Shown in pieces: positions 1 through 64,000 of a stretch of 64,000 nucleotides of DNA. The position numbers and the translations under genes were made by a program. Location: contig NZ_BMED01000002.1 of assembly GCF_014636315.1 (NCBI RefSeq), forward strand, positions 124,001 to 188,000. The letters run 5' to 3'. The notes below the pieces were generated by a model. It saw nothing but the letters and a program-made list of their open reading frames with translations. It searched no databases and was not told where the DNA came from. Numbering within the stretch: the stretch's first letter is position 1; every line of letters starts with the position of its first letter. This stretch comes from Parundibacterium terreum. Its GTDB lineage: Bacteria; Pseudomonadota; Gammaproteobacteria; Burkholderiales; Burkholderiaceae_D.

Positions 1-874
<874 letters not shown>

Positions 875-921
875 CTAAGCGCCCGCATAGACTCTGAGAG
901 AGATTATTATTGGATCTTGAG

Positions 922-1413
922 TCAGACCTTGAGTATGCGCTCGCCGCGACCAATGCCTGAACCGCCGGTACGGACCGTTTCCAGGATCGCCGTTCGATCG
1001 ATGGAATCGATAAAGGCGTCCAGCTTGCCCTTATTGCCGGTCAGTTCTATCGTGTAGGTTTTTTCGGTCACGTCGATGATGCGGCCACGGAAAATATCCG
1101 CAGTACGCTTCATCTCTTCACGTTCCTTGCCGACCGCCCTCACCTTGATCAGCATCAGTTCGCGCTCTATATGCGCACCTTCGGTCAGGTCCACCACTTT
1201 CACTACCTCAATCAGGCGGTTCAAATGCTTGGTGATCTGCTCGATGATGTCATCCGATCCGGAAGTGACTATCGTCATCCGGGACAGCGTCGCATCTTCG
1301 GTAGGCGCCACAGTCAGCGTCTCAATGTTGTAGCCACGGGCCGAAAACAAACCGACAACGCGGGACAGGGCACCTGCTTCATTTTCCAGCAAAACAGAAA
1401 TGATATGTCTCAT
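922..1413 (-). CDS. ilvH: Acetolactate synthase small (regulatory) subunit
   Basis: Regulatory subunit of acetohydroxyacid synthase. It binds the IlvI catalytic subunit and, in this family, confers feedback inhibition by valine. At 163 residues it has the usual IlvH length. An N-terminal ACT domain is visible (MRHIISVLLENEAGALSRVV, then the glycine-containing turn FSARGYNIETLTVAPTED), followed by the C-terminal domain with the conserved block ERELMLIKVRA. Its start is one base from the ilvI stop, which argues for translational coupling. The ilvC gene follows. Confidence 0.97.
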   Translation of the reverse strand: MRHIISVLLENEAGALSRVVGLFSARGYNIETLTVAPTEDATLSRMTIVTSGSDDIIEQITKHLNRLIEVVKVVDLTEGAHIERELMLIKVRAVGKEREEMKRTADIFRGRIIDVTEKTYTIELTGNKGKLDAFIDSIDRTAILETVRTGGSGIGRGERILKV

Positions 1414-1414
1414 G

Positions 1415-3130
1415 TTACAGATCCTCCGAACCCAACAGCATTTCAGTCAGGCCCTTGCCTGCCTTGACCATAGGCCAGACATTCTCGGTTTGATCCGTAA
1501 TGAAATTCATGAATACCAGTCTGTCTTTCATTGCAAATGCATCTCTCATCGCACCATCCACGTCACCCGGCTTTTCTATCTTCATGCCGACGTGGCCGTA
1601 GGCCTCCACCAGCTTGTTAAAGTCCGGCAGCGAATCCATATAGGATTCTGAATAGCGGGAGCCGTAATCAATCTGCTGCCACTGCCTGACCATGCCGAGG
1701 AAGCGGTTATTCAGCAGAACGATCTTGGGCGTCAAGTGATATTGCTTGCACGTCGCCAGTTCCTGGATACACATCTGGATGGAGGCTTCACCAGTCACGC
1801 AGGCAACCGTGGCATCGGGATTGGCCATCTGCACGCCCATCGCATACGGCAAGCCGACACCCATCGTGCCCAGACCGCCGGAATTGATCCAGCGGCGCGG
1901 TTTGTCGAAGTTATAGTATTGCGCAGCCCACATCTGATGCTGGCCGACGTCGGACGTGATAAAGGCATCGCCCTTGGTCACTTCCCACAACTTCTGCACT
2001 ACCGCCTGCGGCTTGATGACTTCACTGGAAGTTGGATACTTCAGGCAATCGCGGCCGCGCCACTCGCCTATCTGTTTCCACCAGCTCGCCAGCGCCTTGG
2101 GATCGGGACGGATTTCTATCGTATTCAATTGCGACAGGAATTCCTGCAGCACGTCCTTGACGTTGCCGACGATAGGAATATCCACCTTGACGCGCTTGGA
2201 AATCGATGAAGGATCGATATCGATATGGATGATCTTGCGCGGAACCGACGCGAAATTCTTCGGATTGCCGATCACGCGGTCATCGAAACGCGCACCGATG
2301 GCGATCAACACGTCGCAATGCTGCATCGCCATGTTGGCTTCATAGGTACCGTGCATGCCCGGCATGCCGACGAATTTCTCATCGGAGGCACGGTAGGCGC
2401 CGAGACCCATCAGCGTATTGGTTACCGGGAAACCCAGCTTGTCGACCAGCTTGTTCAGTTCCGGTGCAGCGTTTGCCAGGATCACACCGCCGCCGGTGTA
2501 GATCATTGGGCGTTCCGCCTGCAGCAGCAACTGCACAGCCTTGCGGATCTGGCCGGAATGGCCCTTATCGACAGGCTTATAGGAACGCATCTCTATCTCT
2601 TTAGGATAGGAGTAGGTCGTCTTGTGCATGGAGATATCCTTAGGGATATCCACCAGCACCGGACCCGGCCTGCCTGTAGAAGCGATATAGAAAGCTTTCT
2701 TGATCGTTGTCGCCAGCTCTCTTACATCCTTGACCAGGAAGTTGTGCTTGACGCAGGGGCGCGTAATACCGACGGTATCGCACTCCTGGAATGCATCCTG
2801 GCCGATTGCGTGGCTAGGCACCTGCCCGGAGATGATGACCATAGGGATGGAATCCATATAGGCCGTCGCCAGACCTGTAACCGCATTGGTCACGCCTGGG
2901 CCGGAAGTAACCAGCGCTACGCCAACTTTTTGGGAGGAACGGGAGTAAGCATCTGCAGCGTGAATCGCCGCCTGCTCATGGCGAACAAGAATATGTTGAA
3001 ACTTGTCCTGATTGAAAATTGCATCGTAAATATACAGTACTGCACCGCCTGGGTATCCGAAAACGTGCTCAACGCCCTCTTCGGCCAAACATCGTACCAA
3101 TATTTCTGCGCCTGTTATTTCTGAATTCAT
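1415..3130 (-). CDS. ilvI: Acetolactate synthase large (catalytic) subunit
   Basis: Thiamine-diphosphate and FAD dependent condensation of pyruvate with pyruvate or 2-oxobutyrate, the first common step of branched-chain amino acid synthesis. I use the ATG that gives MNSEITGAEILVRCL (571 residues) because an AAAGGA ribosome site lies about 8 bases upstream and the protein then starts like its family. The open frame continues upstream without similarity. Domains in order: TPP-binding N-terminal (VFGYPGGAVLYIYD, HEQAAIHAADAYSR), central FAD-binding, and C-terminal TPP-binding (INSGGLGTMGVGLPYAMG). The cofactor motif reads G-E-A-S (E448) rather than the more usual G-D-G-S; a Glu variant is, from memory, common in betaproteobacteria. 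It is first in the ilvI-ilvH-ilvC operon. Confidence 0.96.
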   Translation of the reverse strand: MNSEITGAEILVRCLAEEGVEHVFGYPGGAVLYIYDAIFNQDKFQHILVRHEQAAIHAADAYSRSSQKVGVALVTSGPGVTNAVTGLATAYMDSIPMVIISGQVPSHAIGQDAFQECDTVGITRPCVKHNFLVKDVRELATTIKKAFYIASTGRPGPVLVDIPKDISMHKTTYSYPKEIEMRSYKPVDKGHSGQIRKAVQLLLQAERPMIYTGGGVILANAAPELNKLVDKLGFPVTNTLMGLGAYRASDEKFVGMPGMHGTYEANMAMQHCDVLIAIGARFDDRVIGNPKNFASVPRKIIHIDIDPSSISKRVKVDIPIVGNVKDVLQEFLSQLNTIEIRPDPKALASWWKQIGEWRGRDCLKYPTSSEVIKPQAVVQKLWEVTKGDAFITSDVGQHQMWAAQYYNFDKPRRWINSGGLGTMGVGLPYAMGVQMANPDATVACVTGEASIQMCIQELATCKQYHLTPKIVLLNNRFLGMVRQWQQIDYGSRYSESYMDSLPDFNKLVEAYGHVGMKIEKPGDVDGAMRDAFAMKDRLVFMNFITDQTENVWPMVKAGKGLTEMLLGSEDL

Positions 3131-3752
3131 GGTTGTTGTCCTTTCAAGGTCCATAGGAGATTGATAGGATGTTCTTTCCTGGCGAAATTGCTTCGCGCGG
3201 CTGCTAGCTGCCATTCCTTTTTGTGCTGTCACGCCACCCTTCATACATCCGTTGGACATAGTTCCAGGCACCGCTTAAGGCACTCGTTCAGTCAGTGTTT
3301 AAGCCTTGCAACTACAAATTTCTCACGCTTGTGGCATGGGTTAGAACAAACAGCTTCAAGTAAAGCGCACCTGTTTGACCGGCATTGTGGGCCGATGTGA
3401 CAGGCATTTTTTGCCCCGAGATCTCAGGGCGGACTAGTACGGTACTGCGTTGCACCAATCTGGTCAAGACAATTTCTTGGTTGAATCGCAAATTTCTTGC
3501 AAAAAACGCCCGACAAATCAAGATATGTAACAAAATTGTAGGGACAGTAAGCAGCATTTTTGCTAGCATTAGCGCGATTAAAAAGCCCTGTCTTCAAGGC
3601 AAAGTAAAATTCCCACCTACTTTTCCAGGATTTTTCGCGGAATTTAGCTATTGATGAATGAATTTTCGGCAAAAGATAAAGAATAAGCGACGTATTGATG
3701 AGGCCCGCCGAAATGACACGCATCTTTGAACCAATGATTACGAACGCCACTC
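3131..3752. promoter_or_regulatory. Divergent intergenic region between ilvI and the sigma factor gene
   Basis: About 620 bases without a convincing gene. Open frames here look like chance or are the upstream extension of ilvI. It should contain the ilv promoter and the promoter of the divergent sigma factor operon. On the minus strand TTGACC, a 17-base spacer and TACCGT (about 3439-3467) could be a weak sigma-70 promoter for ilvI. The same place holds a palindrome-like TGCACCA-ATC-TGGTCAA. I saw no leucine/isoleucine/valine-rich leader peptide with a terminator, so classical attenuation is not supported. An imperfect palindrome around GAGATCTC lies at 3412-3429. Confidence 0.4.
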
Positions 3753-4322
3753 ATGGCCACAGATAAAGAATTATCCAATTTCCTGGAGGGCGTAGAACGC
3801 CGCGCCTTCAAGCACGCAGCATATACTGTACGCAATGATGAATCCGCACTGGATATTGTTCAGGAAGCAATGATCAAGCTCGCCGAAAAATACGGTGACA
3901 AGCCTGCCGGCGAATTGCCGATGCTATTCCAGCGCATATTACAGAACACGATACTAGATTTTTTCCGCCGGGAAAAAGTACGCAATACCTGGGTCAGCCT
4001 GTTTTCCAATATGACACCGGCCAATCAGGACGATGATAATTTTGATTTATTGGAAAGTTATTCGGCGGAAGAAGGGACCGAGGCTTCGGAGTCAAGTGCT
4101 GATAAAATAGAAAGAGAGCAAGTCCTCACCATTATTGACGAAGAAATACAAAAACTGCCCGCACGTCAACGGGAAGCCTTCCTCATGCGTTACTGGGAGG
4201 ACATGGATGTGGCTGAAACGGCCGCGGCGATGGGCTGCTCTGAAGGGAGCGTAAAAACACATTGCTCACGCGCAACACACGCTCTTGCAGCATCGCTGAA
4301 GGCTAAAGGGATACGCTTATGA
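3753..4322 (+). CDS. RNA polymerase sigma factor, ECF-type (sigma-70 family)
   Basis: Directs RNA polymerase to a specific promoter set. At 189 residues it has the two-domain ECF architecture. Region 2 shows SALDIVQEAMIKLAEKY and MLFQRILQNTILDFFRRE. An acidic linker (about residues 88-125) separates it from region 4, whose helix-turn-helix reads LPARQREAFLMRYWEDMDVAETAAAMGCSE overall, split here by eye into the 'LPARQREAFLMRYWEDM' and 'AETAAAMGCSEGSVKTH' parts. The start lacks a clear ribosome site, but the protein begins as family members do. Its stop overlaps the next gene's start (ATGA), and two more genes follow closely, so sigma-DUF3619-DUF3106-RDD is probably one transcript. The overlapping membrane protein is a candidate anti-sigma factor; that is inference. 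Confidence 0.93.
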   Translation: MATDKELSNFLEGVERRAFKHAAYTVRNDESALDIVQEAMIKLAEKYGDKPAGELPMLFQRILQNTILDFFRREKVRNTWVSLFSNMTPANQDDDNFDLLESYSAEEGTEASESSADKIEREQVLTIIDEEIQKLPARQREAFLMRYWEDMDVAETAAAMGCSEGSVKTHCSRATHALAASLKAKGIRL

Positions 4323-4735
4323 ACTACTCAAAAGAAACCAGGGATATTGATTTCGCCTATAAAGTGCGTCATGCACTCAACGAATCTGCAGAAAAACTGC
4401 CGTCCCAGACTCTGGACCGCCTGGCCAATGCCAGGAAAATAGCGATGTCCCGCAAGAAGGCGGACACGCCTAGTGCTGCTTTGGCCATTAAAGGCGTGTT
4501 GGCTGGCAATGCCGGCTTCTCGTTCCAGGGCCCCGGCTCGTGGATGGGCAAGCTGGGTGTCGCCCTGCCTTTGCTGGTGCTGATCGTCGGCCTGTTCGGC
4601 ATTTATCACTATGAAGAGCAGCGCCGCGTCAGGGACCTGGCCGATATCGACGCCGCAGTCCTGGTGGATGAATTGCCACCGGATGCCTACTTGGACACGG
4701 GCTTCACTGCCTATCTGAATAATGCGGGGGAATAG
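4319..4735 (+). CDS. DUF3619 family protein, single-pass membrane protein
   Basis: 138 residues. The soluble N-terminal part (KVRHALNESAEKLP, LDRLANARKIAMSRKK) resembles the start of DUF3619 proteins of Burkholderiales. One transmembrane helix (about 79-97, LGVALPLLVLIVGLFGIYHY) is followed by a short periplasmic tail with DLADIDAAVLVDELPPDAYLD, also typical of the family. Start and sigma-factor stop share ATGA. Size, one-helix topology and coupling to an ECF sigma gene are what an anti-sigma factor would have, but I see no recognised zinc-binding anti-sigma domain. The function is unknown. Confidence 0.88.
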   Translation: MNYSKETRDIDFAYKVRHALNESAEKLPSQTLDRLANARKIAMSRKKADTPSAALAIKGVLAGNAGFSFQGPGSWMGKLGVALPLLVLIVGLFGIYHYEEQRRVRDLADIDAAVLVDELPPDAYLDTGFTAYLNNAGE

Positions 4736-4737
4736 GC

Positions 4738-5457
4738 GTGCGTTTTTCCGTTCCAACGGTAACTAATTTGGCTCACTTAGCCGGCAAAAACAGAATTACG
4801 ACTAGCATACTCGCCGCATTTTTATGCGTACCGCTGGCTTATGCCGGCGGTAATGCCGTGCATGCTGCATCTGCATCCAAGCCTGCAGCAACGGTAACAC
4901 CGCCTGTTGCCGGCGTAGGACCGACCTGGTCCAGCCTGCTGCCTACCCAAAAGACAGTACTCGCATCATTGGCGCCTGATTGGCCAATGATGGGCGAACT
5001 CCAGAAAAGAAAATGGATGGAAATCGCCAATAAATACCCATCGATGAAGCCGGATGAGCAAGCCCGTATCCAGGAGCGCATGCGCGCCTGGGTGAAGCTG
5101 ACCCCGGAGCAGCGCATGGCTGCGCGGGAGAACTTTACCCGTGTGATGAACCTGAAGCCGGAACAAAGATCTGCACAGTGGCAGCAATACCAGCAACTGA
5201 GCGAAGAACAAAAGAAACAATTGGCAGAGCAGGAAGCCGCCAAGAAGAAAACGGTCACCAACCTGCCGCCTGAAGCACAGAGAAAAACCGTACCCCTGGC
5301 GCCGATCAAAGCCGTAGCGCCAAAACGTATCGTCAATCCGGTACCGGCATCGCAGCCTGCGGCGGCGATCGTGCAATTGCCCGCCCCTCCTGCCTCGGCT
5401 TCCATGCCTGCAGCTACCACCAATGTCGCACCGGCATCCCAAGCAGTCGCAAAGTAA
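4738..5457 (+). CDS. DUF3106 family exported protein
   Basis: 239 residues from a GTG start two bases after the previous stop. An N-terminal signal sequence (about residues 20-45, SILAAFLCVPLAYAGGNAVHA) is followed by a DUF3106-like core: WSSLLPTQKTVLASLAPDW, MGELQKRKWMEIANKYPSM, LTPEQRMAARENFTRVMNL. These helical blocks recall periplasmic stress sensors with repeated LTPEQR motifs. The C-terminal third is rich in Ala, Pro and Val and looks disordered. It lies third in the sigma factor cluster, which suggests a role in envelope stress sensing or as a target of that sigma factor (inference). Confidence 0.85.
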   Translation: MRFSVPTVTNLAHLAGKNRITTSILAAFLCVPLAYAGGNAVHAASASKPAATVTPPVAGVGPTWSSLLPTQKTVLASLAPDWPMMGELQKRKWMEIANKYPSMKPDEQARIQERMRAWVKLTPEQRMAARENFTRVMNLKPEQRSAQWQQYQQLSEEQKKQLAEQEAAKKKTVTNLPPEAQRKTVPLAPIKAVAPKRIVNPVPASQPAAAIVQLPAPPASASMPAATTNVAPASQAVAK

Positions 5458-5460
5458 AAC

Positions 5461-6015
5461 GTGTCAACCATATTAACGACTCCGCGGATGAAACGCCGCC
5501 TGGTGTGCATGCTGTATGAAGCGGTACTGGTTTTCGGCCTGCTGGTGGTGGCCGGATGCGCGTTCTACGGCGTGGCAGCAATCTTCGGCATCAAGTTTAT
5601 CGCCTACGCGCAAACCAACAGCTCCACGGCCTTTCACATAGCACTGCAGGCTTGGCTATTTACCGTGCTGGGCCTGTATTTCGTTTATTGCTGGCGCAAG
5701 AGCGGCCAGACGTTGGCGCAAAAGACCTGGCGCATACGCGTCACCGATCTGGATGGCGAGCGCGTACCACTGGCAAAAGCAGTCGTGCGCTACCTGTTGG
5801 CATGGATGTGGTTCCTACCAGCAACTATCCTCGCATGGCGATTTGAATTGCGCAGTCTGAGCCAGGTCAGCGGCATGGTGGCTGCCGGCATCGCCGCCTG
5901 GGCCATGACGGCACTTTTGGACAAGAATGGCCAATTCTTGCACGACAAGCTGGCAAAAACCCGGCTGACGCATGTAGAACTGGATCCGAACGTCGATCAC
6001 AAATACATCAGGTAA
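5461..6015 (+). CDS. RDD family membrane protein
   Basis: 184 residues, GTG start three bases after the preceding stop. RDD-like: the arginine near the first helix (TPRMKRRLVCMLYEAVLVFG) and the conserved block SGQTLAQKTWRIRVTDLDGE with following aromatic residues are present. About four hydrophobic segments (about 17-40, 55-75, 108-125, 133-150) predict an inner-membrane protein. RDD proteins are mostly uncharacterised; some have been proposed as ion transporters. It is the last gene of the sigma factor cluster; the next gene has its own upstream region. Confidence 0.88.
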   Translation: MSTILTTPRMKRRLVCMLYEAVLVFGLLVVAGCAFYGVAAIFGIKFIAYAQTNSSTAFHIALQAWLFTVLGLYFVYCWRKSGQTLAQKTWRIRVTDLDGERVPLAKAVVRYLLAWMWFLPATILAWRFELRSLSQVSGMVAAGIAAWAMTALLDKNGQFLHDKLAKTRLTHVELDPNVDHKYIR

Positions 6016-6070
6016 GCGACCACATCAAAATTAGCCAGTTTTGATACGTTTTAAAGGCAAATAGGCAAAA

Positions 6071-6163
6071 ATAAGCATATTTCAAATGCTTATCGCCAAT
6101 ACACCAGCATTTGCGCCGCGCCATGATTTTTGTGGATTGCGTGTTCAATGTTATTCTATTGAA
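6071..6163. promoter_or_regulatory. Two inverted repeats upstream of the TetR gene (candidate operators)
   Basis: ATAAGCAT (6071-6078), seven bases, then ATGCTTAT (6086-6093) is a perfect 8-bp inverted repeat. A second, TTCAAT (6144-6149), eight bases, ATTGAA (6158-6163), lies 18 bases before the TetR start codon. Positions fit autoregulatory operator sites, although the first could also be a weak hairpin ending the RDD gene transcript; it has no T-run. Confidence 0.4.
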
Positions 6164-6181
6164 AAATCATAGAGAAATAAC

Positions 6182-6871
6182 ATGCAACACAAAGCTCCTC
6201 GCCGCACCAGAGAACGCATTCTGGAACTATCACTCAGGTTATTCAATGAATTCGGCGAACCGAATATCACGACGACCGTGATCGCCGAAGAGATGAACAT
6301 CTCCCCTGGTAATCTGTATTACCACTTTCGCAATAAAGACGATATCGTCAATTCCATCTTTACCCAGTTCGAAGAAGAGATCAATAAGAAGCTGGCCTTC
6401 CCGCATGGACGCAAGGCCAATATCCAGGATATCTGGACTTATCTGCATCTGACCTTTGAACTGGTGTGGCGCTACCGTTTCTTTTACCGCGACCAGAATG
6501 ATTTGCTGTCCAGAAACCGTAAGCTGGAACTGAACTTCAAGCAAATCCTGACGCATAAGATCAAGGTGGCGACCGAGCTCTGTACAGGTCTGCGCGCCGA
6601 TGGCGAGTTTGAAGCAACCGACATGGATATCGATGCGCTGGCCACCAATATGGTCATAGTCGCCACTTATTGGCTCTCTTACGAATACGTCAGGAATCCG
6701 CGCAAGTACACGGAACAGCAAGCCATGTCGGAATCGCTGACCCGCGGCTGCTATCAGGTCATTGTACTGATCAGCCCCTATCTGCGCGGCGAGACCAAGG
6801 AAGTATTTGAAAAGCTGTCGCAGGAATACCTGCGCAAAATGAACGCCAAAGAAACAATCCCTTCCCCATGA
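6182..6871 (+). CDS. TetR/AcrR family transcriptional regulator
   Basis: 229 residues. The N-terminal TetR helix-turn-helix is clear: RRTRERILELSLRLFNEFGE, then a divergent helix 2, ISPGNLYYHFRNKDDIV (about residues 42-58). The C-terminal domain, which would bind ligand and dimerise, shows no feature that names a ligand. The stop overlaps the start of the following LOG-family gene (ATGA), so the two are co-transcribed. Two palindromes upstream are candidate operators. The regulated process is unknown. Confidence 0.9.
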   Translation: MQHKAPRRTRERILELSLRLFNEFGEPNITTTVIAEEMNISPGNLYYHFRNKDDIVNSIFTQFEEEINKKLAFPHGRKANIQDIWTYLHLTFELVWRYRFFYRDQNDLLSRNRKLELNFKQILTHKIKVATELCTGLRADGEFEATDMDIDALATNMVIVATYWLSYEYVRNPRKYTEQQAMSESLTRGCYQVIVLISPYLRGETKEVFEKLSQEYLRKMNAKETIPSP

Positions 6872-7449
6872 AATCCATCTGCGTGTATTGCGGCTCCTCT
6901 GCAGGAGCCTCCGCTGTCTATACCGAAGCGGCACAATCGCTGGCAAAGCAATTCGTCGATAACGATATCGCGCTGGTCTACGGCGGCGGCAACGTCGGTC
7001 TGATGGGCGTGATTGCAGACGAGGTGCTACGCCTGGGCGGCAAGGCCACCGGCGTAATACCGAAGGCACTGATGGACAAGGAAGTAGGCCACACCGGCCT
7101 CACCCAACTGCACATCGTTGCCAACATGCACGAGCGCAAGGCGATGATGGCTGATTTATCCGATGGTTTTATCGCCATGCCGGGTGGCGTGGGTACGCTT
7201 GAAGAGTTGTTCGAGGTATTCACCTGGGCGCAATTGGGTTTCCACACCAAGCCCATCGGTGTGCTGAATGTGGACGGCTTCTACAATAGCCTGATTGCCT
7301 TCCTGGAACATACCGTGGCCTCCCGCTTTCTGAAGGCCGAGCATCTCGCAATGCTGTTTAACGAAGCCGATCCGCAAAAGCTGGTACAACGCTTCAGGCA
7401 ATATCAGCCTGTGCTGGTAGATAAATGGCTAAAGAAGCAAGATCTGTAG
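6868..7449 (+). CDS. LOG family protein (putative nucleotide 5'-monophosphate phosphoribohydrolase)
   Basis: 193 residues, Rossmann-like TIGR00730/LOG family. The two signature motifs are intact: MHERKAMM around residues 87-94 (the M-x-x-R-K type motif) and PGGVGTLEE at 105-113. The nucleotide-binding loop VYGGGNVGLMG lies at 38-47. Plant and several bacterial members release cytokinin bases or ribose-5-phosphate from nucleoside monophosphates, so a phosphoribohydrolase activity is likely; the substrate here is not known. It is translationally coupled to the upstream TetR gene. Confidence 0.9.
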   Translation: MKSICVYCGSSAGASAVYTEAAQSLAKQFVDNDIALVYGGGNVGLMGVIADEVLRLGGKATGVIPKALMDKEVGHTGLTQLHIVANMHERKAMMADLSDGFIAMPGGVGTLEELFEVFTWAQLGFHTKPIGVLNVDGFYNSLIAFLEHTVASRFLKAEHLAMLFNEADPQKLVQRFRQYQPVLVDKWLKKQDL

Positions 7450-7573
7450 ATAGACTTACCGGCAAATCAACTCTGCGCCGGCCTGTGCATCCACTGAAAT
7501 TGCCGCATCTGCTGTCCGAATAACAGGGTAAAATGTTGCCTTTGATGCTTTTAACCGTTTTTATAGCGATATC

Positions 7574-7783
7574 ATGAAATTATCCAAGCAATTCCAGCTT
7601 TACGAATCCGAGGCAACCCAGTTTATCAAGGGTTTGAAACAAGCCAATCCGGCACTGGAACAAAGCCAGCGTGACGGCCGCGCCTTGCTATGGGATAAAG
7701 CGCCTATCGACCTCGATACGCAACAGCGCACCAAAGAATCCCGCATCAATCAACAAGCTTACGTGTACCAAAACAAAGGCTAA
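7574..7783 (+). CDS. DUF3460 family small protein
   Basis: 69 residues. The sequence (YESEATQFIKGLKQANPALE, then RALLWDKAPIDLDTQQRT) matches the short DUF3460 family that I associate with Burkholderiales, where it commonly sits next to scpA. It has no signal peptide or membrane segment. TAAAAT upstream (7529-7534) could be a -10 element. Four bases separate it from the scpA start, so they likely form one transcript. Function unknown. Confidence 0.85.
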   Translation: MKLSKQFQLYESEATQFIKGLKQANPALEQSQRDGRALLWDKAPIDLDTQQRTKESRINQQAYVYQNKG

Positions 7784-7786
7784 TAC

Positions 7787-8644
7787 GTGAGCGTTGCACC
7801 AAGCTTGCCGGCAACTGAGCTGCCTCTGGTCGGCTCTACCGATAGCACGCCCGATGTGGTCGATGGCCTCGCTTTCGCCAAACTGTATGGCGAACCGCTG
7901 TTCAAGCTACCGAATGATCTGTACATCCCCCCCGATGCACTGGAGATTTTCCTGGAGGCCTTTGAAGGCCCCCTGGATCTCTTGCTGTACCTGATCCGCA
8001 AACAGAATTTCAACATCCTCGATATCCCGATGGCGCAGGTCACCCTGCAATACCTGGAATACGTGGAGCAAATCCGCAAGCACAATCTGGAACTGGCCGC
8101 AGAATACCTGTTGATGGCGGCGATGCTGATCGAGATCAAATCGCGCATGCTGCTGCCGGTGAACAAAACCGAAACCGGTGACGAAGCGGAAGATCCGCGC
8201 GCGGAACTGGTACGGCGCCTGCTCGAATACGAGCAGATGAAGCTGGCTGCCTATGACCTCAATGCAGTTCCACAGTTGGGCCGCGATTTCCTGCATGCGC
8301 AGGTCTTCATAGAAACCAACACCGTCCTGCATTGGCCGCATGTCGATGTCGTCGATTTGCAGGCTGCCTGGGCCGACGTTTTGAAACGCGCCACCCTGGT
8401 GGCACATCACAAGATCAGCCGCGAAGAACTGTCGGTGCGCGAGCATATGACGGGCATCCTGCGGCGCCTGCAATCGGCCAAGTTTGTCGAATTCTCCGAC
8501 CTGTTTGATCCCTCCAAAGGCGCGCCGGTGCTGGTCGTCAATTTCGTCGCCTTGCTGGAGCTGGCGAAAGAAACGCTGATAGAAATTACCCAGGCCGAAG
8601 CCTTTGCGCCGATTTACGTCAGGCTGTCTTATTCGCCAGCCTAG
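7787..8644 (+). CDS. scpA: Segregation and condensation protein A
   Basis: 285 residues from a GTG start. The kleisin of the SMC-ScpA-ScpB complex, which organises and separates the chromosome. The conserved N-terminal helical domain that binds the SMC neck is obvious: FEGPLDLLLYLIRKQNFNIL, DIPMAQVTLQYLEYVE, then the LAAEYLLMAAMLIEIKSRML helix. The C-terminal winged-helix part contains FSDLFDPSKGAPVLVVNFVA and LLELAKETLIEITQ. ScpB is usually the next gene but is not seen adjacent; panC follows instead. Confidence 0.95.
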   Translation: MSVAPSLPATELPLVGSTDSTPDVVDGLAFAKLYGEPLFKLPNDLYIPPDALEIFLEAFEGPLDLLLYLIRKQNFNILDIPMAQVTLQYLEYVEQIRKHNLELAAEYLLMAAMLIEIKSRMLLPVNKTETGDEAEDPRAELVRRLLEYEQMKLAAYDLNAVPQLGRDFLHAQVFIETNTVLHWPHVDVVDLQAAWADVLKRATLVAHHKISREELSVREHMTGILRRLQSAKFVEFSDLFDPSKGAPVLVVNFVALLELAKETLIEITQAEAFAPIYVRLSYSPA

Positions 8645-8670
8645 GCTGAGGCAGAAACCACCTGTTTTGA

Positions 8671-9566
<896 letters not shown>

Positions 9567-9567
<1 letters not shown>

Positions 9568-10517
9568 TGCAAAAGATGCGTCGTGGCGTGAGCATTAACA
9601 TGAGCATGAGTTGTAGAGCCGGCAGCATGCTAGTCGGCATAATCTTCGCTGCTTGCTGCGCCAGTTCTTTCGCTGCAGTAGTTGCAACAAGCGTCAGCGT
9701 CATCGACGATGCGCAACGCACCGTTGCGCTGGAAAAGCCTGCGGCGCGCATCATCAGCCTGGCGCCGCATACTACAGAGCTGCTGTTCGCCGCTGGCGCG
9801 GGCTCCAGGGTAATCGGCGTCAGCGAATACAGCGACTATCCTGAACAGGCAAAGAAAATTGCTTCCGTCGGCAATGTATTCGCGCTGGATTTCGAGCGCG
9901 TACTGGCCTTGCAGCCGGACCTGGTCGTGGTGTGGGGTACAGGCAACGGCAGCGCCATTGCCGACAAGCTGCGCGGCCTGCACCTGAACGTCTATCAAAG
10001 CGATCCGCACGACTATGAAGGAATCGCCACGTCGATGGAACGCCTGGCGGTGCTGACCGGCACAGCCGCGACCGGAAAATCGGCAGCGAGTGCATTCCGT
10101 GAACGGCTGCAGAATTTAAAGAAAACCTATGCGCAAGCACCGGGAACAAAGCCGGTGAGCGTGTTCTACCAGATCTGGCGCAGCCCCTTGATGACGCTGA
10201 ACGACACCCATATGGTATCGGCAGCGATCCGGCTATGCGGCGGTGAAAACATCTTTGGCAAGCTGCGTGAAATCAGCCCCACCGTAAATACCGAAGCGGT
10301 GCTGAAAGCCAATCCTGAAGTCATCATGACCACCGATGGCGAAAAACAGGAAGCGCTGGAAAACTGGACCCGCTTCAGCAAGCTGGCAGCAGTTGAAAAA
10401 TCCAATCTATATATCGTCAAAGGCGACTGGGTCAACCGCTCCGGGCCGCGCATCCTGGATGGCACGGAAGCAGTCTGCAAATATCTCGACAGAGCGCGCA
10501 AAAAACGCAGTCACTAG
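9567..10517 (+). CDS. Cobalamin/heme-type ABC transporter substrate-binding protein (BtuF-like)
   Basis: 316 residues from the ATG overlapping the panC stop; ATGs at 9576 and 9600 are also possible. An N-terminal signal sequence (SMLVGIIFAACCASSFAA) is followed by a class III binding-protein fold: RTVALEKPAARIISLAPHTT, ALQPDLVVVWGTGNGSA, and a C-terminal lobe with LCGGENIFGKLREISPTVN and the VNRSGPRILDGTEAVC end typical of BtuF. It is clearly a paralogue of the gene at 36834-37742 in the B12 operon. Isolated here after panC without transporter genes. Its TAG stop lies inside the left end of the MITE-like element, so the C-terminus may have been altered by the insertion. Confidence 0.88.
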
Positions 10518-10798
10518 AACTCATTTCATAAATAGGAGCGAGTGCGAACGAGTCCATTTGAGATGCAGTGCGAGGCGTGTCGCGACGCAAAGACTGGCCG
10601 TCTTTGCTAGCGGCACAACGCTGCAATGCGCCCAAATGGGCCGTTCCCGGAGGGTTTGCCTTAAAAGCGGCGCTGGCTGCGTTGCGCTCGTTACCTCGGC
10701 GGCCCCGTCAATAGCCCCGCTATTGACGCCTCGCACGTCTTGCCAGCGCCGCTTTTAAGGAAAACGCATCTCACTCCTATTTATGAAATGAGTTCTAG
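10514..10798. mobile_element. MITE-like element with 25-bp perfect terminal inverted repeats
   Basis: A 285-bp non-coding stretch bounded by identical inverted ends of 25 bases (10514-10538 and 10774-10798; ends begin CTAGAACTCATTTCATAAAT). Inside are two more perfect inverted repeats: 19 bp at 10659-10677 with 10742-10760 (core CCTTAAAAGCGGCGCTGGC), and 9 bp arms at 10706-10714 with 10720-10728 (CGTCAATAG). CTAG at both tips may be the target duplication. No protein is plausible inside. The left end supplies the stop codon of the btuF-like gene. It would need a transposase in trans. Confidence 0.75.
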
Positions 10799-10805
10799 CG
10801 CAAGC

Positions 10806-11618
10806 CTAGTGCCACTCGCGAGGATCTACGCGGTAATACTCCCTTAACTCGGCAAACAGGGCGGGATGAAATTCCGCCATCTGCCAGGATTTCTCAAAAA
10901 AAGTCTCGGTCGCCACTGCAAAGAATTCTGCCGGATTGGTCGCGCCGTAATAATCCATTGCGCTCTCCATGTGATAGGCCGCTGCCTCCTGCAGCTTGCG
11001 AAACTCATGCATCATCACCGCAGACCAGCGCTGGTATTTTTCCTTGCTCATCAATTGCGGAGCACCGTTGGGTGCACCGGTCTCGCTATCGAGCTGGTGC
11101 GCAAATTCGTGCAACACCACGTTGTGTCCATCGATAAAATCCGTATTCCTTTGCTGCACATGATCCCAGGCCAGGATCACCCTGCCATCGCTCCAGGATT
11201 CGCCAGAAAGGGTCTGGTTCGCATGGGTGACAATGCCGCCGGCACCCAGTTCCGTACGCGGCGCAATGAACGCGGAAGGGTAGACCAGCACCAGCTTCAG
11301 GTCTGGAAATACGCTGGCAGGACGATTCAGCAACAGCATGCAAGCCTTGCCGGCTATCGTCACCCTGACTTCATCATTGATCCTGAAGCCATCACAGCCT
11401 ATGAATTTTTTCTCATGCAGGAATTGCTTGATCAGGCGCTTCAACTGTAACTGCAGATGCGTTGGCATCCTGGCATAGGCCGGAATATTCCGTCTGAGAA
11501 TACGGGAGTAATTGCCGGGAAAAGGCTGCCGGACAGCGCGACGCAGCCTGTATTTGGGAATCCAGAATACCAGGCCCATCGTCAGCAGCGAAAATAACAA
11601 TAGATACAGCAGCGGCAT
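10806..11618 (-). CDS. mtfA: MtfA-type zinc metallopeptidase (M90 family), membrane-anchored
   Basis: 270 residues from the ATG with GGGAG six bases upstream (an ATG directly before it has poor spacing). An N-terminal membrane helix (about residues 1-20, MPLLYLLLFSLLTMGLVFWI) precedes the peptidase domain. The zinc motif HEFAHQLD lies around 170-177 and the downstream glutamate region is NPAEFFAVATETFFE. The E. coli MtfA is a soluble enzyme that acts on the Mlc repressor; this homologue carries a longer N-terminal anchor, as many betaproteobacterial ones do. The natural substrate here is unknown. Confidence 0.9.
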   Translation of the reverse strand: MPLLYLLLFSLLTMGLVFWIPKYRLRRAVRQPFPGNYSRILRRNIPAYARMPTHLQLQLKRLIKQFLHEKKFIGCDGFRINDEVRVTIAGKACMLLLNRPASVFPDLKLVLVYPSAFIAPRTELGAGGIVTHANQTLSGESWSDGRVILAWDHVQQRNTDFIDGHNVVLHEFAHQLDSETGAPNGAPQLMSKEKYQRWSAVMMHEFRKLQEAAAYHMESAMDYYGATNPAEFFAVATETFFEKSWQMAEFHPALFAELREYYRVDPREWH

Positions 11619-11991
11619 CATCTGCTCCCACGATGAAGATACTCGCAAACGCCGCGCCCTTGGCAAGGACCGCCTATCGATACATCTACGCTATCAGTGG
11701 TACCTGCACTATCGGCACTATTCATCATTTGCATGGACTGCCCCTTGTAAGAAAGCTAGCTGATAGATGGGACAAGTACAAGGAAAAGCAATGGCTGCCT
11801 GCCCTTTATTTTTGATCCCTCGCGGCAGCAGCCTAGTTGCCCTGTGAGAATGCCGATTTGCTGCGATAATGCCAAATGAACAAGGGCATGCCGCTAGAAC
11901 TCATTTGCTCATTTTATAAAAATAGTCATGAAATGAGTTCTGGCAAAGATTTGACCTGCCTGCCTCCTCCCTCCAATTCTGATTGTCCGTC
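11619..11991. repeat. Intergenic region with a short palindrome sharing the MITE end sequence
   Basis: About 370 bases without a convincing gene. It contains AGAACTCATTT (11896-11906) and its exact complement AAATGAGTTCT (11931-11941), preceded by CT, making a palindrome of about 48 bases. The arms equal the tips of the element at 10514-10798, so this may be a collapsed or minimal copy, with an AT-rich centre (ATTTTATAAAAAT) between. The rest should contain promoters for the two divergent genes. Confidence 0.6.
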
Positions 11992-12876
11992 ATGCGTAAA
12001 GGCATAATATTCGCCGCCACCTCTTACATACTCTGGGGTTTGTTTCCACTCTATTTCAGGTCATTGCACGAATTTGCGCCTATAGAAATACTGCTGCACC
12101 GCATGCTGTGGTCGCTGCTCTTCCTGTCCCTGGTATTGCTGGCACGCAGGCAATGGTCATGGTTGCGCGATGTGGCCCGCCAGCCGAGGCTGGTTGCCGG
12201 TTTTGCTGCCAGCGCGCTGCTACTGTCGGGCAACTGGTTTATCTATATCTGGTCCATCAACAACGGCCACGTCATTGATTCGAGCCTGGGTTATTTCATG
12301 ACGCCGCTGGTGAATGTGGTACTGGGCTTCCTGCTGTTGCATGAGCGCCTGCGGCCAGGCCAGTGGGTGTCGGTCGCAATGGCCGCCTGCGGCGTCTTAT
12401 GGCTTGCAGTACAGGCGGGACATGTGCCCTGGATAGGTCTATCGCTGGCGATGACCTTCGGCGGCTACGGCCTGCTGCGCAAGACCGCAAAGCTGGGTGC
12501 ATTGGAAGGGCTTTCGCTGGAGACCTTGCTGCTATTCCCGCTTGCTGCAGCCTATCTGGCAATATTGAGCAGCCAGGGGCAAAGCCATTTTGGCGGCGCT
12601 TCCACGCCGTCCCAGCTACTACTGCTGGCAGCCGGCCCTATCACGGCCATCCCCTTGCTGTTATTTGCGGCCGGCGCCAGGTTGATACCGATGTCCACCC
12701 TGGGTTTGCTGCAATACATTTCACCCTCACTGCAATTACTGCTGGGCGTATTACTGTTCAAAGAACCGTTCAATGGAGACAGGCTGATAGGCTTTGTCGC
12801 GATCTGGGCAGCGCTCGCCGTGTATTCGGTCGAGGGCCTGCGGCAAAGCTACAGGCTGTCAAAACAAAGCAATTAG
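11992..12876 (+). CDS. rarD: EamA-family transporter RarD-like permease
   Basis: 294 residues from the ATG giving MRKGIIFAATSYILWGLFPL. About ten hydrophobic helices in two EamA/DMT repeats. The RarD hallmarks are visible: GLFPLYFRSLHEFAPIEILLHR near the start (in two pieces) and NWFIYIWSINNGHVIDSSLG (about 80-99), then SLGYFMTPLVNVVLGFL. Family members are inner-membrane exporters of small metabolites; the substrate is not predictable. A possible frame upstream uses a TTG start and is less likely. Confidence 0.92.
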   Translation: MRKGIIFAATSYILWGLFPLYFRSLHEFAPIEILLHRMLWSLLFLSLVLLARRQWSWLRDVARQPRLVAGFAASALLLSGNWFIYIWSINNGHVIDSSLGYFMTPLVNVVLGFLLLHERLRPGQWVSVAMAACGVLWLAVQAGHVPWIGLSLAMTFGGYGLLRKTAKLGALEGLSLETLLLFPLAAAYLAILSSQGQSHFGGASTPSQLLLLAAGPITAIPLLLFAAGARLIPMSTLGLLQYISPSLQLLLGVLLFKEPFNGDRLIGFVAIWAALAVYSVEGLRQSYRLSKQSN

Positions 12877-12969
12877 GCAACAAAACAAGCTAAAACCCGC
12901 CTATATAGCCATTTGGCCATGATGGATATCAGCATGCCCCTCGCGAAAGCCGGGGGTTTCGTGGTAAAG

Positions 12970-13062
12970 TGGCATCCTCGCTAGGGGTCCTGGAAGCATT
13001 GTTTCCGGGTGAGAAATACCCTCCGAACCTGATCTGGATAATGCCAGCGCAGGGAAGCGCAA
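12970..13062 (+). ncRNA. Thiamine pyrophosphate (TPP) riboswitch, THI element
   Basis: The conserved core is present in order: CTAGGGGTCC stem, a variable hairpin, GGGTGAGAAATACCC, then ACCTGATCTGGATAATGCC and AGCGCAGGGAAGC. These match the THI-box landmarks closely, including the CUGAGA and CUGGAUAAUGCC segments (here GUGAGA in the first). It lies about 75 bases upstream of the TonB-dependent receptor start codon. It should lower receptor expression when TPP is abundant; the mechanism (translation or transcription) is not clear, as no obvious terminator follows. Confidence 0.93.
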
Positions 13063-13135
13063 AGCTCCTCCCCTATCTTTGTTTGCTCTCCAGCGTCGCT
13101 TCCAGTACAAAGCAACCGGAATTTACAGAGCAAAC

Positions 13136-15286
13136 ATGTCCAACTTATCATCTTCACGCGTCCGCTACTCCATCGGCCGCACCATCATCGCCCTGTCCGT
13201 CGCGCAGGCATTTGCCATTCCCGCTTTTGCGCAAAGCGCGTTGCCGGAAGTCGTGATCAGCGCCGTCAAGCAAGACAATAATAAGGCGGACCGCGCCAGC
13301 GTCGGCGGCTTCTCCAGCGCGCCTATCGTGGAAACGCCCGCTTCCATCACCGTGTTCACGCAAAACCTGATGCAGGATCTGCAAGTACGCCAGACCACCG
13401 ATGCGCTGAAGTACGATGCCAGCGTCAATGATTCCTACAATGCGATCGGTTACGCGGAACAATTTTCCATACGCGGTTTTGCGCTGGACAATTCCAGCAG
13501 CTACCGCAAGGATGGACTGGCTATACCAGGCGATGCATCCATCCCGTTGGAAAACAAGGAACGCATAGAAATACTGAAGGGCATCGCCGGCTTCCAGGCT
13601 GGCTTTGCCACGCCTGGCGGCGTCATCAACTATGTAACCAAGCGTCCGACGGAAACGCCGCTACGCTCTGTCACCGTGGGCGCCAGTGAGCGCGGCACGC
13701 TGTATGGCGCGGTCGATCTGGGTGGGCAATTTGATGACAGCCGTTTCGGCTACCGCATCAATGCCGCCGATGAGAGATTGCGCTCCTATGTAAAAGGCGC
13801 GGACGGCCAGCGCCAGTTTGGCTCCCTCGCCTTCGACTGGAAAATCTCGCCGCAGGCACTGCTGCAATTGGATATGGATTACCAGCACAAGTCGCAATTG
13901 ACCGTGCCCGGCTTCCAACTGTTCAACGGCACGGACTTACCAAGAAATGTCAGCGCCGACACCATGCTGAACAGCCAGCCCTGGGCCCGCCCGGTGGATA
14001 CCCGCGACAGCAATATCGGCCTTCGTTTTGAATACAAGCTGAACCAGAACTGGAAAGCATCGCTGGCGGCGAACAAGCATGAGTTCAAGCGCGACGATTT
14101 CACAGCCTTCCCTTACGGCTGCGGCGAGATCGCAGGCTATTGCGCCAACGGCGACTATGATGTGTACGATTACCAAAGCACCAACGAATCCAAATCGCCG
14201 CTGGCTACGCAAGCGCTGTTGCAGGGTAAATTCCTGACAGCAGGCCTGCAGCATGAACTGACATTGGGGTTTTCCAGTTTTGAGCGCAAGGACAGGTTTG
14301 GCGACTATGTGTACGACTACGTGGGCACCAGCAATATTTTCCACCCTGTGGTCGTGCCCTCCTCCAGCAATGTGACGCAAAACGTTTCGCTGCGCCGGCA
14401 TGAAAAGGAATGGTCGGTTTTCGCCCAGGACGTCCTGAGCCTGACGGACAATCTGAAATTGCACCTGGGTGCGCGCCATGTGCACATCAAGCGCGACCAG
14501 TATATCGACGCCGATACGCCTGAAGCAAAGTACGACCGCAGCTACCTGTTGCCGAACGTGGCGCTGGTATTCAGCCCGCAAAAGAACTGGTCGGTGTACG
14601 GTTCATACACTGAAGGACTGGAGCACGGCGGCATCGCACCTTTCGGCTCAGAAAATGTGAACCAGTTGCTGAATCCGAACAAATCCAAACAATATGAACT
14701 GGGCGTCAAGGCCGACGTTGGCCGGGACCTGACTGTGACGGCTGCCGTGTTCCAGATCAAGAAGTCGCTGGAAATCAGCAAGCTATTGTCGGCTGACGAT
14801 GAGTTCCCGACTTATCTGCAGGCAGGCCAGGAAAAACATACCGGTCTGGAGCTGGCCGCACAAGGCAGGATCACCAGCGATCTGTCGCTGGGCGCCAGCC
14901 TGACCGCATTGCGCGCACGCCAATACGACACCGGTGATGTCACGCTCGAAGGCAAGCGCGTCACCAACGTGCCGTCATTGAAAGCCAGTGTATATGCGGA
15001 CTATGCCGTACAACAGGTGAGCGGCCTGAACGTGAATGCGACAGTACTGTATTCCGGCGACAAGGCATTCAGCCCGGACAATCGTGTGACGGTCCCCGGC
15101 TACTTAGTGGTCAACCTGGGCGCGCGCTATGCAACCCAGATCGCCGGTACTGCGACGACGCTGCGCTTCAATGTAGACAATGTGTTTGATAAGTTCTACT
15201 GGCGCGATGTGACGCAATCGCTGGGCGGCTATCTGTTCCCGGGGGCATCGCGCCTGTATAAAGTATCGGCGCAGTTCGACTTCTAA
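13136..15286 (+). CDS. TonB-dependent outer-membrane receptor, probably for thiamin or a precursor
   Basis: 716 residues from ATG giving MSNLSSSRVRYSIG; the open frame extends upstream but that part overlaps the riboswitch-to-gene leader. Signal peptide ends near AFAIPAFAQS. Plug domain: ETPASITVFTQNLMQDLQVR, AEQFSIRGFALDNSSSYRKD and the IEILKGIAGFQAG block. The beta-barrel C-terminus ends in phenylalanine (VSAQFDF), as barrel proteins do. By sequence it looks like a siderophore receptor, but a TPP riboswitch controls it, so thiamin-type substrate is more likely (inference; TPP-regulated outer-membrane receptors are known). Confidence 0.92.
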   Translation: MSNLSSSRVRYSIGRTIIALSVAQAFAIPAFAQSALPEVVISAVKQDNNKADRASVGGFSSAPIVETPASITVFTQNLMQDLQVRQTTDALKYDASVNDSYNAIGYAEQFSIRGFALDNSSSYRKDGLAIPGDASIPLENKERIEILKGIAGFQAGFATPGGVINYVTKRPTETPLRSVTVGASERGTLYGAVDLGGQFDDSRFGYRINAADERLRSYVKGADGQRQFGSLAFDWKISPQALLQLDMDYQHKSQLTVPGFQLFNGTDLPRNVSADTMLNSQPWARPVDTRDSNIGLRFEYKLNQNWKASLAANKHEFKRDDFTAFPYGCGEIAGYCANGDYDVYDYQSTNESKSPLATQALLQGKFLTAGLQHELTLGFSSFERKDRFGDYVYDYVGTSNIFHPVVVPSSSNVTQNVSLRRHEKEWSVFAQDVLSLTDNLKLHLGARHVHIKRDQYIDADTPEAKYDRSYLLPNVALVFSPQKNWSVYGSYTEGLEHGGIAPFGSENVNQLLNPNKSKQYELGVKADVGRDLTVTAAVFQIKKSLEISKLLSADDEFPTYLQAGQEKHTGLELAAQGRITSDLSLGASLTALRARQYDTGDVTLEGKRVTNVPSLKASVYADYAVQQVSGLNVNATVLYSGDKAFSPDNRVTVPGYLVVNLGARYATQIAGTATTLRFNVDNVFDKFYWRDVTQSLGGYLFPGASRLYKVSAQFDF

Positions 15287-15304
15287 GGTTTTTGCTTTTA
15301 AGCG

Positions 15305-15838
15305 CTATATCCATCCCGCTGCGTCCAGCGCAGCGTGTACGAGGGACATGCGATGCTGCATGTCCCCGCTTACCAGCAGGTAGGGGATGGCCCTGGCCTG
15401 CAATTCCTTCAGTAATTCATCATGCACCATCTGGCGCATCGCTTCCGACTCCCTCTGCAAGCCGTCCGGTGTCCACGGCAAATCTGGCGCAGTCACTATC
15501 GTAAAATCGTAAACACGCGCTCGCGTCAATTGCTGCAAGGGTGCATCCGCCTGTACAAAATAGAAGTGGCTGTAGATCGCCGTCATTAACGGCGTGGTAT
15601 CGCAAAACAGAAAACGGTTGGCACGCGACAAGGCTTGCTCTTCGCGGGCGACCTGGGTGCTGGCGATATGGAACTGGTCGCCCTCTACCGGAACGCGCTG
15701 ATGGGTCTCGACGAATTCACGCAGATACTCGGGCACCCACTCCGTCTGGTAGTGGGCAGCCAGTTGCTCGGCCAGAGAAGATTTTCCAGAGGATTCCGCA
15801 CCCAGTATCGCAATGCGTTTGATGTCTGCAGCTTGCAT
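15305..15838 (-). CDS. NadR-like ATP-binding kinase domain protein
   Basis: 177 residues, P-loop NTPase. The Walker A is GAESSGKSS (13-21) and the sequence (IAILGAESSGKSSLAEQLA, WVPEYLREFVE, then FCDTTPLMTAIYSHFYF) follows the ribosylnicotinamide-kinase domain of NadR. It lies seven bases downstream of a PnuC-type transporter gene. A kinase that traps the imported vitamin by phosphorylation is the usual partner of PnuC. Near a TPP-regulated receptor it may be a thiamin kinase rather than a nicotinamide riboside kinase. The protein lacks the adenylyltransferase domain of full NadR. Confidence 0.85.
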   Translation of the reverse strand: MQAADIKRIAILGAESSGKSSLAEQLAAHYQTEWVPEYLREFVETHQRVPVEGDQFHIASTQVAREEQALSRANRFLFCDTTPLMTAIYSHFYFVQADAPLQQLTRARVYDFTIVTAPDLPWTPDGLQRESEAMRQMVHDELLKELQARAIPYLLVSGDMQHRMSLVHAALDAAGWI

Positions 15839-15844
15839 GAACGC

Positions 15845-16456
15845 CTAACTGCCGGCAACGGCTGCGGGTACTGCCGCCGAATTATTCCACGCGCGCAAAC
15901 CCATGGCTGCCATGATCACAAACAGCGCATACAGGATCGCCGTCAGCATCAGATGCTTGTACATGTATAAGCTGACATACAGGATGTCCACCAATATCCA
16001 TACATGCCAGTTTTCCAGCTTCTTGCGGGACAGCAGCAATTGCCCCAGCAAGCTACCGGCCGTCAGGAAACCATCCATATAAGGTACGTCGGTATCGGTA
16101 TACGACTTCAGGAAAATGGACAGGATGCCAAAGCCTGCCAGCCACATCAGCGCTGACTTAGCCCAGCCAGCTCCGGACAGCCGTGATATCTGCAACTCGC
16201 CATGGGCAGTTCCTCCACGCAGCCATTGATACCATCCCCATACCGACACCGCGATAAACACCAGCTGCAAACCGGCGTCGCCATACAGCCGGGATTGCGC
16301 AAACACCAGTGCATACAGGCCGGAAGCAAGGATAGAGAAGAGCCAGGCCCAATGGGTCTGCCGTATGTTCAGGGCGACGGTAATGACGGACAGTACGAAT
16401 GAAACCAGCTCCAGCGGAGTGGTAGTAAAGCCGAATAGGGGAACGATGTCATTCAT
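15845..16456 (-). CDS. PnuC-type vitamin transporter (PnuT-like candidate)
   Basis: 203 residues with about seven hydrophobic helices. PnuC-family features: LVSFVLSVITVALNIRQTHWAW at the start (in parts), the WGWYQWLRGG segment around 76-85, and SLLGQLLLSRKKLENWHVWI followed by VDILYVSLYMYKHLMLTAILY. PnuC proteins move nicotinamide riboside, PnuT thiamin and PnuX riboflavin by facilitated diffusion. The nearby TPP-riboswitch receptor and the adjacent kinase favour thiamin, but the sequence alone does not decide. It lies downstream of a second TonB receptor on the same strand. Confidence 0.88.
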   Translation of the reverse strand: MNDIVPLFGFTTTPLELVSFVLSVITVALNIRQTHWAWLFSILASGLYALVFAQSRLYGDAGLQLVFIAVSVWGWYQWLRGGTAHGELQISRLSGAGWAKSALMWLAGFGILSIFLKSYTDTDVPYMDGFLTAGSLLGQLLLSRKKLENWHVWILVDILYVSLYMYKHLMLTAILYALFVIMAAMGLRAWNNSAAVPAAVAGS

Positions 16457-16586
16457 GTAATGCTGGCCGCTTCATAAAGAGTACGGCAAGCATTATCACT
16501 GATTAGGCTGGCGCTGTCATGTCAGGCCAGCTTTATGAAGTTACCAAGTTACGAAGGCCTGCCCTCGCGGGCAGGTGTCAATACAA

Positions 16587-18860
16587 TCAGAATTTTTGTT
16601 CCAGCAGCACCCTCACGACGGTATTGGTCGGCGTGAAGGTGGTTTGGCGCTGCGATCCCGTTGCATCGGCATAAATCGTCGCAGCGACATTATCCTGATG
16701 CAGCATATTGGCCAGGGAAATGCGCAACTGGGTCTTGGCATCGAACTTCCACAGGCCGAACATATCCAGCACGCGCTTGGGTGCAGAGTAAGAGCTCTGC
16801 GTGCCGGACAGGCGCACCGGGCCGCCATCCTGGAAGCTCAGGTTGCCGCCCAGGGTCAGCGGCATGCCGCCTACCTTGTAGTCCATGCCCAGATTGGCGC
16901 TGACAGGTGTTTGGGAATCCAGCCTGTTGTTCGGTCCCGGTACGGTGGACAAGGTGGACCAGTTGAAAGACAGATTGGCCCGGAAATCGATCGCCGGCGC
17001 CGTCTTATACAAAGAACGCAATGGCATCTTGGCTTCCAGTTCTATGCCTCGCGTAGTCGCCTGGCCGTCATTCACCGGCATCGTGACCCAGGATCCGTTG
17101 GTAAAAGACAATTGCTGGCGTGTGATGTCGTCGATGCGGCGATAAAACACGCTGGCGCTCAGCAGGCCGCCATCAGGCAGATAGTGTTCGTATGCAGCAT
17201 CCAGGCCCCAGGCCAACTCGGGGCGCAGGTTAGGATTGCCCTGGCTGTCCGGGCTGACGGCACTATTATTATTGGACAGGTAGCGGCGCGGAATCAGGTT
17301 GCCGGTGGATGGCGCCTTGTAAGTGCGGGTTAGGCCGAAGCGCACCTGGTCGTTCTTGGAGTCAGGCAATTTCCACAAGGTCTGCAATAAAGGGCTCCAC
17401 ACAGCGGAGCGGTTGCTCACTGCGGAAAACAGCTTGCCCTCGCTGCTGGTATCCAGCGTCTCCCAGCGCAAACCCATATACACCGACCAGCGTTGCGTGA
17501 CACTCCACTCATCCTGCGCAAATACGGCCAAGCGTTTGACCGTGGCGCTGAAGCTCTCGTTCAGGTTGATAGGAGTAATGCCGGTGAAGGTGGCGTCGTT
17601 TTGCAGACGGTCTTCGCCGCGCTGGCTATAGGCGCCGTCCCAGCCGACCACCAGTGCGTGATCGGTGATGATAGGCGTGGAATATTTGCCGCTCGCGGTA
17701 AAACCCTTGTCGGTGGCATCGGTAGTCAGCTTGCGGTCCAGCTCAAACACGCCGGTATCGCTATATCCCTGATAGGCCACGTCGGAGTCGCGCTTGTTAT
17801 AGTTGGCACCAAACTTCACATCCAGCTTCGCACCTTCGCTCAGCTTATGGATCCAGTTCACATCGGTGCGAAACATATTGGACCGGGATTTGAAATGCTG
17901 GGAATTGCTCGCGTAGAGAGGAGCGTCGCCTATCGAGGTTGTAATATTTTCCCTGGTATTGCCTTCAGACTCATTATGAGTCACAAAGCTTTGCGAAGTC
18001 AGGTTATCGCCGTTGGGTAAAACCCAGTTCAGCCGTGGCGAGATATTCACAACTTCAAAACGTCCGTGATTTTCATCGGTGTAATGGCGCGCCAGGTCTT
18101 GCTTACCCGTGGCATCGGTACCAATTTCCTCTATCGTGGAAGGACGCTCCCAACGGCCCCGGTACGTAGCGCCAGCCAGCGAATAGGATAATTTGTCTAT
18201 CCGGTCTGACAACTGCAGGTTGACACCTTCAGACCACACACCATGCTCATAGGACGCACCCGGCTTGATCTCCCGCTGCGCAGTCTGCACCGCCTTCTTC
18301 AACACGATATTGATTGCACCGGCGATGGCCTGCGTACTGTATTCAGCCGTAGCGGCACGCATGATCTCTATGCGCTCTATCAGCTCCGGCGCGATGGAAT
18401 CCAGGGAGAAGCCGGGAGGGCTGGGTTCACCGTTCAGCAATATCTGCGTATAACCTGAACCCAGCCCACGCATGCGAATCTCCCCGCCCCGCCCCTGCAC
18501 GCCGCCTATCGTAATACCGGGCAAGCGCTTCAGCACATCGGCCACAGTGCTGTCACCGAACTTGACGATCTCTTCGTGCGTGACCACGACCTTGGTCGCG
18601 GTATCCAGGCGCCGCTCGTCATATTCCCTGTTACCAGATATTTCCACAGTCCTGACCGCTTCGGCTTTTTCCTGCTTCGCTACCGGTGCCGCCGTTTTTC
18701 CACTTGCTGCCTTACCCGCTTTTACGTCCGTAGTTTCCGCTTGCTCCGTTTTTTCCGACTCTGCGTTGCCCGCGGGTTGTTGTGCGTAAGCAGCGCCGCC
18801 AAAGGCAGCCAATATCGCAAAAGGGACGGGGGTAAGGCGGAAATTAAAAGTAGATAACAT
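16587..18860 (-). CDS. TonB-dependent receptor with charged N-terminal linker
   Basis: 757 residues. Signal peptide (PFAILAAFGGAAYAQQ) followed by an unusual stretch rich in Lys, Ala, Glu and Thr (about 28-75) before the plug. The plug shows VTHEEIVKFGDSTVADVLKR, RGGEIRMRGLGSGYTQILLN and the LIERIEIMRAATAEYSTQA block; the barrel ends with a C-terminal phenylalanine (VRVLLEQKF). Its direction is the same as PnuC and the NadR-like kinase, with 130 bases between, so they may share a transcript. Substrate not identified. A 7-bp GC hairpin sits just after the stop (16558-16575) without a T-run. Confidence 0.9.
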   Translation of the reverse strand: MLSTFNFRLTPVPFAILAAFGGAAYAQQPAGNAESEKTEQAETTDVKAGKAASGKTAAPVAKQEKAEAVRTVEISGNREYDERRLDTATKVVVTHEEIVKFGDSTVADVLKRLPGITIGGVQGRGGEIRMRGLGSGYTQILLNGEPSPPGFSLDSIAPELIERIEIMRAATAEYSTQAIAGAINIVLKKAVQTAQREIKPGASYEHGVWSEGVNLQLSDRIDKLSYSLAGATYRGRWERPSTIEEIGTDATGKQDLARHYTDENHGRFEVVNISPRLNWVLPNGDNLTSQSFVTHNESEGNTRENITTSIGDAPLYASNSQHFKSRSNMFRTDVNWIHKLSEGAKLDVKFGANYNKRDSDVAYQGYSDTGVFELDRKLTTDATDKGFTASGKYSTPIITDHALVVGWDGAYSQRGEDRLQNDATFTGITPINLNESFSATVKRLAVFAQDEWSVTQRWSVYMGLRWETLDTSSEGKLFSAVSNRSAVWSPLLQTLWKLPDSKNDQVRFGLTRTYKAPSTGNLIPRRYLSNNNSAVSPDSQGNPNLRPELAWGLDAAYEHYLPDGGLLSASVFYRRIDDITRQQLSFTNGSWVTMPVNDGQATTRGIELEAKMPLRSLYKTAPAIDFRANLSFNWSTLSTVPGPNNRLDSQTPVSANLGMDYKVGGMPLTLGGNLSFQDGGPVRLSGTQSSYSAPKRVLDMFGLWKFDAKTQLRISLANMLHQDNVAATIYADATGSQRQTTFTPTNTVVRVLLEQKF

Positions 18861-19095
18861 AAAGGCTATATATGGCTGCAGAGGCTGTTGAAATAAAAAA
18901 CAGGGAATTAAACAAAGGCGACATCAAAATAGACAAAGCTTTTGACTATAGCAAGAATGACAAAGTTCCACTAGGGGAAACAATTTTCCTTTTTTGCTAG
19001 CAAGGCTGATTTACACTAGCGTATCTATGGACGATTTTGCGCAATTTGCTGTCAAATCGCTTCAAAAACCAATGATAGTCTGATAAGGCAACAAG

Positions 19096-19587
19096 ATGAT
19101 GACAAAGAAAACCGGCTTCACCTTGCTGGAAATGATGGTTGTCGTGGCTGTGATTGCAATCCTGGCTGCGATGGCGCTGCCATCCTATCAATACAAGATT
19201 GTGCGCGAGCAGATAGAAAACGGCATGACGCTGGCCGACATTGCAAAAAAACCTGTTGCTGCCGCCTGGGCCGACAAGCAGCCCTTGCCGGTAGATAATG
19301 CCGCGGCTGGTTTGCCTGCCGCCGACAAAATCGTCAACAACTATGTCAGCGCCCTCAGCGTACAGGATGGCGTAATCAATATCACCTTCGGCAACCGCGC
19401 GCAGAGCGTTATTCGCGGCAAGATTTTGTCGATACGTCCGGGCGTGGTGGAAGGTGCAGCTATCGTCCCCGTCACCTGGGTATGCGGCAATGCAGACGCG
19501 CCGACCAACATGACAGCCAAGGGGAATAACCAGACCAGTGTACCTGGCGCTTATTTGCCGCTGCCTTGCCGCAAAATCAACCCATGA
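19096..19587 (+). CDS. Type IV pilin-like protein
   Basis: 163 residues with a class III prepilin signal. The short basic leader (MMTKKTG) ends before the processing site FTLLEMMVVVAVIAILAAMA, with the conserved glutamate at +5. The hydrophobic helix (about 8-30) is followed by a globular part with two cysteines (CGN and LPCRK, about residues 137 and 158), typical of a pilin disulfide loop. AAGG lies about seven bases upstream of the first ATG. No other pilus genes are nearby, so it is an orphan minor or major pilin. The next gene starts near its stop codon. Confidence 0.9.
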   Translation: MMTKKTGFTLLEMMVVVAVIAILAAMALPSYQYKIVREQIENGMTLADIAKKPVAAAWADKQPLPVDNAAAGLPAADKIVNNYVSALSVQDGVINITFGNRAQSVIRGKILSIRPGVVEGAAIVPVTWVCGNADAPTNMTAKGNNQTSVPGAYLPLPCRKINP

Positions 19588-19613
19588 CGGACAACACCAG
19601 CGCAGGGACCAAG

Positions 19614-20603
19614 ATGAAAGACTTGAAGATAACGATAGTAGGCGCCGGTGCAGTAGGCGGCCTGATCGCAGCCAGGCTGGAGCATGCCGGCATCAGGACA
19701 TCGGTGCTGGCGCGCGGTGCGCATCTGGCCGCCATCCAGTCCAACGGCCTGAAGCTGCTGGAGCAAGAGCAGGAATTGACCAGCCATCCCAGGGCGGCGG
19801 CGTCCGCCGATGAACTCGGCGCGCAGGACATTGTCTTTCTATGTCTGAAGGCCCCGGCCCTGTTTGAATCGGTACAGTCATTGCAAGGCCTGATTTCCGC
19901 CGATACCGTGATCGTGCCGGCGATGAATGGCGTGCCTTGGTGGTTCATGGCGGGTATCCAGGGCCCATACGCCGACACCTGGCTAAAAACCACAGATCCG
20001 CAGCATAACCTGTCGGACTACCTGCCGCCTGCTCAAGTCCTGGGCTGTGTGGTCCATCTGGGATCGACGATACAGGGGCCGGGCGTGATACGGCGCGGCA
20101 TGGGCAATCAACTGATCATCGGCGAGCCGGATGGCAGCCGCTCCAGCCGCCTTGAACTGGTTGCAGGCCTGCTAGCGCAAGCCGGGTTCGAAGTAAAAGC
20201 CAGCGAGAACATCCGCCAGGATATCTGGACCAAGCTATGGGGCAATATGAACATGAATCCCATCAGCGCCCTTACCTCGTCAACGCTGGATGCAATACTG
20301 GATGACCCGCTGACCCATCAACTGGTGCTGGACATGATGGAAGAAGCAAAACGCATAGGCGAAAAAATAGGCATACAGTTGCCGATGGATGCGCGCGAAC
20401 GCACGGTCATCACCAGAAAACTCGGCGCCTTCAAGACCTCGATGCTGCAAGACCTGGAAGCCGGGCGCCAGATGGAAATCGATCCCATACTTGCAGTGGC
20501 GCACGAACTGGCGCAAGTAGTCGGCGTGGACACGCCCTTCATCAATGCGGTATTGGGCCTGGTGAGGCAGCGCGCCCGCAATGCCGGTCTGTATACCTAC
20601 TAA
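19614..20603 (+). CDS. panE: 2-dehydropantoate 2-reductase (ketopantoate reductase family)
   Basis: 329 residues from the ATG preceded by AGGGA five bases upstream; an ATG at 19584 or 19566 is also in frame and would overlap the pilin. The NADPH-binding motif is near the start: ITIVGAGAVGGLIAARL. Further family features are KAPALFESVQSLQGLI, the KLWGNMNMNPISALTSSTLD block and a C-terminal dimer-like domain ending DTPFINAVLGLVRQRA. The enzyme reduces ketopantoate to pantoate in pantothenate synthesis, upstream of PanC (which is in the window too). Related enzymes act on other 2-oxo acids, so the substrate is not certain. Confidence 0.9.
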   Translation: MKDLKITIVGAGAVGGLIAARLEHAGIRTSVLARGAHLAAIQSNGLKLLEQEQELTSHPRAAASADELGAQDIVFLCLKAPALFESVQSLQGLISADTVIVPAMNGVPWWFMAGIQGPYADTWLKTTDPQHNLSDYLPPAQVLGCVVHLGSTIQGPGVIRRGMGNQLIIGEPDGSRSSRLELVAGLLAQAGFEVKASENIRQDIWTKLWGNMNMNPISALTSSTLDAILDDPLTHQLVLDMMEEAKRIGEKIGIQLPMDARERTVITRKLGAFKTSMLQDLEAGRQMEIDPILAVAHELAQVVGVDTPFINAVLGLVRQRARNAGLYTY

Positions 20604-20622
20604 GAGTAAGGGAGTAAAAAAA

Positions 20623-20644
20623 ACGGCGATCAAATGATCGCCGT
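20623..20644. terminator. Bidirectional Rho-independent terminator
   Basis: Perfect 9-bp stem ACGGCGATC/GATCGCCGT with loop AAAT. On the minus strand eight T residues follow (plus AAAAAAAA just upstream), a strong end for the operon 20672-23687; on the plus strand the T-run is weak after panE. Confidence 0.8.
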
Positions 20645-20671
20645 CAGTTTTGTTGATGCAGAATCCGGCTC

Positions 20672-21907
20672 CTATTTCTTTGCCGCTTTCTCTATATAGC
20701 AGTTCTCGCGCAGGAAGCGCATTGCCCCGGTGTAATTGCTATCCCAGTCATCCATCAGGTAGTTATTCGCTTCTTCCACAAATTCTTCCCAGTCGGCCAA
20801 TAGGCTTTCCTGTTTTTCATGCGGTGCTGCGGTCTTGATGAAATCCGTCGCGGCATCCGGATTGAAGCCTTCATCGCGCAGCTTCTTCACCAGTTTCTTC
20901 GCACCGGCTTCGGTCAGGCTGGTTTTGGGTGGCAAGTCTGCCGACAGGCAAAGGAACAGGGTCAGCAGCGAATCGATATCGCTTTTCCCCTTCGTCACCT
21001 TGGTCCACTCCTTGGACACCAGCGCATCATATTCCGAGGTATCTTCTACTTCATAATCCCCCAGGAAATACCTGTCTTTCAGTTCATACACCAGCCTGTC
21101 CAGCGACATTTCCATATCCTGGATACGCGGCAGGTCACGCTCCCCGACTTCCTTCTGGATACGCTCTGCGATAGCGCGGTATTTTTCCGGTATCTCCGCC
21201 GCTTTTGCCTTCGCCGTCTTTCCGGCCTTTGGCACCTTCGATACCTTCGCACCTTTGGCCCGCATGCTGTCCAGCAGCGCCGCAAACTCCACCTGGTTCA
21301 ATACGCTGGTATCGGTCTTGCCTGCCAGCCGCAGCAACATCACTGTCCTGATCACGGATTCTGCATCGGCATCCTGTTCCTGCAGATCGGCCTTTTCCAT
21401 ACCCAGTTGCGCACCAAACCAGAAGCCTGCTTCTATCTCCAGCAAATTGGCCTTGCGCTGCGCCAGGGCTTTTTGATAGTCGATCTGGCTTTCCTTGCGG
21501 GACCAGAACTCCAGGAAATCTTCAACCCGGCCTTTTTCTTCACGGCCCAGCAATGCATACTCCGGCATCGCAAACAAGGCCTTGATCAGGCCGGAGCCAC
21601 CGCGCGACAGCGACAGAAAACTATTGTCGCGTATCAGCTTGGCGGCAAGCTGAAGATCGCCGTTCGACGTCTCCGACAAATACAAGCTCACCAGATTGAC
21701 AATGCGCTTGCGTGCCGTTTCTATCTCGGGCCGCAGATACTTGCTGCCAAAGGCCTCCGCAATCTGCACCATGCCCTTGGGCGCATCGGTTTCTATCGCT
21801 GCGATCTTGGCCTGGTCTATCACGCCTTGCTGAACGCCAAGCCGCAATGCCCTTTCAAAGAAAGGGCGATCTTCAAACAGGGAAACATTGAAAGTAGTAT
21901 CGGACAT
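20672..21907 (-). CDS. Unrecognised protein, last gene of the J-protein operon
   Basis: 411 residues from the ATG giving MSDTTFNVSLFEDRPFF; the frame runs on for five residues upstream. Not recognised. It is mostly charged helical sequence, with no signal peptide or transmembrane helix. A lysine- and alanine-rich segment (about residues 227-245) may be a linker. The C-terminal third is acidic. No enzyme motif was found. It is separated by 120 bases from the preceding gene of the operon and precedes a strong terminator, so it belongs to that transcript. Confidence 0.75.
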   Translation of the reverse strand: MSDTTFNVSLFEDRPFFERALRLGVQQGVIDQAKIAAIETDAPKGMVQIAEAFGSKYLRPEIETARKRIVNLVSLYLSETSNGDLQLAAKLIRDNSFLSLSRGGSGLIKALFAMPEYALLGREEKGRVEDFLEFWSRKESQIDYQKALAQRKANLLEIEAGFWFGAQLGMEKADLQEQDADAESVIRTVMLLRLAGKTDTSVLNQVEFAALLDSMRAKGAKVSKVPKAGKTAKAKAAEIPEKYRAIAERIQKEVGERDLPRIQDMEMSLDRLVYELKDRYFLGDYEVEDTSEYDALVSKEWTKVTKGKSDIDSLLTLFLCLSADLPPKTSLTEAGAKKLVKKLRDEGFNPDAATDFIKTAAPHEKQESLLADWEEFVEEANNYLMDDWDSNYTGAMRFLRENCYIEKAAKK

Positions 21908-22027
21908 TGATTGCCTTGGCATTCAGCCCTTATTCAAACAGGGGCATGGAAAGAGAAAGCGCCTCCCGCAGCCGGAGCCAGCGGTGGCGCATTGGAAAGA
22001 AGCAAAGCAGCTTCCGAAGACCGGCGC

Positions 22028-22789
22028 TTACAGCGCAGACTCTTCTTCGTCGCCCTTGTCTTCCTTCTCGTTCTTCGGTGCATCTTCGTCGTCCTCGTCC
22101 TTGGCCAGCATTTCGGCTTCGGCGTCTTCCAAGGCCTGGGCACTATTCTGGTAACGGGTGCGCAATTTCAGCAATACTTCCCTGAACAGTTCCGGCAACT
22201 GGAAGCGCAGGATGTAGGTCACTTCCATCCAGTCATGGTCGATCACATTGGCCATGTCCTGCGGCGACAGCGACGCATCGGTATCGCCGCTCAGGTTCAT
22301 CAGATCATCGTCGATAGCCTGGGTCTTGACTTCATCGCCGTATTCAAACAGATCAAAAGTGCCATAGCGGTAGAAGTGTTCCACGCGCTTGGTGCGCTCG
22401 GACAGGTAATCGACCAGCGCATCGTAGCCGCCATCCAGTTCACCGATCTCGTACAGGAACTCGGCCGGATCTGCGCCTTCGCGGAAGATGACGGAATTGA
22501 TCATGCCGCGCAATTGCTCATGGCTAAGATCGCCATAACGCTTCTCAAGCACAACCGCTTTGGCGAACTGCTCAGGCGTCACCAGCAGGTTGACCAGGGA
22601 TTCCTTCGATGTGTCGTATTCACGGATGATCGCCAGCAAGTCCTTGGCAGGAAACTCATCCAGCGCCGCCACCAGTGCGTGATCACCCTCCGTTTCCGCC
22701 ATCGTCGCCAATGCCGATTCCGCACCGACTATATCGCCTATCTTGACCAGGCTTTGCGCCTCTATCAGCGCCGGAAAATTTGTCTTCAT
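22028..22789 (-). CDS. Unrecognised acidic protein in the J-protein operon
   Basis: 253 residues. Not recognised. The N-terminal two thirds look like alpha-helical repeats (LVAALDEFPAKDLLAIIREY, LRGMINSVIFREGADPAEFL); the C-terminus is a highly acidic tail (about 218-253, Asp/Glu/Lys-rich: EDDEDAPKNEKEDKG). No signal peptide. Stop and start distances (41 bases after the 193-residue gene) fit co-transcription with the J-domain gene. The acidic tail resembles those of chaperones and histone-like factors in composition only; no function is claimed. Confidence 0.75.
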   Translation of the reverse strand: MKTNFPALIEAQSLVKIGDIVGAESALATMAETEGDHALVAALDEFPAKDLLAIIREYDTSKESLVNLLVTPEQFAKAVVLEKRYGDLSHEQLRGMINSVIFREGADPAEFLYEIGELDGGYDALVDYLSERTKRVEHFYRYGTFDLFEYGDEVKTQAIDDDLMNLSGDTDASLSPQDMANVIDHDWMEVTYILRFQLPELFREVLLKLRTRYQNSAQALEDAEAEMLAKDEDDEDAPKNEKEDKGDEEESAL

Positions 22790-22830
22790 TGTCGTCCTAA
22801 ATAATTCTGTTTGATTCTGCTTAGTTCTAT

Positions 22831-23412
22831 TTAATCTTTACGGTCGAAACCTTGTTCCACCAGCCAGTCAGCCCCGGCCTCTTCCAGGTCTTGCTGGTCT
22901 TCATCGTACTCGTCGCCGCTGCCGTTGCGGGTATCGACGTGGTAGCGGCCCTCATTGGCTTCGCTGTCGTCTTCATCTTCCTCTTCATGCTCTTCGACAT
23001 TGGAGGGGCTGTTGGCGCGCGATTTGCCGCTTTTGTTCAGATATTCCAGGCAGGCAGCAGTCACCATGAACTGATCACCATCGACATTATCCAACACAAT
23101 CGCACTCAATTTCTCGGCCCATGCTTCCAGCACGACGCTGGACTTCAGTTCTTTCCATGAAGGAAATCTATTTGGCTCTTTCGACGCCAGCACTTCGAGT
23201 ACCAAAGGATTCAAGAATTTCATGCCGCCGTGAAAAGCTACCGCAATCATTTCGGGATTGCTCTTCAGCATGGGCAGCAGCAGCGGCACTTCGCCACGCT
23301 TGGTCATCAGGCGCTTGCGCAATATATCGTTGCCTTCGGAATCGCTACGCAAGTCCTCCAGTTCCGCATCATACGCCGATGCCAGGGCTTCAAAAAATTG
23401 TGACAACTTCAC
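22831..23412 (-). CDS. Unrecognised acidic protein, coupled to the J-domain gene
   Basis: 193 residues from a GTG start with AGGAG seven bases upstream, overlapping the J-protein stop (GTGA). Not recognised. An N-terminal globular part (KLSQFFEALASAYDAELEDL, PLLLPMLKSNPEMIAVAFHG) is followed by a long acidic, apparently unstructured region (about 140-180, EEHEEEDEDDSEANEG) and a final helix ending EAGADWLVEQGFDRKD. The overlap argues that it is made together with the J-domain protein; binding to it is a reasonable but untested inference. Confidence 0.8.
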   Translation of the reverse strand: MKLSQFFEALASAYDAELEDLRSDSEGNDILRKRLMTKRGEVPLLLPMLKSNPEMIAVAFHGGMKFLNPLVLEVLASKEPNRFPSWKELKSSVVLEAWAEKLSAIVLDNVDGDQFMVTAACLEYLNKSGKSRANSPSNVEEHEEEDEDDSEANEGRYHVDTRNGSGDEYDEDQQDLEEAGADWLVEQGFDRKD

Positions 23413-23687
23413 TGCACTACTCCTGATAAATAATTCTTCCAAATTTCTGTTGCGGTCTGCAGGGGATCTTCCAGCAGGTTGCGCCGCCGATTTTCATCGT
23501 AGGCGGCGCGGGCAGCCTCGTCCGACAGGACATCATAGGCTTCCCTGATCTCGCGGAATTTTTCTGGTGCGATTTCCGATGTATTCCTGTCCGGGTGAAA
23601 TTCGGCAGCCTTCTGCCTGAATGCTTTTTTTACCTCTGACAGCGGTGCTGTGCTCGATATTCCCAAAACAAAGTAATAGTCTTTCAT
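23409..23687 (-). CDS. J-domain protein (DnaJ-like co-chaperone), 92 residues
   Basis: Short protein consisting almost entirely of a J domain: KDYYFVLGISSTAPLSEVKK, then the HPD motif (residues 31-33 in EFHPDRNTS) that stimulates DnaK ATPase, and YDVLSDEAARAAYDENRRR. It lacks the Gly/Phe, zinc and substrate domains of DnaJ, so it is a class C type that targets DnaK through partners. It is first of a four-gene operon with three unrecognised proteins. A TATAAT -10 (23732-23737, minus strand) and a GAGGG ribosome site precede it. Confidence 0.92.
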   Translation of the reverse strand: MKDYYFVLGISSTAPLSEVKKAFRQKAAEFHPDRNTSEIAPEKFREIREAYDVLSDEAARAAYDENRRRNLLEDPLQTATEIWKNYLSGVVQ

Positions 23688-23731
23688 GCACCCTCTTTAA
23701 ATTTCAATAATGGCAATATCCTGCCCCATGC

Positions 23732-23737
23732 ATTATA
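23732..23737 (-). promoter_or_regulatory. Probable -10 element of the J-protein operon
   Basis: The minus strand reads TATAAT exactly, about 45-50 bases before the J-protein start codon. A good -35 hexamer at 17 bases is not clear. A heat-shock promoter motif was looked for and not found. Confidence 0.45.
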
Positions 23738-23911
23738 AAAGCCCCGCATCTTAACATCGCTGGCACTAAAACGATAAGGCCGGAACGCATTTCCTTGGCA
23801 TCAAGAAGATGATTCTACAAAAAGAAGGGAAGATAGAGGAAGTTGCAAGAGCATGGCATGATTTCAACGAAAACCGGCTATCGTCAAAACAGTGTTGCTG
23901 AAAAAGCAAAT

Positions 23912-23944
23912 CCGGGCCATTTACAATACAAGTAAATGGCCCGG
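23912..23944 (-). terminator. Rho-independent terminator of the 121-residue membrane protein gene
   Basis: Perfect 13-bp inverted repeat CCGGGCCATTTAC/GTAAATGGCCCGG with a 7-base loop. On the minus strand it is followed by ATTTGCTTTTTC. It lies 22 bases after the stop of the gene at 23967. Confidence 0.8.
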
Positions 23945-23966
23945 TTTGATGTGGAATTTTAGGGGC

Positions 23967-24332
23967 TTAAGCCTGTTTTCTGCGGGCTATGTAAGCAATT
24001 GCGGCAATCAGCAAGACTACCGGCAGCACAACCGGGGCCAAGGCCAGCAACACGATCAGCAGGATGAAGGCGAACAGCCCCATCAGGAACAGCGATACTC
24101 CGGCCAATACCGCGCCGACTATCACCAGCGCGAAGACCGCAGCAACCAGGCCTATCACCATCCCGCCAAATGCAAAACCGGCGCCGGCGATGCCATCAAC
24201 AGAGTCCCCATCTACCGTCACGGCCCAGTTGGCGTCGTGGCCGCCGAACGACAGCAAGGCGCCGACTGCCAAAGCGGCAATAACAAGCAGCACTGCAAAG
24301 CTCAACAAGTAGTTACGTGTCCTGGTGTTCAT
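23967..24332 (-). CDS. Small hydrophobic membrane protein, unknown function
   Basis: 121 residues, strongly hydrophobic. Three or four membrane segments: about 8-28 (LLSFAVLLVIAALAVGALLS), 48-72 and 75-112 (one long or two short helices: FLMGLFAFILLIVLLALAPV). It is rich in Ala, Val, Leu and Gly. A Lys-Gln-Ala tail follows ARRKQA. No family recognised. It has its own terminator and an AAAAGGA ribosome site, so it is probably monocistronic. A TACAAT -10-like hexamer lies 22-27 bases before the start. Confidence 0.75.
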   Translation of the reverse strand: MNTRTRNYLLSFAVLLVIAALAVGALLSFGGHDANWAVTVDGDSVDGIAGAGFAFGGMVIGLVAAVFALVIVGAVLAGVSLFLMGLFAFILLIVLLALAPVVLPVVLLIAAIAYIARRKQA

Positions 24333-24726
24333 GGTGGATATCCTTTTATTGTATGGCCCATATTTTTGTCGTAATCAGCTAGCCATGTTTGTCTGATCCG
24401 ATGTAAGCATCTTACGAAAACCTGCTTTCCTCCTCAATTGAACTGCGACAGAACGACGGAACACATGGATAAAGTGATAAAAACACGGATAGCCGTAGCA
24501 ATTCGGGGATAAAACGCCGGGAAATCGCGTTTTTCAGCCAATAAAAGCCGGAGGTTACAAAAATTTCCGCAAAAACACTTCCATCAAGGAACTGTTTTAC
24601 ACTTCTCATGTCCATCTGTTTCCGACTGGAGCTTTAGTTAGGAAAATTAGTCAGGAAAATTATTATTAGACTTGCCGCGTAGATCACCATCACGAGGCAG
24701 GCGATTACCCCCTCCGAGAGAACCCA
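24333..24726. other. Divergent intergenic region, nothing else recognised
   Basis: About 390 bases between the small membrane protein gene and the S9 peptidase gene. Open frames here are short and lack ribosome sites. It must hold the promoters of both genes. No repeat, RNA element or known operator was identified. Confidence 0.4.
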
Positions 24727-27429
24727 ATGACGCCAAGATTACTATCTGCCAGTGTAGCGCTGGCATGGGCAGCCTTTGCAGGCATCAGCCTCAGCCATGA
24801 CTACGCACATGCAGCCACATCGCCCGCCTCCACGACCGCTGCACCTCTGGCCCGCCTGAAGCCCAGCGAACTGACACTGGAACGCCTGTACCGCTCCAAG
24901 AGCTACGCAGGACAAGCTGCACGCGATCTGCATTTCAGCGAAGACGGGCGTTATCTGGCTTATCTATGGAACCCTTTCGGGGAAAACGGCAGCGACTTGT
25001 ATGTCTATGACACGCAAACCGGGCTCAGCACGCGCATCACCTCCCCCGCCATCATGAAGGCCTACGATTCACCGGAAGATCTGGAGCGTTACAATAAAAA
25101 GGGCCTGCAAAAGGAACGTGAAGAAGCAGAACGCCAGGCCAAGGCTGAAGCGCAAGCCGCTTACCTGCGTGGCGAAAAAGTGGACCTGTACCAATGGGAA
25201 ACCGCCGCACTGGAAGTGCTGAAGCGCGAACAGGCTGAGAAAAAGGCCAAGGACGCCGCCAAGAAGCTGGAGCTGGACGCTGAAGCAGCCAAGGAAAAGG
25301 TTGCTGCAGCCGCCGCCAGGAAAGACGGCAAGAGCGAGGCAGAAATCGCAGAAGCCGACCGCAAGGCCGACGACGCAGAAAAGAAAGCCGCCAAGCTCAG
25401 CGACAAGCCCAAGGAATTGTGGGAATTGCGCGATGACCTGAAGAAGAAACTGGAAAAAGAAAAGCTGAAGCCCAGCGACCTGTATCCAGGCGTAGAAGAC
25501 CTGGTATGGGCGAAGAGCCGTAATGAACTCATCTTCCAGTATCGCGGTGACCTGTTCCGCCTGAGCCTGGCCGATGGCAAGATCGAGCCTCTGACGCAGA
25601 CCGGCCGGCTGAAACGCATCGTCTCTTACAACGCGGACGACAGCGGCTATCTGTATATGGACGATAAGCGCATCTACAGCGCCCGCTTCGATCGCGGCAC
25701 TGTCGTGCAACTGAACCGCGAATTGTGGAACCCGGACGACGAAGAAAAGAAATACAAGATCACCGACACGGTGCTCAGCGAAAACAAGCAGTGGATGGCG
25801 ATTTCTGCAGAGGCGCCTGAGCCCAAGCCTGAAGGTGATGCCAAGCCTGCCCCGGCCGAACGCCAGGTAGAAATCATGAACTACAACAGCCGCTTTGCCA
25901 CCGCCAAGAAAGTCTCGCGCGAAGTCTCTGACGACAAGCGCAAGGTACTGGCATCGGCGCTGTATATACGCCGCGTAGCAGACGTTTCCGCGAAACAGCC
26001 GGAGCCGGTATTTACCAATGCCGGCGGCGACGTCTGGTTTGAAATGAGCAAAGTGACCTGGGCCAAGGATGGCAGCCGCTATACCTTCTCCACCTGGGAA
26101 CGCGAAAAGGAACTGCTGCGCATTTATGTCGGCAAAGCTGAAGAAGGCGTGAAGCCCGCCATGGTTTTCGAGCGCAGGGGCAAGGTTGGCCATGAGGTGG
26201 TCAACGTATTGTCGCCGCGCTTCACACCGGATGGCAGCAAGCTGATCGCCATCCTGGATGAAGACGGCTTCCGCCAGCCTTACGTGATCGATACCGGCAA
26301 TGGCAGCGCGCATGCCATCGTCAAGGGTAGTTTCGAAACGCACCATATCGTCGGCTTTACGCCGGATAGCAAAACGATGTTCGTCGCTGCCAACCGCGAC
26401 GATTTTGCGGCGATGAATCTGTACAGCGTGGACCTGTCCAACGGCAATATGAAGGCCCTGGGCCAGGCGGGAGACTACCACCGCACGACCACCGTGTCGG
26501 AAGACGGCCAACGCATTGCGACGATGGCAGGCCAGTGGTCGCACCGTCCGGAATTGCAGTACCTGGACCTTGCCAAAGCCAACCACCGCACATTGACGCA
26601 AAGCCATGACCCGGCTTGGGCCCAGGTTGACCTGATGCGTCCTGAACGCTTCCACTATACGAACCGCCACGGCGACACTATCCAGGCCTATGCCTTCAAG
26701 CCGGCCAACTGGAGCGCCAGCGACCACCGCCCTGCCGTGGTGTATACCTATGGCGGCCCCTTGAACGACAGGCATACCGTGGAGACCGACAGCTTCCAGC
26801 AAACCGCCTACCTGTTCGGCATGTATATGGCGGCAAAGCACGGCTACGTGATGGTGGCGGTTGATCCGCGCGGCCACTCCGATTACGGCCGCCGCTTCAG
26901 CGATGCCAACTGGGAACAGCCTGGCAAACCACAAACCGAGGATCTGGAAGACCTGGCCAAGTACATGGGCAACAAACTGGGTGTGGACGGCAAGCGCATA
27001 GGCCTGACAGGCTGGAGCTTCGGCGGCTTCCAGACCCAGTACACGATGTACACCAGCCCTGATACCTTCGCCGCCGGCATCGCGGGTGCGGGGCCGACAG
27101 AATGGGAAAACTACAATAGCTGGTATAGCGGCCGCACGATAGGCAAGACTGAACGCAATAAACCGACCCTGCGCCGCTTCTCCCTGTTGCCGCTGACCGC
27201 AGGCCTGAAAAAACCGCTGATGCTGGTACACGGCATGCAGGATCCTAACGTGCTGTATCAGGATACGGTGAATGTGTATCGCGCGTTGCTGGAAAACGGC
27301 AAGGAAAACCTGGTTGACCTGTTCCTCGACCCGGATGGAGAACATGGGCTGGGCGGCGTGGTCAAACCCAAGGCGCTGCACAAGAAGTATGAAAGCTTCT
27401 TCCTGGAACACCTGGGGGAAGGCCGCTAG
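24727..27429 (+). CDS. S9 family prolyl oligopeptidase-type serine peptidase with coiled-coil insertion
   Basis: 900 residues, exported (signal peptide to about residue 30, SHDYAHAATS). An N-terminal beta-propeller is interrupted by a helical Lys/Ala/Glu-rich stretch (about residues 115-250) that should form a coiled coil. The C-terminal alpha/beta hydrolase domain holds the catalytic triad: Ser764 in GWSFGG, Asp839 in GMQDPNV and His873 in GEHGLGG. The oxyanion region PAVVYTYGGP is present. It would cleave peptides in the periplasm. The usual DPP-IV/acylaminoacyl peptidase motif is GWSYGG; Phe replaces Tyr. Single gene, strong terminator downstream. Confidence 0.93.
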   Translation: MTPRLLSASVALAWAAFAGISLSHDYAHAATSPASTTAAPLARLKPSELTLERLYRSKSYAGQAARDLHFSEDGRYLAYLWNPFGENGSDLYVYDTQTGLSTRITSPAIMKAYDSPEDLERYNKKGLQKEREEAERQAKAEAQAAYLRGEKVDLYQWETAALEVLKREQAEKKAKDAAKKLELDAEAAKEKVAAAAARKDGKSEAEIAEADRKADDAEKKAAKLSDKPKELWELRDDLKKKLEKEKLKPSDLYPGVEDLVWAKSRNELIFQYRGDLFRLSLADGKIEPLTQTGRLKRIVSYNADDSGYLYMDDKRIYSARFDRGTVVQLNRELWNPDDEEKKYKITDTVLSENKQWMAISAEAPEPKPEGDAKPAPAERQVEIMNYNSRFATAKKVSREVSDDKRKVLASALYIRRVADVSAKQPEPVFTNAGGDVWFEMSKVTWAKDGSRYTFSTWEREKELLRIYVGKAEEGVKPAMVFERRGKVGHEVVNVLSPRFTPDGSKLIAILDEDGFRQPYVIDTGNGSAHAIVKGSFETHHIVGFTPDSKTMFVAANRDDFAAMNLYSVDLSNGNMKALGQAGDYHRTTTVSEDGQRIATMAGQWSHRPELQYLDLAKANHRTLTQSHDPAWAQVDLMRPERFHYTNRHGDTIQAYAFKPANWSASDHRPAVVYTYGGPLNDRHTVETDSFQQTAYLFGMYMAAKHGYVMVAVDPRGHSDYGRRFSDANWEQPGKPQTEDLEDLAKYMGNKLGVDGKRIGLTGWSFGGFQTQYTMYTSPDTFAAGIAGAGPTEWENYNSWYSGRTIGKTERNKPTLRRFSLLPLTAGLKKPLMLVHGMQDPNVLYQDTVNVYRALLENGKENLVDLFLDPDGEHGLGGVVKPKALHKKYESFFLEHLGEGR

Positions 27430-27497
27430 AAAGACCGCTAGCACAGCAGGCAGGTCTCCTCCTGTGTAACTGCAAGCACCAGCCAGAGTCTTGGAAC

Positions 27498-27543
27498 AAA
27501 GGGTGCTGTTGATCATCTGATTATGATCAACGGCACCCTTTTT
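27498..27543 (+). terminator. Rho-independent terminator after the S9 peptidase gene
   Basis: Stem of about 19 bases (AAAGGGTGC and GTTGATCAT with the complement ATGATCAAC and GCACCCTTT, one mismatch) around a six-base loop, then TTTTT. It is 68 bases after the stop codon. Confidence 0.85.
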
Positions 27544-27713
27544 CATTGCAACTATGTTTTTTTTGCATCGGTGCGCGCGCAGATGCTGTACCGGTACAAT
27601 TTGAGAAAACTGTATCGCGACATAGAGACTGTCTACCACTATGATGAACTGAAATCGAAGCTTGCTTCCTTCTGTAGCGCCAGCGGCTTCATTCTTACCC
27701 GGAGAAAACAGCC

Positions 27714-28355
27714 ATGCACATCGCCATTCTCACCTTTGAAGGCTTTAACGAACTCGATTCCCTGATTGCCTATGGGATGCTAAGCCGCATTTCGCTGCTG
27801 GGCGACACCAACTGGAAAGTCAGTATCGCCAGCCCGTCCGCACGCGTTACCTCGATGAATGGCCTGAGCATAGACGCGCATATCGGACTGGAAGAAGCCA
27901 GCCAGGCTGATGCCGTGCTGATAGGCAGTGGGAGAAGAACCCGCGAGGTCGCCAATGATGCTTCCATCATGAGCCGCATACAACTGGACCCGGCGCGCCA
28001 ACTGGTCGCCGCGCAGTGCTCCGGCACCTTCTTGATGGCAAAGCTGGGCGTGCTGGGCAAGACGCCAGCCTGCACCGACACTACCAGCAAACCCTGGGTG
28101 CAAGAAGCCGGGGTCAACATCTTGAACCAGGCTTTCTTCGCCAGCGGCAATATAGCAACTGCAGGCGGTTGCCTGTCTGCACAATACCTTTCTGCCTGGA
28201 TGCTGGCGCGCCTGAAAGGCATCAAGGAAGCAAAAGAGGTAATGCATTATTTCGCGCCGGTCGGCGAGAAAGAAGAATATGTCGCGCGGGCCCTTTCCCA
28301 TATCGCGCCACACATAAACGAGCACACGAGCGGCTTGAAGGAACTGGCAACGTGA
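27714..28355 (+). CDS. DJ-1/PfpI family protein
   Basis: 213 residues, class I glutamine amidotransferase-like fold. The nucleophile elbow is AAQCSGTF with Cys102. The N-terminal strand reads MHIAILTFEGFNELDSLIAY, with the family's conserved acidic residue near position 13. A C-terminal extension contains SAWMLARLKGIKEAKEV. DJ-1/PfpI members include glyoxalases, peptidases, isonitrile hydratases and chaperones; the sequence here is closest by eye to the ThiJ/PfpI type with no further class. Followed after 46 bases by a GNAT gene, perhaps as one transcript. Confidence 0.9.
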   Translation: MHIAILTFEGFNELDSLIAYGMLSRISLLGDTNWKVSIASPSARVTSMNGLSIDAHIGLEEASQADAVLIGSGRRTREVANDASIMSRIQLDPARQLVAAQCSGTFLMAKLGVLGKTPACTDTTSKPWVQEAGVNILNQAFFASGNIATAGGCLSAQYLSAWMLARLKGIKEAKEVMHYFAPVGEKEEYVARALSHIAPHINEHTSGLKELAT

Positions 28356-28401
28356 GCGACGTGAGCCCTTGCAGATGTAATCAGAGAGGATGAAATCCGC
28401 C

Positions 28402-28875
28402 ATGTCCAGCCTGCTGAATAATTCGATACAAATACGCGCTGTAGCCGAGGCTGACTTTGATGACTGGAAGCCTCTTTGGGATGGCTACAATGCTTTCTAC
28501 GGACGCCACGGCGAAACAGCCTTGCCGCAACACATCACGCAAACGACCTGGGCACGTTTCTTTGACGCCTACGAACCGGTTTATGCGCTAGTAGCTGAAA
28601 ACGAGGGCCGGCTAGTGGGCCTGGCCCACTTCCTTTTTCACCGCAGCACCACGCAGGACGGCCCGGTGTGCTATCTGCAGGACTTATTCACTGATGAGCA
28701 TGCCAGAGGAAAAGGTGTCGCCCGGATGCTGATAGCAGAAGTCTATGCGCGCGCCAAGGCAGGCGGAAGCAGCAGGGTCTACTGGCAGACACATGAAAGC
28801 AATCACACTGCGATGCAATTGTATGACAGGATGGCCGAAAAATCGGGTTTCATTGTGTATCGCCATTTGCTTTAA
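28402..28875 (+). CDS. GNAT family N-acetyltransferase
   Basis: 157 residues from the ATG giving MSSLLNNSIQIRAVAEADFD; an in-frame ATG 12 bases earlier has a GAGAGG site touching it, so the later start is preferred. The acetyl-CoA signature is DEHARGKGVARMLIAEVYAR. The typical N-terminal IRAVAEADFDDWKPLW and the C-terminal YWQTHESNHTAMQLYDRMAE complete the fold. Substrate unknown. It may share a transcript with the DJ-1-like gene. Confidence 0.9.
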   Translation: MSSLLNNSIQIRAVAEADFDDWKPLWDGYNAFYGRHGETALPQHITQTTWARFFDAYEPVYALVAENEGRLVGLAHFLFHRSTTQDGPVCYLQDLFTDEHARGKGVARMLIAEVYARAKAGGSSRVYWQTHESNHTAMQLYDRMAEKSGFIVYRHLL

Positions 28876-30218
28876 ATATTAAAAATTGAAATGTCCTTAA
28901 ACAATTTTTGATATCTAAATTAAGCAAAATGAACAAAAAATAGCACCATAATTTCTTTAATAATTCGCGCTTCTAGATCATCAAATGTTTATTGATAATA
29001 TCTAAAAATGTCTACTTTATGCGTTTGCTATGGATAAGGGAAAAACGTATAAAAATTTACCCAAACCCTATCAGGTGGAATGAAATTATCAAAATGGAAC
29101 CGGATAGTCTTATCGTCCACGCGAACGGGTTTTCCGGGAAAACAAAGTGACACGATGCTATCTGGATTTTCTTTTACGATATCCAAAGTAAAATCGGAAA
29201 TTGGGCCTTTCCAGTTTCTGGCAGTTCCCAGTATATATTCGACATCGTTTAGATAAACCTGAACGCTTTTTGCGCCCTTCTTACCTAGTAAGTCGATCTT
29301 TTTTGCGATCGCATCAAGCGCGCCCTCGGCTAAGCAAGAACGGTCGGTGGAATCGTCCAAAATTGAAGATACTGCAAGCTCCGACTGCGTCAAAGGAGTA
29401 TTTGGAATTACGTTGGTAAAGACTTGTCCTTTCATTGGCTTATAAGAGTGCTCAACCCGGATTTCCTGCTTGGCAGGAAAGATTTGCTTCCAGTATGCCG
29501 TTTCTGAGACCACCCACTCCGGAAATGCCACACCAAAAGCTCCAAGCTTTTTCAATTGCTTAAGCTGTTTTTTAGAGACTTCCAATTCCATGTCGGCAAA
29601 AGCAAAAGTGCGGAAAATTTGTTCGTTTGACAAACCAATCTTGCGGAGAGAGTTCGTAATATCAATTTCTTTTAGCAGGGCTTTGCTTTCGGTTTTTGTA
29701 GCAACTTTATGACCATCAACCGAAACTATAAATGATTCAATAGGGCCCACATTCGCATCAAGCGCACTTTGCCCTGCGTTCCATCGGAAAGAAGGCATCG
29801 GGAAAGCTACTATCGAACTGACTGGTGAATTACTCTCATTAAGAAACCGATATTTAACAACGATGCTCTCAGTCGAAATCGTCAATTTCTCATTTGTCAT
29901 GCGAATGTCATCCGTCTTAGTAAACGTTAGCCCCCCTGCTCCTATGCGGGCAGTTGAGTCATTTGCATAAACGGTGAAAGTAGAAAAAAGAAGAATGGTA
30001 AATTGCAAAATAGAAATTTTGTGGCGCATATTTTAGAATTATTTTTTGACGGTCGTTTTAATTAAATCAGCATCAAAGTTCAATATTGATTTCTAAATAG
30101 AGTAAATATTTGAAGCATTCTAATGTGATTTAACGCCATCTTAAAAACTTTGCAAGAATTCTCCTTTTTAGAAAAAAGTCTTTATAACGGGTCGGCGTGA
30201 AATAAAAATTTATCCGTA
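28876..30218. other. AT-rich segment, probably acquired
   Basis: By eye the base composition is clearly richer in A and T than the flanking regions, with many runs such as AAAAATTTA. It includes the DUF4424 gene and its flanks. It ends at an MFS gene with normal composition. A foreign origin is an inference from composition only; no transposase, integrase or repeat ends were found. Confidence 0.5.
29028..30029 (-). CDS. DUF4424 family exported protein
   Basis: 333 residues with a signal peptide (ISILQFTILLFSTFTVYAND). The DUF4424-like core starts with ARIGAGGLTFTKTDDIRMTN and SIVVKYRFLNESNSPVSSIV, and includes LKQLKKLGAFGVAFPEWVVS, EHSYKPMKGQVF and the C-terminal VSLCFPGKPVRVDDKTIRFH. Function of the family is unknown. 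The gene is AT-rich relative to its neighbours and has no obvious ribosome site; it is alone on its strand between a GNAT gene and an MFS exporter. Confidence 0.85.
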   Translation of the reverse strand: MRHKISILQFTILLFSTFTVYANDSTARIGAGGLTFTKTDDIRMTNEKLTISTESIVVKYRFLNESNSPVSSIVAFPMPSFRWNAGQSALDANVGPIESFIVSVDGHKVATKTESKALLKEIDITNSLRKIGLSNEQIFRTFAFADMELEVSKKQLKQLKKLGAFGVAFPEWVVSETAYWKQIFPAKQEIRVEHSYKPMKGQVFTNVIPNTPLTQSELAVSSILDDSTDRSCLAEGALDAIAKKIDLLGKKGAKSVQVYLNDVEYILGTARNWKGPISDFTLDIVKENPDSIVSLCFPGKPVRVDDKTIRFHFDNFIPPDRVWVNFYTFFPYP

Positions 30219-31673
30219 CTAGATCGTTACAGATTTAATTCCAAAAAACGCGCATACTGCTGCCGCCACCGCAGCGCCTGCAGCGACAAGCGCGGCAGCG
30301 TGAAACGCCGCCAGCAGAGCAGCTCCCTGCGACGCCAGCACCAGCCCCAGCAATGCAGTAGCCACCAGGCCGCCGGAACGTGCCACTGCGCTGTTGAAAC
30401 CGGAGGCGACGCCGGTGTGCTCAGTTCCCACGGAAGATAGTACTGCGGTCGTCAATGGAGCAACCGCGCCGGCCATGCCCAGTGCAATGACCAGCATCGC
30501 CGGCAAGGTCGTAGTCCAGTAACTGCTACCGTCGCCAATGCGGGTGGCAAGTAAAAATCCTACTGCGACGATCAGCGGCCCCACTGTGAGCGGCAGGCGT
30601 GGGCCGATTTTCCCTGCCAGCCTGCCCATCGTGGATGAAGCAAGCGCAATGACAATGGGTAATGGCAGCAAGGCAGCACCGGCGGCGGTTGCAGAATATC
30701 CATCGACCTTGATCAGCACGAAAGGCACCAGCACCATCAGCGCGCCGAGCGCGCCATAGAGCAGGAAAGTCAGCAGGTTCAACCCGGCAAAAGAGGCAGA
30801 GCCAAACAAGGACATCGGCAGCATGGCGCCTTCTCCGGCGTTTTTTTCTGCCCAGATAAAAAATAGCAGGAACACGATGCCGGCAACGATTGCCGTCGAT
30901 GATATCCAGTTGAAGCGGCTCTGCGCCGAGGCCAGGGTCAAGCCCCAGGTAAGCGCAGCCAAGCCTATGCTCGCCAGCATTGCACCGGGCAAATCCAGTG
31001 ACGGCCGCGCCGGATTGGGTTCGTCGCACAGATAGCGGGCTCCCAGATAAAATGCGAGCGCTGCAATCGGCAGATTGATCAGGAAGATCATGCGCCAGCC
31101 CACAACATCGATCAGCCAGCCGCCCAATAGCGGGCCGAGCGCACCGGCAGCAGCACCGATGGCAGCCCAGATGCCGATCGCCCTGCCACGCGCTTCGCCG
31201 CTAAAATTGGCTCCCAGTATCGCAAGACTGTTTGGCATCAGCAAAGCCGCCCCTATTCCTTGCAGCACCCTGCCCGCAATCAGCCATGCCAGTGCGGGAG
31301 CCGCCGCGCATAACGCGGATGCCAGCGCAAACAGAAAAACGCCGATCAGCAACAGGCGCTTGCGCCCGAAACGGTCACCCGCGGCACCGCCCAGCAAGAG
31401 CAGCGCACTCAGGGGCAATAAATAACCATTCACTACCCAAGACAGACCCACTGCTCCGGCATCCAGGCTATGCCCGATCGCAGGCAAGCCCACATTGACG
31501 ACAGAACCGTCGATGAAGGCCAAACTGGAAGCGAGAATAGTAGTGGCAAGTATCAGGCGCGAATGGGTGGCATCGCTAATGCCAGGGCTTGCGGCAGCAT
31601 TGGGCGCAACTCCCGATTGCGGCATGCTGGCAGCAATAGAACGGTCGCAGCCGGGAGGGAGGCTGGCGCTCAT
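30219..31673 (-). CDS. MFS transporter, DHA2 (14-helix drug:H+ antiporter) family
   Basis: 484 residues, about 14 hydrophobic segments. Motif A appears as GGAAGDRFGRKRLLLIG; motif C-like features of antiporters are in AIGAAAGALGPLLGGWLIDV. The start SLAFIDGSVVNVGLPAIG is typical of EmrB/QacA-type exporters. It should export toxic organic compounds through the inner membrane. A separate SRPBCC gene lies upstream in the same direction, 128 bases away. Confidence 0.92.
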   Translation of the reverse strand: MSASLPPGCDRSIAASMPQSGVAPNAAASPGISDATHSRLILATTILASSLAFIDGSVVNVGLPAIGHSLDAGAVGLSWVVNGYLLPLSALLLLGGAAGDRFGRKRLLLIGVFLFALASALCAAAPALAWLIAGRVLQGIGAALLMPNSLAILGANFSGEARGRAIGIWAAIGAAAGALGPLLGGWLIDVVGWRMIFLINLPIAALAFYLGARYLCDEPNPARPSLDLPGAMLASIGLAALTWGLTLASAQSRFNWISSTAIVAGIVFLLFFIWAEKNAGEGAMLPMSLFGSASFAGLNLLTFLLYGALGALMVLVPFVLIKVDGYSATAAGAALLPLPIVIALASSTMGRLAGKIGPRLPLTVGPLIVAVGFLLATRIGDGSSYWTTTLPAMLVIALGMAGAVAPLTTAVLSSVGTEHTGVASGFNSAVARSGGLVATALLGLVLASQGAALLAAFHAAALVAAGAAVAAAVCAFFGIKSVTI

Positions 31674-31801
31674 GGCACCAACCCGAGAACATTGCGGTAT
31701 CTTGCAGTATCAGACACGAAGCATTGCATATTCACTCCGGCGCAATTGAATGCAGCTGGCAAGCTGGACATCACCAGCCTGCCGTGCCAGCAACAATACG
31801 C

Positions 31802-32212
31802 CTATCCCCGGCTCTCTGCGAGCTTTTTCAATGCAGCCAGCACCTCGGCAAAATCGGAGGTGACCATAGGCCCAAATTCGGTGGCAGACGGTCCGGTGAT
31901 TTCTGTGCTGTAGCTGACCCTGGTCAAGCCCGAGGCCAGCGGGATGATCTTGTGGTGTACCAGGACATAGGTAGCATCGATGACAGTCTCATCGGTAAAC
32001 CCTTCGTTTTCCTTCACGTTCGTCAGTGTGCTGACGAAGGCTTCTTCGCCGGGAGGCTGCATTGAGAAGGTAGATCCATTAGCGAAGGGGCCGCGCATTT
32101 CCAGGTATTCAATGCCGCTATTCCATTTCTTCCAGCCCGGCACGTCTGAAAACAGCGCCCAGATCTGGACGGGTGTCGCCGTTGTTTCCATGCTTTCTTC
32201 ATGCGTCCACAT
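31802..32212 (-). CDS. SRPBCC family protein (polyketide cyclase/START-like)
   Basis: 136 residues from the ATG preceded by AGGA six bases upstream; the longer open frame upstream lacks similarity. The N-terminus MWTHEESMETTATPVQIWAL with VPGWKKWNSGIEYLEMRGPF shows the SRPBCC fold of START-like domains. These proteins have a hydrophobic ligand pocket; ligand unknown. It ends with DFAEVLAALKKLAESRG. It precedes the DHA2 exporter gene, so it may share its transcript. Confidence 0.85.
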   Translation of the reverse strand: MWTHEESMETTATPVQIWALFSDVPGWKKWNSGIEYLEMRGPFANGSTFSMQPPGEEAFVSTLTNVKENEGFTDETVIDATYVLVHHKIIPLASGLTRVSYSTEITGPSATEFGPMVTSDFAEVLAALKKLAESRG

Positions 32213-32499
32213 AAGCTGTCCTATCCCTGTGTTAATTGAAATCCCATGCCTGCGGTTTGCTCGGCACATCATTTTTGTTATTTTTTTATCAAAATAGCTC
32301 AAAAGCAGGATTTGCAAAAGATGAATCTGTAGCGCAATTTCCTGAAGACAAATTGCAACAGTAGATGGTGCTCGTGCAAGCTGACAGCGTGTTGCAGCAA
32401 ACACGGACGTCAGCATATTCCTGCCTCTCCAATGCCTTTCTCGGTCTAGCCATGGCTAATCAGATCGGGCGGTGTTCGTGCCCGGCCGGCTGTCAGACA

Positions 32500-33768
32500 T
32501 TAATTGCGCCGATTGAGTAATGGTAACGGATGATTTGTGAGTACTCCCTCTAGCCACTGGATTTGTGGCGTGTAGTGGGCTTTGTCTCCAATGACTCCCT
32601 TCAGCCTTTCATTGACACATGTGGATTCAAACAAAAGGCACAAATTATCTTCTTGACCGCCATAGATGTTTTCAGCAAGCATGGCCTTGCCAAGAGCGTC
32701 CATAAAATCCCAAGACTGAAGTCCCGACGAATAATACGAGACAAAATAATAGACCATGCCACAATCATAGGGCTCACGAAAATCGACAGCCTTCTGTTCA
32801 ATTTTTTCATGAACTGTGCGTGTATCGGAAAACTTTGCGCAGTCGCCGGCAGCTTTAAGCACCCGTTGTTTTGCCGCGTTTTCGCTAATCAAGCCGGAGT
32901 TGCGCAATACTATTATTTTTAAAAAATCCGCCTGCCCCTCCACGATGTAGCGGGCTAGTGGCAACTTATATACCTCGTCCCTCTGAAGCTTGTGCGCCAG
33001 TTCATGCGCAAAAGTCGAAGGCATTATTTCATCCAGCGTCAGTAACTGAGCCGGAGTGGGATTGTCATAGCTCATTCGGATAATATTGACGGAGTCTCCG
33101 CCAAAACCCGAGTAGTTCCCCTTATTGCGGACCACAGCCGTTACAACACCGATGTCTTTCTGAGGATTGACCTTTAGTACATTCTGATAAAACGCCGATA
33201 CTTTTCCAAAAGACGTCTGCAGCCTGGCCAAGGTCGGCGCTGGGATGCCTGCATCAAAATAACTGCTCCCCTGCACGACTGGAGTCAGCTCATTCGTGAA
33301 AAAAATGGCCTTTCCTCTCGCCTCTTCCGAGGGAAATCTGGTGCTGCCCGAGTACCATTTGTCACCCCACAAGATATGCTGGGCCGCTATTTCAAAAACG
33401 ACGCCCTTGCATTCACGCGCCGGAAAGAAAAAGGGAAGGTAGATGTAGATGCCTCCTCCCATACGCGCTGCCTTTAGATATTCTTCGCCATCCGGTGCTT
33501 CCGAGTTTAGCTGTTGCACATAGGATGTATCGGACAGTTTGCGCATACCTAGCGCCGGATTAAATACCTGACCATTTCTTCCAGTGCAGACAGGCTCGAC
33601 GCCATCAGCGCTTAAATCGAATCGCACATTCTCGTTCGCAGCTTCCGATATACGGACCACAAGGGACGCTTTGGCAAAGACCGGGAGCATAGCCAAACAC
33701 AGCGCAAGCAATCCAGGAATACGATGACAGCGTTTGATGGGAATCCATTTTGAAAGAAAATTTATCAT
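32500..33768 (-). CDS. Secreted gluzincin-type zinc metallopeptidase candidate
   Basis: 422 residues from ATG giving MINFLSKWIPIKRCHR; a longer frame starts upstream but lacks a ribosome site. A basic stretch and signal peptide end near VFAKAS (about 33). The zinc motif is HELAHKLQ (255-262; HExxH), with a likely third ligand Glu277 in VEGQADF. Cysteines in the mature part (CTGRNG, ARECKG, GDCAKF, YDCGMV, NLCLLFESTC) suggest disulfides. I do not recognise a named family. It may act as a periplasmic or secreted peptidase; no inhibitor or substrate gene is nearby. Confidence 0.82.
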   Translation of the reverse strand: MINFLSKWIPIKRCHRIPGLLALCLAMLPVFAKASLVVRISEAANENVRFDLSADGVEPVCTGRNGQVFNPALGMRKLSDTSYVQQLNSEAPDGEEYLKAARMGGGIYIYLPFFFPARECKGVVFEIAAQHILWGDKWYSGSTRFPSEEARGKAIFFTNELTPVVQGSSYFDAGIPAPTLARLQTSFGKVSAFYQNVLKVNPQKDIGVVTAVVRNKGNYSGFGGDSVNIIRMSYDNPTPAQLLTLDEIMPSTFAHELAHKLQRDEVYKLPLARYIVEGQADFLKIIVLRNSGLISENAAKQRVLKAAGDCAKFSDTRTVHEKIEQKAVDFREPYDCGMVYYFVSYYSSGLQSWDFMDALGKAMLAENIYGGQEDNLCLLFESTCVNERLKGVIGDKAHYTPQIQWLEGVLTNHPLPLLNRRN

Positions 33769-33843
33769 TCTGACGGGCTTAGAGGTGTTTTTCGGAATCG
33801 GTACAGGTCGACACAAGCAGACAGCTATATATTCACACAAATA

Positions 33844-33889
33844 AAAAACGCTGGGCAGCTATCTTTATAGATAACTACCCAGCGTTTTT
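33844..33889. terminator. Bidirectional Rho-independent terminator
   Basis: AAAAACGCTGGG and CCCAGCGTTTTT form a perfect 12-bp outer stem with a further partly paired inner part around TTTATA. T-runs flank both sides, so it can end slyD (minus strand); it also marks the boundary to the metallopeptidase gene. Confidence 0.8.
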
Positions 33890-33933
33890 AGCGGCAGATA
33901 ATCCCTACCAGGGACTACTCCATCTAATTCCAA

Positions 33934-34413
33934 TCAATGATGATGGCCGTGCTCGCCATGTACGTGGCCGTGAGCGATTTCTTCGTCGCTGGCGGCGCGT
34001 ACTTCCAAAACACTCGCATCAAAACGAATCGTCATGCCGGCCAGGGGATGATTGCCGTCTACCGTGACCTTGCCTGCGTCGATTGCCGTTACACGGAATT
34101 GCATTGATTCTTCTGTTTCGGGATCGCGTGTTTCAAACATCATGCCGACTTCGATATCAGGTGGAAACAGGCCGATGTCTTCTTCGCGCACCAGTTCTGC
34201 CTCGTGTTCGCCAAAGGCATCTTCCGGTGCCATTGTGACGGAAATGGTATCGCCTGCTGCTTTGCCTTCCAGCGCTTCTTCCACTGCAGGCAGGATGTTG
34301 TCATAGCCGCCGTGCAGGTAAACGATAGGTTCTTCATTCTTGTCGATGATTTTGCCCGCGTCGTCGAACATGGTGTAGTTCAGCGAGACGGCGGTGTTTT
34401 CAGTAATTTTCAT
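33934..34413 (-). CDS. slyD: FKBP-type peptidyl-prolyl isomerase, SlyD-like
   Basis: 159 residues from ATG giving MKITENTAVSLNYTMFD. The FKBP domain with an inserted IF domain: HGGYDNILPAVEEALEGKAA, VTMAPEDAFGEHEAELVRE, then VDGNHPLAGMTIRFDASVLE. The C-terminus is histidine-rich (HGHVHGEHGHHH), a metal-binding tail. SlyD isomerises proline bonds and carries nickel to hydrogenase in E. coli. The frame upstream of this ATG is shared with cobQ and is not used. No tight operon; terminator downstream. Confidence 0.94.
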   Translation of the reverse strand: MKITENTAVSLNYTMFDDAGKIIDKNEEPIVYLHGGYDNILPAVEEALEGKAAGDTISVTMAPEDAFGEHEAELVREEDIGLFPPDIEVGMMFETRDPETEESMQFRVTAIDAGKVTVDGNHPLAGMTIRFDASVLEVRAASDEEIAHGHVHGEHGHHH

Positions 34414-34570
34414 GATGTCTGATAAATAATAAGAATTTGTCGATTCCGACAGGAGCGATTTGGCACCATAGGGCACAGTCAGACACAAATCAAAAACACC
34501 ATCGGTCAATAAAGTTGCAACAGGCATAATAAAACCTGCGCACAGGTGAGCATTGTAGCAGAGCGCGCTA

Positions 34571-36013
34571 TCAAAGTTTCTGCAAGGATGCGAGCAAGGG
34601 CTCGCAAGCATCCGCCACCCTGTCTATGCTTTGTTCGCGTAAAGCCGCGAGATCCACCTTGATATCGGATTTCAGCCCGGCCCATTCCAGCAAGGCTGCG
34701 CTGGCTTCAGGCTCATCAAACATGCCGTGCAGGTAGGAACCCAGGATCTGGTCATCGGGAGAGCGCGTACCCTCTTCTTCGCCATTGATGATAAAGGCCG
34801 GCAGCGTGTCGTTGCTGGCATAGGTGATGCCCATATGGATCTCGTAGCCGGCCACCCTGGCTTTGTCCCGGCTACCGAATGCGCAATAGCCGCTGACCTG
34901 TTGCAGGCGCTTTTCCTGGGTCAGCTCGGTAGTAATATCCAGCAAGCCCAGGCCCGACGAATCTCCGGGCGTGCCTTCCACGCCGTGCGGATCGCTGACC
35001 AGTTGTCCCAGCATCTGGTAGCCGCCGCAAATGCCTATCACCTTGCCGCCATAGCGCAGATGTTTTTCCAGTGCATCCAGCCAGCCTTGCTCGATCAGAA
35101 AAGCCAGGTCGGCACGGGTGCTCTTGCTACCGGGCAGGATGATCAGGTCCGCACCGGGGATTGCATGGCCGGGGCCGATGAATTTCAGATCCACGTCAGG
35201 ATGCGCGCGCAACGCATCAAAGTCGGTGTGATTGGATATCCGCGGTATTGCCGGAACGATGATGCGGAATTTCCCAGTGCTGCTCTGGCTGGACTGGATC
35301 GCGTCTTCCGCATCCAGTTGCAGCCCATGCAGATAAGGCAGCACCGCCAGTACCGGCTTGCCGGTTTTGTGTTGCAGCCATTCCAGGCCAGGTTCCAGCA
35401 GGCTGATATCGCCGCGGAAACGGTTGATGACAAAGCCGATTATGCGCTGCTGCTCGGATGGAGACAGGCATTCCAGCGTGCCGACAAAGTGCGCGAACAC
35501 GCCGCCGCGGTCTATATCCGCCACCAGGATTACCGGGCAGTCCACCGCCTCGGCAAAGCCCATATTGGCAATATCACGGTCACGCAGATTGATCTCTGCC
35601 GGGCTGCCCGCGCCTTCCACAATGATCGCCTCATACTGCTCCTGCAGGCGCGCATAGGATTCCAGCACAGCCTGCATCGCCACCGTCTTGTACTGATGAT
35701 AATCCTTGGCATTCATGTCGGCACGCACCTTGCCGTGGATAATCACCTGTGCGCCGGTGTCGGATGAGGGCTTCAGCAAGACCGGATTCATGTCGGTATG
35801 CGCAGGCAGGCCGGCGGCAAGCGCCTGCAAAGCCTGGGCCCGGCCTATCTCTCCGCCATCCACCGTTACCGCGCTATTCAGGGCCATGTTCTGCGGCTTC
35901 ATCGGCACTACCGCAACACCTTGCCTTGCCAGCAGGCGGCATAAAGCGGCCACAACCGTGCTCTTGCCGGCGTCGGAGGTCGTGCCCTGCACCATTAATG
36001 TCGTCAGCTTCAT
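34571..36013 (-). CDS. cobQ: Cobyric acid synthase
   Basis: 480 residues. Amidates carboxyl groups of adenosylcobyrinate a,c-diamide to adenosylcobyric acid using glutamine and ATP. N-terminal ATPase domain: [40 protein letters not shown] and [20 protein letters not shown]. The C-terminal glutaminase domain holds [14 protein letters not shown] with its cysteine nucleophile. It follows two BtuF-like genes and is the last gene of the B12 operon. The 157 bases after its stop lead to slyD. Confidence 0.96.
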
Positions 36014-36023
36014 ATCGCGTTCA

Positions 36024-36830
36024 TTATTTCATCTGTTCTGTTTTCAGGTGCCAGTCGGCAATCAGGGCCTGTATCTGCGGCAGCCCTTCTGTGATGGCGC
36101 AGGGGCCGGGTGACAGGATGTCTGCTGACTTGATCTCAGCCACATGTCCATTCCTTACCGCAGGAATCTGCTCCCAACCGGCGCGCGCGCATACCGTTTC
36201 GGAGCGGAATTTCTTGCCGCACCAGGAACCGATGATGATATCCGGCGCACGCTGGATGACGACGGCACCGTCCGCGATGATGCGCTCCCTGGCACTGTGA
36301 TGCTGGGCCAGATCGGCGAAGGCATCTTCGCCGCCAGCGATGCCTATCAATTCCGACACCCAGCCTATGCCGCTCATCATCGGCTCATCCCACTCTTCAA
36401 AATATACTTTGGGCTTACGGGTCCATGAGGCGGATCTTTTGCGCGCGCGCAAAATGCAGGCATCCAGCTCCTGTATCAACTGCTTGCCCTGTTCATGCTT
36501 GTCCACCATCGCCGCCAGCACAGCAATCATGTGCAGGATACCGGCAACACTACGCTGGTTAAACAAATGTACTTCAATCCCGGCCTTCACAAGATCGCGG
36601 CAAATTTCTGCCTGCATATCGGAAAAGCCAATCACCAGGTCAGGCTTTACGGCAAGGATGCGCTCTATCCTGGATGACGAGAAACCGGAAATCTTGATTT
36701 TTTCCTGCCGCGCGCGGGACGGCCGCGTCGTAAAACCCGAGATGCCGGCGATATACTGCTCGGCCCCAAGGGCATACAAGGTTTCCACTGCCTCCGTGGA
36801 AAGGCAGGCAATACGTTGATAATGACTCAT
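36024..36830 (-). CDS. Cobalamin-binding-protein-like protein without signal peptide
   Basis: 268 residues, belongs to the same binding-protein superfamily as Btu[21 protein letters not shown] starts directly with the first strand; no signal peptide or lipobox precedes it. Other features: [36 protein letters not shown] and [20 protein letters not shown]. Without a signal it would be cytoplasmic, unlike the BtuF-like gene 3 bases upstream. It may be a soluble corrinoid-binding or accessory protein; such signal-less members are known in other genomes but their role is uncertain. Confidence 0.85.
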
Positions 36831-36833
36831 GAT

Positions 36834-37742
36834 TTATTTTTGCTTACTGCCTGTGCTCTGGTTTCTGTTAGTGCGGGCCACCTCCAGCGCATCGCATACC
36901 GCTTTCGCACCGTCTATGATACGCGGTCCCGGCCGGTTCAACTCATCACCATCTATAGCCACCAGATTATGATTCTTTACAGCCAGTAGGCTGGGGAACG
37001 GCTTCCATTGTTCTATGCCGCTGACAACCTGGTTCTTGCTGTCGCCACTGAGCACCACTTCAGGATTCTCCGCCAGCACCGCCTCCAGGTTCACGGTAGG
37101 CGCAGCAACGGGCAAGCGGCCAAAAATGTTTTCGCCGCCGCAGGTGCGGATCACGTCGCTGACGATATGCTGGTCATTCAGTGTATATAAAGGCTTGCCC
37201 CACACCTGGTAAAACACCTTGACCTTGCTTTTGGACTGGTAGCGGCTGCTTAACTGTGCAACTTGCTGGCGAAAATCATTCGCCGCAAGCTGTGCCTGCT
37301 TTTCAGTGCCGAACATCGCGCCCATCTTGAGCAGGGTTTCCGGTATCTGTTCCAGCTTACGCGGATCACTGAAAAAATAAGGAATGCCCGATTTTTTCAA
37401 TGGTTCCAGTTGCCGCTCAAACGCGCCATGCATCCAGACGATCAGCAAATCAGGCTTCATCGCAATCACACGCTCTATATCTACCTGGCGATTGTCGCCG
37501 ACGCGTGGAATATCCTTGGCTGCAGGCGGATAATCGCTGTACTTGACAGTGGCGACTATCCTGTCACCGGCCCCGGCCGCATAGATCAGCTCTGTCACAT
37601 GCGGCGACAGGCTGATGACTCTCTGCGCTGGCTTTTGCAAGGTGATGGTGTTGCCGGCGTCATCGGTCACGGTGATTGCCGCCTGTGCCTGCACGGCCAG
37701 CAGCGCTGCCGGGAATACACAGCAAAGTACAATTTTTTTCAT
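36834..37742 (-). CDS. btuF: Vitamin B12 ABC transporter substrate-binding protein BtuF
   Basis: 302 residues with a signal peptide (IVLCCVFPAALLAVQAQAAI). Binding-protein fold: AQRVISLSPHVTELIYAAGA, DIERVIAMKPDLLIVWM, then TCGGENIFGRLPVAAPTVN and the C-terminal DELNRPGPRIIDGAKAVCD. It delivers cobalamin or corrinoids to BtuCD in the periplasm. TAATG joins its start to the cobD stop. It is very similar to the product at 9567-10517. Confidence 0.93.
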   Translation of the reverse strand: MKKIVLCCVFPAALLAVQAQAAITVTDDAGNTITLQKPAQRVISLSPHVTELIYAAGAGDRIVATVKYSDYPPAAKDIPRVGDNRQVDIERVIAMKPDLLIVWMHGAFERQLEPLKKSGIPYFFSDPRKLEQIPETLLKMGAMFGTEKQAQLAANDFRQQVAQLSSRYQSKSKVKVFYQVWGKPLYTLNDQHIVSDVIRTCGGENIFGRLPVAAPTVNLEAVLAENPEVVLSGDSKNQVVSGIEQWKPFPSLLAVKNHNLVAIDGDELNRPGPRIIDGAKAVCDALEVARTNRNQSTGSKQK

Positions 37743-38767
37743 TACTTCCTCATCAAGCCAAGTTCAAAAGCCAGCTCCAGCCTGCGCCATGCCGCTTCGT
37801 CCGCAGGCAAGCCAAAACGCACACCGCGCGCAGCCTCCCTGAACAAACGTATCCAGATACCCTGCTCAGCCATGTGCTGCCACAACTGTTCCGCCTGCCC
37901 CTGCAAATCGGCATCGGAGCACCACTGAAATAAATCGGTTCCCGACGAGCGGTAGCCATGCTTTTTCAGCAGAGCGCGCAGGCGGTCACCCTGTTGTTGC
38001 AGGTATAGCCGCGTATCGTTTTGCCACGCCACATCTTTTAATGCGGCACAGGCGATCTGCTGCGCCGGGCCGCTAATGGTCCAGGGGCCCAGGTAATTTT
38101 CCAACTGCGCGAGAAGCGCTTCTTCTGCCGCAACAAAGCCCAGGCGCAACCCCGCCAGCCCAAAGAACTTCCCTACCGATCTCAGCACGATCAAGCCCGG
38201 CTTATCGGTGTAAGCGGCAATGCTGGCTCCGGGTAGCGTATCTGCAAAGGCTTCATCCACGACCAGCCAACCGCCCCGGCTTCGCAACTCATCGGCCCAG
38301 CGCATCAGGGTCTGCGGTTGCATGCCAGCACCGGTAGGATTATTCGGATTGCAGATGACAACGACGTCAGCGCTGGATACTGCCGCATCCAGGTCAGCAT
38401 AAGCCACTTCCCGGACTTGATGCAGATATTGATTACCGCGTTGATGAGCATGCTGCCGCCACTGATGCGCATGCTCGGCGTAGGATGGTGCGGACACAAG
38501 GACCCTGGACGCCGCCCGCAACCGCGGCAACGCTTGTATCGCGGCTTGTGTTCCAGCCACGGCCAGCATCCTTGGCGCACCATAAAAATCCTGTGCAGCG
38601 AGCACCAGCTCATCCGATTTTTCCGGCAAACGATGCCACGCATTTTCCGCCACCGGCGGTACAGGATAAAAACGCGGATTGATGCCGGTCGACAGATCTA
38701 TCCAGTCCTGCAAGGGACGGCCAAAGTGCCTGACTGCATCCGCCAGGTTGCCGCCATGTTCAAGCAT
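37742..38767 (-). CDS. cobD: Threonine-phosphate decarboxylase (CobD/CobC)
   Basis: 341 residues from ATG giving MLEHGGNLADAVRHFGRPLQ, with GGAG six bases before. PLP enzyme of the aminotransferase I/II fold that makes (R)-1-amino-2-propanol phosphate from threonine phosphate for the nucleotide loop of cobalamin. The lysine carrying PLP is K200 in RSVGKFFGLAGLRLGF. The family N-terminus DLSTGINPRFYPVP and CNPNNPTGAGM are present. It overlaps the cbiB stop by 8 bases. Confidence 0.94.
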   Translation of the reverse strand: MLEHGGNLADAVRHFGRPLQDWIDLSTGINPRFYPVPPVAENAWHRLPEKSDELVLAAQDFYGAPRMLAVAGTQAAIQALPRLRAASRVLVSAPSYAEHAHQWRQHAHQRGNQYLHQVREVAYADLDAAVSSADVVVICNPNNPTGAGMQPQTLMRWADELRSRGGWLVVDEAFADTLPGASIAAYTDKPGLIVLRSVGKFFGLAGLRLGFVAAEEALLAQLENYLGPWTISGPAQQIACAALKDVAWQNDTRLYLQQQGDRLRALLKKHGYRSSGTDLFQWCSDADLQGQAEQLWQHMAEQGIWIRLFREAARGVRFGLPADEAAWRRLELAFELGLMRK

Positions 38768-39734
38768 GTGCGCTCCCATTGAGTGCATTGAGTATCTTGG
38801 CCACCGCCACCAAAAACAGGACGCCAGTCCATAGCAGGCTGGCATTGAATACCAGGCGCCAGGCGCGCTGTATGTCTTTTGCGAGAGCTGGCTTGCCCTC
38901 ACCCAGCAAGGGCCTTTGTTCCAGCACACCGTCATAGATGGCCGCGCCACCCAGTGCAAGTTCCAGCGCACCGGCGCCGGCGGACATCACCGGCCCCGCA
39001 TTCGGGCTACTCCATTGCGGTGCCTGCTTGCGCCAGCATTGCCAGGCCAGCCGGGTGTTTCCCAGTGCAGCATACGACAAGGCAGTCAACCTGGCCGGTA
39101 TCCAGTTCAAGCCATCATCAATGCGCGCAGCAGCACAGCCGAACTTTAGAAAACGGGAAGTACGATAACCCCACATGGCGTCCAGTGTGTTGGACAGGCG
39201 GTACAGCACCGCACCGGCACCGCCAGCCACGACGAACCAGAAGATGGCGCCGAATACCGCATCGCAGCCGTTTTCCAGCAGCGACTCGACTGCCGCCTTG
39301 GAGATATCCTGTTCCTCTGCCTGCGCATTGTCACGGCTGACGATCATCGACGTAAGCTGCCTGGCATCTTCCAGATTGCCGGCTTCCAATGCCGCCTGTA
39401 TAGGCGCGGTATGCTCATGCAGGCTGCGCAGGCCTACGCAAAAATACAGCACTACCGCATGCAGGGCAGCTCCCAGCCACGGATTAAAGCGGATGGCCAG
39501 GATCACGATAATCTGAACGACAGCAACCAGAGGTAAAACCACAATACACCAGGCAAGCAGGCCAGTAAGGCGGCTTGCCGCGGCATGGTTAAGTTTCCCC
39601 TCCACCCATATTGCCAGCGTGCCAAAGCCTACTAGCGGATGCAAGCGCCTGGCTTCACCAAGTGCCAGGTCCAGCGCAATCCCGATGATGACGCACAATA
39701 CGATGCCGGTAAAAGACAGGCCCGCCAGCTCCAT
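38760..39734 (-). CDS. cbiB: Adenosylcobinamide-phosphate synthase
   Basis: 324 residues, integral membrane enzyme that attaches aminopropanol (phosphate) to adenosylcobyric acid. Family features: IALDLALGEARRLHPLVGFG at the start, RDNAQAEEQDISKAAVESLL with the ENGCDAVFGAIFWFVVAGGA helix, and NTLDAMWGYRTSRFLKFGCA. About five to seven hydrophobic segments. Its stop overlaps the cobD start. Confidence 0.95.
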   Translation of the reverse strand: MELAGLSFTGIVLCVIIGIALDLALGEARRLHPLVGFGTLAIWVEGKLNHAAASRLTGLLAWCIVVLPLVAVVQIIVILAIRFNPWLGAALHAVVLYFCVGLRSLHEHTAPIQAALEAGNLEDARQLTSMIVSRDNAQAEEQDISKAAVESLLENGCDAVFGAIFWFVVAGGAGAVLYRLSNTLDAMWGYRTSRFLKFGCAAARIDDGLNWIPARLTALSYAALGNTRLAWQCWRKQAPQWSSPNAGPVMSAGAGALELALGGAAIYDGVLEQRPLLGEGKPALAKDIQRAWRLVFNASLLWTGVLFLVAVAKILNALNGSAHA

Positions 39735-39738
39735 GATC

Positions 39739-40287
39739 TCAGCCCTTCAATGCCAGCGGCAAACCCGCTGCCACCAGGAATACGCGATCGCATGCCGCCG
39801 CGACGGCCTGGTTCAGACGTCCGGCTTCGTCGACAAACCAGCGCGACACCGCACCTTGCGGCACGATGCCCATGCCAACCTCGTTGGACACCAGGACCAC
39901 ATCACTCGTCACCTCCTGCAAAACCTGCAGAAATTGCGCGCGCTGCTGCGAGAAACTGTCCGGCGGATTGAGCTTGCCGACCTCGGGGTAATCGCGCTGT
40001 TCGGAAAACAGCAGGTTGGACAGCCAGACCGTCAGGCAATCTACCAATACCAGCGTGTGCGGCGTGGCATGCTGGCGTATCGCATCCGCGAGCGCAAGAT
40101 TTTGTTCCACGGTGATCCAGTTGGCCGGACGCTGCTGGCGGTGCAGCGCTATCCTCGCTTGCATTTCCTCATCGCCTGCTTGCGCGGTAGCGATATACAC
40201 CACGCGCTTGCCGGACTGCAGGGCCAGCTTTTCTGCATAGGAGCTCTTGCCAGAGCGTGCGCCGCCGAATACCAGGATGCGGCTCAT
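39739..40287 (-). CDS. cobU: Adenosylcobinamide kinase / guanylyltransferase
   Basis: 182 residues. Phosphorylates cobinamide and adds GMP, the step before CobS. The P-loop is GGARSGKSSYAEKLA near the start, and the family regions YIATAQAGDEEMQARIALHR and VLVDCLTVWLSNLLF are clear. SNEVGMGIVPQGAVSRWFVD lies in the C-terminal part. It overlaps cobB and is four bases from cbiB. Confidence 0.96.
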   Translation of the reverse strand: MSRILVFGGARSGKSSYAEKLALQSGKRVVYIATAQAGDEEMQARIALHRQQRPANWITVEQNLALADAIRQHATPHTLVLVDCLTVWLSNLLFSEQRDYPEVGKLNPPDSFSQQRAQFLQVLQEVTSDVVLVSNEVGMGIVPQGAVSRWFVDEAGRLNQAVAAACDRVFLVAAGLPLALKG

Positions 40288-41630
40288 GGCTTCCTCCGCA
40301 AAAACAGCGCAGCAGCCGCCTGCGGATTGGATGGAAAATAACTGTGAAAATAAGAAGCAGTCAGATTACCATCGCAGTAAACGGCCTCACCGGCTTCGCC
40401 ATCGGCGTGTTTTTGCGTATGCTTTTGCGTATACATTTGAGGCTGCATCGGGGTCTCGAAGCGGGAATAGTGGAAAGCGTGTCCGCGCAAGCTGCCTTGC
40501 GGCGTATTCCAGGCCTGCGCACCCAGCGCCGCCAGCCTGTTTTGCATGACCACCGTTCCCGGCAACAAGCCCAGCATGGGCCAGGTGGATTCCTGCTTAT
40601 CGACCAGCTTCTCTGTCAATACCATCATGCCGCCGCATTCTGCCAGTATCGGCATGCCTGCCGCATGAACCTTCCGCATGGACTGCTGCCAGCGTGATGC
40701 GCGAGCAAGTGCCTGCCCATGCAGTTCAGGATAGCCGCCGGGAAGATAAAGCGCATCGGCACCAGCCGGTACCGGCTCGTCATTCAAGGGCGAGAAAAAC
40801 ACCGGCTCCGCACCCAGTTCACGCAGGCAATCCAGATTAGCCGGATACAGGAAAGCAAACGCCGCGTCGCGTGCAATCGCAATGGTCCTGCCGGACAAAA
40901 GACTGGGGAGTATGGGTGCGGCTGGCGGGGAAAATACCAGCTTGGGCAAAGCGTCCCAAGCATCTAGATCCAACTCCAGCTGGTCGGCGAGGCGGTCCAA
41001 TATCTGCTCCAGCGCAACCACTTCATCAGGCAACACCAGGCCCAGATGCCGCTCCGGCAAGGCTTGCTGCTGCCTGGGCAGAGTGGCTATCAGTGGAATA
41101 TCGCGCATGGCTTCGGCGATCATCCTGGCGTGACCGGTGGAGGCAACCCGGTTGGCCACAACACCGGCTAATTGCACCGGGCCAAAATCGCGCAAGCCCA
41201 TCACTACTGCGCCCACCGTTTGCGCCATTGCCGACGCATCTACCACCGCCAGCACCGGCACGGCGAAGGCACGTGCCAGATCGGCGGAAGAAGGATTGCC
41301 GTCATACAGGCCCATTACGCCTTCTATCAGGATCACGTCTGCCTGTTGCGCGGCCTGAGCCAGCATCGCCTGCGATTGTTTCTGTCCTACCATCCACAGG
41401 TCCAGCGACTGCACAGCATGGCGGCTGGCACGTTCCAGCATCATGGGATCGATAAAGTCGGGCCCGGTCTTGAATACCCTGACCGATTTGCCTAGCCTTG
41501 CCAGTTTGCGTGCCAGCGCTGCCGTGCTGGTGGTCTTGCCTTGGCCAGATGCGATCGCGGAAACCAGCACGACGGTGACGGCACGCTCCGCGCCATGGGT
41601 GTCCATTGCGGCCATTGCAGTCATTACCAT
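40284..41630 (-). CDS. cobB: Cobyrinate a,c-diamide synthase
   Basis: 448 residues. Amidates cobyrinate at positions a and c. N-terminal ATPase with VSAIASGQGKTTSTAALARK and KTGPDFIDPMMLE; the triad glutaminase domain has LYLPGGYPELHGQALAR and the cysteine nucleophile in ILAECGGMMVLTEKL. A short His/Gln/Lys repeat (YTQKHTQKHADGEAGEA) precedes the final glutaminase part FHSYFPSNP. Its ATG overlaps the cobO stop. Substrate is likely a salvaged corrinoid since no ring-synthesis genes are in the window. Confidence 0.95.
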   Translation of the reverse strand: MVMTAMAAMDTHGAERAVTVVLVSAIASGQGKTTSTAALARKLARLGKSVRVFKTGPDFIDPMMLERASRHAVQSLDLWMVGQKQSQAMLAQAAQQADVILIEGVMGLYDGNPSSADLARAFAVPVLAVVDASAMAQTVGAVVMGLRDFGPVQLAGVVANRVASTGHARMIAEAMRDIPLIATLPRQQQALPERHLGLVLPDEVVALEQILDRLADQLELDLDAWDALPKLVFSPPAAPILPSLLSGRTIAIARDAAFAFLYPANLDCLRELGAEPVFFSPLNDEPVPAGADALYLPGGYPELHGQALARASRWQQSMRKVHAAGMPILAECGGMMVLTEKLVDKQESTWPMLGLLPGTVVMQNRLAALGAQAWNTPQGSLRGHAFHYSRFETPMQPQMYTQKHTQKHADGEAGEAVYCDGNLTASYFHSYFPSNPQAAAALFLRRKP

Positions 41631-42331
41631 TCCACCCCTGCCTGCGCAGCGATACCGTCCTTGAATGCATGCTTGACCACCTGCATCTCCGTAACGGTGT
41701 CTGCAATATCAATCAGTTCTTGCGGTGCGCCGCGCCCGGTCACGACCGCGTGCTGCATTTCCGGCCTGGCATCCAGGTCGGCGATCACCTGCTGCACATC
41801 CAGATAGTGGTACTTCAGCGCGATATTCAATTCATCCAGCAACACCAGACCTATGCTTGGATCGCTTAAAAAGCGCCGCGCCTGTTCCCAGGCCAGCTGT
41901 GCCTTGGCGATATCCCGCTCCCTGTCCTGGGTTTCCCAGGTATAGCCTTCACCCATCGCGTGAAAACTGACTTCGTCAGGAAAGCGGCGCAGAAACATTT
42001 CCTCGCCGGTGGACATTGCTCCTTTGATGAATTGCACGACGCCGACTTTCTTGCCGTGCCCCATCGCGCGCATGACCATCCCGAAACCGCTGGAGCTTTT
42101 GCCCTTGCCATTGCCGGTGTTCACCAGCAATACGCCGGTCTGCCGTTGCGCCGCCTGGATTTTTTGATCGACAACTTCCTTTTTGCGCTGCATGCGCCGC
42201 TGGTGGCGGGTATTCATATTATCTGCGTTGTCGGCGTTATCGGCGTTATCGGCGTTATCGGCGCTGCCTGGGCTATTCTGGTCCATATCGGTCTTGTCAA
42301 TGTTGTGGAAGGAAAACTGTCTGGCTTCCAT
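41624..42331 (-). CDS. cobO: Cob(I)alamin adenosyltransferase (CobO/BtuR type)
   Basis: 235 residues. Adds the adenosyl group to cob(I)alamin. The P-loop VNTGNGKGKSSSGFGM, VVQFIKGAMSTGEEMFLRRF, and LLDELNIALKYHYLD are family signatures. The N-terminus before MNTRHQRRMQRKKEV is unusual: a tract of Asp-Asn-Ala repeats (about residues 24-38), encoded by a 9-bp tandem repeat. The start is uncertain: this ATG overlaps btuD by 35 bases; ATGs at 42286 (clear of btuD) and 42217 are alternatives without good ribosome sites. Confidence 0.92.
   Translation of the reverse strand: MEARQFSFHNIDKTDMDQNSPGSADNADNADNADNADNMNTRHQRRMQRKKEVVDQKIQAAQRQTGVLLVNTGNGKGKSSSGFGMVMRAMGHGKKVGVVQFIKGAMSTGEEMFLRRFPDEVSFHAMGEGYTWETQDRERDIAKAQLAWEQARRFLSDPSIGLVLLDELNIALKYHYLDVQQVIADLDARPEMQHAVVTGRGAPQELIDIADTVTEMQVVKHAFKDGIAAQAGVEW
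42225..42269. repeat. 9-bp tandem repeat in the 5' part of cobO
   Basis: Three identical units (GCGTTATCG at 42234, 42243, 42252), flanked by one near-copy on each side (GCGTTGTCG and GCGCTGCCT). On the coding strand it makes Asp-Asn-Ala repeats in the CobO N-terminus; the unit number could vary without shifting frame. Confidence 0.85.
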
Positions 42332-43058
42332 GCTGGAACATCTCTATAGGATGCCCCAGGCACAGGCTCAGCCGTTCCGCCGTCATGATCTCTGCTGCCG
42401 GTCCCGCTTGCCAGCTACCGTCGCCCATCAACAGCAATGCATGGGTCGCTATACGGTAGGCCAGGTTCAGGTCATGGCTGACCATGACGACCGCTTTTTG
42501 CTCCTGGTCGCAAAGGCGGGCAAATAATTGCATCACGCTGATCTGGTGCGCGAGATCCAGCGCATTTGCCGGTTCATCCAGCAGCATCAGGCCAGCCTCT
42601 TGCGCCAGCAAGGCGGCAATGGCCACCCTCTGCCGCTCGCCACCGGACAGGCTGCGCACATCCCTGTCGGCAAGATCGGCCACGTCCATTTCCTGCAAAG
42701 CCTTGCGAGCCAGCCCCATGTCTTCGCTGGATTCCCAATAGCGGCTGTCCTGATAAGGATGGCGCGCGCTCAATACCGTTTCTATCGCGGTGTAGGCAAA
42801 GGCATCTACCCGCCCCTGCGCAAGAAAAGAACGCTCACGTGCCAGCGCCGGCAGCGACCAGTCGCCGATATCCTTGTCATGCATCTGTACCTGGCCGGAA
42901 TCGATATCGCGCAAGCCGGCTAGCGTACGCAGCAAGGTACTTTTTCCGGCGCCATTGCGGCCGATCACGCACCAGCATTCACCGGGCAAGACTTGCCAAT
43001 CCAGATTTTTGAGCAGGCAACGCTTGCCCACATAGAGATCGAGCTTACTTGTACGCAT
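42297..43058 (-). CDS. btuD: Cobalamin ABC transporter ATP-binding protein BtuD
   Basis: 253 residues. Walker A: VIGRNGAGKSTLLRTLAGL; signature LSGGERQRVAIAALLAQEAG; Walker B with LMLLDEPANALDLAHQI; H-loop VVMVSHDLNLAY. The start ATG shares bases with the btuC stop (ATGA). It powers cobalamin import by BtuC. The gene overlaps the 5' end of cobO. Confidence 0.94.
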   Translation of the reverse strand: MRTSKLDLYVGKRCLLKNLDWQVLPGECWCVIGRNGAGKSTLLRTLAGLRDIDSGQVQMHDKDIGDWSLPALARERSFLAQGRVDAFAYTAIETVLSARHPYQDSRYWESSEDMGLARKALQEMDVADLADRDVRSLSGGERQRVAIAALLAQEAGLMLLDEPANALDLAHQISVMQLFARLCDQEQKAVVMVSHDLNLAYRIATHALLLMGDGSWQAGPAAEIMTAERLSLCLGHPIEMFQHGSQTVFLPQH

Positions 43059-44110
43059 CAACGTCTTCTCAACTGGTGGAGCTGCAACAGGAAAACCGGC
43101 ACACCGATGATTGCGGTAATAACACCCACGGGCAATTGCTGCGGCGCGAGTACGCTGCGTGCCAAAGTATCCGCCAGCACCAGGAAACTGCCGCCCGCCA
43201 GGCTCGCTGCCGGTATCAGCAAGCGGTGATCCGGCCCCCAGGCAAAGCGGCAGGCATGCGGCATGATCAGGCCGACAAAACCTATGCTGCCTGCGCTACT
43301 GACAGCGCTCGCTGTCAGCAAGGCCGAACAGAAAAACAATGCCTGGCGCAAGCTGCCTACCTTGATGCCCAGCGTGCTGGCATTGTCCGCATGCATCGCA
43401 GCGATATTGATGGCGCGCGCCATGCGGATGGAAAACGCCAGTACGGCAAGCAGGATGATCCACGACAGATAGCGTGGCTGCGTCGTGGATAAATCTCCTA
43501 TCATCCAGAACACCATGCCGCGCATGCGGCTATCCGGCGCGATCGACAGCATCAGGCTGACCAGCGCACCGCAACCGGAGGCGATGATCACGCCGGTCAA
43601 CAGCAGAAGCGGTGCATTGCCTTCCGAGCTGCCGCTGCCGCGCAGGTCGCGGTAAGCCAGTGCAAACAGCAGCATCGCGACAGCAATGGCACCTGCAAAT
43701 GCAGCGAGGTCCACCATCCAGGCTGCCCCGAGAAACAGTATAGTTGCCAGCGCGCCCACCGAGGCGCCGCCGGAGATGCCAAGCACATAGGGCTCGGCCA
43801 GGGGATTGCGCAACAGCGCCTGCATCAATACGCCAGTGAGCGCCAGCGTTGCGCCGACCACAAAGCCGGACAAGGCTCGTCCCAGGCGCAACTCCAGCAG
43901 GGTTGCCGCCAGCGTGGAAGGCTTGCCATGCAGGATATCGACGAACGCTTGGAATAATTCGCCGGTCGACAGCGAAATAGAGCCGACCAGGCAAGCGATC
44001 AAAATGCTGGCTACAGAAAGCACCGCCAGCGTGGACAAAATAAGGAAGGCGCGGCTGGAAGAATTCGCCTGAGCCGGAATGCGTGCGCTGGCAGTAGAAA
44101 CAATAGGCAC
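43058..44110 (-). CDS. btuC: Cobalamin ABC transporter permease BtuC (FecCD family)
   Basis: 350 residues from a GTG start with AAAGG about seven bases upstream. About ten membrane helices; the FecCD/BtuC motif LRLGRALSGFVVGATLALTG with ALLRNPLAEPYVLGISGGAS is obvious (in segments), and GSIGFVGLIMPHACRF precedes the coupling region. First gene of the long B12 assembly operon, separated from btuB by a terminator-like hairpin, so it may have its own promoter or rely on read-through. Confidence 0.94.
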   Translation of the reverse strand: MPIVSTASARIPAQANSSSRAFLILSTLAVLSVASILIACLVGSISLSTGELFQAFVDILHGKPSTLAATLLELRLGRALSGFVVGATLALTGVLMQALLRNPLAEPYVLGISGGASVGALATILFLGAAWMVDLAAFAGAIAVAMLLFALAYRDLRGSGSSEGNAPLLLLTGVIIASGCGALVSLMLSIAPDSRMRGMVFWMIGDLSTTQPRYLSWIILLAVLAFSIRMARAINIAAMHADNASTLGIKVGSLRQALFFCSALLTASAVSSAGSIGFVGLIMPHACRFAWGPDHRLLIPAASLAGGSFLVLADTLARSVLAPQQLPVGVITAIIGVPVFLLQLHQLRRR

Positions 44111-44220
44111 AATCAGCCTTTGTGAAATGAGCGATATGGACGTCTATACAGTCTAGGGAACGTAGGAACTGTACGGATTAAAACGAGCTTACACCTGAAT
44201 TAAATCAGGGGCAAAACGAT

Positions 44221-44255
44221 CTTGGGCCCGGTAAAAAAATCAAACCGGGCCCAAG
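44221..44255 (-). terminator. Terminator-like hairpin after btuB
   Basis: Perfect 12-bp inverted repeat CTTGGGCCCGGT/ACCGGGCCCAAG with an 11-base loop. On the minus strand it is followed by ATCGTTTTGCCCC, a modest T-run. It lies between the btuB stop and the btuC start and could end or dampen transcription entering the btuC operon. Confidence 0.7.
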
Positions 44256-44283
44256 GTGTGCTACCAGCTATGCTGCCGGTCTA

Positions 44284-46155
44284 TTACTTGAAACCGTAGT
44301 TCAGGCCAACATAGACATTCGAACCCATGGAATTATAGTTCTTTGCCAGTTGATAGTCTTTATCCAGCACATTGTTCCAGCGGCCAATGACAGACCAGCT
44401 AGGTGCGATGTCGTAGGTTGCGTACAGGTTCAGCAGGCTATAACCGCCCAGGACCTTTTTGTTCGCAGCATCGTCAAAACGCTTGTCGGAGAATGTAGTC
44501 TCTACGCCCACTTTGGCTTTTGCAATAGTGTATTCCGCAGCGATGTTGCCGTGCTGTTTGGCACGGCGAGCCAATTGCTTGCCTGTCGTATCATCCTTGG
44601 GATCCTGGATATCCAGCGAACCGCGCAAGCTCAGGTCGCCGAACTTGGTGGAGCCGCCTATCGTCAGGCCGGACAAGGTTGCTTTTTCTACGTTGTACGC
44701 GCAGCCGAAAGGATGGGTATCTTGTTGTACCGGGCAAACATTGGTGCTGACCAGCAGGTCAGTCAGCTTGTTCTGGTAGTACACAGCGCTCAACTGCGTG
44801 TCGCCCAGTTCATAGTAGATGCCGACTTCTGCATTCTTGCCTTTTTCCGGTTTATTGCTGGCAATACCGAAACCTGGATAGTACAACTCGTTGTATGTCG
44901 GAGCACGGAAGCTGGTACCGTAGCTGGCATTGACGCGCAATGCATCGTTGATGCGATAGCCGTAGGCAATGCTGCCGGTGGTATTGGAGCCATACACGGA
45001 GCTGTCGTCATAACGCACGCTGGCGCTAGCCAGGTGGGCGCCGCTTTTCATCACATACGATGCAGCGAAAGAATCGGTTGTACGTTTGCCGTTGAGGCCG
45101 ACTGTTGTAGTCTCCACTTTTTCTTCGCGGTTTTCATACATCAGTTGCAGCACATCCTTGCCGAACATCAGATCACTCTGGATGTTGAAGGTGTCTTGCT
45201 CGGTATTGATCTGGCTCTTGCCATAGGACGCGTCAGTAAAGGATTTGTCCTTGGCTTGTGCGTACTGGGTCTTCACTGTCCAGTTGTCGGCCAGCTTGTT
45301 CTTGCTGTACACAGCCAGTGTTTGCAGGTCTTGCTGCGTGCGGTCGTCATAGCCTGGACCTGCATCAAACTGCGCTTTCAGGCGGCTTTGCAACAGATTC
45401 AGACCGAGTTCCTGGCCCTTTGACCATTCATAGGCAAGGCGGCCGCTGACGCTATCCAGCTTGTAGCCGTCTTTATCCGGGTTATAGGTAAAAGCGCCTG
45501 CAGCAGGCGTGCTGGCAGAAAAGCCGTCTGCTTCTTCATGCGCGACATTCAAGGCGAAACTGAAGCGGCTATCCAGCGCGCCGGAAATGCCGGCATCAGC
45601 CTTGCGCAAGCCATAAGTGCCGGCGCCAACGGATGCCGTTGGGGTAATGGCCGAGCTGCCTTTTTTAGTAAAGACCTGGATCACGCCGCCAATCGCATCC
45701 GCACCGTACAGGCTGCTCAGCGGGCCATAAACGATTTCGATGCGCTCAATCTGGGACAAAGGAATAGTCGACCAGGTTGCGCCGCCCGTGGTGGAGGAAC
45801 CGATACGCACGCCATCTACCAGCACGACGTTTTGTGCGTTGCTGGTACCGCGGATGAACACGGAAGAAGTCGTGCCGGGGCCACCATTATGCGTCACCTC
45901 AACACCGCGCTGCTTTTGCAGCAGATCGACCAGCGAAGATGCGCCGGATTTGGCGATTTCATCTGCAGTGATAACGACGTTATCTGCCAGTACATCCTTG
46001 GCAGCCTGGGCCTGGCGGCCGGCTGTCAGGACAACGGCTTCTGCAGTGCCGGTGTCTGCGGCAAATGCTGATGCAGGAAAAAGGGAGGCAACAGCCAGGC
46101 TGATGGCGAGCGGCTTCAGCGCTGAAATAGCGCGGCGAGAAACAATAGAGGTCAT
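44284..46155 (-). CDS. btuB: Vitamin B12 outer-membrane receptor BtuB
   Basis: 623 residues from the ATG that gives MTSIVSRRAISALKPLAISL; the open frame upstream covers the riboswitch and is not coding. Signal peptide to about residue 32 (ASLFPASAFAADT). Plug: SSLVDLLQKQRGVEVTHNGG, SSVFIRGTSNAQNVVLVDGV, and RIEIVYGPLSSLYGADAIGG. The barrel ends in VYVGLNYGFK, where the last residue is Lys rather than the usual Phe. Controlled by the cobalamin riboswitch upstream. Confidence 0.93.
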   Translation of the reverse strand: MTSIVSRRAISALKPLAISLAVASLFPASAFAADTGTAEAVVLTAGRQAQAAKDVLADNVVITADEIAKSGASSLVDLLQKQRGVEVTHNGGPGTTSSVFIRGTSNAQNVVLVDGVRIGSSTTGGATWSTIPLSQIERIEIVYGPLSSLYGADAIGGVIQVFTKKGSSAITPTASVGAGTYGLRKADAGISGALDSRFSFALNVAHEEADGFSASTPAAGAFTYNPDKDGYKLDSVSGRLAYEWSKGQELGLNLLQSRLKAQFDAGPGYDDRTQQDLQTLAVYSKNKLADNWTVKTQYAQAKDKSFTDASYGKSQINTEQDTFNIQSDLMFGKDVLQLMYENREEKVETTTVGLNGKRTTDSFAASYVMKSGAHLASASVRYDDSSVYGSNTTGSIAYGYRINDALRVNASYGTSFRAPTYNELYYPGFGIASNKPEKGKNAEVGIYYELGDTQLSAVYYQNKLTDLLVSTNVCPVQQDTHPFGCAYNVEKATLSGLTIGGSTKFGDLSLRGSLDIQDPKDDTTGKQLARRAKQHGNIAAEYTIAKAKVGVETTFSDKRFDDAANKKVLGGYSLLNLYATYDIAPSWSVIGRWNNVLDKDYQLAKNYNSMGSNVYVGLNYGFK

Positions 46156-46320
46156 GATAGCTACAATAAAGGGCAACCAGCCAACGTCCCCGCAGGCTGG
46201 ATTGAACAAAAGCACCGCGATCAATCCCATTACCATTACGCGCTGCATTTTTAAAACGCAGCATCTGGCAATGAGGTGTCGTAGGGAGAGTTTCCCGTCG
46301 GCGGTACTTTCACCTATTCT

Positions 46321-46544
46321 GGCCGGTATCCGGGCTAACAAGTATGGCCATCCGACCTTCCCATGCAAACTGCACAGTGGTATTGGAGAGAGCTTGCCTG
46401 TCGCCTTCAAAAAAACACGGAAGACTGACAAGGCACTTGTACACCGTTGCGGGGGCAGCACACATTATGCAAATCGCAGAAGCCTGCGTGAAGATGCACT
46501 GTGTTTCCCGTTTAACCGCAGACATGAATATGTCCGCGAGCACC
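46321..46544 (-). ncRNA. Cobalamin (adenosylcobalamin) riboswitch
   Basis: On the minus strand the landmarks appear in order: GGTGCTCGCGGAC (P2-like start), GGGAAACACAGTGC, GCTGCCCCCGCAAC, then CCACTGTGCAG...GCATGGGAAGG and GCCCGGATACCGGCC at the 3' end, in the place of the B12 box. Spacing and the GCCCCCGCAAC block match cobalamin leaders closely. It lies about 165 bases before the btuB start and should repress btuB when adenosylcobalamin is high. Confidence 0.93.
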
Positions 46545-46555
46545 AAAACCCCGCC

Positions 46556-46584
46556 ATTTTATAGACTCTTGGGCTGAGTATCAA
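46556..46584 (-). promoter_or_regulatory. Sigma-70 promoter of the btuB riboswitch transcript
   Basis: Minus strand: TTGATA (46579-46584), 17-base spacer, TAAAAT (46556-46561, within TATAAAAT). The start site would fall a few bases before the first riboswitch stem. Confidence 0.7.
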
Positions 46585-46674
46585 GGCAAGCCGCACTACT
46601 CATGCAACACAGGAATGTTGAGCGATGAAAAAACTTCCCGCTTGGGCATCAATGAAAATATCAATTCAACAACG

Positions 46675-47256
46675 TCAGCGCCGGGCAGGAAAAGCCGGCA
46701 AATCGACCGCCAGGCACTGTCCATACTGCAGCGCATGAGGATGCGATGCAGCTTGCAGAGCCATCTCTGCTGCAGATATTCGCACCTGATAAGCCAGCAT
46801 CAGACGTATCGTGCCGGCATGGCAGATCAATGCCAAACCGCCGCCATCTGCATGCATCAAGCGGATGTCTTCAAGAAAGGCCAGCACACGCACCGCCATG
46901 ATTGCCACACTCTCACCACCGCCCGGCCGGTAGTGTGAAGTATCTTTCGCCCAGGCATTAATTTCCGTGCGCGGAATTTCGTCCCAGCGCTGCATTTCCC
47001 AAGCGCCGAAATCCATCTCCTGCAGGCGTGCATCCAATACGGGCGGTGCGCACTGCATTACCTGCGCCAGTTGCAGGGCAAGTGCAGTGCATCGCCGCAG
47101 GGGGCTAGAAATCAGGTGAATGCCTGCCGGTAAAATTTTCGCCAGCGATTCTGCAAGCTCGCGGCAATGCTCTGCATCGGCAGGGATGTCGGACTTACCG
47201 TAACAAATGCCGGCATCAATCTCAGGCCGCGGATGGCGAATCAGATGGATGCGCAT
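46675..47256 (-). CDS. cobC: Alpha-ribazole phosphatase (histidine phosphatase family)
   Basis: 193 residues. Catalytic histidine motif LIRHPRPEI at the start, then CYGKSDIPADAEHC, SPLRRCTALALQLA, and the second His in LALICHAGTIRLML. In this family the removal of phosphate from alpha-ribazole phosphate, or from cobalamin 5'-phosphate, completes nucleotide loop assembly. Gene is 4 bases downstream of cobS, same direction. The RHP variant replaces the RHG of most phosphoglycerate mutase-like enzymes. Confidence 0.9.
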   Translation of the reverse strand: MRIHLIRHPRPEIDAGICYGKSDIPADAEHCRELAESLAKILPAGIHLISSPLRRCTALALQLAQVMQCAPPVLDARLQEMDFGAWEMQRWDEIPRTEINAWAKDTSHYRPGGGESVAIMAVRVLAFLEDIRLMHADGGGLALICHAGTIRLMLAYQVRISAAEMALQAASHPHALQYGQCLAVDLPAFPARR

Positions 47257-47260
47257 CGCA

Positions 47261-48034
47261 TTAGATGAAACGGCTCAAGGCGGCTGCAAAGCCGAGGTAA
47301 AACGCCAGTTCGGAAAGCTGCTGCACCGCTCCTAGGCAATCTCCGGTATATCCGGCAATACGCAGCACAAACAGGCGCGCCAGCCAGCAGCCGGCCAGCA
47401 CAAGCAATACCAGCCCCGCCATAAAATTCATCAGCAGGAAAGCCTTGCAATACAACAGTATGCCTATGGGCAGCAGCACACTGATACAGGCAATTGCAAA
47501 TTCAGTATCCGACATGTGCTGCGCCAGCGGCTTGGCCTTGCCTTCCTGGCGCGCGTATTCCAGACGCCAGATCAGGCTCACCGCCATCAAGCGCGACAAG
47601 GGGTGGGCGATCAGCAAGGCAGGCACCACCCAGCCCGAAGGCAGGCTGGCAAGCGCGGCACACTTCAATAACAGCATCAGAGTCACGCCTATCGCACCAT
47701 AAGCGCCGACGCGCGAATCCTTCATGATCTCCAGCACACGCTCCGGCGTAGAGCCGCCGCCAAAGCCATCGCAAACATCGGCAAAGCCGTCTTCATGGAA
47801 TGCGCCGGTCAGCCATATGCCTGACGCAGTGGAAAGAACGACGGCAACCGGCTGCGCCCAGAGCATTGAAGCTATTGCATACACCAGCGCCGTGCAAACC
47901 GCGACTACCCAACCAACGGCGGGAAAATAGCGCGATGCATGATGCAGCCAGGAAGCATCAAATCCTACCCAGCGTGGAATGGGAATACGCGTGAAGAACT
48001 GCAGTGCGATGAAGAACAGGCGTAGCTGATGCAC
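47261..48034 (-). CDS. cobS: Adenosylcobinamide-GDP ribazoletransferase
   Basis: 257 residues, integral membrane cobalamin synthase. Signature FFTRIPIPRWVGF, then TGAFHEDGFADVCDGFGGG with its conserved acidic residues, and MKDSRVGAYGAIGVTLMLLL. About six helices follow. It joins the alpha-ribazole base to cobinamide-GDP in the inner membrane. Ten bases from the cobT stop. Confidence 0.95.
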   Translation of the reverse strand: MHQLRLFFIALQFFTRIPIPRWVGFDASWLHHASRYFPAVGWVVAVCTALVYAIASMLWAQPVAVVLSTASGIWLTGAFHEDGFADVCDGFGGGSTPERVLEIMKDSRVGAYGAIGVTLMLLLKCAALASLPSGWVVPALLIAHPLSRLMAVSLIWRLEYARQEGKAKPLAQHMSDTEFAIACISVLLPIGILLYCKAFLLMNFMAGLVLLVLAGCWLARLFVLRIAGYTGDCLGAVQQLSELAFYLGFAAALSRFI

Positions 48035-48043
48035 AATCTGGCC

Positions 48044-49072
48044 TTAGCTTTTTCCTGCGACATTGGCCGATTCAAAGGTCGCCATCTGCCACATGAAATT
48101 TACTGCAGCCTGCAGCAGAGGATACGCAAGCGCGCCGCCGGTACCCTCACCCAGCCGCAGATCCAGTTGCAGCAAAGGCCGTGCATCCAGTGCATCCAGC
48201 ATCTTTGCGTGGCCGCTCTCATCCGAGCGGTGCGCAAACACACAATAGTCGAGTATGGCCGGCTGCAGTTTCGCAGCAACCAGCAAGGCGGAGGTGACGA
48301 TGAAACCGTCTATCAGCAGCACCATGCGGCGCGCTGCAGCTTCCAGCATCGCACCTACCATCATCGCCACTTCAAAGCCGCCGAAAGTAGCCAGTATGTC
48401 CAGCGGCTGCGTCACGTCCGCATGCAGGCTCACTGCCTTTTCTATCACCTGCTGCTTGTGCAGCACGCCCTCCGCAGACAGACCTGTGCCGGCACCCACG
48501 CACTCAGCCACAGGTATGCCGGTCAGCTTGTGCATCAATGCCGCGGCGACGGTCGTATTACCTATCCCCATTTCTCCGAAGCCCACTACATTGCCCGGCA
48601 AAGCCACGACCAGGGATTTTCCGTGCTGTATCGCCAGCCGGCACTGTTCGCTGGACATCGCAGCTTCTTGTGCAAAATTATGGGAGCCCATCGCGACTTT
48701 GCGGTTGATCAGTTGAGTACGCTCACCAAACTCATGCTTCACTCCGGCATCAACGATATGCAGCGCAATGCCGTTTTGCCTGGCAAAGACATTGATCGCA
48801 GCGCCTTCCGCCAGAAAATTTTCTACCATCTGCCAGGTCACGCTTTGCGGATAGGCCGAGATATTTTCGGCACAGATGCCGTGGTCGGCGGCAAACACCA
48901 GGATGGACGGCTGGCTCAATGCCGGCTGCGTACTTTGCTGTATCAGGCCTATCTGCTTGCCCAGGCTCTCCAGCCGGCCAAGGCTGCCTGGCGGTTTGGT
49001 TTTGTTATTGATGCAGGCGTCCAGCGCCTGTGACAGCGTGGCGTTCTGGGTGGATGAGATGGCGGGAATCAT
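48044..49072 (-). CDS. cobT: Nicotinate-nucleotide-dimethylbenzimidazole phosphoribosyltransferase
   Basis: 342 residues from ATG giving MIPAISSTQNATLSQALDAC; an upstream ATG at 49156 extends the frame without similarity. Conserved sections: NKTKPPGSLGRLESLGKQIG, VFAADHGICAENISAYPQSV, VGFGEMGIGNTTVAAALMHK and LLIDGFIVTSALLVAAKL. Makes alpha-ribazole phosphate from NaMN and DMB. No good ribosome site at the chosen start. First gene of the cobT-cobS-cobC group. Confidence 0.93.
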   Translation of the reverse strand: MIPAISSTQNATLSQALDACINNKTKPPGSLGRLESLGKQIGLIQQSTQPALSQPSILVFAADHGICAENISAYPQSVTWQMVENFLAEGAAINVFARQNGIALHIVDAGVKHEFGERTQLINRKVAMGSHNFAQEAAMSSEQCRLAIQHGKSLVVALPGNVVGFGEMGIGNTTVAAALMHKLTGIPVAECVGAGTGLSAEGVLHKQQVIEKAVSLHADVTQPLDILATFGGFEVAMMVGAMLEAAARRMVLLIDGFIVTSALLVAAKLQPAILDYCVFAHRSDESGHAKMLDALDARPLLQLDLRLGEGTGGALAYPLLQAAVNFMWQMATFESANVAGKS

Positions 49073-49281
49073 GATTTTTCTGTCTGCTGTGTTGGCTGTA
49101 TTGGAATCGGATGGCTGCTGGAGTCCGGAAAAGCGGCTAGTGTAGGCCTTTAGCATCTGCAAAACAAATATTCTTATGAGGCTGCTGCAAAATCCGGCAA
49201 CAAGCTCAGGAACTGCATGCCTCAGCATAGTCTATCGCCCTTTCGGTTACCATTAGGCTTTTGACGACACTGCACCACACC

Positions 49282-50130
49282 ATGCAAAACCCTTCCGAGT
49301 ACTACAGCCAGCAATACAATGCCCGCGCCAGCATTCCCGATCATCCCTACATTTTTACCCGCTGGGTCAACCAGTCCACGCTGGTCCGCCGTACCAATGC
49401 CGGCCTGTTTGACTTGATGTATGGCGAAAAACTGGAAGAGCGGCTGGATATTTTCCCTGCCCGTACCGGCGGAGGCCCCTTGCTGGTCTTTATCCACGGT
49501 GGCTGGTGGCGCTCTCTGGACAAGTTCGATTTTTCCATGATCGCACCGGGCTTTACCAGTGCAGGCATCAATGTGGCGCTGACCAACTATACACTGGCAC
49601 CGGGAGCCGATATCGAAGAAATCGTGCAGCAGCAATTGCGCGCCGTCGCCTGGCTATACCGGAATGTAGAGAAATACGATATCGATCCGCAACGCATTGT
49701 GATCGCAGGCCATTCTGCCGGTGCTCATCTGGCGGCAATGATGATGGCCGCGCAGTGGCCAACTTATGCGGACGACCTGCCGCCAGACCTGATCAAGGCC
49801 GGTGTGCTGACCTCCGGCCTGTATGACCTGACGCCGGTGCCGCATGCCGAATTCGTCAATGTGGATTTGAAGCTGACGCAGGAAAGAGCGCTCGCGCTGT
49901 CGCCGGGCTTCATGCCGCAATCGCATGCAACGCCTTTCATCACCGCGGTAGGCGGCCTGGAATCGGATGAATTCAAGCGCCAGAACAGCCTGATCGCCTC
50001 TGCCTGGAAGTCCCAGCACCGTACGGACATTCCGCTACCGGAAGCGAACCACCTGACAATCTGCGATGCGCTGACAGACCGTGAAAGCCCGCTATTCAAA
50101 GCCATGCTGGAACTGGTTGCCGGCGTCTAG
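49282..50130 (+). CDS. Alpha/beta hydrolase (esterase/formamidase-like)
   Basis: 282 residues from the ATG; a TTG seven codons earlier is less likely. The oxyanion region HGGWW (72-76) and nucleophile elbow GHSAGA with Ser145 are typical of the HSL/kynurenine-formamidase branch. N-terminus YYSQQYNARASIPDHP and LTNYTLAPGADIEEIVQQ recall arylformamidases. Catalytic acid and histidine likely in VGGLESDEFKRQ and PEANHLTICDALTD. Substrate unknown; a monocistronic plus-strand gene diverging from cobT. Confidence 0.9.
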   Translation: MQNPSEYYSQQYNARASIPDHPYIFTRWVNQSTLVRRTNAGLFDLMYGEKLEERLDIFPARTGGGPLLVFIHGGWWRSLDKFDFSMIAPGFTSAGINVALTNYTLAPGADIEEIVQQQLRAVAWLYRNVEKYDIDPQRIVIAGHSAGAHLAAMMMAAQWPTYADDLPPDLIKAGVLTSGLYDLTPVPHAEFVNVDLKLTQERALALSPGFMPQSHATPFITAVGGLESDEFKRQNSLIASAWKSQHRTDIPLPEANHLTICDALTDRESPLFKAMLELVAGV

Positions 50131-50186
50131 CTACACAATCCAACGCGCTGCCCTGCACTGGCGGGACAGCGCGGCTTGAATAGTTT

Positions 50187-50585
50187 TCAGTAGTAAAAGC
50201 GGTTAAACAAGACTACCGCCCATGTCGCCACCGCGATCAAAAAAGTCAGCAGCACTGCTGCACTGCCAAAGTCCTTGGCGTTCTTGGACAGTGAATGGCG
50301 CTCCAGCGATACCCTGTCGACCACGGCCTCTATCGCCGAATTGAGCAGCTCCACGACCAGGATCAATACCAGCACCGCGATCATCATCAGCTTTTCAAAT
50401 GCCGATACCGGCAAAGCCAGCGCAATAATGGCGCCGATCACCACCAGCACCAGTTCTTGCCGGAAGGCATGTTCATTCTTCCAGGCATTTTTAAAGCCGT
50501 CCAGGGAGTAAAAGAATGCGGAAAATATCCTTTGCACGCCACTCTTGCTTTTGAATTCACTTACCGGCTGTTCTTGATTGTGCAT
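50187..50585 (-). CDS. dgkA: Diacylglycerol kinase
   Basis: 132 residues, integral membrane enzyme with three helices. Signatures FKNAWKNEHAFRQELVLVVI and VELLNSAIEAVVDRVSLERH, with the catalytic glutamates and the SKNAKDFGSAAVLLTFLIAV helix. It phosphorylates diacylglycerol released from phospholipid turnover. Its N-terminus has a slightly longer Gln/Lys-rich stretch than E. coli. It stands alone. Confidence 0.95.
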   Translation of the reverse strand: MHNQEQPVSEFKSKSGVQRIFSAFFYSLDGFKNAWKNEHAFRQELVLVVIGAIIALALPVSAFEKLMMIAVLVLILVVELLNSAIEAVVDRVSLERHSLSKNAKDFGSAAVLLTFLIAVATWAVVLFNRFYY

Positions 50586-50813
50586 GCACGACCTTACGTA
50601 AAAATCACTAAATACATCTATATGCCCGCTGATTTTTCCTTCCCAGCAGCTTATCCATTCAGCAAGCCTGCAGGCGAATTTTAACAGGACTTCTTCCAGC
50701 GCCTGCCGCGCGGCTCCGGCAATGGAATATATCTTTTACCTTGGCAGTCCACGCTTCCGGTTTTGCCGAATATCTCTTGCACCCGAACAATACATGTTTT
50801 TTGTGACAGTTAG

Positions 50814-50850
50814 CTGACGTGCTTTTCACATTATGGTATAACTAAGTTAT
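50814..50850 (+). promoter_or_regulatory. IclR gene promoter with overlapping palindrome
   Basis: CTGACG (50814-50819), 17-base spacer, TATAAC (50837-50842). The palindrome ATAACT-A-AGTTAT (50838-50850) covers the -10 and transcription start, a good position for autoregulation by the IclR protein. Confidence 0.6.
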
Positions 50851-50870
50851 TGCATCGCACCAACCATATT

Positions 50871-51653
50871 ATGAAAAATGAACCAAGCAACGATAAGACA
50901 TCGATCCAGGTCATTGAACGCCTGGTGTCGCTGCTCGATGTCTTATCCAATTACCAAGACCCTGTCAGCCTGAAGGAGCTGGCGATAGAAACCGGCCTGC
51001 ATCCGTCCACCGCGCACAGGATACTGAACGACCTGGTCACTACCCGCTTCGTCGACCGCGCAGAACCGGGCACCTACCGTCTGGGCATGCGCCTGCTGGA
51101 ACTGGGCAATATCGTCAAAAGCCGCCTGAACGTGCGCGAGGCCGCGCTGGAGTTCATGCGCTCGCTACACCGCCAGACACATCAGACCGTCAACCTGTCC
51201 GTCCGCCAGGGAGACGAAATCGTCTACATAGACCGCGCCTTCTCCGAACGTTCGGGCATGCAGGTAGTCCGCGCCATCGGCGGCCGCGCACCTTTGCATC
51301 TGACGTCCACCGGCAAACTATTCCTGTCACTGGACGAACCCAAGGCGATACGCGCCTACGCTACCCGCACCGGCCTGGCTGGCCACAATAAGAATTCCAT
51401 CACAGACCTGAGCAAGCTGGAAGGCGAACTGCGCTCGGTACGTGAATTCGGCTATGCCAGGGATAATGAAGAACTGGAGCTGGGCGTGCGCTGCATGGCA
51501 GCCGGCATCCATGATGACAGCGGCAAGATGATCGCCGGCCTGTCGATTTCTGCACCGGCGGATCGCCTACAGGAAGAATGGCTGGAGGACCTGAGGCGCA
51601 CTGCGGCGCAGATTTCGGCTACTTTGGGATATGTGGAATCGCAGGCTTTGTAA
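50871..51653 (+). CDS. IclR family transcriptional regulator
   Basis: 260 residues from ATG (a TTG earlier is in frame). N-terminal winged helix: VIERLVSLLDVLSNYQDPVS, LAIETGLHPSTAHRILNDLV. Linker helix and C-terminal effector domain: LSVRQGDEIVYIDRAFSERS, HLTSTGKLFLS and RCMAAGIHDDSGKMIAGLSI. The effector is unknown. Upstream palindrome suggests autoregulation. No target gene nearby. Confidence 0.93.
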   Translation: MKNEPSNDKTSIQVIERLVSLLDVLSNYQDPVSLKELAIETGLHPSTAHRILNDLVTTRFVDRAEPGTYRLGMRLLELGNIVKSRLNVREAALEFMRSLHRQTHQTVNLSVRQGDEIVYIDRAFSERSGMQVVRAIGGRAPLHLTSTGKLFLSLDEPKAIRAYATRTGLAGHNKNSITDLSKLEGELRSVREFGYARDNEELELGVRCMAAGIHDDSGKMIAGLSISAPADRLQEEWLEDLRRTAAQISATLGYVESQAL

Positions 51654-52376
51654 GTGGCGTAGCGCGACGCAGGCGCGTTTTGATTCGCGCCCGTTATGCT
51701 TACTAGTTCCGCTTGTCGGGTTTTAAAATTGCTGGCCGGGGGTAGCCCGGCGGCTACTTCCTTTTCTTGTCTCGCCAAGAAAAGGAAGCAAAAGAAGGCG
51801 ACCGCAAGCCTCGCCCCTTCGGGGTACCCGATTATGCGGTACAAAAAATGGGAAACAGGCGAAACTCGCCTTCGGCTCAGACACACCTGTTTCTGATCCA
51901 TTTTCTGTACCGCACAATCGGCGAAGCTCCGAGCGGTTGAAAGTCAAAGGCAAGATCAAAAGCCAAGCCAAAACCCAAATCAAAAACAACGGCAACCAGA
52001 TTCTCCAATTCTTGCAGAAAACGAATCTGCAAAATTCAGCCATCTGATTTTGATGTTCGGGGTTGGGGTTGCTGTTGTTTTTGACGTGTCCGCTGGGGAC
52101 GCAGCATTTTGTGCTTTACAGAAAATGGATCAGAAACAGACGTTGTTTGAGCGCAGCGAGTTTCGTCTGTTTCCCATTTTTTGTAATGCAGCAAAATGTG
52201 ATGGCGCACAGCGCCATCACCCGTAGGGCAAGTCTGCGGTCGCCTTTCTTTGCTTACTTTCTTTGGCGAAGCAAAGAAAGTAAGTAGCATGCCGGGCCAC
52301 CCCCGGCCAGCAATCTAAACAAACGCGTAGACCATCAACAACACAGATGGCTTCAGAGGCATCGCCCAAATAAAAG
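51654..52376. repeat. Non-coding region with two facing copies of a structured repeat
   Basis: Two related blocks in opposite orientation, 51729-51919 and 52100-52313 (similarity roughly three quarters by eye), separated by about 180 bases. Each outer end reads TTGCTGGCCGGGGG. Each holds a hairpin with 13-bp arms: CTTCCTTTTCTTG and its complement (51757-51788) and CTTACTTTCTTTG and its complement (52253-52284), and a second long stem starting GCGGTACA or GCATTACA. Base changes between copies keep the stem pairing. Short open frames in these blocks look spurious. Confidence 0.7.
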
Positions 52377-53069
52377 CTAAACCGCCGCCCCTATCCTCTC
52401 CCACCGAGGCAAATAATAATTATCCCCATCCAGAGAGAACAACAGCCTCTTCACCTGGCCGGTAATCAGCTCACGCTTCACGAAACCGATATAGCGGGAA
52501 TCCTTGCTATTGTCGCGATTGTCGCCCAGCATCAGGTATTGCCCCTCCGGCACCTTGACCGGACCAAAGCTGCGCATTGCTATCTTGCCCGGCATGACGA
52601 TGATGCCGTGCTGTAGCGCGCCCAGGCTTTCGTGCAGCACCAGTTGCTCGCCCTGGTATTCGCGCTCAGGGGTCATGTGCTTCTTGTCGACACCGGCAAG
52701 CATTTGATAATCGGCCTTGACGCCATTGATCACCAGATGTTCATCCTTCATCTCCACCACATCGCCGGGAACGGCAATCAGGCGCTTCACCAGGCGAACG
52801 CCGTCTTCCGGCGAACTAAAGGTAACCACGTCACCCCTTTGCGGATCGGATAACTGCTTCAGGATCACATCGGTGAAAGGCAGCTTCACATCATAGGCCA
52901 GGCGGTCACAGATGACGCGGTCGCCTTCGACCAAGGTTGGATACATGGAGCTGGACGGCACCAGGTACCAGTCAGCCAGCGCGCTACGCACCATCAGCAT
53001 GCAAAACAGGAACAGCAGAAAGCCTTTATTGTCTGAAAAAAGTTTCTTGGCATAACTGGTATTCAACAT
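52377..53069 (-). CDS. lepB: Signal peptidase I
   Basis: 230 residues, type I leader peptidase. Catalytic Ser41 in VPSSSMYPTL and Lys95 in VRLVKRLIAVPGD. Box E GDNRDNSKDSRYIGFVKR is complete. Only one N-terminal membrane helix (KGFLLFLFCMLMVRSALADW) instead of the two of E. coli. It lies alone with a hairpin-rich repeat downstream. The housekeeping lepB is usually next to lepA, which is not seen here, so this could be a second copy. Confidence 0.94.
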   Translation of the reverse strand: MLNTSYAKKLFSDNKGFLLFLFCMLMVRSALADWYLVPSSSMYPTLVEGDRVICDRLAYDVKLPFTDVILKQLSDPQRGDVVTFSSPEDGVRLVKRLIAVPGDVVEMKDEHLVINGVKADYQMLAGVDKKHMTPEREYQGEQLVLHESLGALQHGIIVMPGKIAMRSFGPVKVPEGQYLMLGDNRDNSKDSRYIGFVKRELITGQVKRLLFSLDGDNYYLPRWERIGAAV

Positions 53070-53122
53070 GGCTCATGTCTCCGAATAATTCGATCCGTAT
53101 GATCGTCTGGTTTTGGACAAAA

Positions 53123-53149
53123 AAATACCCCGAAAAGTTCGGGGTATTT
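53123..53149 (-). terminator. Rho-independent terminator after gapA
   Basis: AAATACCCCGAA and TTCGGGGTATTT form a 12-bp stem with loop AAG; the minus strand continues with TTTTGTCC. It lies about 50 bases after the gapA stop. Confidence 0.85.
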
Positions 53150-53202
53150 GGCAGTTTTCATGCAACTTTCATACAAATTTCAAGGCTAGCTCGGAAATCT
53201 GA

Positions 53203-54216
53203 TTATTTTGCGCTCATCAATGCAATGGTTGTGTCCAGCATGCGGTTGGAGAAACCCCATTCATTGTCATACCAGGACGATACTTTGACCAGGCGGCCGG
53301 ATACTTTGGTCAGCGTGGAGTCAAACGTGCTGGAAGCAGGATTGTGATTGAAGTCTACCGATACCAGCAACTCGTCGTTGTAGTTCAGGATGCCTTTCAA
53401 CGCCGGTGTTTCAGACGCATCTTTCATGATCTTGTTGATTTCTTCAACAGTCGTGTCGCGCGCAGCGATGAAGGACAGATCGACGATGGACACATTGATA
53501 GTTGGAACGCGGATTGCGTAACCGTCCAGCTTGCCGTTCAATTCAGGCAATACCAGGCCCACTGCTGCTGCGGCGCCGGTTTTTGCAGGAATCATGCTTT
53601 GCGTAGCGGAACGGGCGCGGCGCAAGTCTTCATGCATCACGTCTGTCAGCACCTGGTCGTTGGTGTATGCATGCACGGTAGTCATCAGGCCGTTGACGAT
53701 ACCGACGGCATCGTTCAGGGACTTGGCCAATGGAGCCAGGCAGTTAGTCGTGCAGGATGCATTGGAAATCACGGTATCTGTCGATTTCAATACTGTGTGG
53801 TTCACGCCATAAACAATGGTTGCGTCAACGTCTTTGCCGCCTGGAGCGGAGATGATGACTTTCTTGGCGCCGCCTGCGATATGCGCAGATGCTTTTTCTT
53901 TCGTAGTGAAGAAGCCTGTGCATTCCAGCACGACGTCTACACCTTCGGCACCCCAGGGAATATTGGCAGGATTGCGTTCCGCGAAAACGCGGATCTTGTC
54001 GCCATTGACGATCATGTAATCGCCTTCCACGGTGACCGTGCCAGGAAATTTACCATGCGTTGTATCGCGGCGTGTCAGGTGAGCGTTTGAATTGGCATCG
54101 CCAAGGTCGTTGATCGCAACGATCTGGATGTCATGCTTCTTACCGCCTTCGTAATGAGCGCGAAGGATGTTACGGCCGATACGGCCATAGCCGTTGATTG
54201 CGACGCGAATCGTCAT
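53203..54216 (-). CDS. gapA: Glyceraldehyde-3-phosphate dehydrogenase
   Basis: 337 residues. NAD-binding start [20 protein letters not shown], catalytic Cys155 in [12 protein letters not shown] and active-site His in the [12 protein letters not shown] block. [20 protein letters not shown] is complete at the C-terminal end. Central enzyme of glycolysis and gluconeogenesis. Upstream in the same direction are tkt and a small GNAT gene, which lies between the two; a terminator follows. Confidence 0.97.
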
Positions 54217-54338
54217 GGAGTTTCTCCTAGAGAAAGGTAATAAAATCGAATTAACTCAAACAAGCCACTAAACTGCTTTTCCGCCATATGCCACCGCATT
54301 AATGCCACACGAATGCCATACAGTGGAAGTTGAATCTA

Positions 54339-54899
54339 TCAGTGCAAATTCCTGCGTAAGGCGGCAGTACCAGGCAACAGCATTGCCACACTCTTCCACC
54401 CGTAACCAACTTCCTGCAAATCCATGCCATCCCAATTGAAGCCCTGCTCTATCAGCAGTTCTGCGCCGAGGTGTTCGTAAAACTTGCGGGCCGGTTTATT
54501 GCCGGAGATGACCCACACCAGCAAACCCTTTGCCCCTTTGGCCTTCAGGGCCTGCGCCACATCCTGCACCATGCGCCGGCCTATGCCGGAACGCTGCATG
54601 TCCGGGCTCAGATAGACTGCAGTCAGCTCTGCATCCAGGCCCAGTTTTTCTTCCGGCAGCAGCATGCCGGAGGCAAAGCCGACGATGCCGTTTTCGCTCT
54701 CGGCAACAAACACGCATACCCTGTCGCTGGCTACTTCCAGTATCTTGGCCCAGTGGGCGGCGCTTTCATCCAGCTTCATGTCGTCCAGATAGCTATCCGG
54801 AATCATGCCGCGGTAAGTGGCGCGCCAGCTCTTGATACGTACTTCGGCGATAGCCTCGGCATCCGCCACGGTGGCCGGACGCAAAATCACATTCATCAT
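54339..54899 (-). CDS. GNAT family N-acetyltransferase between tkt and gapA
   Basis: 186 residues. Family features: [20 protein letters not shown] at the start, [20 protein letters not shown] (acetyl-CoA loop), and [16 protein letters not shown]. The ATG overlaps the tkt stop (ATGA), so it is translationally coupled to transketolase. Substrate unknown. A second ATG three bases on is equally possible. Confidence 0.9.
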
Positions 54900-56911
54900 G
54901 CCTGGTAGTTCTTTACTGTTTCGTTGACGACTTTCACGACATTTTCTGTCGTAAAGCCGAAGTGCTTGAACAGCACCGGCGCAGGAGCAGACTCACCGAA
55001 GGTATCGATACCGACGACTGCACCTTCCAGGCCCACGTATTTGTACCAGAACGAAGTCACACCGGCTTCAATGGCGATGCGCGGCAAACCCTTGCCCAAT
55101 ACGCTGGCCTTGTAGGCTGCGTCCTGGCGATCGAACACATCGGTGGACGGCATTGAAACAACGCGTACCGGCGTACCTTGCTGCGCCAGTTCTGCCGCAG
55201 CCTTGACGGCCAGTTCCACTTCAGAACCTGTGGCGATCAGCACTGCCTTGGCGCCGGCAACATCTTGCAGCACATAGCCGCCGCGCTGGATGTCGGCGAT
55301 TTGTGCTGCTGTGCGTTCCTGGTAAGGCAGGTTCTGGCGCGAGAAAATCAAAGTGCTTGGACCGTTATGGCGCTTCACTGCATGCGCCCAGGCGCCGGCA
55401 GATTCCACGGTGTCGCAAGGACGCCAGTTGTCCAGGTTAGGGATCAGGCGCAGGCTGGAAATGTGTTCTACCGACTGATGCGTAGGACCGTCTTCGCCCA
55501 AACCGATGGAGTCATGCGTGAACACGAACAGCGAACGGATCTGCATCAGCGCTGCCATGCGAATCGCATTGCGGCTGTAGTCGGAGAAGGTCAGGAAGGT
55601 TGCGCCGAAAGGGATATAGCCGCCGTGCAGTGCAATACCGTTCATGATCGCGCTCATGCCGAATTCGCGCACGCCATAGTTGATATGGTTGCCGGCCTGG
55701 TTGCCGCGTACTGCGACAGATTCTTTCCAGTTGGTCAGGTTGGAACCTGTCAGGTCGGCAGAGCCGCCCAGGAATTCTGGCAAGGACGGTGCAAAGGCCT
55801 GGATCGCATTCTGGCTGGCTTTACGGGTCGCGATGTTTTCTTTTTTCTCTACGCAAGAGGCGATTGCCGCTTTCACTACTTCATCAAAATTGGCGGGCAG
55901 TTCGCCTTTCATGCGGCGGCTCAGTTCAGCCGCTTCTTTCGGGAATTTGTCGGCGTAGGCTTTAAAGTCGCCATCCCATTGTGTTTCCACTGCCTGGCCC
56001 TTGGCCTTGGCATCCCAGGCGGAATAAACATCGGCAGGAATTTCAAATGGCGCGAAATCCCACTGGATATGGCTGCGCACTGCAGCGATTTCCTTGTCGC
56101 CCAATGCGGCGCCATGCACGTTATGCGTGCCTTCCATGTTAGGAGAGCCTTTGCCGATCACGGTTTTGCAGCAGATCAGCGTCGGCTTGTCGGACAGTTT
56201 GGCGGCAGCAATCGCTTTCGATACTTCTGCGGCATTGTGGCCATCCACAGCAGGAATCACATTCCAGCCATACGAAGCAAAGCGCTTGGGCGTATCGTCG
56301 GTGAACCAGCCCTCTACGTGGCCGTCAATGGAAATGCCATTGTCGTCCCACAGCGCGATCAGCTTGTTCAGGCGCAGTGTACCTGCCAGCGAACATGCTT
56401 CATGCGAGATGCCTTCCATCAGGCAGCCATCGCCGAGGAATACATAGGTGTGATGATCAACGATATCCATGCCCGGCTTGTTGAATTCCGCTGCCAGCAG
56501 TTTTTCTGCCAGCGCCATGCCGACTGCATTGGTAATGCCCTGGCCCAGTGGGCCGGTAGTGGTTTCTATGCCTGGAGTGATATGCACTTCAGGATGACCC
56601 GGCGTCTTGGAATGCAACTGGCGGAAATTGCGCAGCTCGTCCATGCTCAGGTCATAGCCTGTCAGGTGCAGCAATGCATAATGCAACATGGAGCCGTGGC
56701 CATTGGACAGCACGAAGCGGTCGCGGTTGATCCACTTTGGATTGGTCGGGTTGTGACGATAGTGTTCTGTCCACAGAGCAACAGCGATGTCCGCCATCCC
56801 CATAGGCATGCCGGGGTGACCGGAATTGGCCTTTTGTACTGCATCCATTGCCAATGCGCGTATTGCATTGGCCATTTTGGTGGTTGTTGCTGGCTGGAGA
56901 GAAGAAGTCAT
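54896..56911 (-). CDS. tkt: Transketolase
   Basis: 671 residues, TPP-dependent two-carbon transfer in the pentose phosphate pathway. Signatures [40 protein letters not shown] and [20 protein letters not shown] (TPP-binding GDG), then [39 protein letters not shown] in the pyrimidine domain. Full length; gapA lies downstream after a GNAT gene. Confidence 0.97.
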
Positions 56912-57096
56912 GGCGGTCAGTGGTAGTCTGGGGTGATTTTGAAAATGCTTAGCACTAAGCTTGACACAAAATTAAGAAAACAAGCTTAACAATACTGCAA
57001 GTCAGAACATGCGAGGTTCTGCAAAGCCCATTATTTTACCAGAGCATGACGCGCATATTACAATTGCTGCTTTTATATCAAGCAATTCAAGGCTTT

Positions 57097-58362
57097 ATGG
57101 AAGGTTTACACCTCACGGCGGACTGTTTTGATTGCACTTGCCATCGATCTTTATTACTGGATCAAAAAGAGTTAAGCGACATCGCGGTTGCAGCCGCACT
57201 GCAGGCCGGACTGACAGTTGTCGGAGAGAAATTCCACTCTTTCAGCAATCCGGACGGCAGCGCCGCCGGTGTCACTTGCGCACTTCTGCTGGCCGAATCG
57301 CACATCGCGATCCATACCTGGCCTGAGCGCAATGCAGTGACGCTGGATGTGTATGTCTGCAACTTCAACGACAACAACAGTGACAAGGCGCGCGACATCA
57401 TCGCCATGCTGGTCGAAGCATTTCAGCCAGCCTCTGTCTCCAGGCAGCAGCTGACGCGCGGCAGGCAGCATGATGCGCCAGCTGTGATGACATGGGAAAA
57501 ACTGACGCCGCACACCGCCTATGGCACGCAATTGGGGCATACGATTGCTGAGGCGAGCAGCAGTTTCCAGCATATACAGATCAGTGAATCGGCGGAGTTC
57601 GGCAAGATCATGCGCATAGACGACGCCTACATGACATCCGAGAGAGACGAGTTCTTTTATCACGAGTGCCTGGTGCATCCAGCCGCGTTAGCCCACCCTG
57701 CCCCGCGCCGCGCATTGATCATCGGCGGCGGCGATGGCGGTTCGACCGAGGAATTGCTGAAGCATCCAGGCATGGAACATGTCAGCCTGTGCGAGATCGA
57801 TGCGGAAGTGGTCCGCCTGTCGCGCGCGCATCTGCAAAACATCCATCACGGCAAGCTGGATGACTCCAGGGTCGAGCATGTCCACGCAGACGGTTTTGCA
57901 TTCATACGCGAAGCCACAGATTCTTATGACCTGATCCTGCTGGACTTGACCGACCCTGTGACTCCGTCAGGCACCACGCTTGCCGCTGGCTGCGTCACTG
58001 TGGATTTTTTTGCCGATTGCAAACGCAGGCTGTCGCAAGATGGCTGCCTGGTGATGCACCTGGGCAGCCCGTTTTATCATCCGCAACGCTTCGCCGGCAC
58101 CGTCGCCGACTTGCGCAAGAGCTTCCGGTTTGTACGCCCTTACACCGTCTTTGTACCTCTGTATGGCGCGCTATGGGGGATGGCAATCGCCAGCAACACG
58201 CTGGACCCTTGCGAGCCGGAGATCGCTACACTGGAAGAGCGCATCCGCGAACGGCGCATCGGCGACCTGCAGTACTACAACGCAGAAATACACAAGGCGC
58301 TATTCGTTCTTCCCAATTTCGTGCAAAATCTGCTACACAACAACAAGCAGGAGATGCAGTGA
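57097..58362 (+). CDS. Fused S-adenosylmethionine decarboxylase and spermidine synthase (SpeD-SpeE)
   Basis: 421 residues from the ATG with AAGG five bases before; an ATG 51 bases upstream would add 17 residues. SpeD part (1-about 120): FHSFSNPDGSAAGVTCALLL, and AESHIAIHTWPE with Ser68 as the likely pyruvoyl-forming residue, plus LDVYVC. SpeE part (about 135-421): YMTSERDEFFYHECLVHPAA, ALIIGGGDGGSTEELLKHPG, and LLDLTDP with the catalytic Asp. One polypeptide thus makes decarboxylated AdoMet and transfers its aminopropyl group. First gene of a four-gene cluster. Confidence 0.93.
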   Translation: MEGLHLTADCFDCTCHRSLLLDQKELSDIAVAAALQAGLTVVGEKFHSFSNPDGSAAGVTCALLLAESHIAIHTWPERNAVTLDVYVCNFNDNNSDKARDIIAMLVEAFQPASVSRQQLTRGRQHDAPAVMTWEKLTPHTAYGTQLGHTIAEASSSFQHIQISESAEFGKIMRIDDAYMTSERDEFFYHECLVHPAALAHPAPRRALIIGGGDGGSTEELLKHPGMEHVSLCEIDAEVVRLSRAHLQNIHHGKLDDSRVEHVHADGFAFIREATDSYDLILLDLTDPVTPSGTTLAAGCVTVDFFADCKRRLSQDGCLVMHLGSPFYHPQRFAGTVADLRKSFRFVRPYTVFVPLYGALWGMAIASNTLDPCEPEIATLEERIRERRIGDLQYYNAEIHKALFVLPNFVQNLLHNNKQEMQ

Positions 58363-58769
58363 GTCATTCCGCACATCCCCACACCACTCGCCCCAAGCGC
58401 AAAAGCGGCGCGGTGCCGCTGGCGCTGGCAACGACGCTGGCTGCCAGCACCGCCCTGAGCGGCTGCGGCAACTCGGGCAGCAGCACCACGATACGCGACG
58501 GCTATACCAGCCTGGACGATTGTGTGAAGGACTGGGGTTCCGCCGACAAATGCCAGCGCCCACCGGGCAGTACAGGCGGGTCAAGCCACGGCGGATCCGG
58601 CGTGAGCCATTACTACGGCCCCAGCTACAGCGAAGGCGGCCGTGAAGCCGCACAGCGCAGCGCCACCGGCAGCAGCACCTCCGGCAATCACGCAGTCAGC
58701 CGCAGCGTCAGCAGTATCAGCCGCGGTGGTTTCGGCGGCAGCGCGCACGGCTCTTCGGGCGGCGGCTGA
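58359..58769 (+). CDS. YgiB/DUF1190-like lipoprotein
   Basis: 136 residues from GTG with AGGAG six bases before, overlapping the fusion gene's stop. Lipoprotein signal with lipobox LSGC (Cys about 35). YTSLDDCVKDWGSADKCQ resembles the DDC-type block of the YgiB/UPF0441 family, and the serine- and glycine-rich end with RGGFG is similar in style. It is shorter than E. coli YgiB (about 220 residues). Assignment is by pattern, not by alignment. Its stop overlaps the start of the ATP-grasp gene (ATGA-like). Confidence 0.75.
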   Translation: MSHSAHPHTTRPKRKSGAVPLALATTLAASTALSGCGNSGSSTTIRDGYTSLDDCVKDWGSADKCQRPPGSTGGSSHGGSGVSHYYGPSYSEGGREAAQRSATGSSTSGNHAVSRSVSSISRGGFGGSAHGSSGGG

Positions 58770-59920
58770 TGATCAGGGAATCCTTAACGCCGCGCAGCAA
58801 CTGGCAGGCGCAATTTGAATCGCTGGGATTCAGCTACCATTCCATCGACGGGCTGTACTGGGATGAGCGTTACGCTTACCGCTTTACCGCCGCGCAAATA
58901 GATACGCTGGAACAGGCGAGCCTGGATTTGCACCAGATGGCGCTGCAAGCAGCCGAGCATGTGATCCGCACTGAAAGGCTGGAACAGTTCGCCATTCCCA
59001 AGGCATTCTGGCCGCTGGTAGAGCAAAGCTGGCGCGACAGGGAGTTTTCACTATACGGCCGCTTCGACCTGAGCTGGAATGGTGAAGGCCCGCCCAAGCT
59101 GCTGGAATACAATGCAGATACGCCTACCGGCCTGGTGGAATCCAGTGTCGCCCAATGGTATTGGCTGCAGGATGTCTACCCGCACGCGGACCAGTTCAAT
59201 TCCCTGCATGAAAAGTTGATAGAACAATGGAAATCCTACTCCGCCAAAGGCATGCTGCATTTTGCCTGTGCCGGCGGCAATGAAGAAGATGAAGGCAATT
59301 TGTCCTATCTGCGGGACACCGCCATCCAGGCCGGCCTGGCAACCAAGCAATGTGCGATAGAGGAACTGGGCTGGGATAGCAGCAACGAAGAGTTTGTCGA
59401 CAATGCAGATGTCAGGATAGACAATCTGTTCAAGCTTTACCCCTGGGAGTGGCTGTGCCGCGAGGAATTCGCGCCGCAATTATTGACGCAGACAAAACAG
59501 CCGGCTCAGCGCATGCGCATCATCGAACCGGCGTGGAAGATGCTGCTGTCCAATAAGGCCATATTGCCGGTATTGTGGGAATTGTTCCCCGGCCACCCTA
59601 ACCTGCTCCCTGCGTACTACGATGCCTGGAAGATCAGCGGCAATTTCGTCAAGAAACCATTATATTCGCGCGAAGGCGAAAACATCTCCGTCTATGCCGA
59701 CGGCAACGTGATTCACACACCGGGTGAATATGGCGCAGAAGGCTATATCTACCAGGCCTATGCGCCGCAGCCGAAGTTTGATGACGGCATCACGCCCGCC
59801 TATACGTCGATAGGCGCGTGGATAGTCGGCGATGAGGCGGCCGGCATAGGCATACGCGAAGATGAAACCCTGATCACCAAAAACACCAGCCGCTTCATCC
59901 CCCACTACTTCGTCGACTAG
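58769..59920 (+). CDS. Glutathionylspermidine synthase-like ATP-grasp protein (YgiC/YjfC family)
   Basis: 383 residues. FDLSWNGEGPPKLLEYNADT and TPTGLVESSVAQWYW are the family signature, with ATP-grasp parts SREGENISVYADGNV and YTSIGAWIVGDEAAGIGIRE. The amidase domain of E. coli Gss is absent. Members ligate an amine to a carboxylate in principle, but YgiC-type proteins have no settled substrate. Its start overlaps the preceding lipoprotein stop, and a DUF350 gene follows nine bases later. Confidence 0.92.
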   Translation: MIRESLTPRSNWQAQFESLGFSYHSIDGLYWDERYAYRFTAAQIDTLEQASLDLHQMALQAAEHVIRTERLEQFAIPKAFWPLVEQSWRDREFSLYGRFDLSWNGEGPPKLLEYNADTPTGLVESSVAQWYWLQDVYPHADQFNSLHEKLIEQWKSYSAKGMLHFACAGGNEEDEGNLSYLRDTAIQAGLATKQCAIEELGWDSSNEEFVDNADVRIDNLFKLYPWEWLCREEFAPQLLTQTKQPAQRMRIIEPAWKMLLSNKAILPVLWELFPGHPNLLPAYYDAWKISGNFVKKPLYSREGENISVYADGNVIHTPGEYGAEGYIYQAYAPQPKFDDGITPAYTSIGAWIVGDEAAGIGIREDETLITKNTSRFIPHYFVD

Positions 59921-59928
59921 GAAATGCC

Positions 59929-60336
59929 ATGAGCGAACAAATCATGTTATCGGGACTGCCGGCATTCATCAGCCACTTCGGCGCCGCCATTCTGTTGCTG
60001 GCGGTCTTCATCGTCATCTATATCTGGATTACCCCCTACCGCGAAATCAATCTGATACGCGGCGGGAATACCGCGGCCGCGGCCAGCTTGTCCGGCTCCA
60101 TACTCGGCTACTGCATAGCACTCGCTTCCGCCATCGCTAATAGCGTGAACCTGGTCGATATGCTGTGCTGGGGCGCGATCGCGCTGGTAGTGCAACTACT
60201 TGCCTTTTTTGTCGTCAGACTATTACTGCCCGGCATCGTCTCCGACATTCCGGACAATAAGGCCGCCTCCGGTATCTTTCTGGGCGCAATGAGCCTAGGA
60301 TTAGGCCTGATCAATGCTGCCTGCATGACCTATTAA
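59929..60336 (+). CDS. DUF350 family membrane protein (YjfL-like)
   Basis: 135 residues, four predicted helices: about 14-32, 49-69, 76-96 and 113-132. The repeat-like halves and the sequence YREINLIRGGNTAAAASLSG match the DUF350/YjfL family. SGIFLGAMSLGLGLINAACM ends the protein. In E. coli, genes for a DUF350, a YgiB-type and a YgiC-type protein also sit together (yjfL-yjfM-yjfC). Function unknown, membrane-located. Confidence 0.92.
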   Translation: MSEQIMLSGLPAFISHFGAAILLLAVFIVIYIWITPYREINLIRGGNTAAAASLSGSILGYCIALASAIANSVNLVDMLCWGAIALVVQLLAFFVVRLLLPGIVSDIPDNKAASGIFLGAMSLGLGLINAACMTY

Positions 60337-60401
60337 CTGAATTGTCCAGCCTCATTAAAAAAGACTCCGACAAGACTCGAACAAGACTCACGAATCCTTT
60401 T

Positions 60402-61127
60402 ATGCCCCGTTTTTATTGCCCCATGCCACTTGCTATCGGCGCTGTCGTCAGCCTGCCGGATGAAGTGGCGCACCATGTATTTGTATTGCGCCAGAACGTA
60501 GGCGACAGCATCAGTCTGTTCAATGGCGAGGGCGGTTCCTTTGTCGCCACGCTGACCCAGGTCGGCAAAAAACAGGTTGAAGCCGAGGTCAAATTATTCC
60601 TGCCCGGCGAAACCGAACTACCTTATGCGCTGACCCTGGCGCAAGCCTTGCCGGAAGCCTCCAAGATGGACTGGATCATAGAAAAATCCATAGAACTGGG
60701 AGCATCGACGATACAGCCTCTGTCTGCGCAGCGCTGCGTGGTCAGGCTTTCTGCAGAACGCGCAGAAAAGAAGCAGGCACACTGGCAAGGCATCATCGTA
60801 TCAGCCGCAGAACAATGTGGTCGCAATCGCCTGGCCCACCTGGCGCCGTTGATGGATGTCAATAAATGGTTAAGCCAGCAGGATATGCATAAACGTATTA
60901 TCCTGACCCCACGAGCCGATCAGTCCCTGGCAGACTGGTCGCGTCACCATCCGGCGCAGGCAGTAACGCTGATGGTAGGGCCGGAAGGCGGATTCTCCGA
61001 ACCGGAAGAAGATCTTGCCGTAAAACAAGGTGTACTCGCGCTTTCCATGGGGCCCAGGATACTGCGCACAGAAACCGCCGGCTTGGCAGCCATTGCGGTA
61101 TTAAATGCAGCATGGGGCGGGATGTAA
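60402..61127 (+). CDS. rsmE: 16S rRNA (uracil(1498)-N(3))-methyltransferase
   Basis: 241 residues from ATG giving MPRFYCPMPL; the frame continues upstream without similarity. SPOUT-fold enzyme: N-terminal PUA-like part VVSLPDEVAHHVFVLRQNVG, QALPEASKMDWIIEKSIELG, IVSAAEQCGRNRLAHLAPL, then the SAM knot MVGPEGGFSEPEE and MGPRILRTETAGLAAIAVLN. Methylates U1498 of 16S rRNA. Not obviously linked to the polyamine cluster. Confidence 0.95.
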   Translation: MPRFYCPMPLAIGAVVSLPDEVAHHVFVLRQNVGDSISLFNGEGGSFVATLTQVGKKQVEAEVKLFLPGETELPYALTLAQALPEASKMDWIIEKSIELGASTIQPLSAQRCVVRLSAERAEKKQAHWQGIIVSAAEQCGRNRLAHLAPLMDVNKWLSQQDMHKRIILTPRADQSLADWSRHHPAQAVTLMVGPEGGFSEPEEDLAVKQGVLALSMGPRILRTETAGLAAIAVLNAAWGGM

Positions 61128-61185
61128 TTACCTGCATGAAGTAATACGGACGACATATCCTGGCATCACACTAAAGCAAGCGAAT

Positions 61186-61236
61186 GCACGACCTAATTAA
61201 TTGATCTGATTAATTGACCCAATTAAGGCACGACCT
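61186..61236. repeat. Short direct repeat and AT-rich block upstream of the yidB-like gene
   Basis: GCACGACCT occurs at 61186-61194 and 61228-61236. Between them TTAATTGATCTGATTAATTG is itself an imperfect repeat. It lies just before the ribosome site and start of the next gene. Confidence 0.45.
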
Positions 61237-61268
61237 CATGCATCACCACCTCCACTGAAAGGAACATC

Positions 61269-61712
61269 ATGGGACTCTTAGATACAGCACTGGGCATGTT
61301 AGGCGGCAGCCAGGACCCAAATCAAGGCAGCGATCCGAAAGCAATGCTGATACAGGCGGCGATAGGCATGCTGTCCAATAGCCAGAACGGTGGCGGCTTG
61401 CAGGGTATTATCGCCAGCTTCCAGCAATCGGGACTGGGCGAAGTTGTCGGCTCCTGGGTGGGCACGGGGCAAAACCTGCCCATCTCCGCCGACCAGATCA
61501 AGCAGGTATTGGGAAGCGGCCAATTGCAGCAACTGGCGGATGCCGCAGGCATTTCACATGACAGCGCAGCGGGCCACTTGGCCGAGATGCTGCCCGGCGT
61601 GATTGACCACCTGACACCAGGCGGCACCGTGCCTGAGGAAGGCTCCAGTAGCGCCGGCGACTTGCTGCAATCACTGGCAGGCTCTTTCTTTGCCAACCGC
61701 GCAGCAAGCTAA
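61269..61712 (+). CDS. YidB/DUF937 family protein
   Basis: 147 residues, with AAAGGA before the start. The family start MGLLDTALGMLGGSQ and GIIASFQQSGLGEVVGSWVG match YidB-like proteins; DQIKQVLGSGQLQQLADAAG and HLAEMLPGVIDHLTPGGTVP follow. It is small, acidic and Gly/Ser rich, without a signal peptide. Function unknown. An MFS gene starts six bases later. Confidence 0.9.
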   Translation: MGLLDTALGMLGGSQDPNQGSDPKAMLIQAAIGMLSNSQNGGGLQGIIASFQQSGLGEVVGSWVGTGQNLPISADQIKQVLGSGQLQQLADAAGISHDSAAGHLAEMLPGVIDHLTPGGTVPEEGSSSAGDLLQSLAGSFFANRAAS

Positions 61713-61718
61713 GCCGGG

Positions 61719-62933
61719 ATGACAGAAACCCGGGCCAGCCTGGCAATGCGCCGTCCTTTTCTGACGGCGCTTGCCTTGTCGCTCGGTACCGCTATCGCTC
61801 TCGGCCTGACCCGCTTTTCTTACGCGCTGCTGCTATCGCCGATGCGTAGCGATCTGGGTTGGAACTACACGCTGGCGGGAAGCATGAATACCGGCAATGC
61901 GCTCGGATATTTTTTCGGCGCACTGGCCACCCCGCTACTGATACGCAGGCTGGGCATACCAGCTGTTTTTCTTAGCGGGGCACTGGGTGCCGGCGCTTTC
62001 ATGCTACTGTCCGGAGCCAGCCTGGAAACGATACCGCTTTTGCTATTGCGGATATTGTCCGGACTGGCAAGTGCGCTGAGCTTTATTGCCGGCGGCGTAC
62101 TGGCCGCGCGCTTGGCTTCCATGCACAGCCATCGCGCCGGCCTGCTGATCGGCCTTTACTACGGCGGCACCGGCATAGGCATCACCTTGTCCGCGCTGCT
62201 TATTCCTCCAGCCATGCAACTGGCAACAGAGCATGGCTATGCGCATAGCTGGCAATGGGCCTGGTATCTGCTAGGCAGCCTGTGCCTGCTGGGGGCCATG
62301 CTGATGGCTCCTCCCGCTCGCCAAATACCGCAGCCTCCCGCACAAGCCACGCAGCATGCAAAATTTCATATCAGCGCTTTCGCTTACGGATTGTCTGCCT
62401 ATTTCATGTTCGGGGTCGGCTACATCGGCTACATGACCTTTGTCGTCGCACTGCTGAAAGAACAAGGCATGCAGGCAACCAGCATCACCATATTTTATGC
62501 CCTGCTCGGCCTGGCAGTACTGTGCTCATCGCGCATCTGGGCCGGCATGCTGGATCGCTACAAAGGCGGCCAATCAATGGCCATCCTGAACGCACTGCTC
62601 AGCGTGGCAACCATCTTGCCGGTGCTGACTTCGGCGCCGGTGTTCATCTTTATCTCCGGCCTGCTATTTGGTGGCGTATTCCTGTCCACCGTGGCGTCCA
62701 CTACTGCACTGGTCAGGCATAATCTGCCGCACGCCGCATGGTCGTCCGGCATAGGTGCGTTTACGGTCACATTTGCCGTCGGCCAGGTGCTCGGCCCTGT
62801 GCTGGTAGGTTGGGTGGCAGACGGTGCCGGCGGCTTGACGCATGGCCTGCAGTTATCCGCGCTGGCCTTGCTGATCAGCGCGTTGCTGGCATGGCGCCAA
62901 CCGGCCTGGATTACGCGCAGGATGCGGCCTTGA
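61719..62933 (+). CDS. MFS transporter, YbfB/YjiJ family
   Basis: 404 residues with about 12 hydrophobic helices. The start FLTALALSLGTAIALGLTRF with YALLLSPMRSDLGWNYTLAG is characteristic of the YbfB/YjiJ family, followed by SMNTGNALGYFFGALATPLL. Substrate unknown. Likely co-transcribed with the yidB-like gene. Confidence 0.92.
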   Translation: MTETRASLAMRRPFLTALALSLGTAIALGLTRFSYALLLSPMRSDLGWNYTLAGSMNTGNALGYFFGALATPLLIRRLGIPAVFLSGALGAGAFMLLSGASLETIPLLLLRILSGLASALSFIAGGVLAARLASMHSHRAGLLIGLYYGGTGIGITLSALLIPPAMQLATEHGYAHSWQWAWYLLGSLCLLGAMLMAPPARQIPQPPAQATQHAKFHISAFAYGLSAYFMFGVGYIGYMTFVVALLKEQGMQATSITIFYALLGLAVLCSSRIWAGMLDRYKGGQSMAILNALLSVATILPVLTSAPVFIFISGLLFGGVFLSTVASTTALVRHNLPHAAWSSGIGAFTVTFAVGQVLGPVLVGWVADGAGGLTHGLQLSALALLISALLAWRQPAWITRRMRP

Positions 62934-63105
62934 ACACGGCAGTACTGAAATAAGAATCTGTGCTTACGAACTAATCCTGATTCGGTTGGTCAAATCGGTG
63001 CAATGCGATGTTTATTTCCCCGATAGTACCCATGACGTCAGCAAGCGCCAATATTGGCGAATTGAAAAAATCAAATCAAAATCCCCCTCTCTTTCGGAGA
63101 CAAGC

Positions 63106-63939
63106 ATGAAAAAAGTTTTCCAGGCAATCGCACTAGCTGGCGCACTTTCCGCCGCCTTTGCCGGCAGCGCCCAGGCGGCAACTGAAGCAACTGATCAAGC
63201 GCTGAAGGCCGCTATTTCCGGCGCCCAGCGCACGCCTGCCAATGCGGCGCGCGACGGTGCGCGCCATCCTTACGAAACCCTGAGCTTCTTCGGCATCAAG
63301 CCGACGTCAACAGTGGTAGAACTGTCGCCAGGCGGCGGCTGGTACACCGAGATCCTGGCCCCCTACCTGCGCGACCAGGGCAAACTGATCGAAGGCGCCA
63401 ATGACCCCAATGCAGCCAGTGAGTACTCACGCAGGAGCATAGACAGACTCAAGCAAAAGCTGGCAGCCAATCCATCCGTCTATGACAAGGTGCAACTGGG
63501 GATTTTTGAACCACCCAGCAAGCAGGATTATGCTGCCAAGGGCAGCGTTGACCTGGTCGTCACCTTCCGCAATATCCACAACTGGGTTGATGACGGCGGC
63601 GATGCCAATGTGAAGTCCGTATTCCAGACTGCTTACGACAGCCTGAAAAAGGGCGGGGTATTCGGCGTCGTCGAGCACCGCCTGCCTGCAGGGAAAGCCC
63701 AGGATGCAAAAGCCAGCAGCGGCTATGTGCACGAAGCCTATGTCATCAAGCTGGCCGAGAGCGTAGGCTTCAAGCTGCAAGCCAAGTCGGAGATCAACGC
63801 CAACCCCAAGGATAACGCCGACCATGAAAACGGCGTCTGGGCGCTGCCGCCTACCTATGCCAACAAGGAAAAGAACAGGGATGCCTACCAGGCGATAGGA
63901 GAAAGCGACAGAATGACGCTGAAATTCGTCAAACCTTGA
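63106..63939 (+). CDS. Exported class I SAM-dependent methyltransferase-like protein
   Basis: 277 residues from ATG with GGAG six bases upstream. Signal peptide to about residue 24 (AGALSAAFAGSAQAATEA). The methyltransferase domain has motif I VVELSPGGGWYTEILAPYL, DLVVTFRNIHNWVDDGG and KKGGVFGVVEHRLPAGKAQ. COG4798-type proteins combine such a domain with a signal peptide. As SAM is not normally present in the periplasm, its role is unclear. The last 60 bases of the window hold no gene. Confidence 0.9.
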   Translation: MKKVFQAIALAGALSAAFAGSAQAATEATDQALKAAISGAQRTPANAARDGARHPYETLSFFGIKPTSTVVELSPGGGWYTEILAPYLRDQGKLIEGANDPNAASEYSRRSIDRLKQKLAANPSVYDKVQLGIFEPPSKQDYAAKGSVDLVVTFRNIHNWVDDGGDANVKSVFQTAYDSLKKGGVFGVVEHRLPAGKAQDAKASSGYVHEAYVIKLAESVGFKLQAKSEINANPKDNADHENGVWALPPTYANKEKNRDAYQAIGESDRMTLKFVKP

Positions 63940-64000
63940 ACTTGGCAGGAAAATCACGGCATTAACCTGTATCTACATGATATGCTCGGACGCATCGCCG

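Follow-up and report, generated by a model that had tools for sequence, protein, structure and literature searches.

A SpeD-SpeE fusion beside a YgiC/YjfC-type ligase and a lipoprotein with a conserved C-terminal tail: a putative protein polyamination module

Introduction

The closest described systems are the E. coli gene sets ygiB-ygiC and yjfL-yjfM-yjfC, which encode the same type of ligase as the locus analysed here. Directly upstream of the ligase lies a DUF1190-type gene whose product ends in RGGFG...GG (YgiB) or RGGYG...GG (YjfM), and a DUF350 gene sits beside yjfM-yjfC. In RefSeq, YgiC and YjfC of E. coli both bear the name 'peptide--spermidine ligase', and the title of a 2023 paper by Pederick et al. 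reportedly likewise points to peptide-spermidine ligase activity. The literature found, in which that paper is represented by its title, names no physiological target of YgiC/YjfC-type ligases. A more distant member of the ligase family PF03738, the bifunctional glutathionylspermidine synthetase GspSA, joins the C-terminal Gly of the small peptide glutathione to spermidine. SpeD-SpeE fusions, in which a single polypeptide contains both AdoMet decarboxylase and aminopropyltransferase, are said to have been described by Green et al. in 2011, and a Delftia fusion reportedly produces spermidine. Ravi et al. 2024 (PMC11237479) describe PSP-linked operons with a GspS-related ATP-grasp protein, DUF350 and a DUF1190 lipoprotein, including variants with AdoMet decarboxylase; the sections of that paper considered here say nothing of a C-terminal tail acting as substrate. 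With the RefSeq ligase names and the published PSP-linked trio, the outline of such systems is already known, and the new part is the likely acceptor.

Results

Gene order and recurrence of the locus

The window is the whole 64,000-nt stretch of DNA analysed, and all coordinates are positions within it. The following features are relevant.

54896..56911, minus strand: divergent transketolase (Pfam), common to 14 loci in the clustering; context only, outside the module
57097..58362, plus strand: SpeD-SpeE fusion (AdoMet decarboxylase and aminopropyltransferase; Pfam, NCBIfam), with a longer ORF from 57046
57298..57300, plus strand: Ser codon, P0001 residue 85, in AESHIAIHTWPE, expected to be pyruvoyl-forming; motif conserved in the aligned SpeD proteins covering the region
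57961..57993, plus strand: SpeE-domain insertion following the DLTDP motif, from the alignment of the fused Oxalobacteraceae-like clade
58359..58769, plus strand: small lipoprotein P0002, proposed acceptor (LSGC lipobox signal, homologues)
58722..58766, plus strand: C-terminal tail RGGFGGSAHGSSGGG, with a proposed polyamine attachment site at the last residue (sequence comparison)
58769..59920, plus strand: YgiC/YjfC-type ATP-grasp ligase P0003 (PF03738, nearest solved structures)
59929..60336, plus strand: DUF350 (YjfL-like) membrane protein (PF03994)
60402..61127, plus strand: RsmE-type RNA methyltransferase (PF04452, 175.4 bits), common to 15 loci in the clustering; downstream context only

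Gene order, coordinates and family searches bear out the four overlapping or near-touching genes of the preliminary description. The lipoprotein gene begins with a GTG at 58359, overlapping the fusion stop by 4 nt; the ligase gene (58769-59920) shares 1 nt with the lipoprotein stop, and a gap of 8 nt precedes the DUF350 gene (59929-60336), whose product matches PF03994 with an E-value of 8.8e-38 (129.8 bits; cut-off 26). Promoter-like sites (3 versus 2.7 in shuffles) and terminator-like sites (4 versus 3.2) show no excess. Compared with the E. coli sets, the window adds the SpeDE fusion, and its lipoprotein is shorter and very divergent. The gene set recurs elsewhere, in keeping with the association first put forward. 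In 18 of the 90 loci to which this count was confined, speD and/or speE precede the tail gene and the ligase gene, with DUF350 in all 18 and a fused speD/speE in seven. One of these loci (L031) lies on the same contig as another (L022), so the 18 correspond to 17 distinct places. Locus clustering also shows the tkt-to-rsmE gene order to be kept in relatives.

The SpeD-SpeE fusion

A single ORF (57046-58362) holds both claimed domains, AdoMet_dc (PF02675, E 1.7e-26, 93.1 bits) and Spermine_synth (PF01564, E 1.5e-42, 145.7 bits), each above its cut-off. The fusion passes the NCBIfam models SAM_DCase_Bsu (TIGR03330, 82.5 bits; cut-off 75.65) and PRK00811 for SpeE (309.6; cut-off 260), and stays below the cut-off of a further SpeE model (TIGR00417, 222.3; cut-off 249.55). 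The start at 57097 (MEGLHLTADCF), already chosen in the preliminary description, is preferred over 57046 because the ORF at L029, which is closely homologous, opens with MDGLHLTADCF. The fusion contains the motif AESH...HTWPE of Bacillus/Thermotoga-type AdoMet decarboxylases, and P0001 Ser85 is presumably the pyruvoyl-forming serine, a role we assign by class 1b AdoMet decarboxylases. In a genome-wide search the fusion was the sole SpeD match and the sole strong SpeE match. The insertion after DLTDP is common to the window and five further sequences (L024, L025, L026, L029 and L030) and missing in L020 and the aligned split SpeE proteins. Split speD and speE genes occupy the equivalent place in L016, L017 and L022, which suggests that the fusion arose by merger of neighbouring genes. 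The window's fusion resembles those of Green et al. 2011 in combining both enzymes in one chain, and differs from them in being tied to a ligase operon.

The ligase

PF03738 (GSP_synth) is the sole Pfam family found in P0003 and covers residues 12-381 of 383 (E 1.7e-150, 501.8 bits). The closest solved structures are E. coli YgiC (7uk8, E 2.9e-103) and YjfC (7uk6, E 1.4e-101), while GspSA (E 5.8e-44) and trypanothione synthetase (E 1.4e-31) are more distant. P0003 and E. coli GspSA have homologous synthetase domains. GspSA residues R316, D318, E330 and N332, which we take to bind ATP and Mg, have counterparts in P0003 R98, D100, E113 and N115, invariant in ten homologues; the ATP-grasp residues are hence present. 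P0003 has no N-terminal CHAP amidase domain detectable by Pfam, in contrast to L193, L198, L199 and L202, and scores 166.2 bits against the NCBIfam GspSA model PRK10507, which has a cut-off of 882. The nearest structures, the RefSeq names and the GspSA residue counterparts give good support to the earlier suggestion of a ligase that couples a polyamine with a carboxylate, an activity predicted from sequence. The accompanying remark that the trio lacks a settled function no longer applies to this class of enzyme, YgiC and YjfC being named as ligases in RefSeq.

The lipoprotein and its tail

P0002 carries a signal sequence with an LSGC lipobox at residue 36 and is 31-42% identical to seven homologues from the same order. 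The label 'YgiB-like' holds as a distant relationship to YgiB/YjfM (DUF1190); as a family assignment it fails, P0002 having no Pfam hit at E 0.01. P0002 does not reach the gathering score of PF06693 (DUF1190), which has no match anywhere in the genome. Matches to DUF1190 below the cut-off occur in the lipoproteins of 4/6 relatives, two of which cover the C-terminal motif alone. P0002, encoded next to the YgiC-type ligase, ends in an RGGFG-type tail, a feature defined in the present analysis. The tail looks disordered. Considering only RGGFG encoded with CGN codons, the window's genome has five sites, one of them in the lipoprotein, and none of the other four has a Ser/Gly-rich C-terminus.

The protein encoded beside the ligase nearly always ends in RGGFG followed by a Ser/Gly-rich stretch, usually with a terminal Gly-Gly. 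The strict tail was found in 75 of 80 named loci and a variant in two more, these loci being the best 80 of 580 relatives and biased toward the window sequence. In the phylum sample, the 85 YgiC-type loci comprise 68 with the strict motif in the vicinity, 15 with a variant, one with a degenerate form and one with none. The tail is missing at all 12 loci of bifunctional GspSA enzymes (0/12), and the background is 4/3172 among other ORFs of at least 150 aa, which are stop-to-stop frames and in many cases not genes. The motif was defined on loci up to L135, and 55 YgiC-type loci (L136-L206) were fetched afterwards. Among these later loci, the strict motif adjoins the ligase in 30, lies further downstream in two, on the other strand in six and further upstream in one (L138); the rest comprise 14 variants and one degenerate tail (L146), all scored by eye, and one locus with none (L183). 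Relaxed-pattern matches in L143 and L150 are due to chance, and both loci were counted through their DUF1190 genes. Variants include RGGYG, RQGFG and SGGFG.

At three loci (L099, L100 and L183), no tail was found in the vicinity of the ligase; the genome of L183 encodes a tail protein on another contig (L246). Six alphaproteobacterial loci were rejected as tail-less exceptions, a DUF1190 gene with a strict tail lying 2.7-3.8 kb away on the opposite strand. The same applies to L129 and L138, where wider stretches reveal a strict tail protein adjoining DUF350, further upstream.

The ends of the tails are unusual in composition. A GG end occurs in 92 of 143 distinct strict tail proteins; the Gly content of the tails (23%) would predict about 5.5%, so this end is about 12 times commoner than composition alone would give. 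The final residue is Gly in 95, Ser in 44 and another residue in four. In 122 of the 143, no Asp or Glu follows the motif. In most cases, therefore, the tail's sole carboxylate is the C-terminus. This does not hold for 14 enterobacterial YgiB tails (L104-L117), each of which has one Glu or Asp immediately after the motif.

At the genome level, DUF1190 is found in 62 of 398 genomes, 60 of which also have PF03738 (14.2 expected). One genome (G204) has DUF1190 and no PF03738 match, and its tail has decayed, with both the RGGFG core and the GG end gone. This is a single case; in its family, the tail protein is present in 21/21 ligase genomes, 19 of them strict.

Polyamine synthesis genes near other ligases

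In other lineages, the upstream position is taken by homospermidine synthase, an enzyme unrelated to SpeD/SpeE. One example is the Massilia locus L074, and in L023 the enzyme is fused to a tail protein. These saccharopine-dehydrogenase-like proteins are unnamed by NCBIfam and were named by comparison with solved structures. In the majority of ligase loci, neither speDE nor homospermidine synthase adjoins. Homospermidine synthase matches occur in 42/300 genomes of the order, often away from the ligase locus, and three ligase genomes (G012, G052 and G060) encode the enzyme on another contig.

Discussion

We suggest that the locus encodes a self-contained protein polyamination module in which the ligase amidates the C-terminus of its partner lipoprotein with a polyamine, and we give this reading a probability of about 0.6. 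Putrescine could come from an Orn/Lys/Arg decarboxylase encoded elsewhere in the genome, and the SpeDE fusion would convert it to spermidine or a close relative. The YgiC/YjfC-type ligase would recognise the RGGFG tail of the lipoprotein encoded by the neighbouring gene. Judging from the family, ATP would activate the C-terminal carboxylate of the tail as an acyl phosphate, which a primary amine of the polyamine might then attack to form an amide, much like glutathionylspermidine synthetase acting on the C-terminal Gly of glutathione. The ligase is expected to be cytosolic and its partner has a signal sequence, so the modification would have to precede export; the modified lipoprotein would then be exported and lipidated. 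The envelope might in this way gain a lipoprotein whose flexible Ser/Gly arm bears a fixed polycation, and DUF350 might serve as its partner in the membrane. The envelope role proposed in the preliminary description is thereby sharpened. The involvement of the lipoprotein stands, and the lipoprotein, rather than being a passive partner, more likely serves as the acceptor through its C-terminal tail.

The tail might instead be a docking or targeting element, with the ligase held near the membrane and making a small polyamine-peptide metabolite. RGGFG varies less than the final residue, so docking fits too; variants of the core are tolerated, and the GspSA relatives in PF03738 work on a small peptide. 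We nevertheless consider docking unlikely given the excess of terminal GG, the near exclusion of acidic residues and the loss of both core and GG end in G204, where no ligase was detected; P0003 also has no amidase domain for recycling a conjugate. Even less probable is a role in redox defence in which the ligase produces glutathionylspermidine or a comparable free thiol conjugate. Such a product would match the Pfam family common to P0003, GspSA and trypanothione synthetase, but the missing CHAP domain, the low GspSA score and the tail-less GspSA loci make it highly improbable, as does a table entry in PMC12506659, citing Sui 2012, which gives glutathionylspermidine activity as absent in YgiC.

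Other doubts concern the polyamine. SpeDE might simply provide spermidine for the whole cell, and inheritance or shared control, not dedicated use, would then explain its position in the operon. Since the genome has no other SpeD match and no other strong SpeE match, the fusion must cover any general spermidine need, and the conserved tkt-to-rsmE order fits vertical inheritance. The overlap of the genes and the occurrence, upstream in other lineages, of an unrelated triamine synthase that in one case is fused to a tail protein leave this explanation somewhat doubtful. The SpeE domain of the clade might also aminopropylate an acceptor other than putrescine, with the ligase attaching the product. 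One candidate is 2-hydroxyputrescine, a betaproteobacterial polyamine, and the insertion directly after DLTDP is restricted to six fused Oxalobacteraceae-like sequences among those aligned. With spermidine as the reported product of the Delftia fusion, we regard another acceptor as quite unlikely.

Should the lipoprotein be polyaminated as we suggest, C-terminal polyamination could be widespread in prokaryotes, with YgiC/YjfC-type ligases joining spermidine or homospermidine to the C-terminus of a dedicated envelope protein with an RGGFG...GG tail. In some lineages, SpeDE or homospermidine synthase would supply the polyamine locally. We hold this extension to stand at even odds. The modified envelope protein would terminate in a polycation, an outcome comparable to that of eukaryotic SUMO-spermidine conjugation. 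According to PMC12270671, that ATP-dependent reaction likewise places spermidine on the C-terminal carboxylate of a protein. It relies on E1/E2 enzymes and a ubiquitin-like fold, whereas the window has an ATP-grasp ligase and a disordered-looking tail; the parallel is functional and not one of kinship. If true, the module would also tie DUF1190 and DUF350, families without a defined function, to polyamines. The conserved tail on the neighbouring protein makes the target of YgiC/YjfC approachable by a short experiment in E. coli K-12.

The window resembles the operons described by Ravi et al. 2024 (PMC11237479) in its GspS-related ATP-grasp protein, DUF350 and lipoprotein. It differs in that no PspA, K+ channel or DUF2491 was noted in the window. 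PSP membership of the window's operon was rejected because its genome has no match to PF04012 (PspA); in E. coli, by contrast, yjfC and the PspA family gene yjfJ belong to one operon-like run. In the six alphaproteobacterial loci with the tail gene on the opposite strand, the gene before the ligase appears PspA-like by eye.

Gene set and history

The window holds four genes whose ends overlap or nearly touch, which confirms the gene set reported in the preliminary description:

57097..58362, forward strand, SpeD-SpeE fusion
58359..58769, forward strand, small lipoprotein
58769..59920, forward strand, YgiC/YjfC-type ATP-grasp ligase
59929..60336, forward strand, DUF350 protein

The set is flanked by a divergent transketolase gene on one side and an RsmE-type methyltransferase gene on the other. 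In the host genome (6.37 Mb, 16 contigs), the fusion is the sole match to the SpeD domain PF02675 and the ligase the sole match to PF03738 (GSP_synth). The SpeE domain PF01564 matches the fusion (E 6.6e-43) and, much more weakly, two further proteins (E 8.2e-14 and 2.3e-9). The host is likely supplied with its own putrescine source, since the genome has one strong Orn/Lys/Arg decarboxylase match. Passages of Ravi et al. 2024 (PMC11237479) describe PSP-linked operons with ATP-grasp, DUF350 and DUF1190 proteins, include AdoMet decarboxylase in variants of these operons, and credit the polyamine association to Li et al. 2019. A profile search detected no PspA anywhere in the host genome. The DUF350 proteins of the window (60310-60333) and of many other loci share a strongly kept C-terminus, about NAACMTY, closing the last hydrophobic stretch.

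Of 120 genomes from the order, 10 match PF03738, the window genome counted; in the phylum the count is 91 of 398. The lipoprotein-ligase-DUF350 trio is present in eight of the nine other order genomes with PF03738, and four of these eight carry speD and speE upstream, split at the ligase loci L016, L017 and L022 and fused at L020. Because the split loci share the divergent transketolase of the window, the fusion is most simply explained by a merger of neighboring genes at this site. Among the best 80 of 580 relatives, a selection leaning towards the window sequence, the nearest named relatives of the ligase are from a Burkholderiaceae MAG (83% identity), Undibacterium sp. TS12, an Oxalobacteraceae MAG and a MAG titled Collimonas fungivorans. 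These 80 named loci, the nine order relatives and the window form a set of 90, of which 18 have speD and/or speE upstream (fused in 7) and 66 have DUF350, a count that is probably too low because it comes from a single-sequence search. At L022, a GNAT acetyltransferase gene (7144-7710) lies between the partner gene and the ligase. The MAG records of L040, L041, L060 and L068, titled Bordetella parapertussis, Klebsiella pneumoniae or Rhizobium, encode ligases nearest those of unnamed Proteobacteria, and their titles look unreliable.

A conserved tail beside the ligase

The strongest common feature in an alignment of eight lipoproteins from the order is a tail near the C-terminus, consisting of SRGGFG or a close variant followed by a Ser/Gly-rich end. 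In E. coli, YgiB and, with RGGYG, YjfM carry a tail of this kind and are encoded beside the ligase. Such tails also occur beside ligases in records whose titles read Alphaproteobacteria, Desulfuromonadales, Nitrospiraceae, Verrucomicrobia, Bacteroidetes, Planctomycetaceae, Okeania and "uncultured archaeon", with the caveat that MAG titles may be wrong. Outside the tail the proteins are variable, and five from diverse loci matched no Pfam family.

A strict motif was defined as [RKH][GS]GF[GT] within the last 50 residues. Among same-strand neighbors of the ligase at the 80 named loci, 75 loci have the strict motif and two a variant; L099 and L100 have no tail among these neighbors, and the third motif-less locus, L033, starts at a contig edge. 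The phylum sample contains 85 loci of the YgiC type. The strict motif adjoins the ligase in 58 and lies on a different gene within the stretch in 10 more (L160, L169, L129, L138 and six alphaproteobacterial loci); 15 have variants judged by eye, L146 has a degenerate tail and L183 none nearby. The tail gene ends at most 30 nt from the ligase start in 122 of 133 strict cases. As background, the strict motif occurs in 4 of 3172 non-adjacent ORFs of at least 150 residues.

The 15 lower-scoring PF03738 matches of the phylum sample comprise 12 long frames (621-656 residues), the fragment L205, L191 and L192. None of the 12 long frames has a tail beside it, and all four tested combine CHAP with GSP_synth, as in glutathionylspermidine synthetase/amidase. 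L192 has a tail and L191 has none; L206 has no scorable ligase. The L191 ligase is the same as that at L216:6961-8082, a divergent PF03738 protein with neither a CHAP-sized extension nor a tail neighbor, perhaps representing another subfamily.

The partner domain DUF1190 (PF06693) was detected in 62 of the 398 phylum genomes, 60 of which also have PF03738; the number expected is 14.2 (hypergeometric 2.8e-45, without phylogenetic correction). The two exceptions are the genomes G204 and G472, the latter with a weak match (E 2.8e-5). In the family of G204 (199 genomes), DUF1190 occurs in 18, PF03738 in 21 and both in 17. The tail is retained in each of these 17, as the strict motif in 16 and as SKGFG in one, always with a GG end. 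In the four genomes that have PF03738 but no DUF1190 match, a tail protein adjoins the ligase nonetheless (three strict, one RGGLG). In G204, which has DUF1190 and lacks a PF03738 match, the tail reads KGGVG, has acidic residues in its end and lacks GG. This one natural loss is suggestive of a tie between tail and ligase.

The tail as a proposed acceptor

Among 143 distinct strict tail proteins, the last residue is Gly in 95 and Ser in 44, and 92 end in Gly-Gly, compared with about 5.5% expected from the 23% Gly of the tails. Asp and Glu account for 1.3% of residues after the motif and for 6.7% of the 100 residues preceding it. They are absent after the motif in 122 of the 143, so that in most tails the C-terminal carboxylate is the sole one open to an amide ligase. 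Among the tails that depart from this are 14 YgiB-like ones (L104-L117), all with one Glu or Asp directly after the motif. These keep the RGGFG core and GG end constant across tail lengths of 27 to 31 residues, as would be expected of a recognition element joined to a reactive end.

In RefSeq, both YgiC and YjfC of E. coli bear the name peptide--spermidine ligase, for which Pederick et al. 2023 is reportedly the source paper. The chemistry offered for the operon in the preliminary description is better grounded than could be known from the sequence alone. We propose that the partner protein's C-terminal tail is the acceptor for the ligase, with a probability of roughly 0.6. Relative to the literature consulted, this acceptor is the element that may be new; no title or abstract among the open-access matches listed joins an RGGFG tail with a YgiC-type ligase. 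A simple lipobox-like pattern is found in 100 of the 143 strict tail proteins. The main doubts about the tail as acceptor are topology, as the ligase would be cytosolic and the partner exported, the chance that RGGFG is simply a docking site, and possible prior work.

Which polyamine

A homospermidine synthase gene lies directly upstream of the tail gene at L059, L065 (Limnohabitans), L074 (Massilia rhizosphaerae), L083 and L086, and directly upstream of the ligase at L176. At L234 (5304-9066) it stands between two different tail genes, followed by the ligase and DUF350, giving two candidate acceptors for one ligase. The identification draws on five tested proteins that carry Pfam saccharopine dehydrogenase domains and on the L234 protein, which matches homospermidine synthases of known structure (6y87, E 2.5e-104); the enzyme is unrelated to SpeD and SpeE. 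Two unrelated triamine syntheses thus adjoin the same tail-ligase pair, which argues that the YgiC-type ligase would use a triamine. Directly before the ligase at L023, a single ORF (4177-5979) joins a homospermidine synthase-like enzyme, a hydrophobic stretch, a DUF1190-like body and an RGGFG...GGG tail. This fusion was found in one genome; its synthase part is matched in 42 of 300 order genomes, counted irrespective of ligase linkage. In the fused Oxalobacteraceae-like clade (window 57961-57993; L024, L025, L026, L029 and L030), the aligned SpeE domain carries an insert of 5-8 residues immediately behind DLTDP, a place mostly occupied by GPxxxLY in other aligned SpeE proteins, and this insertion possibly reflects a changed amine acceptor.
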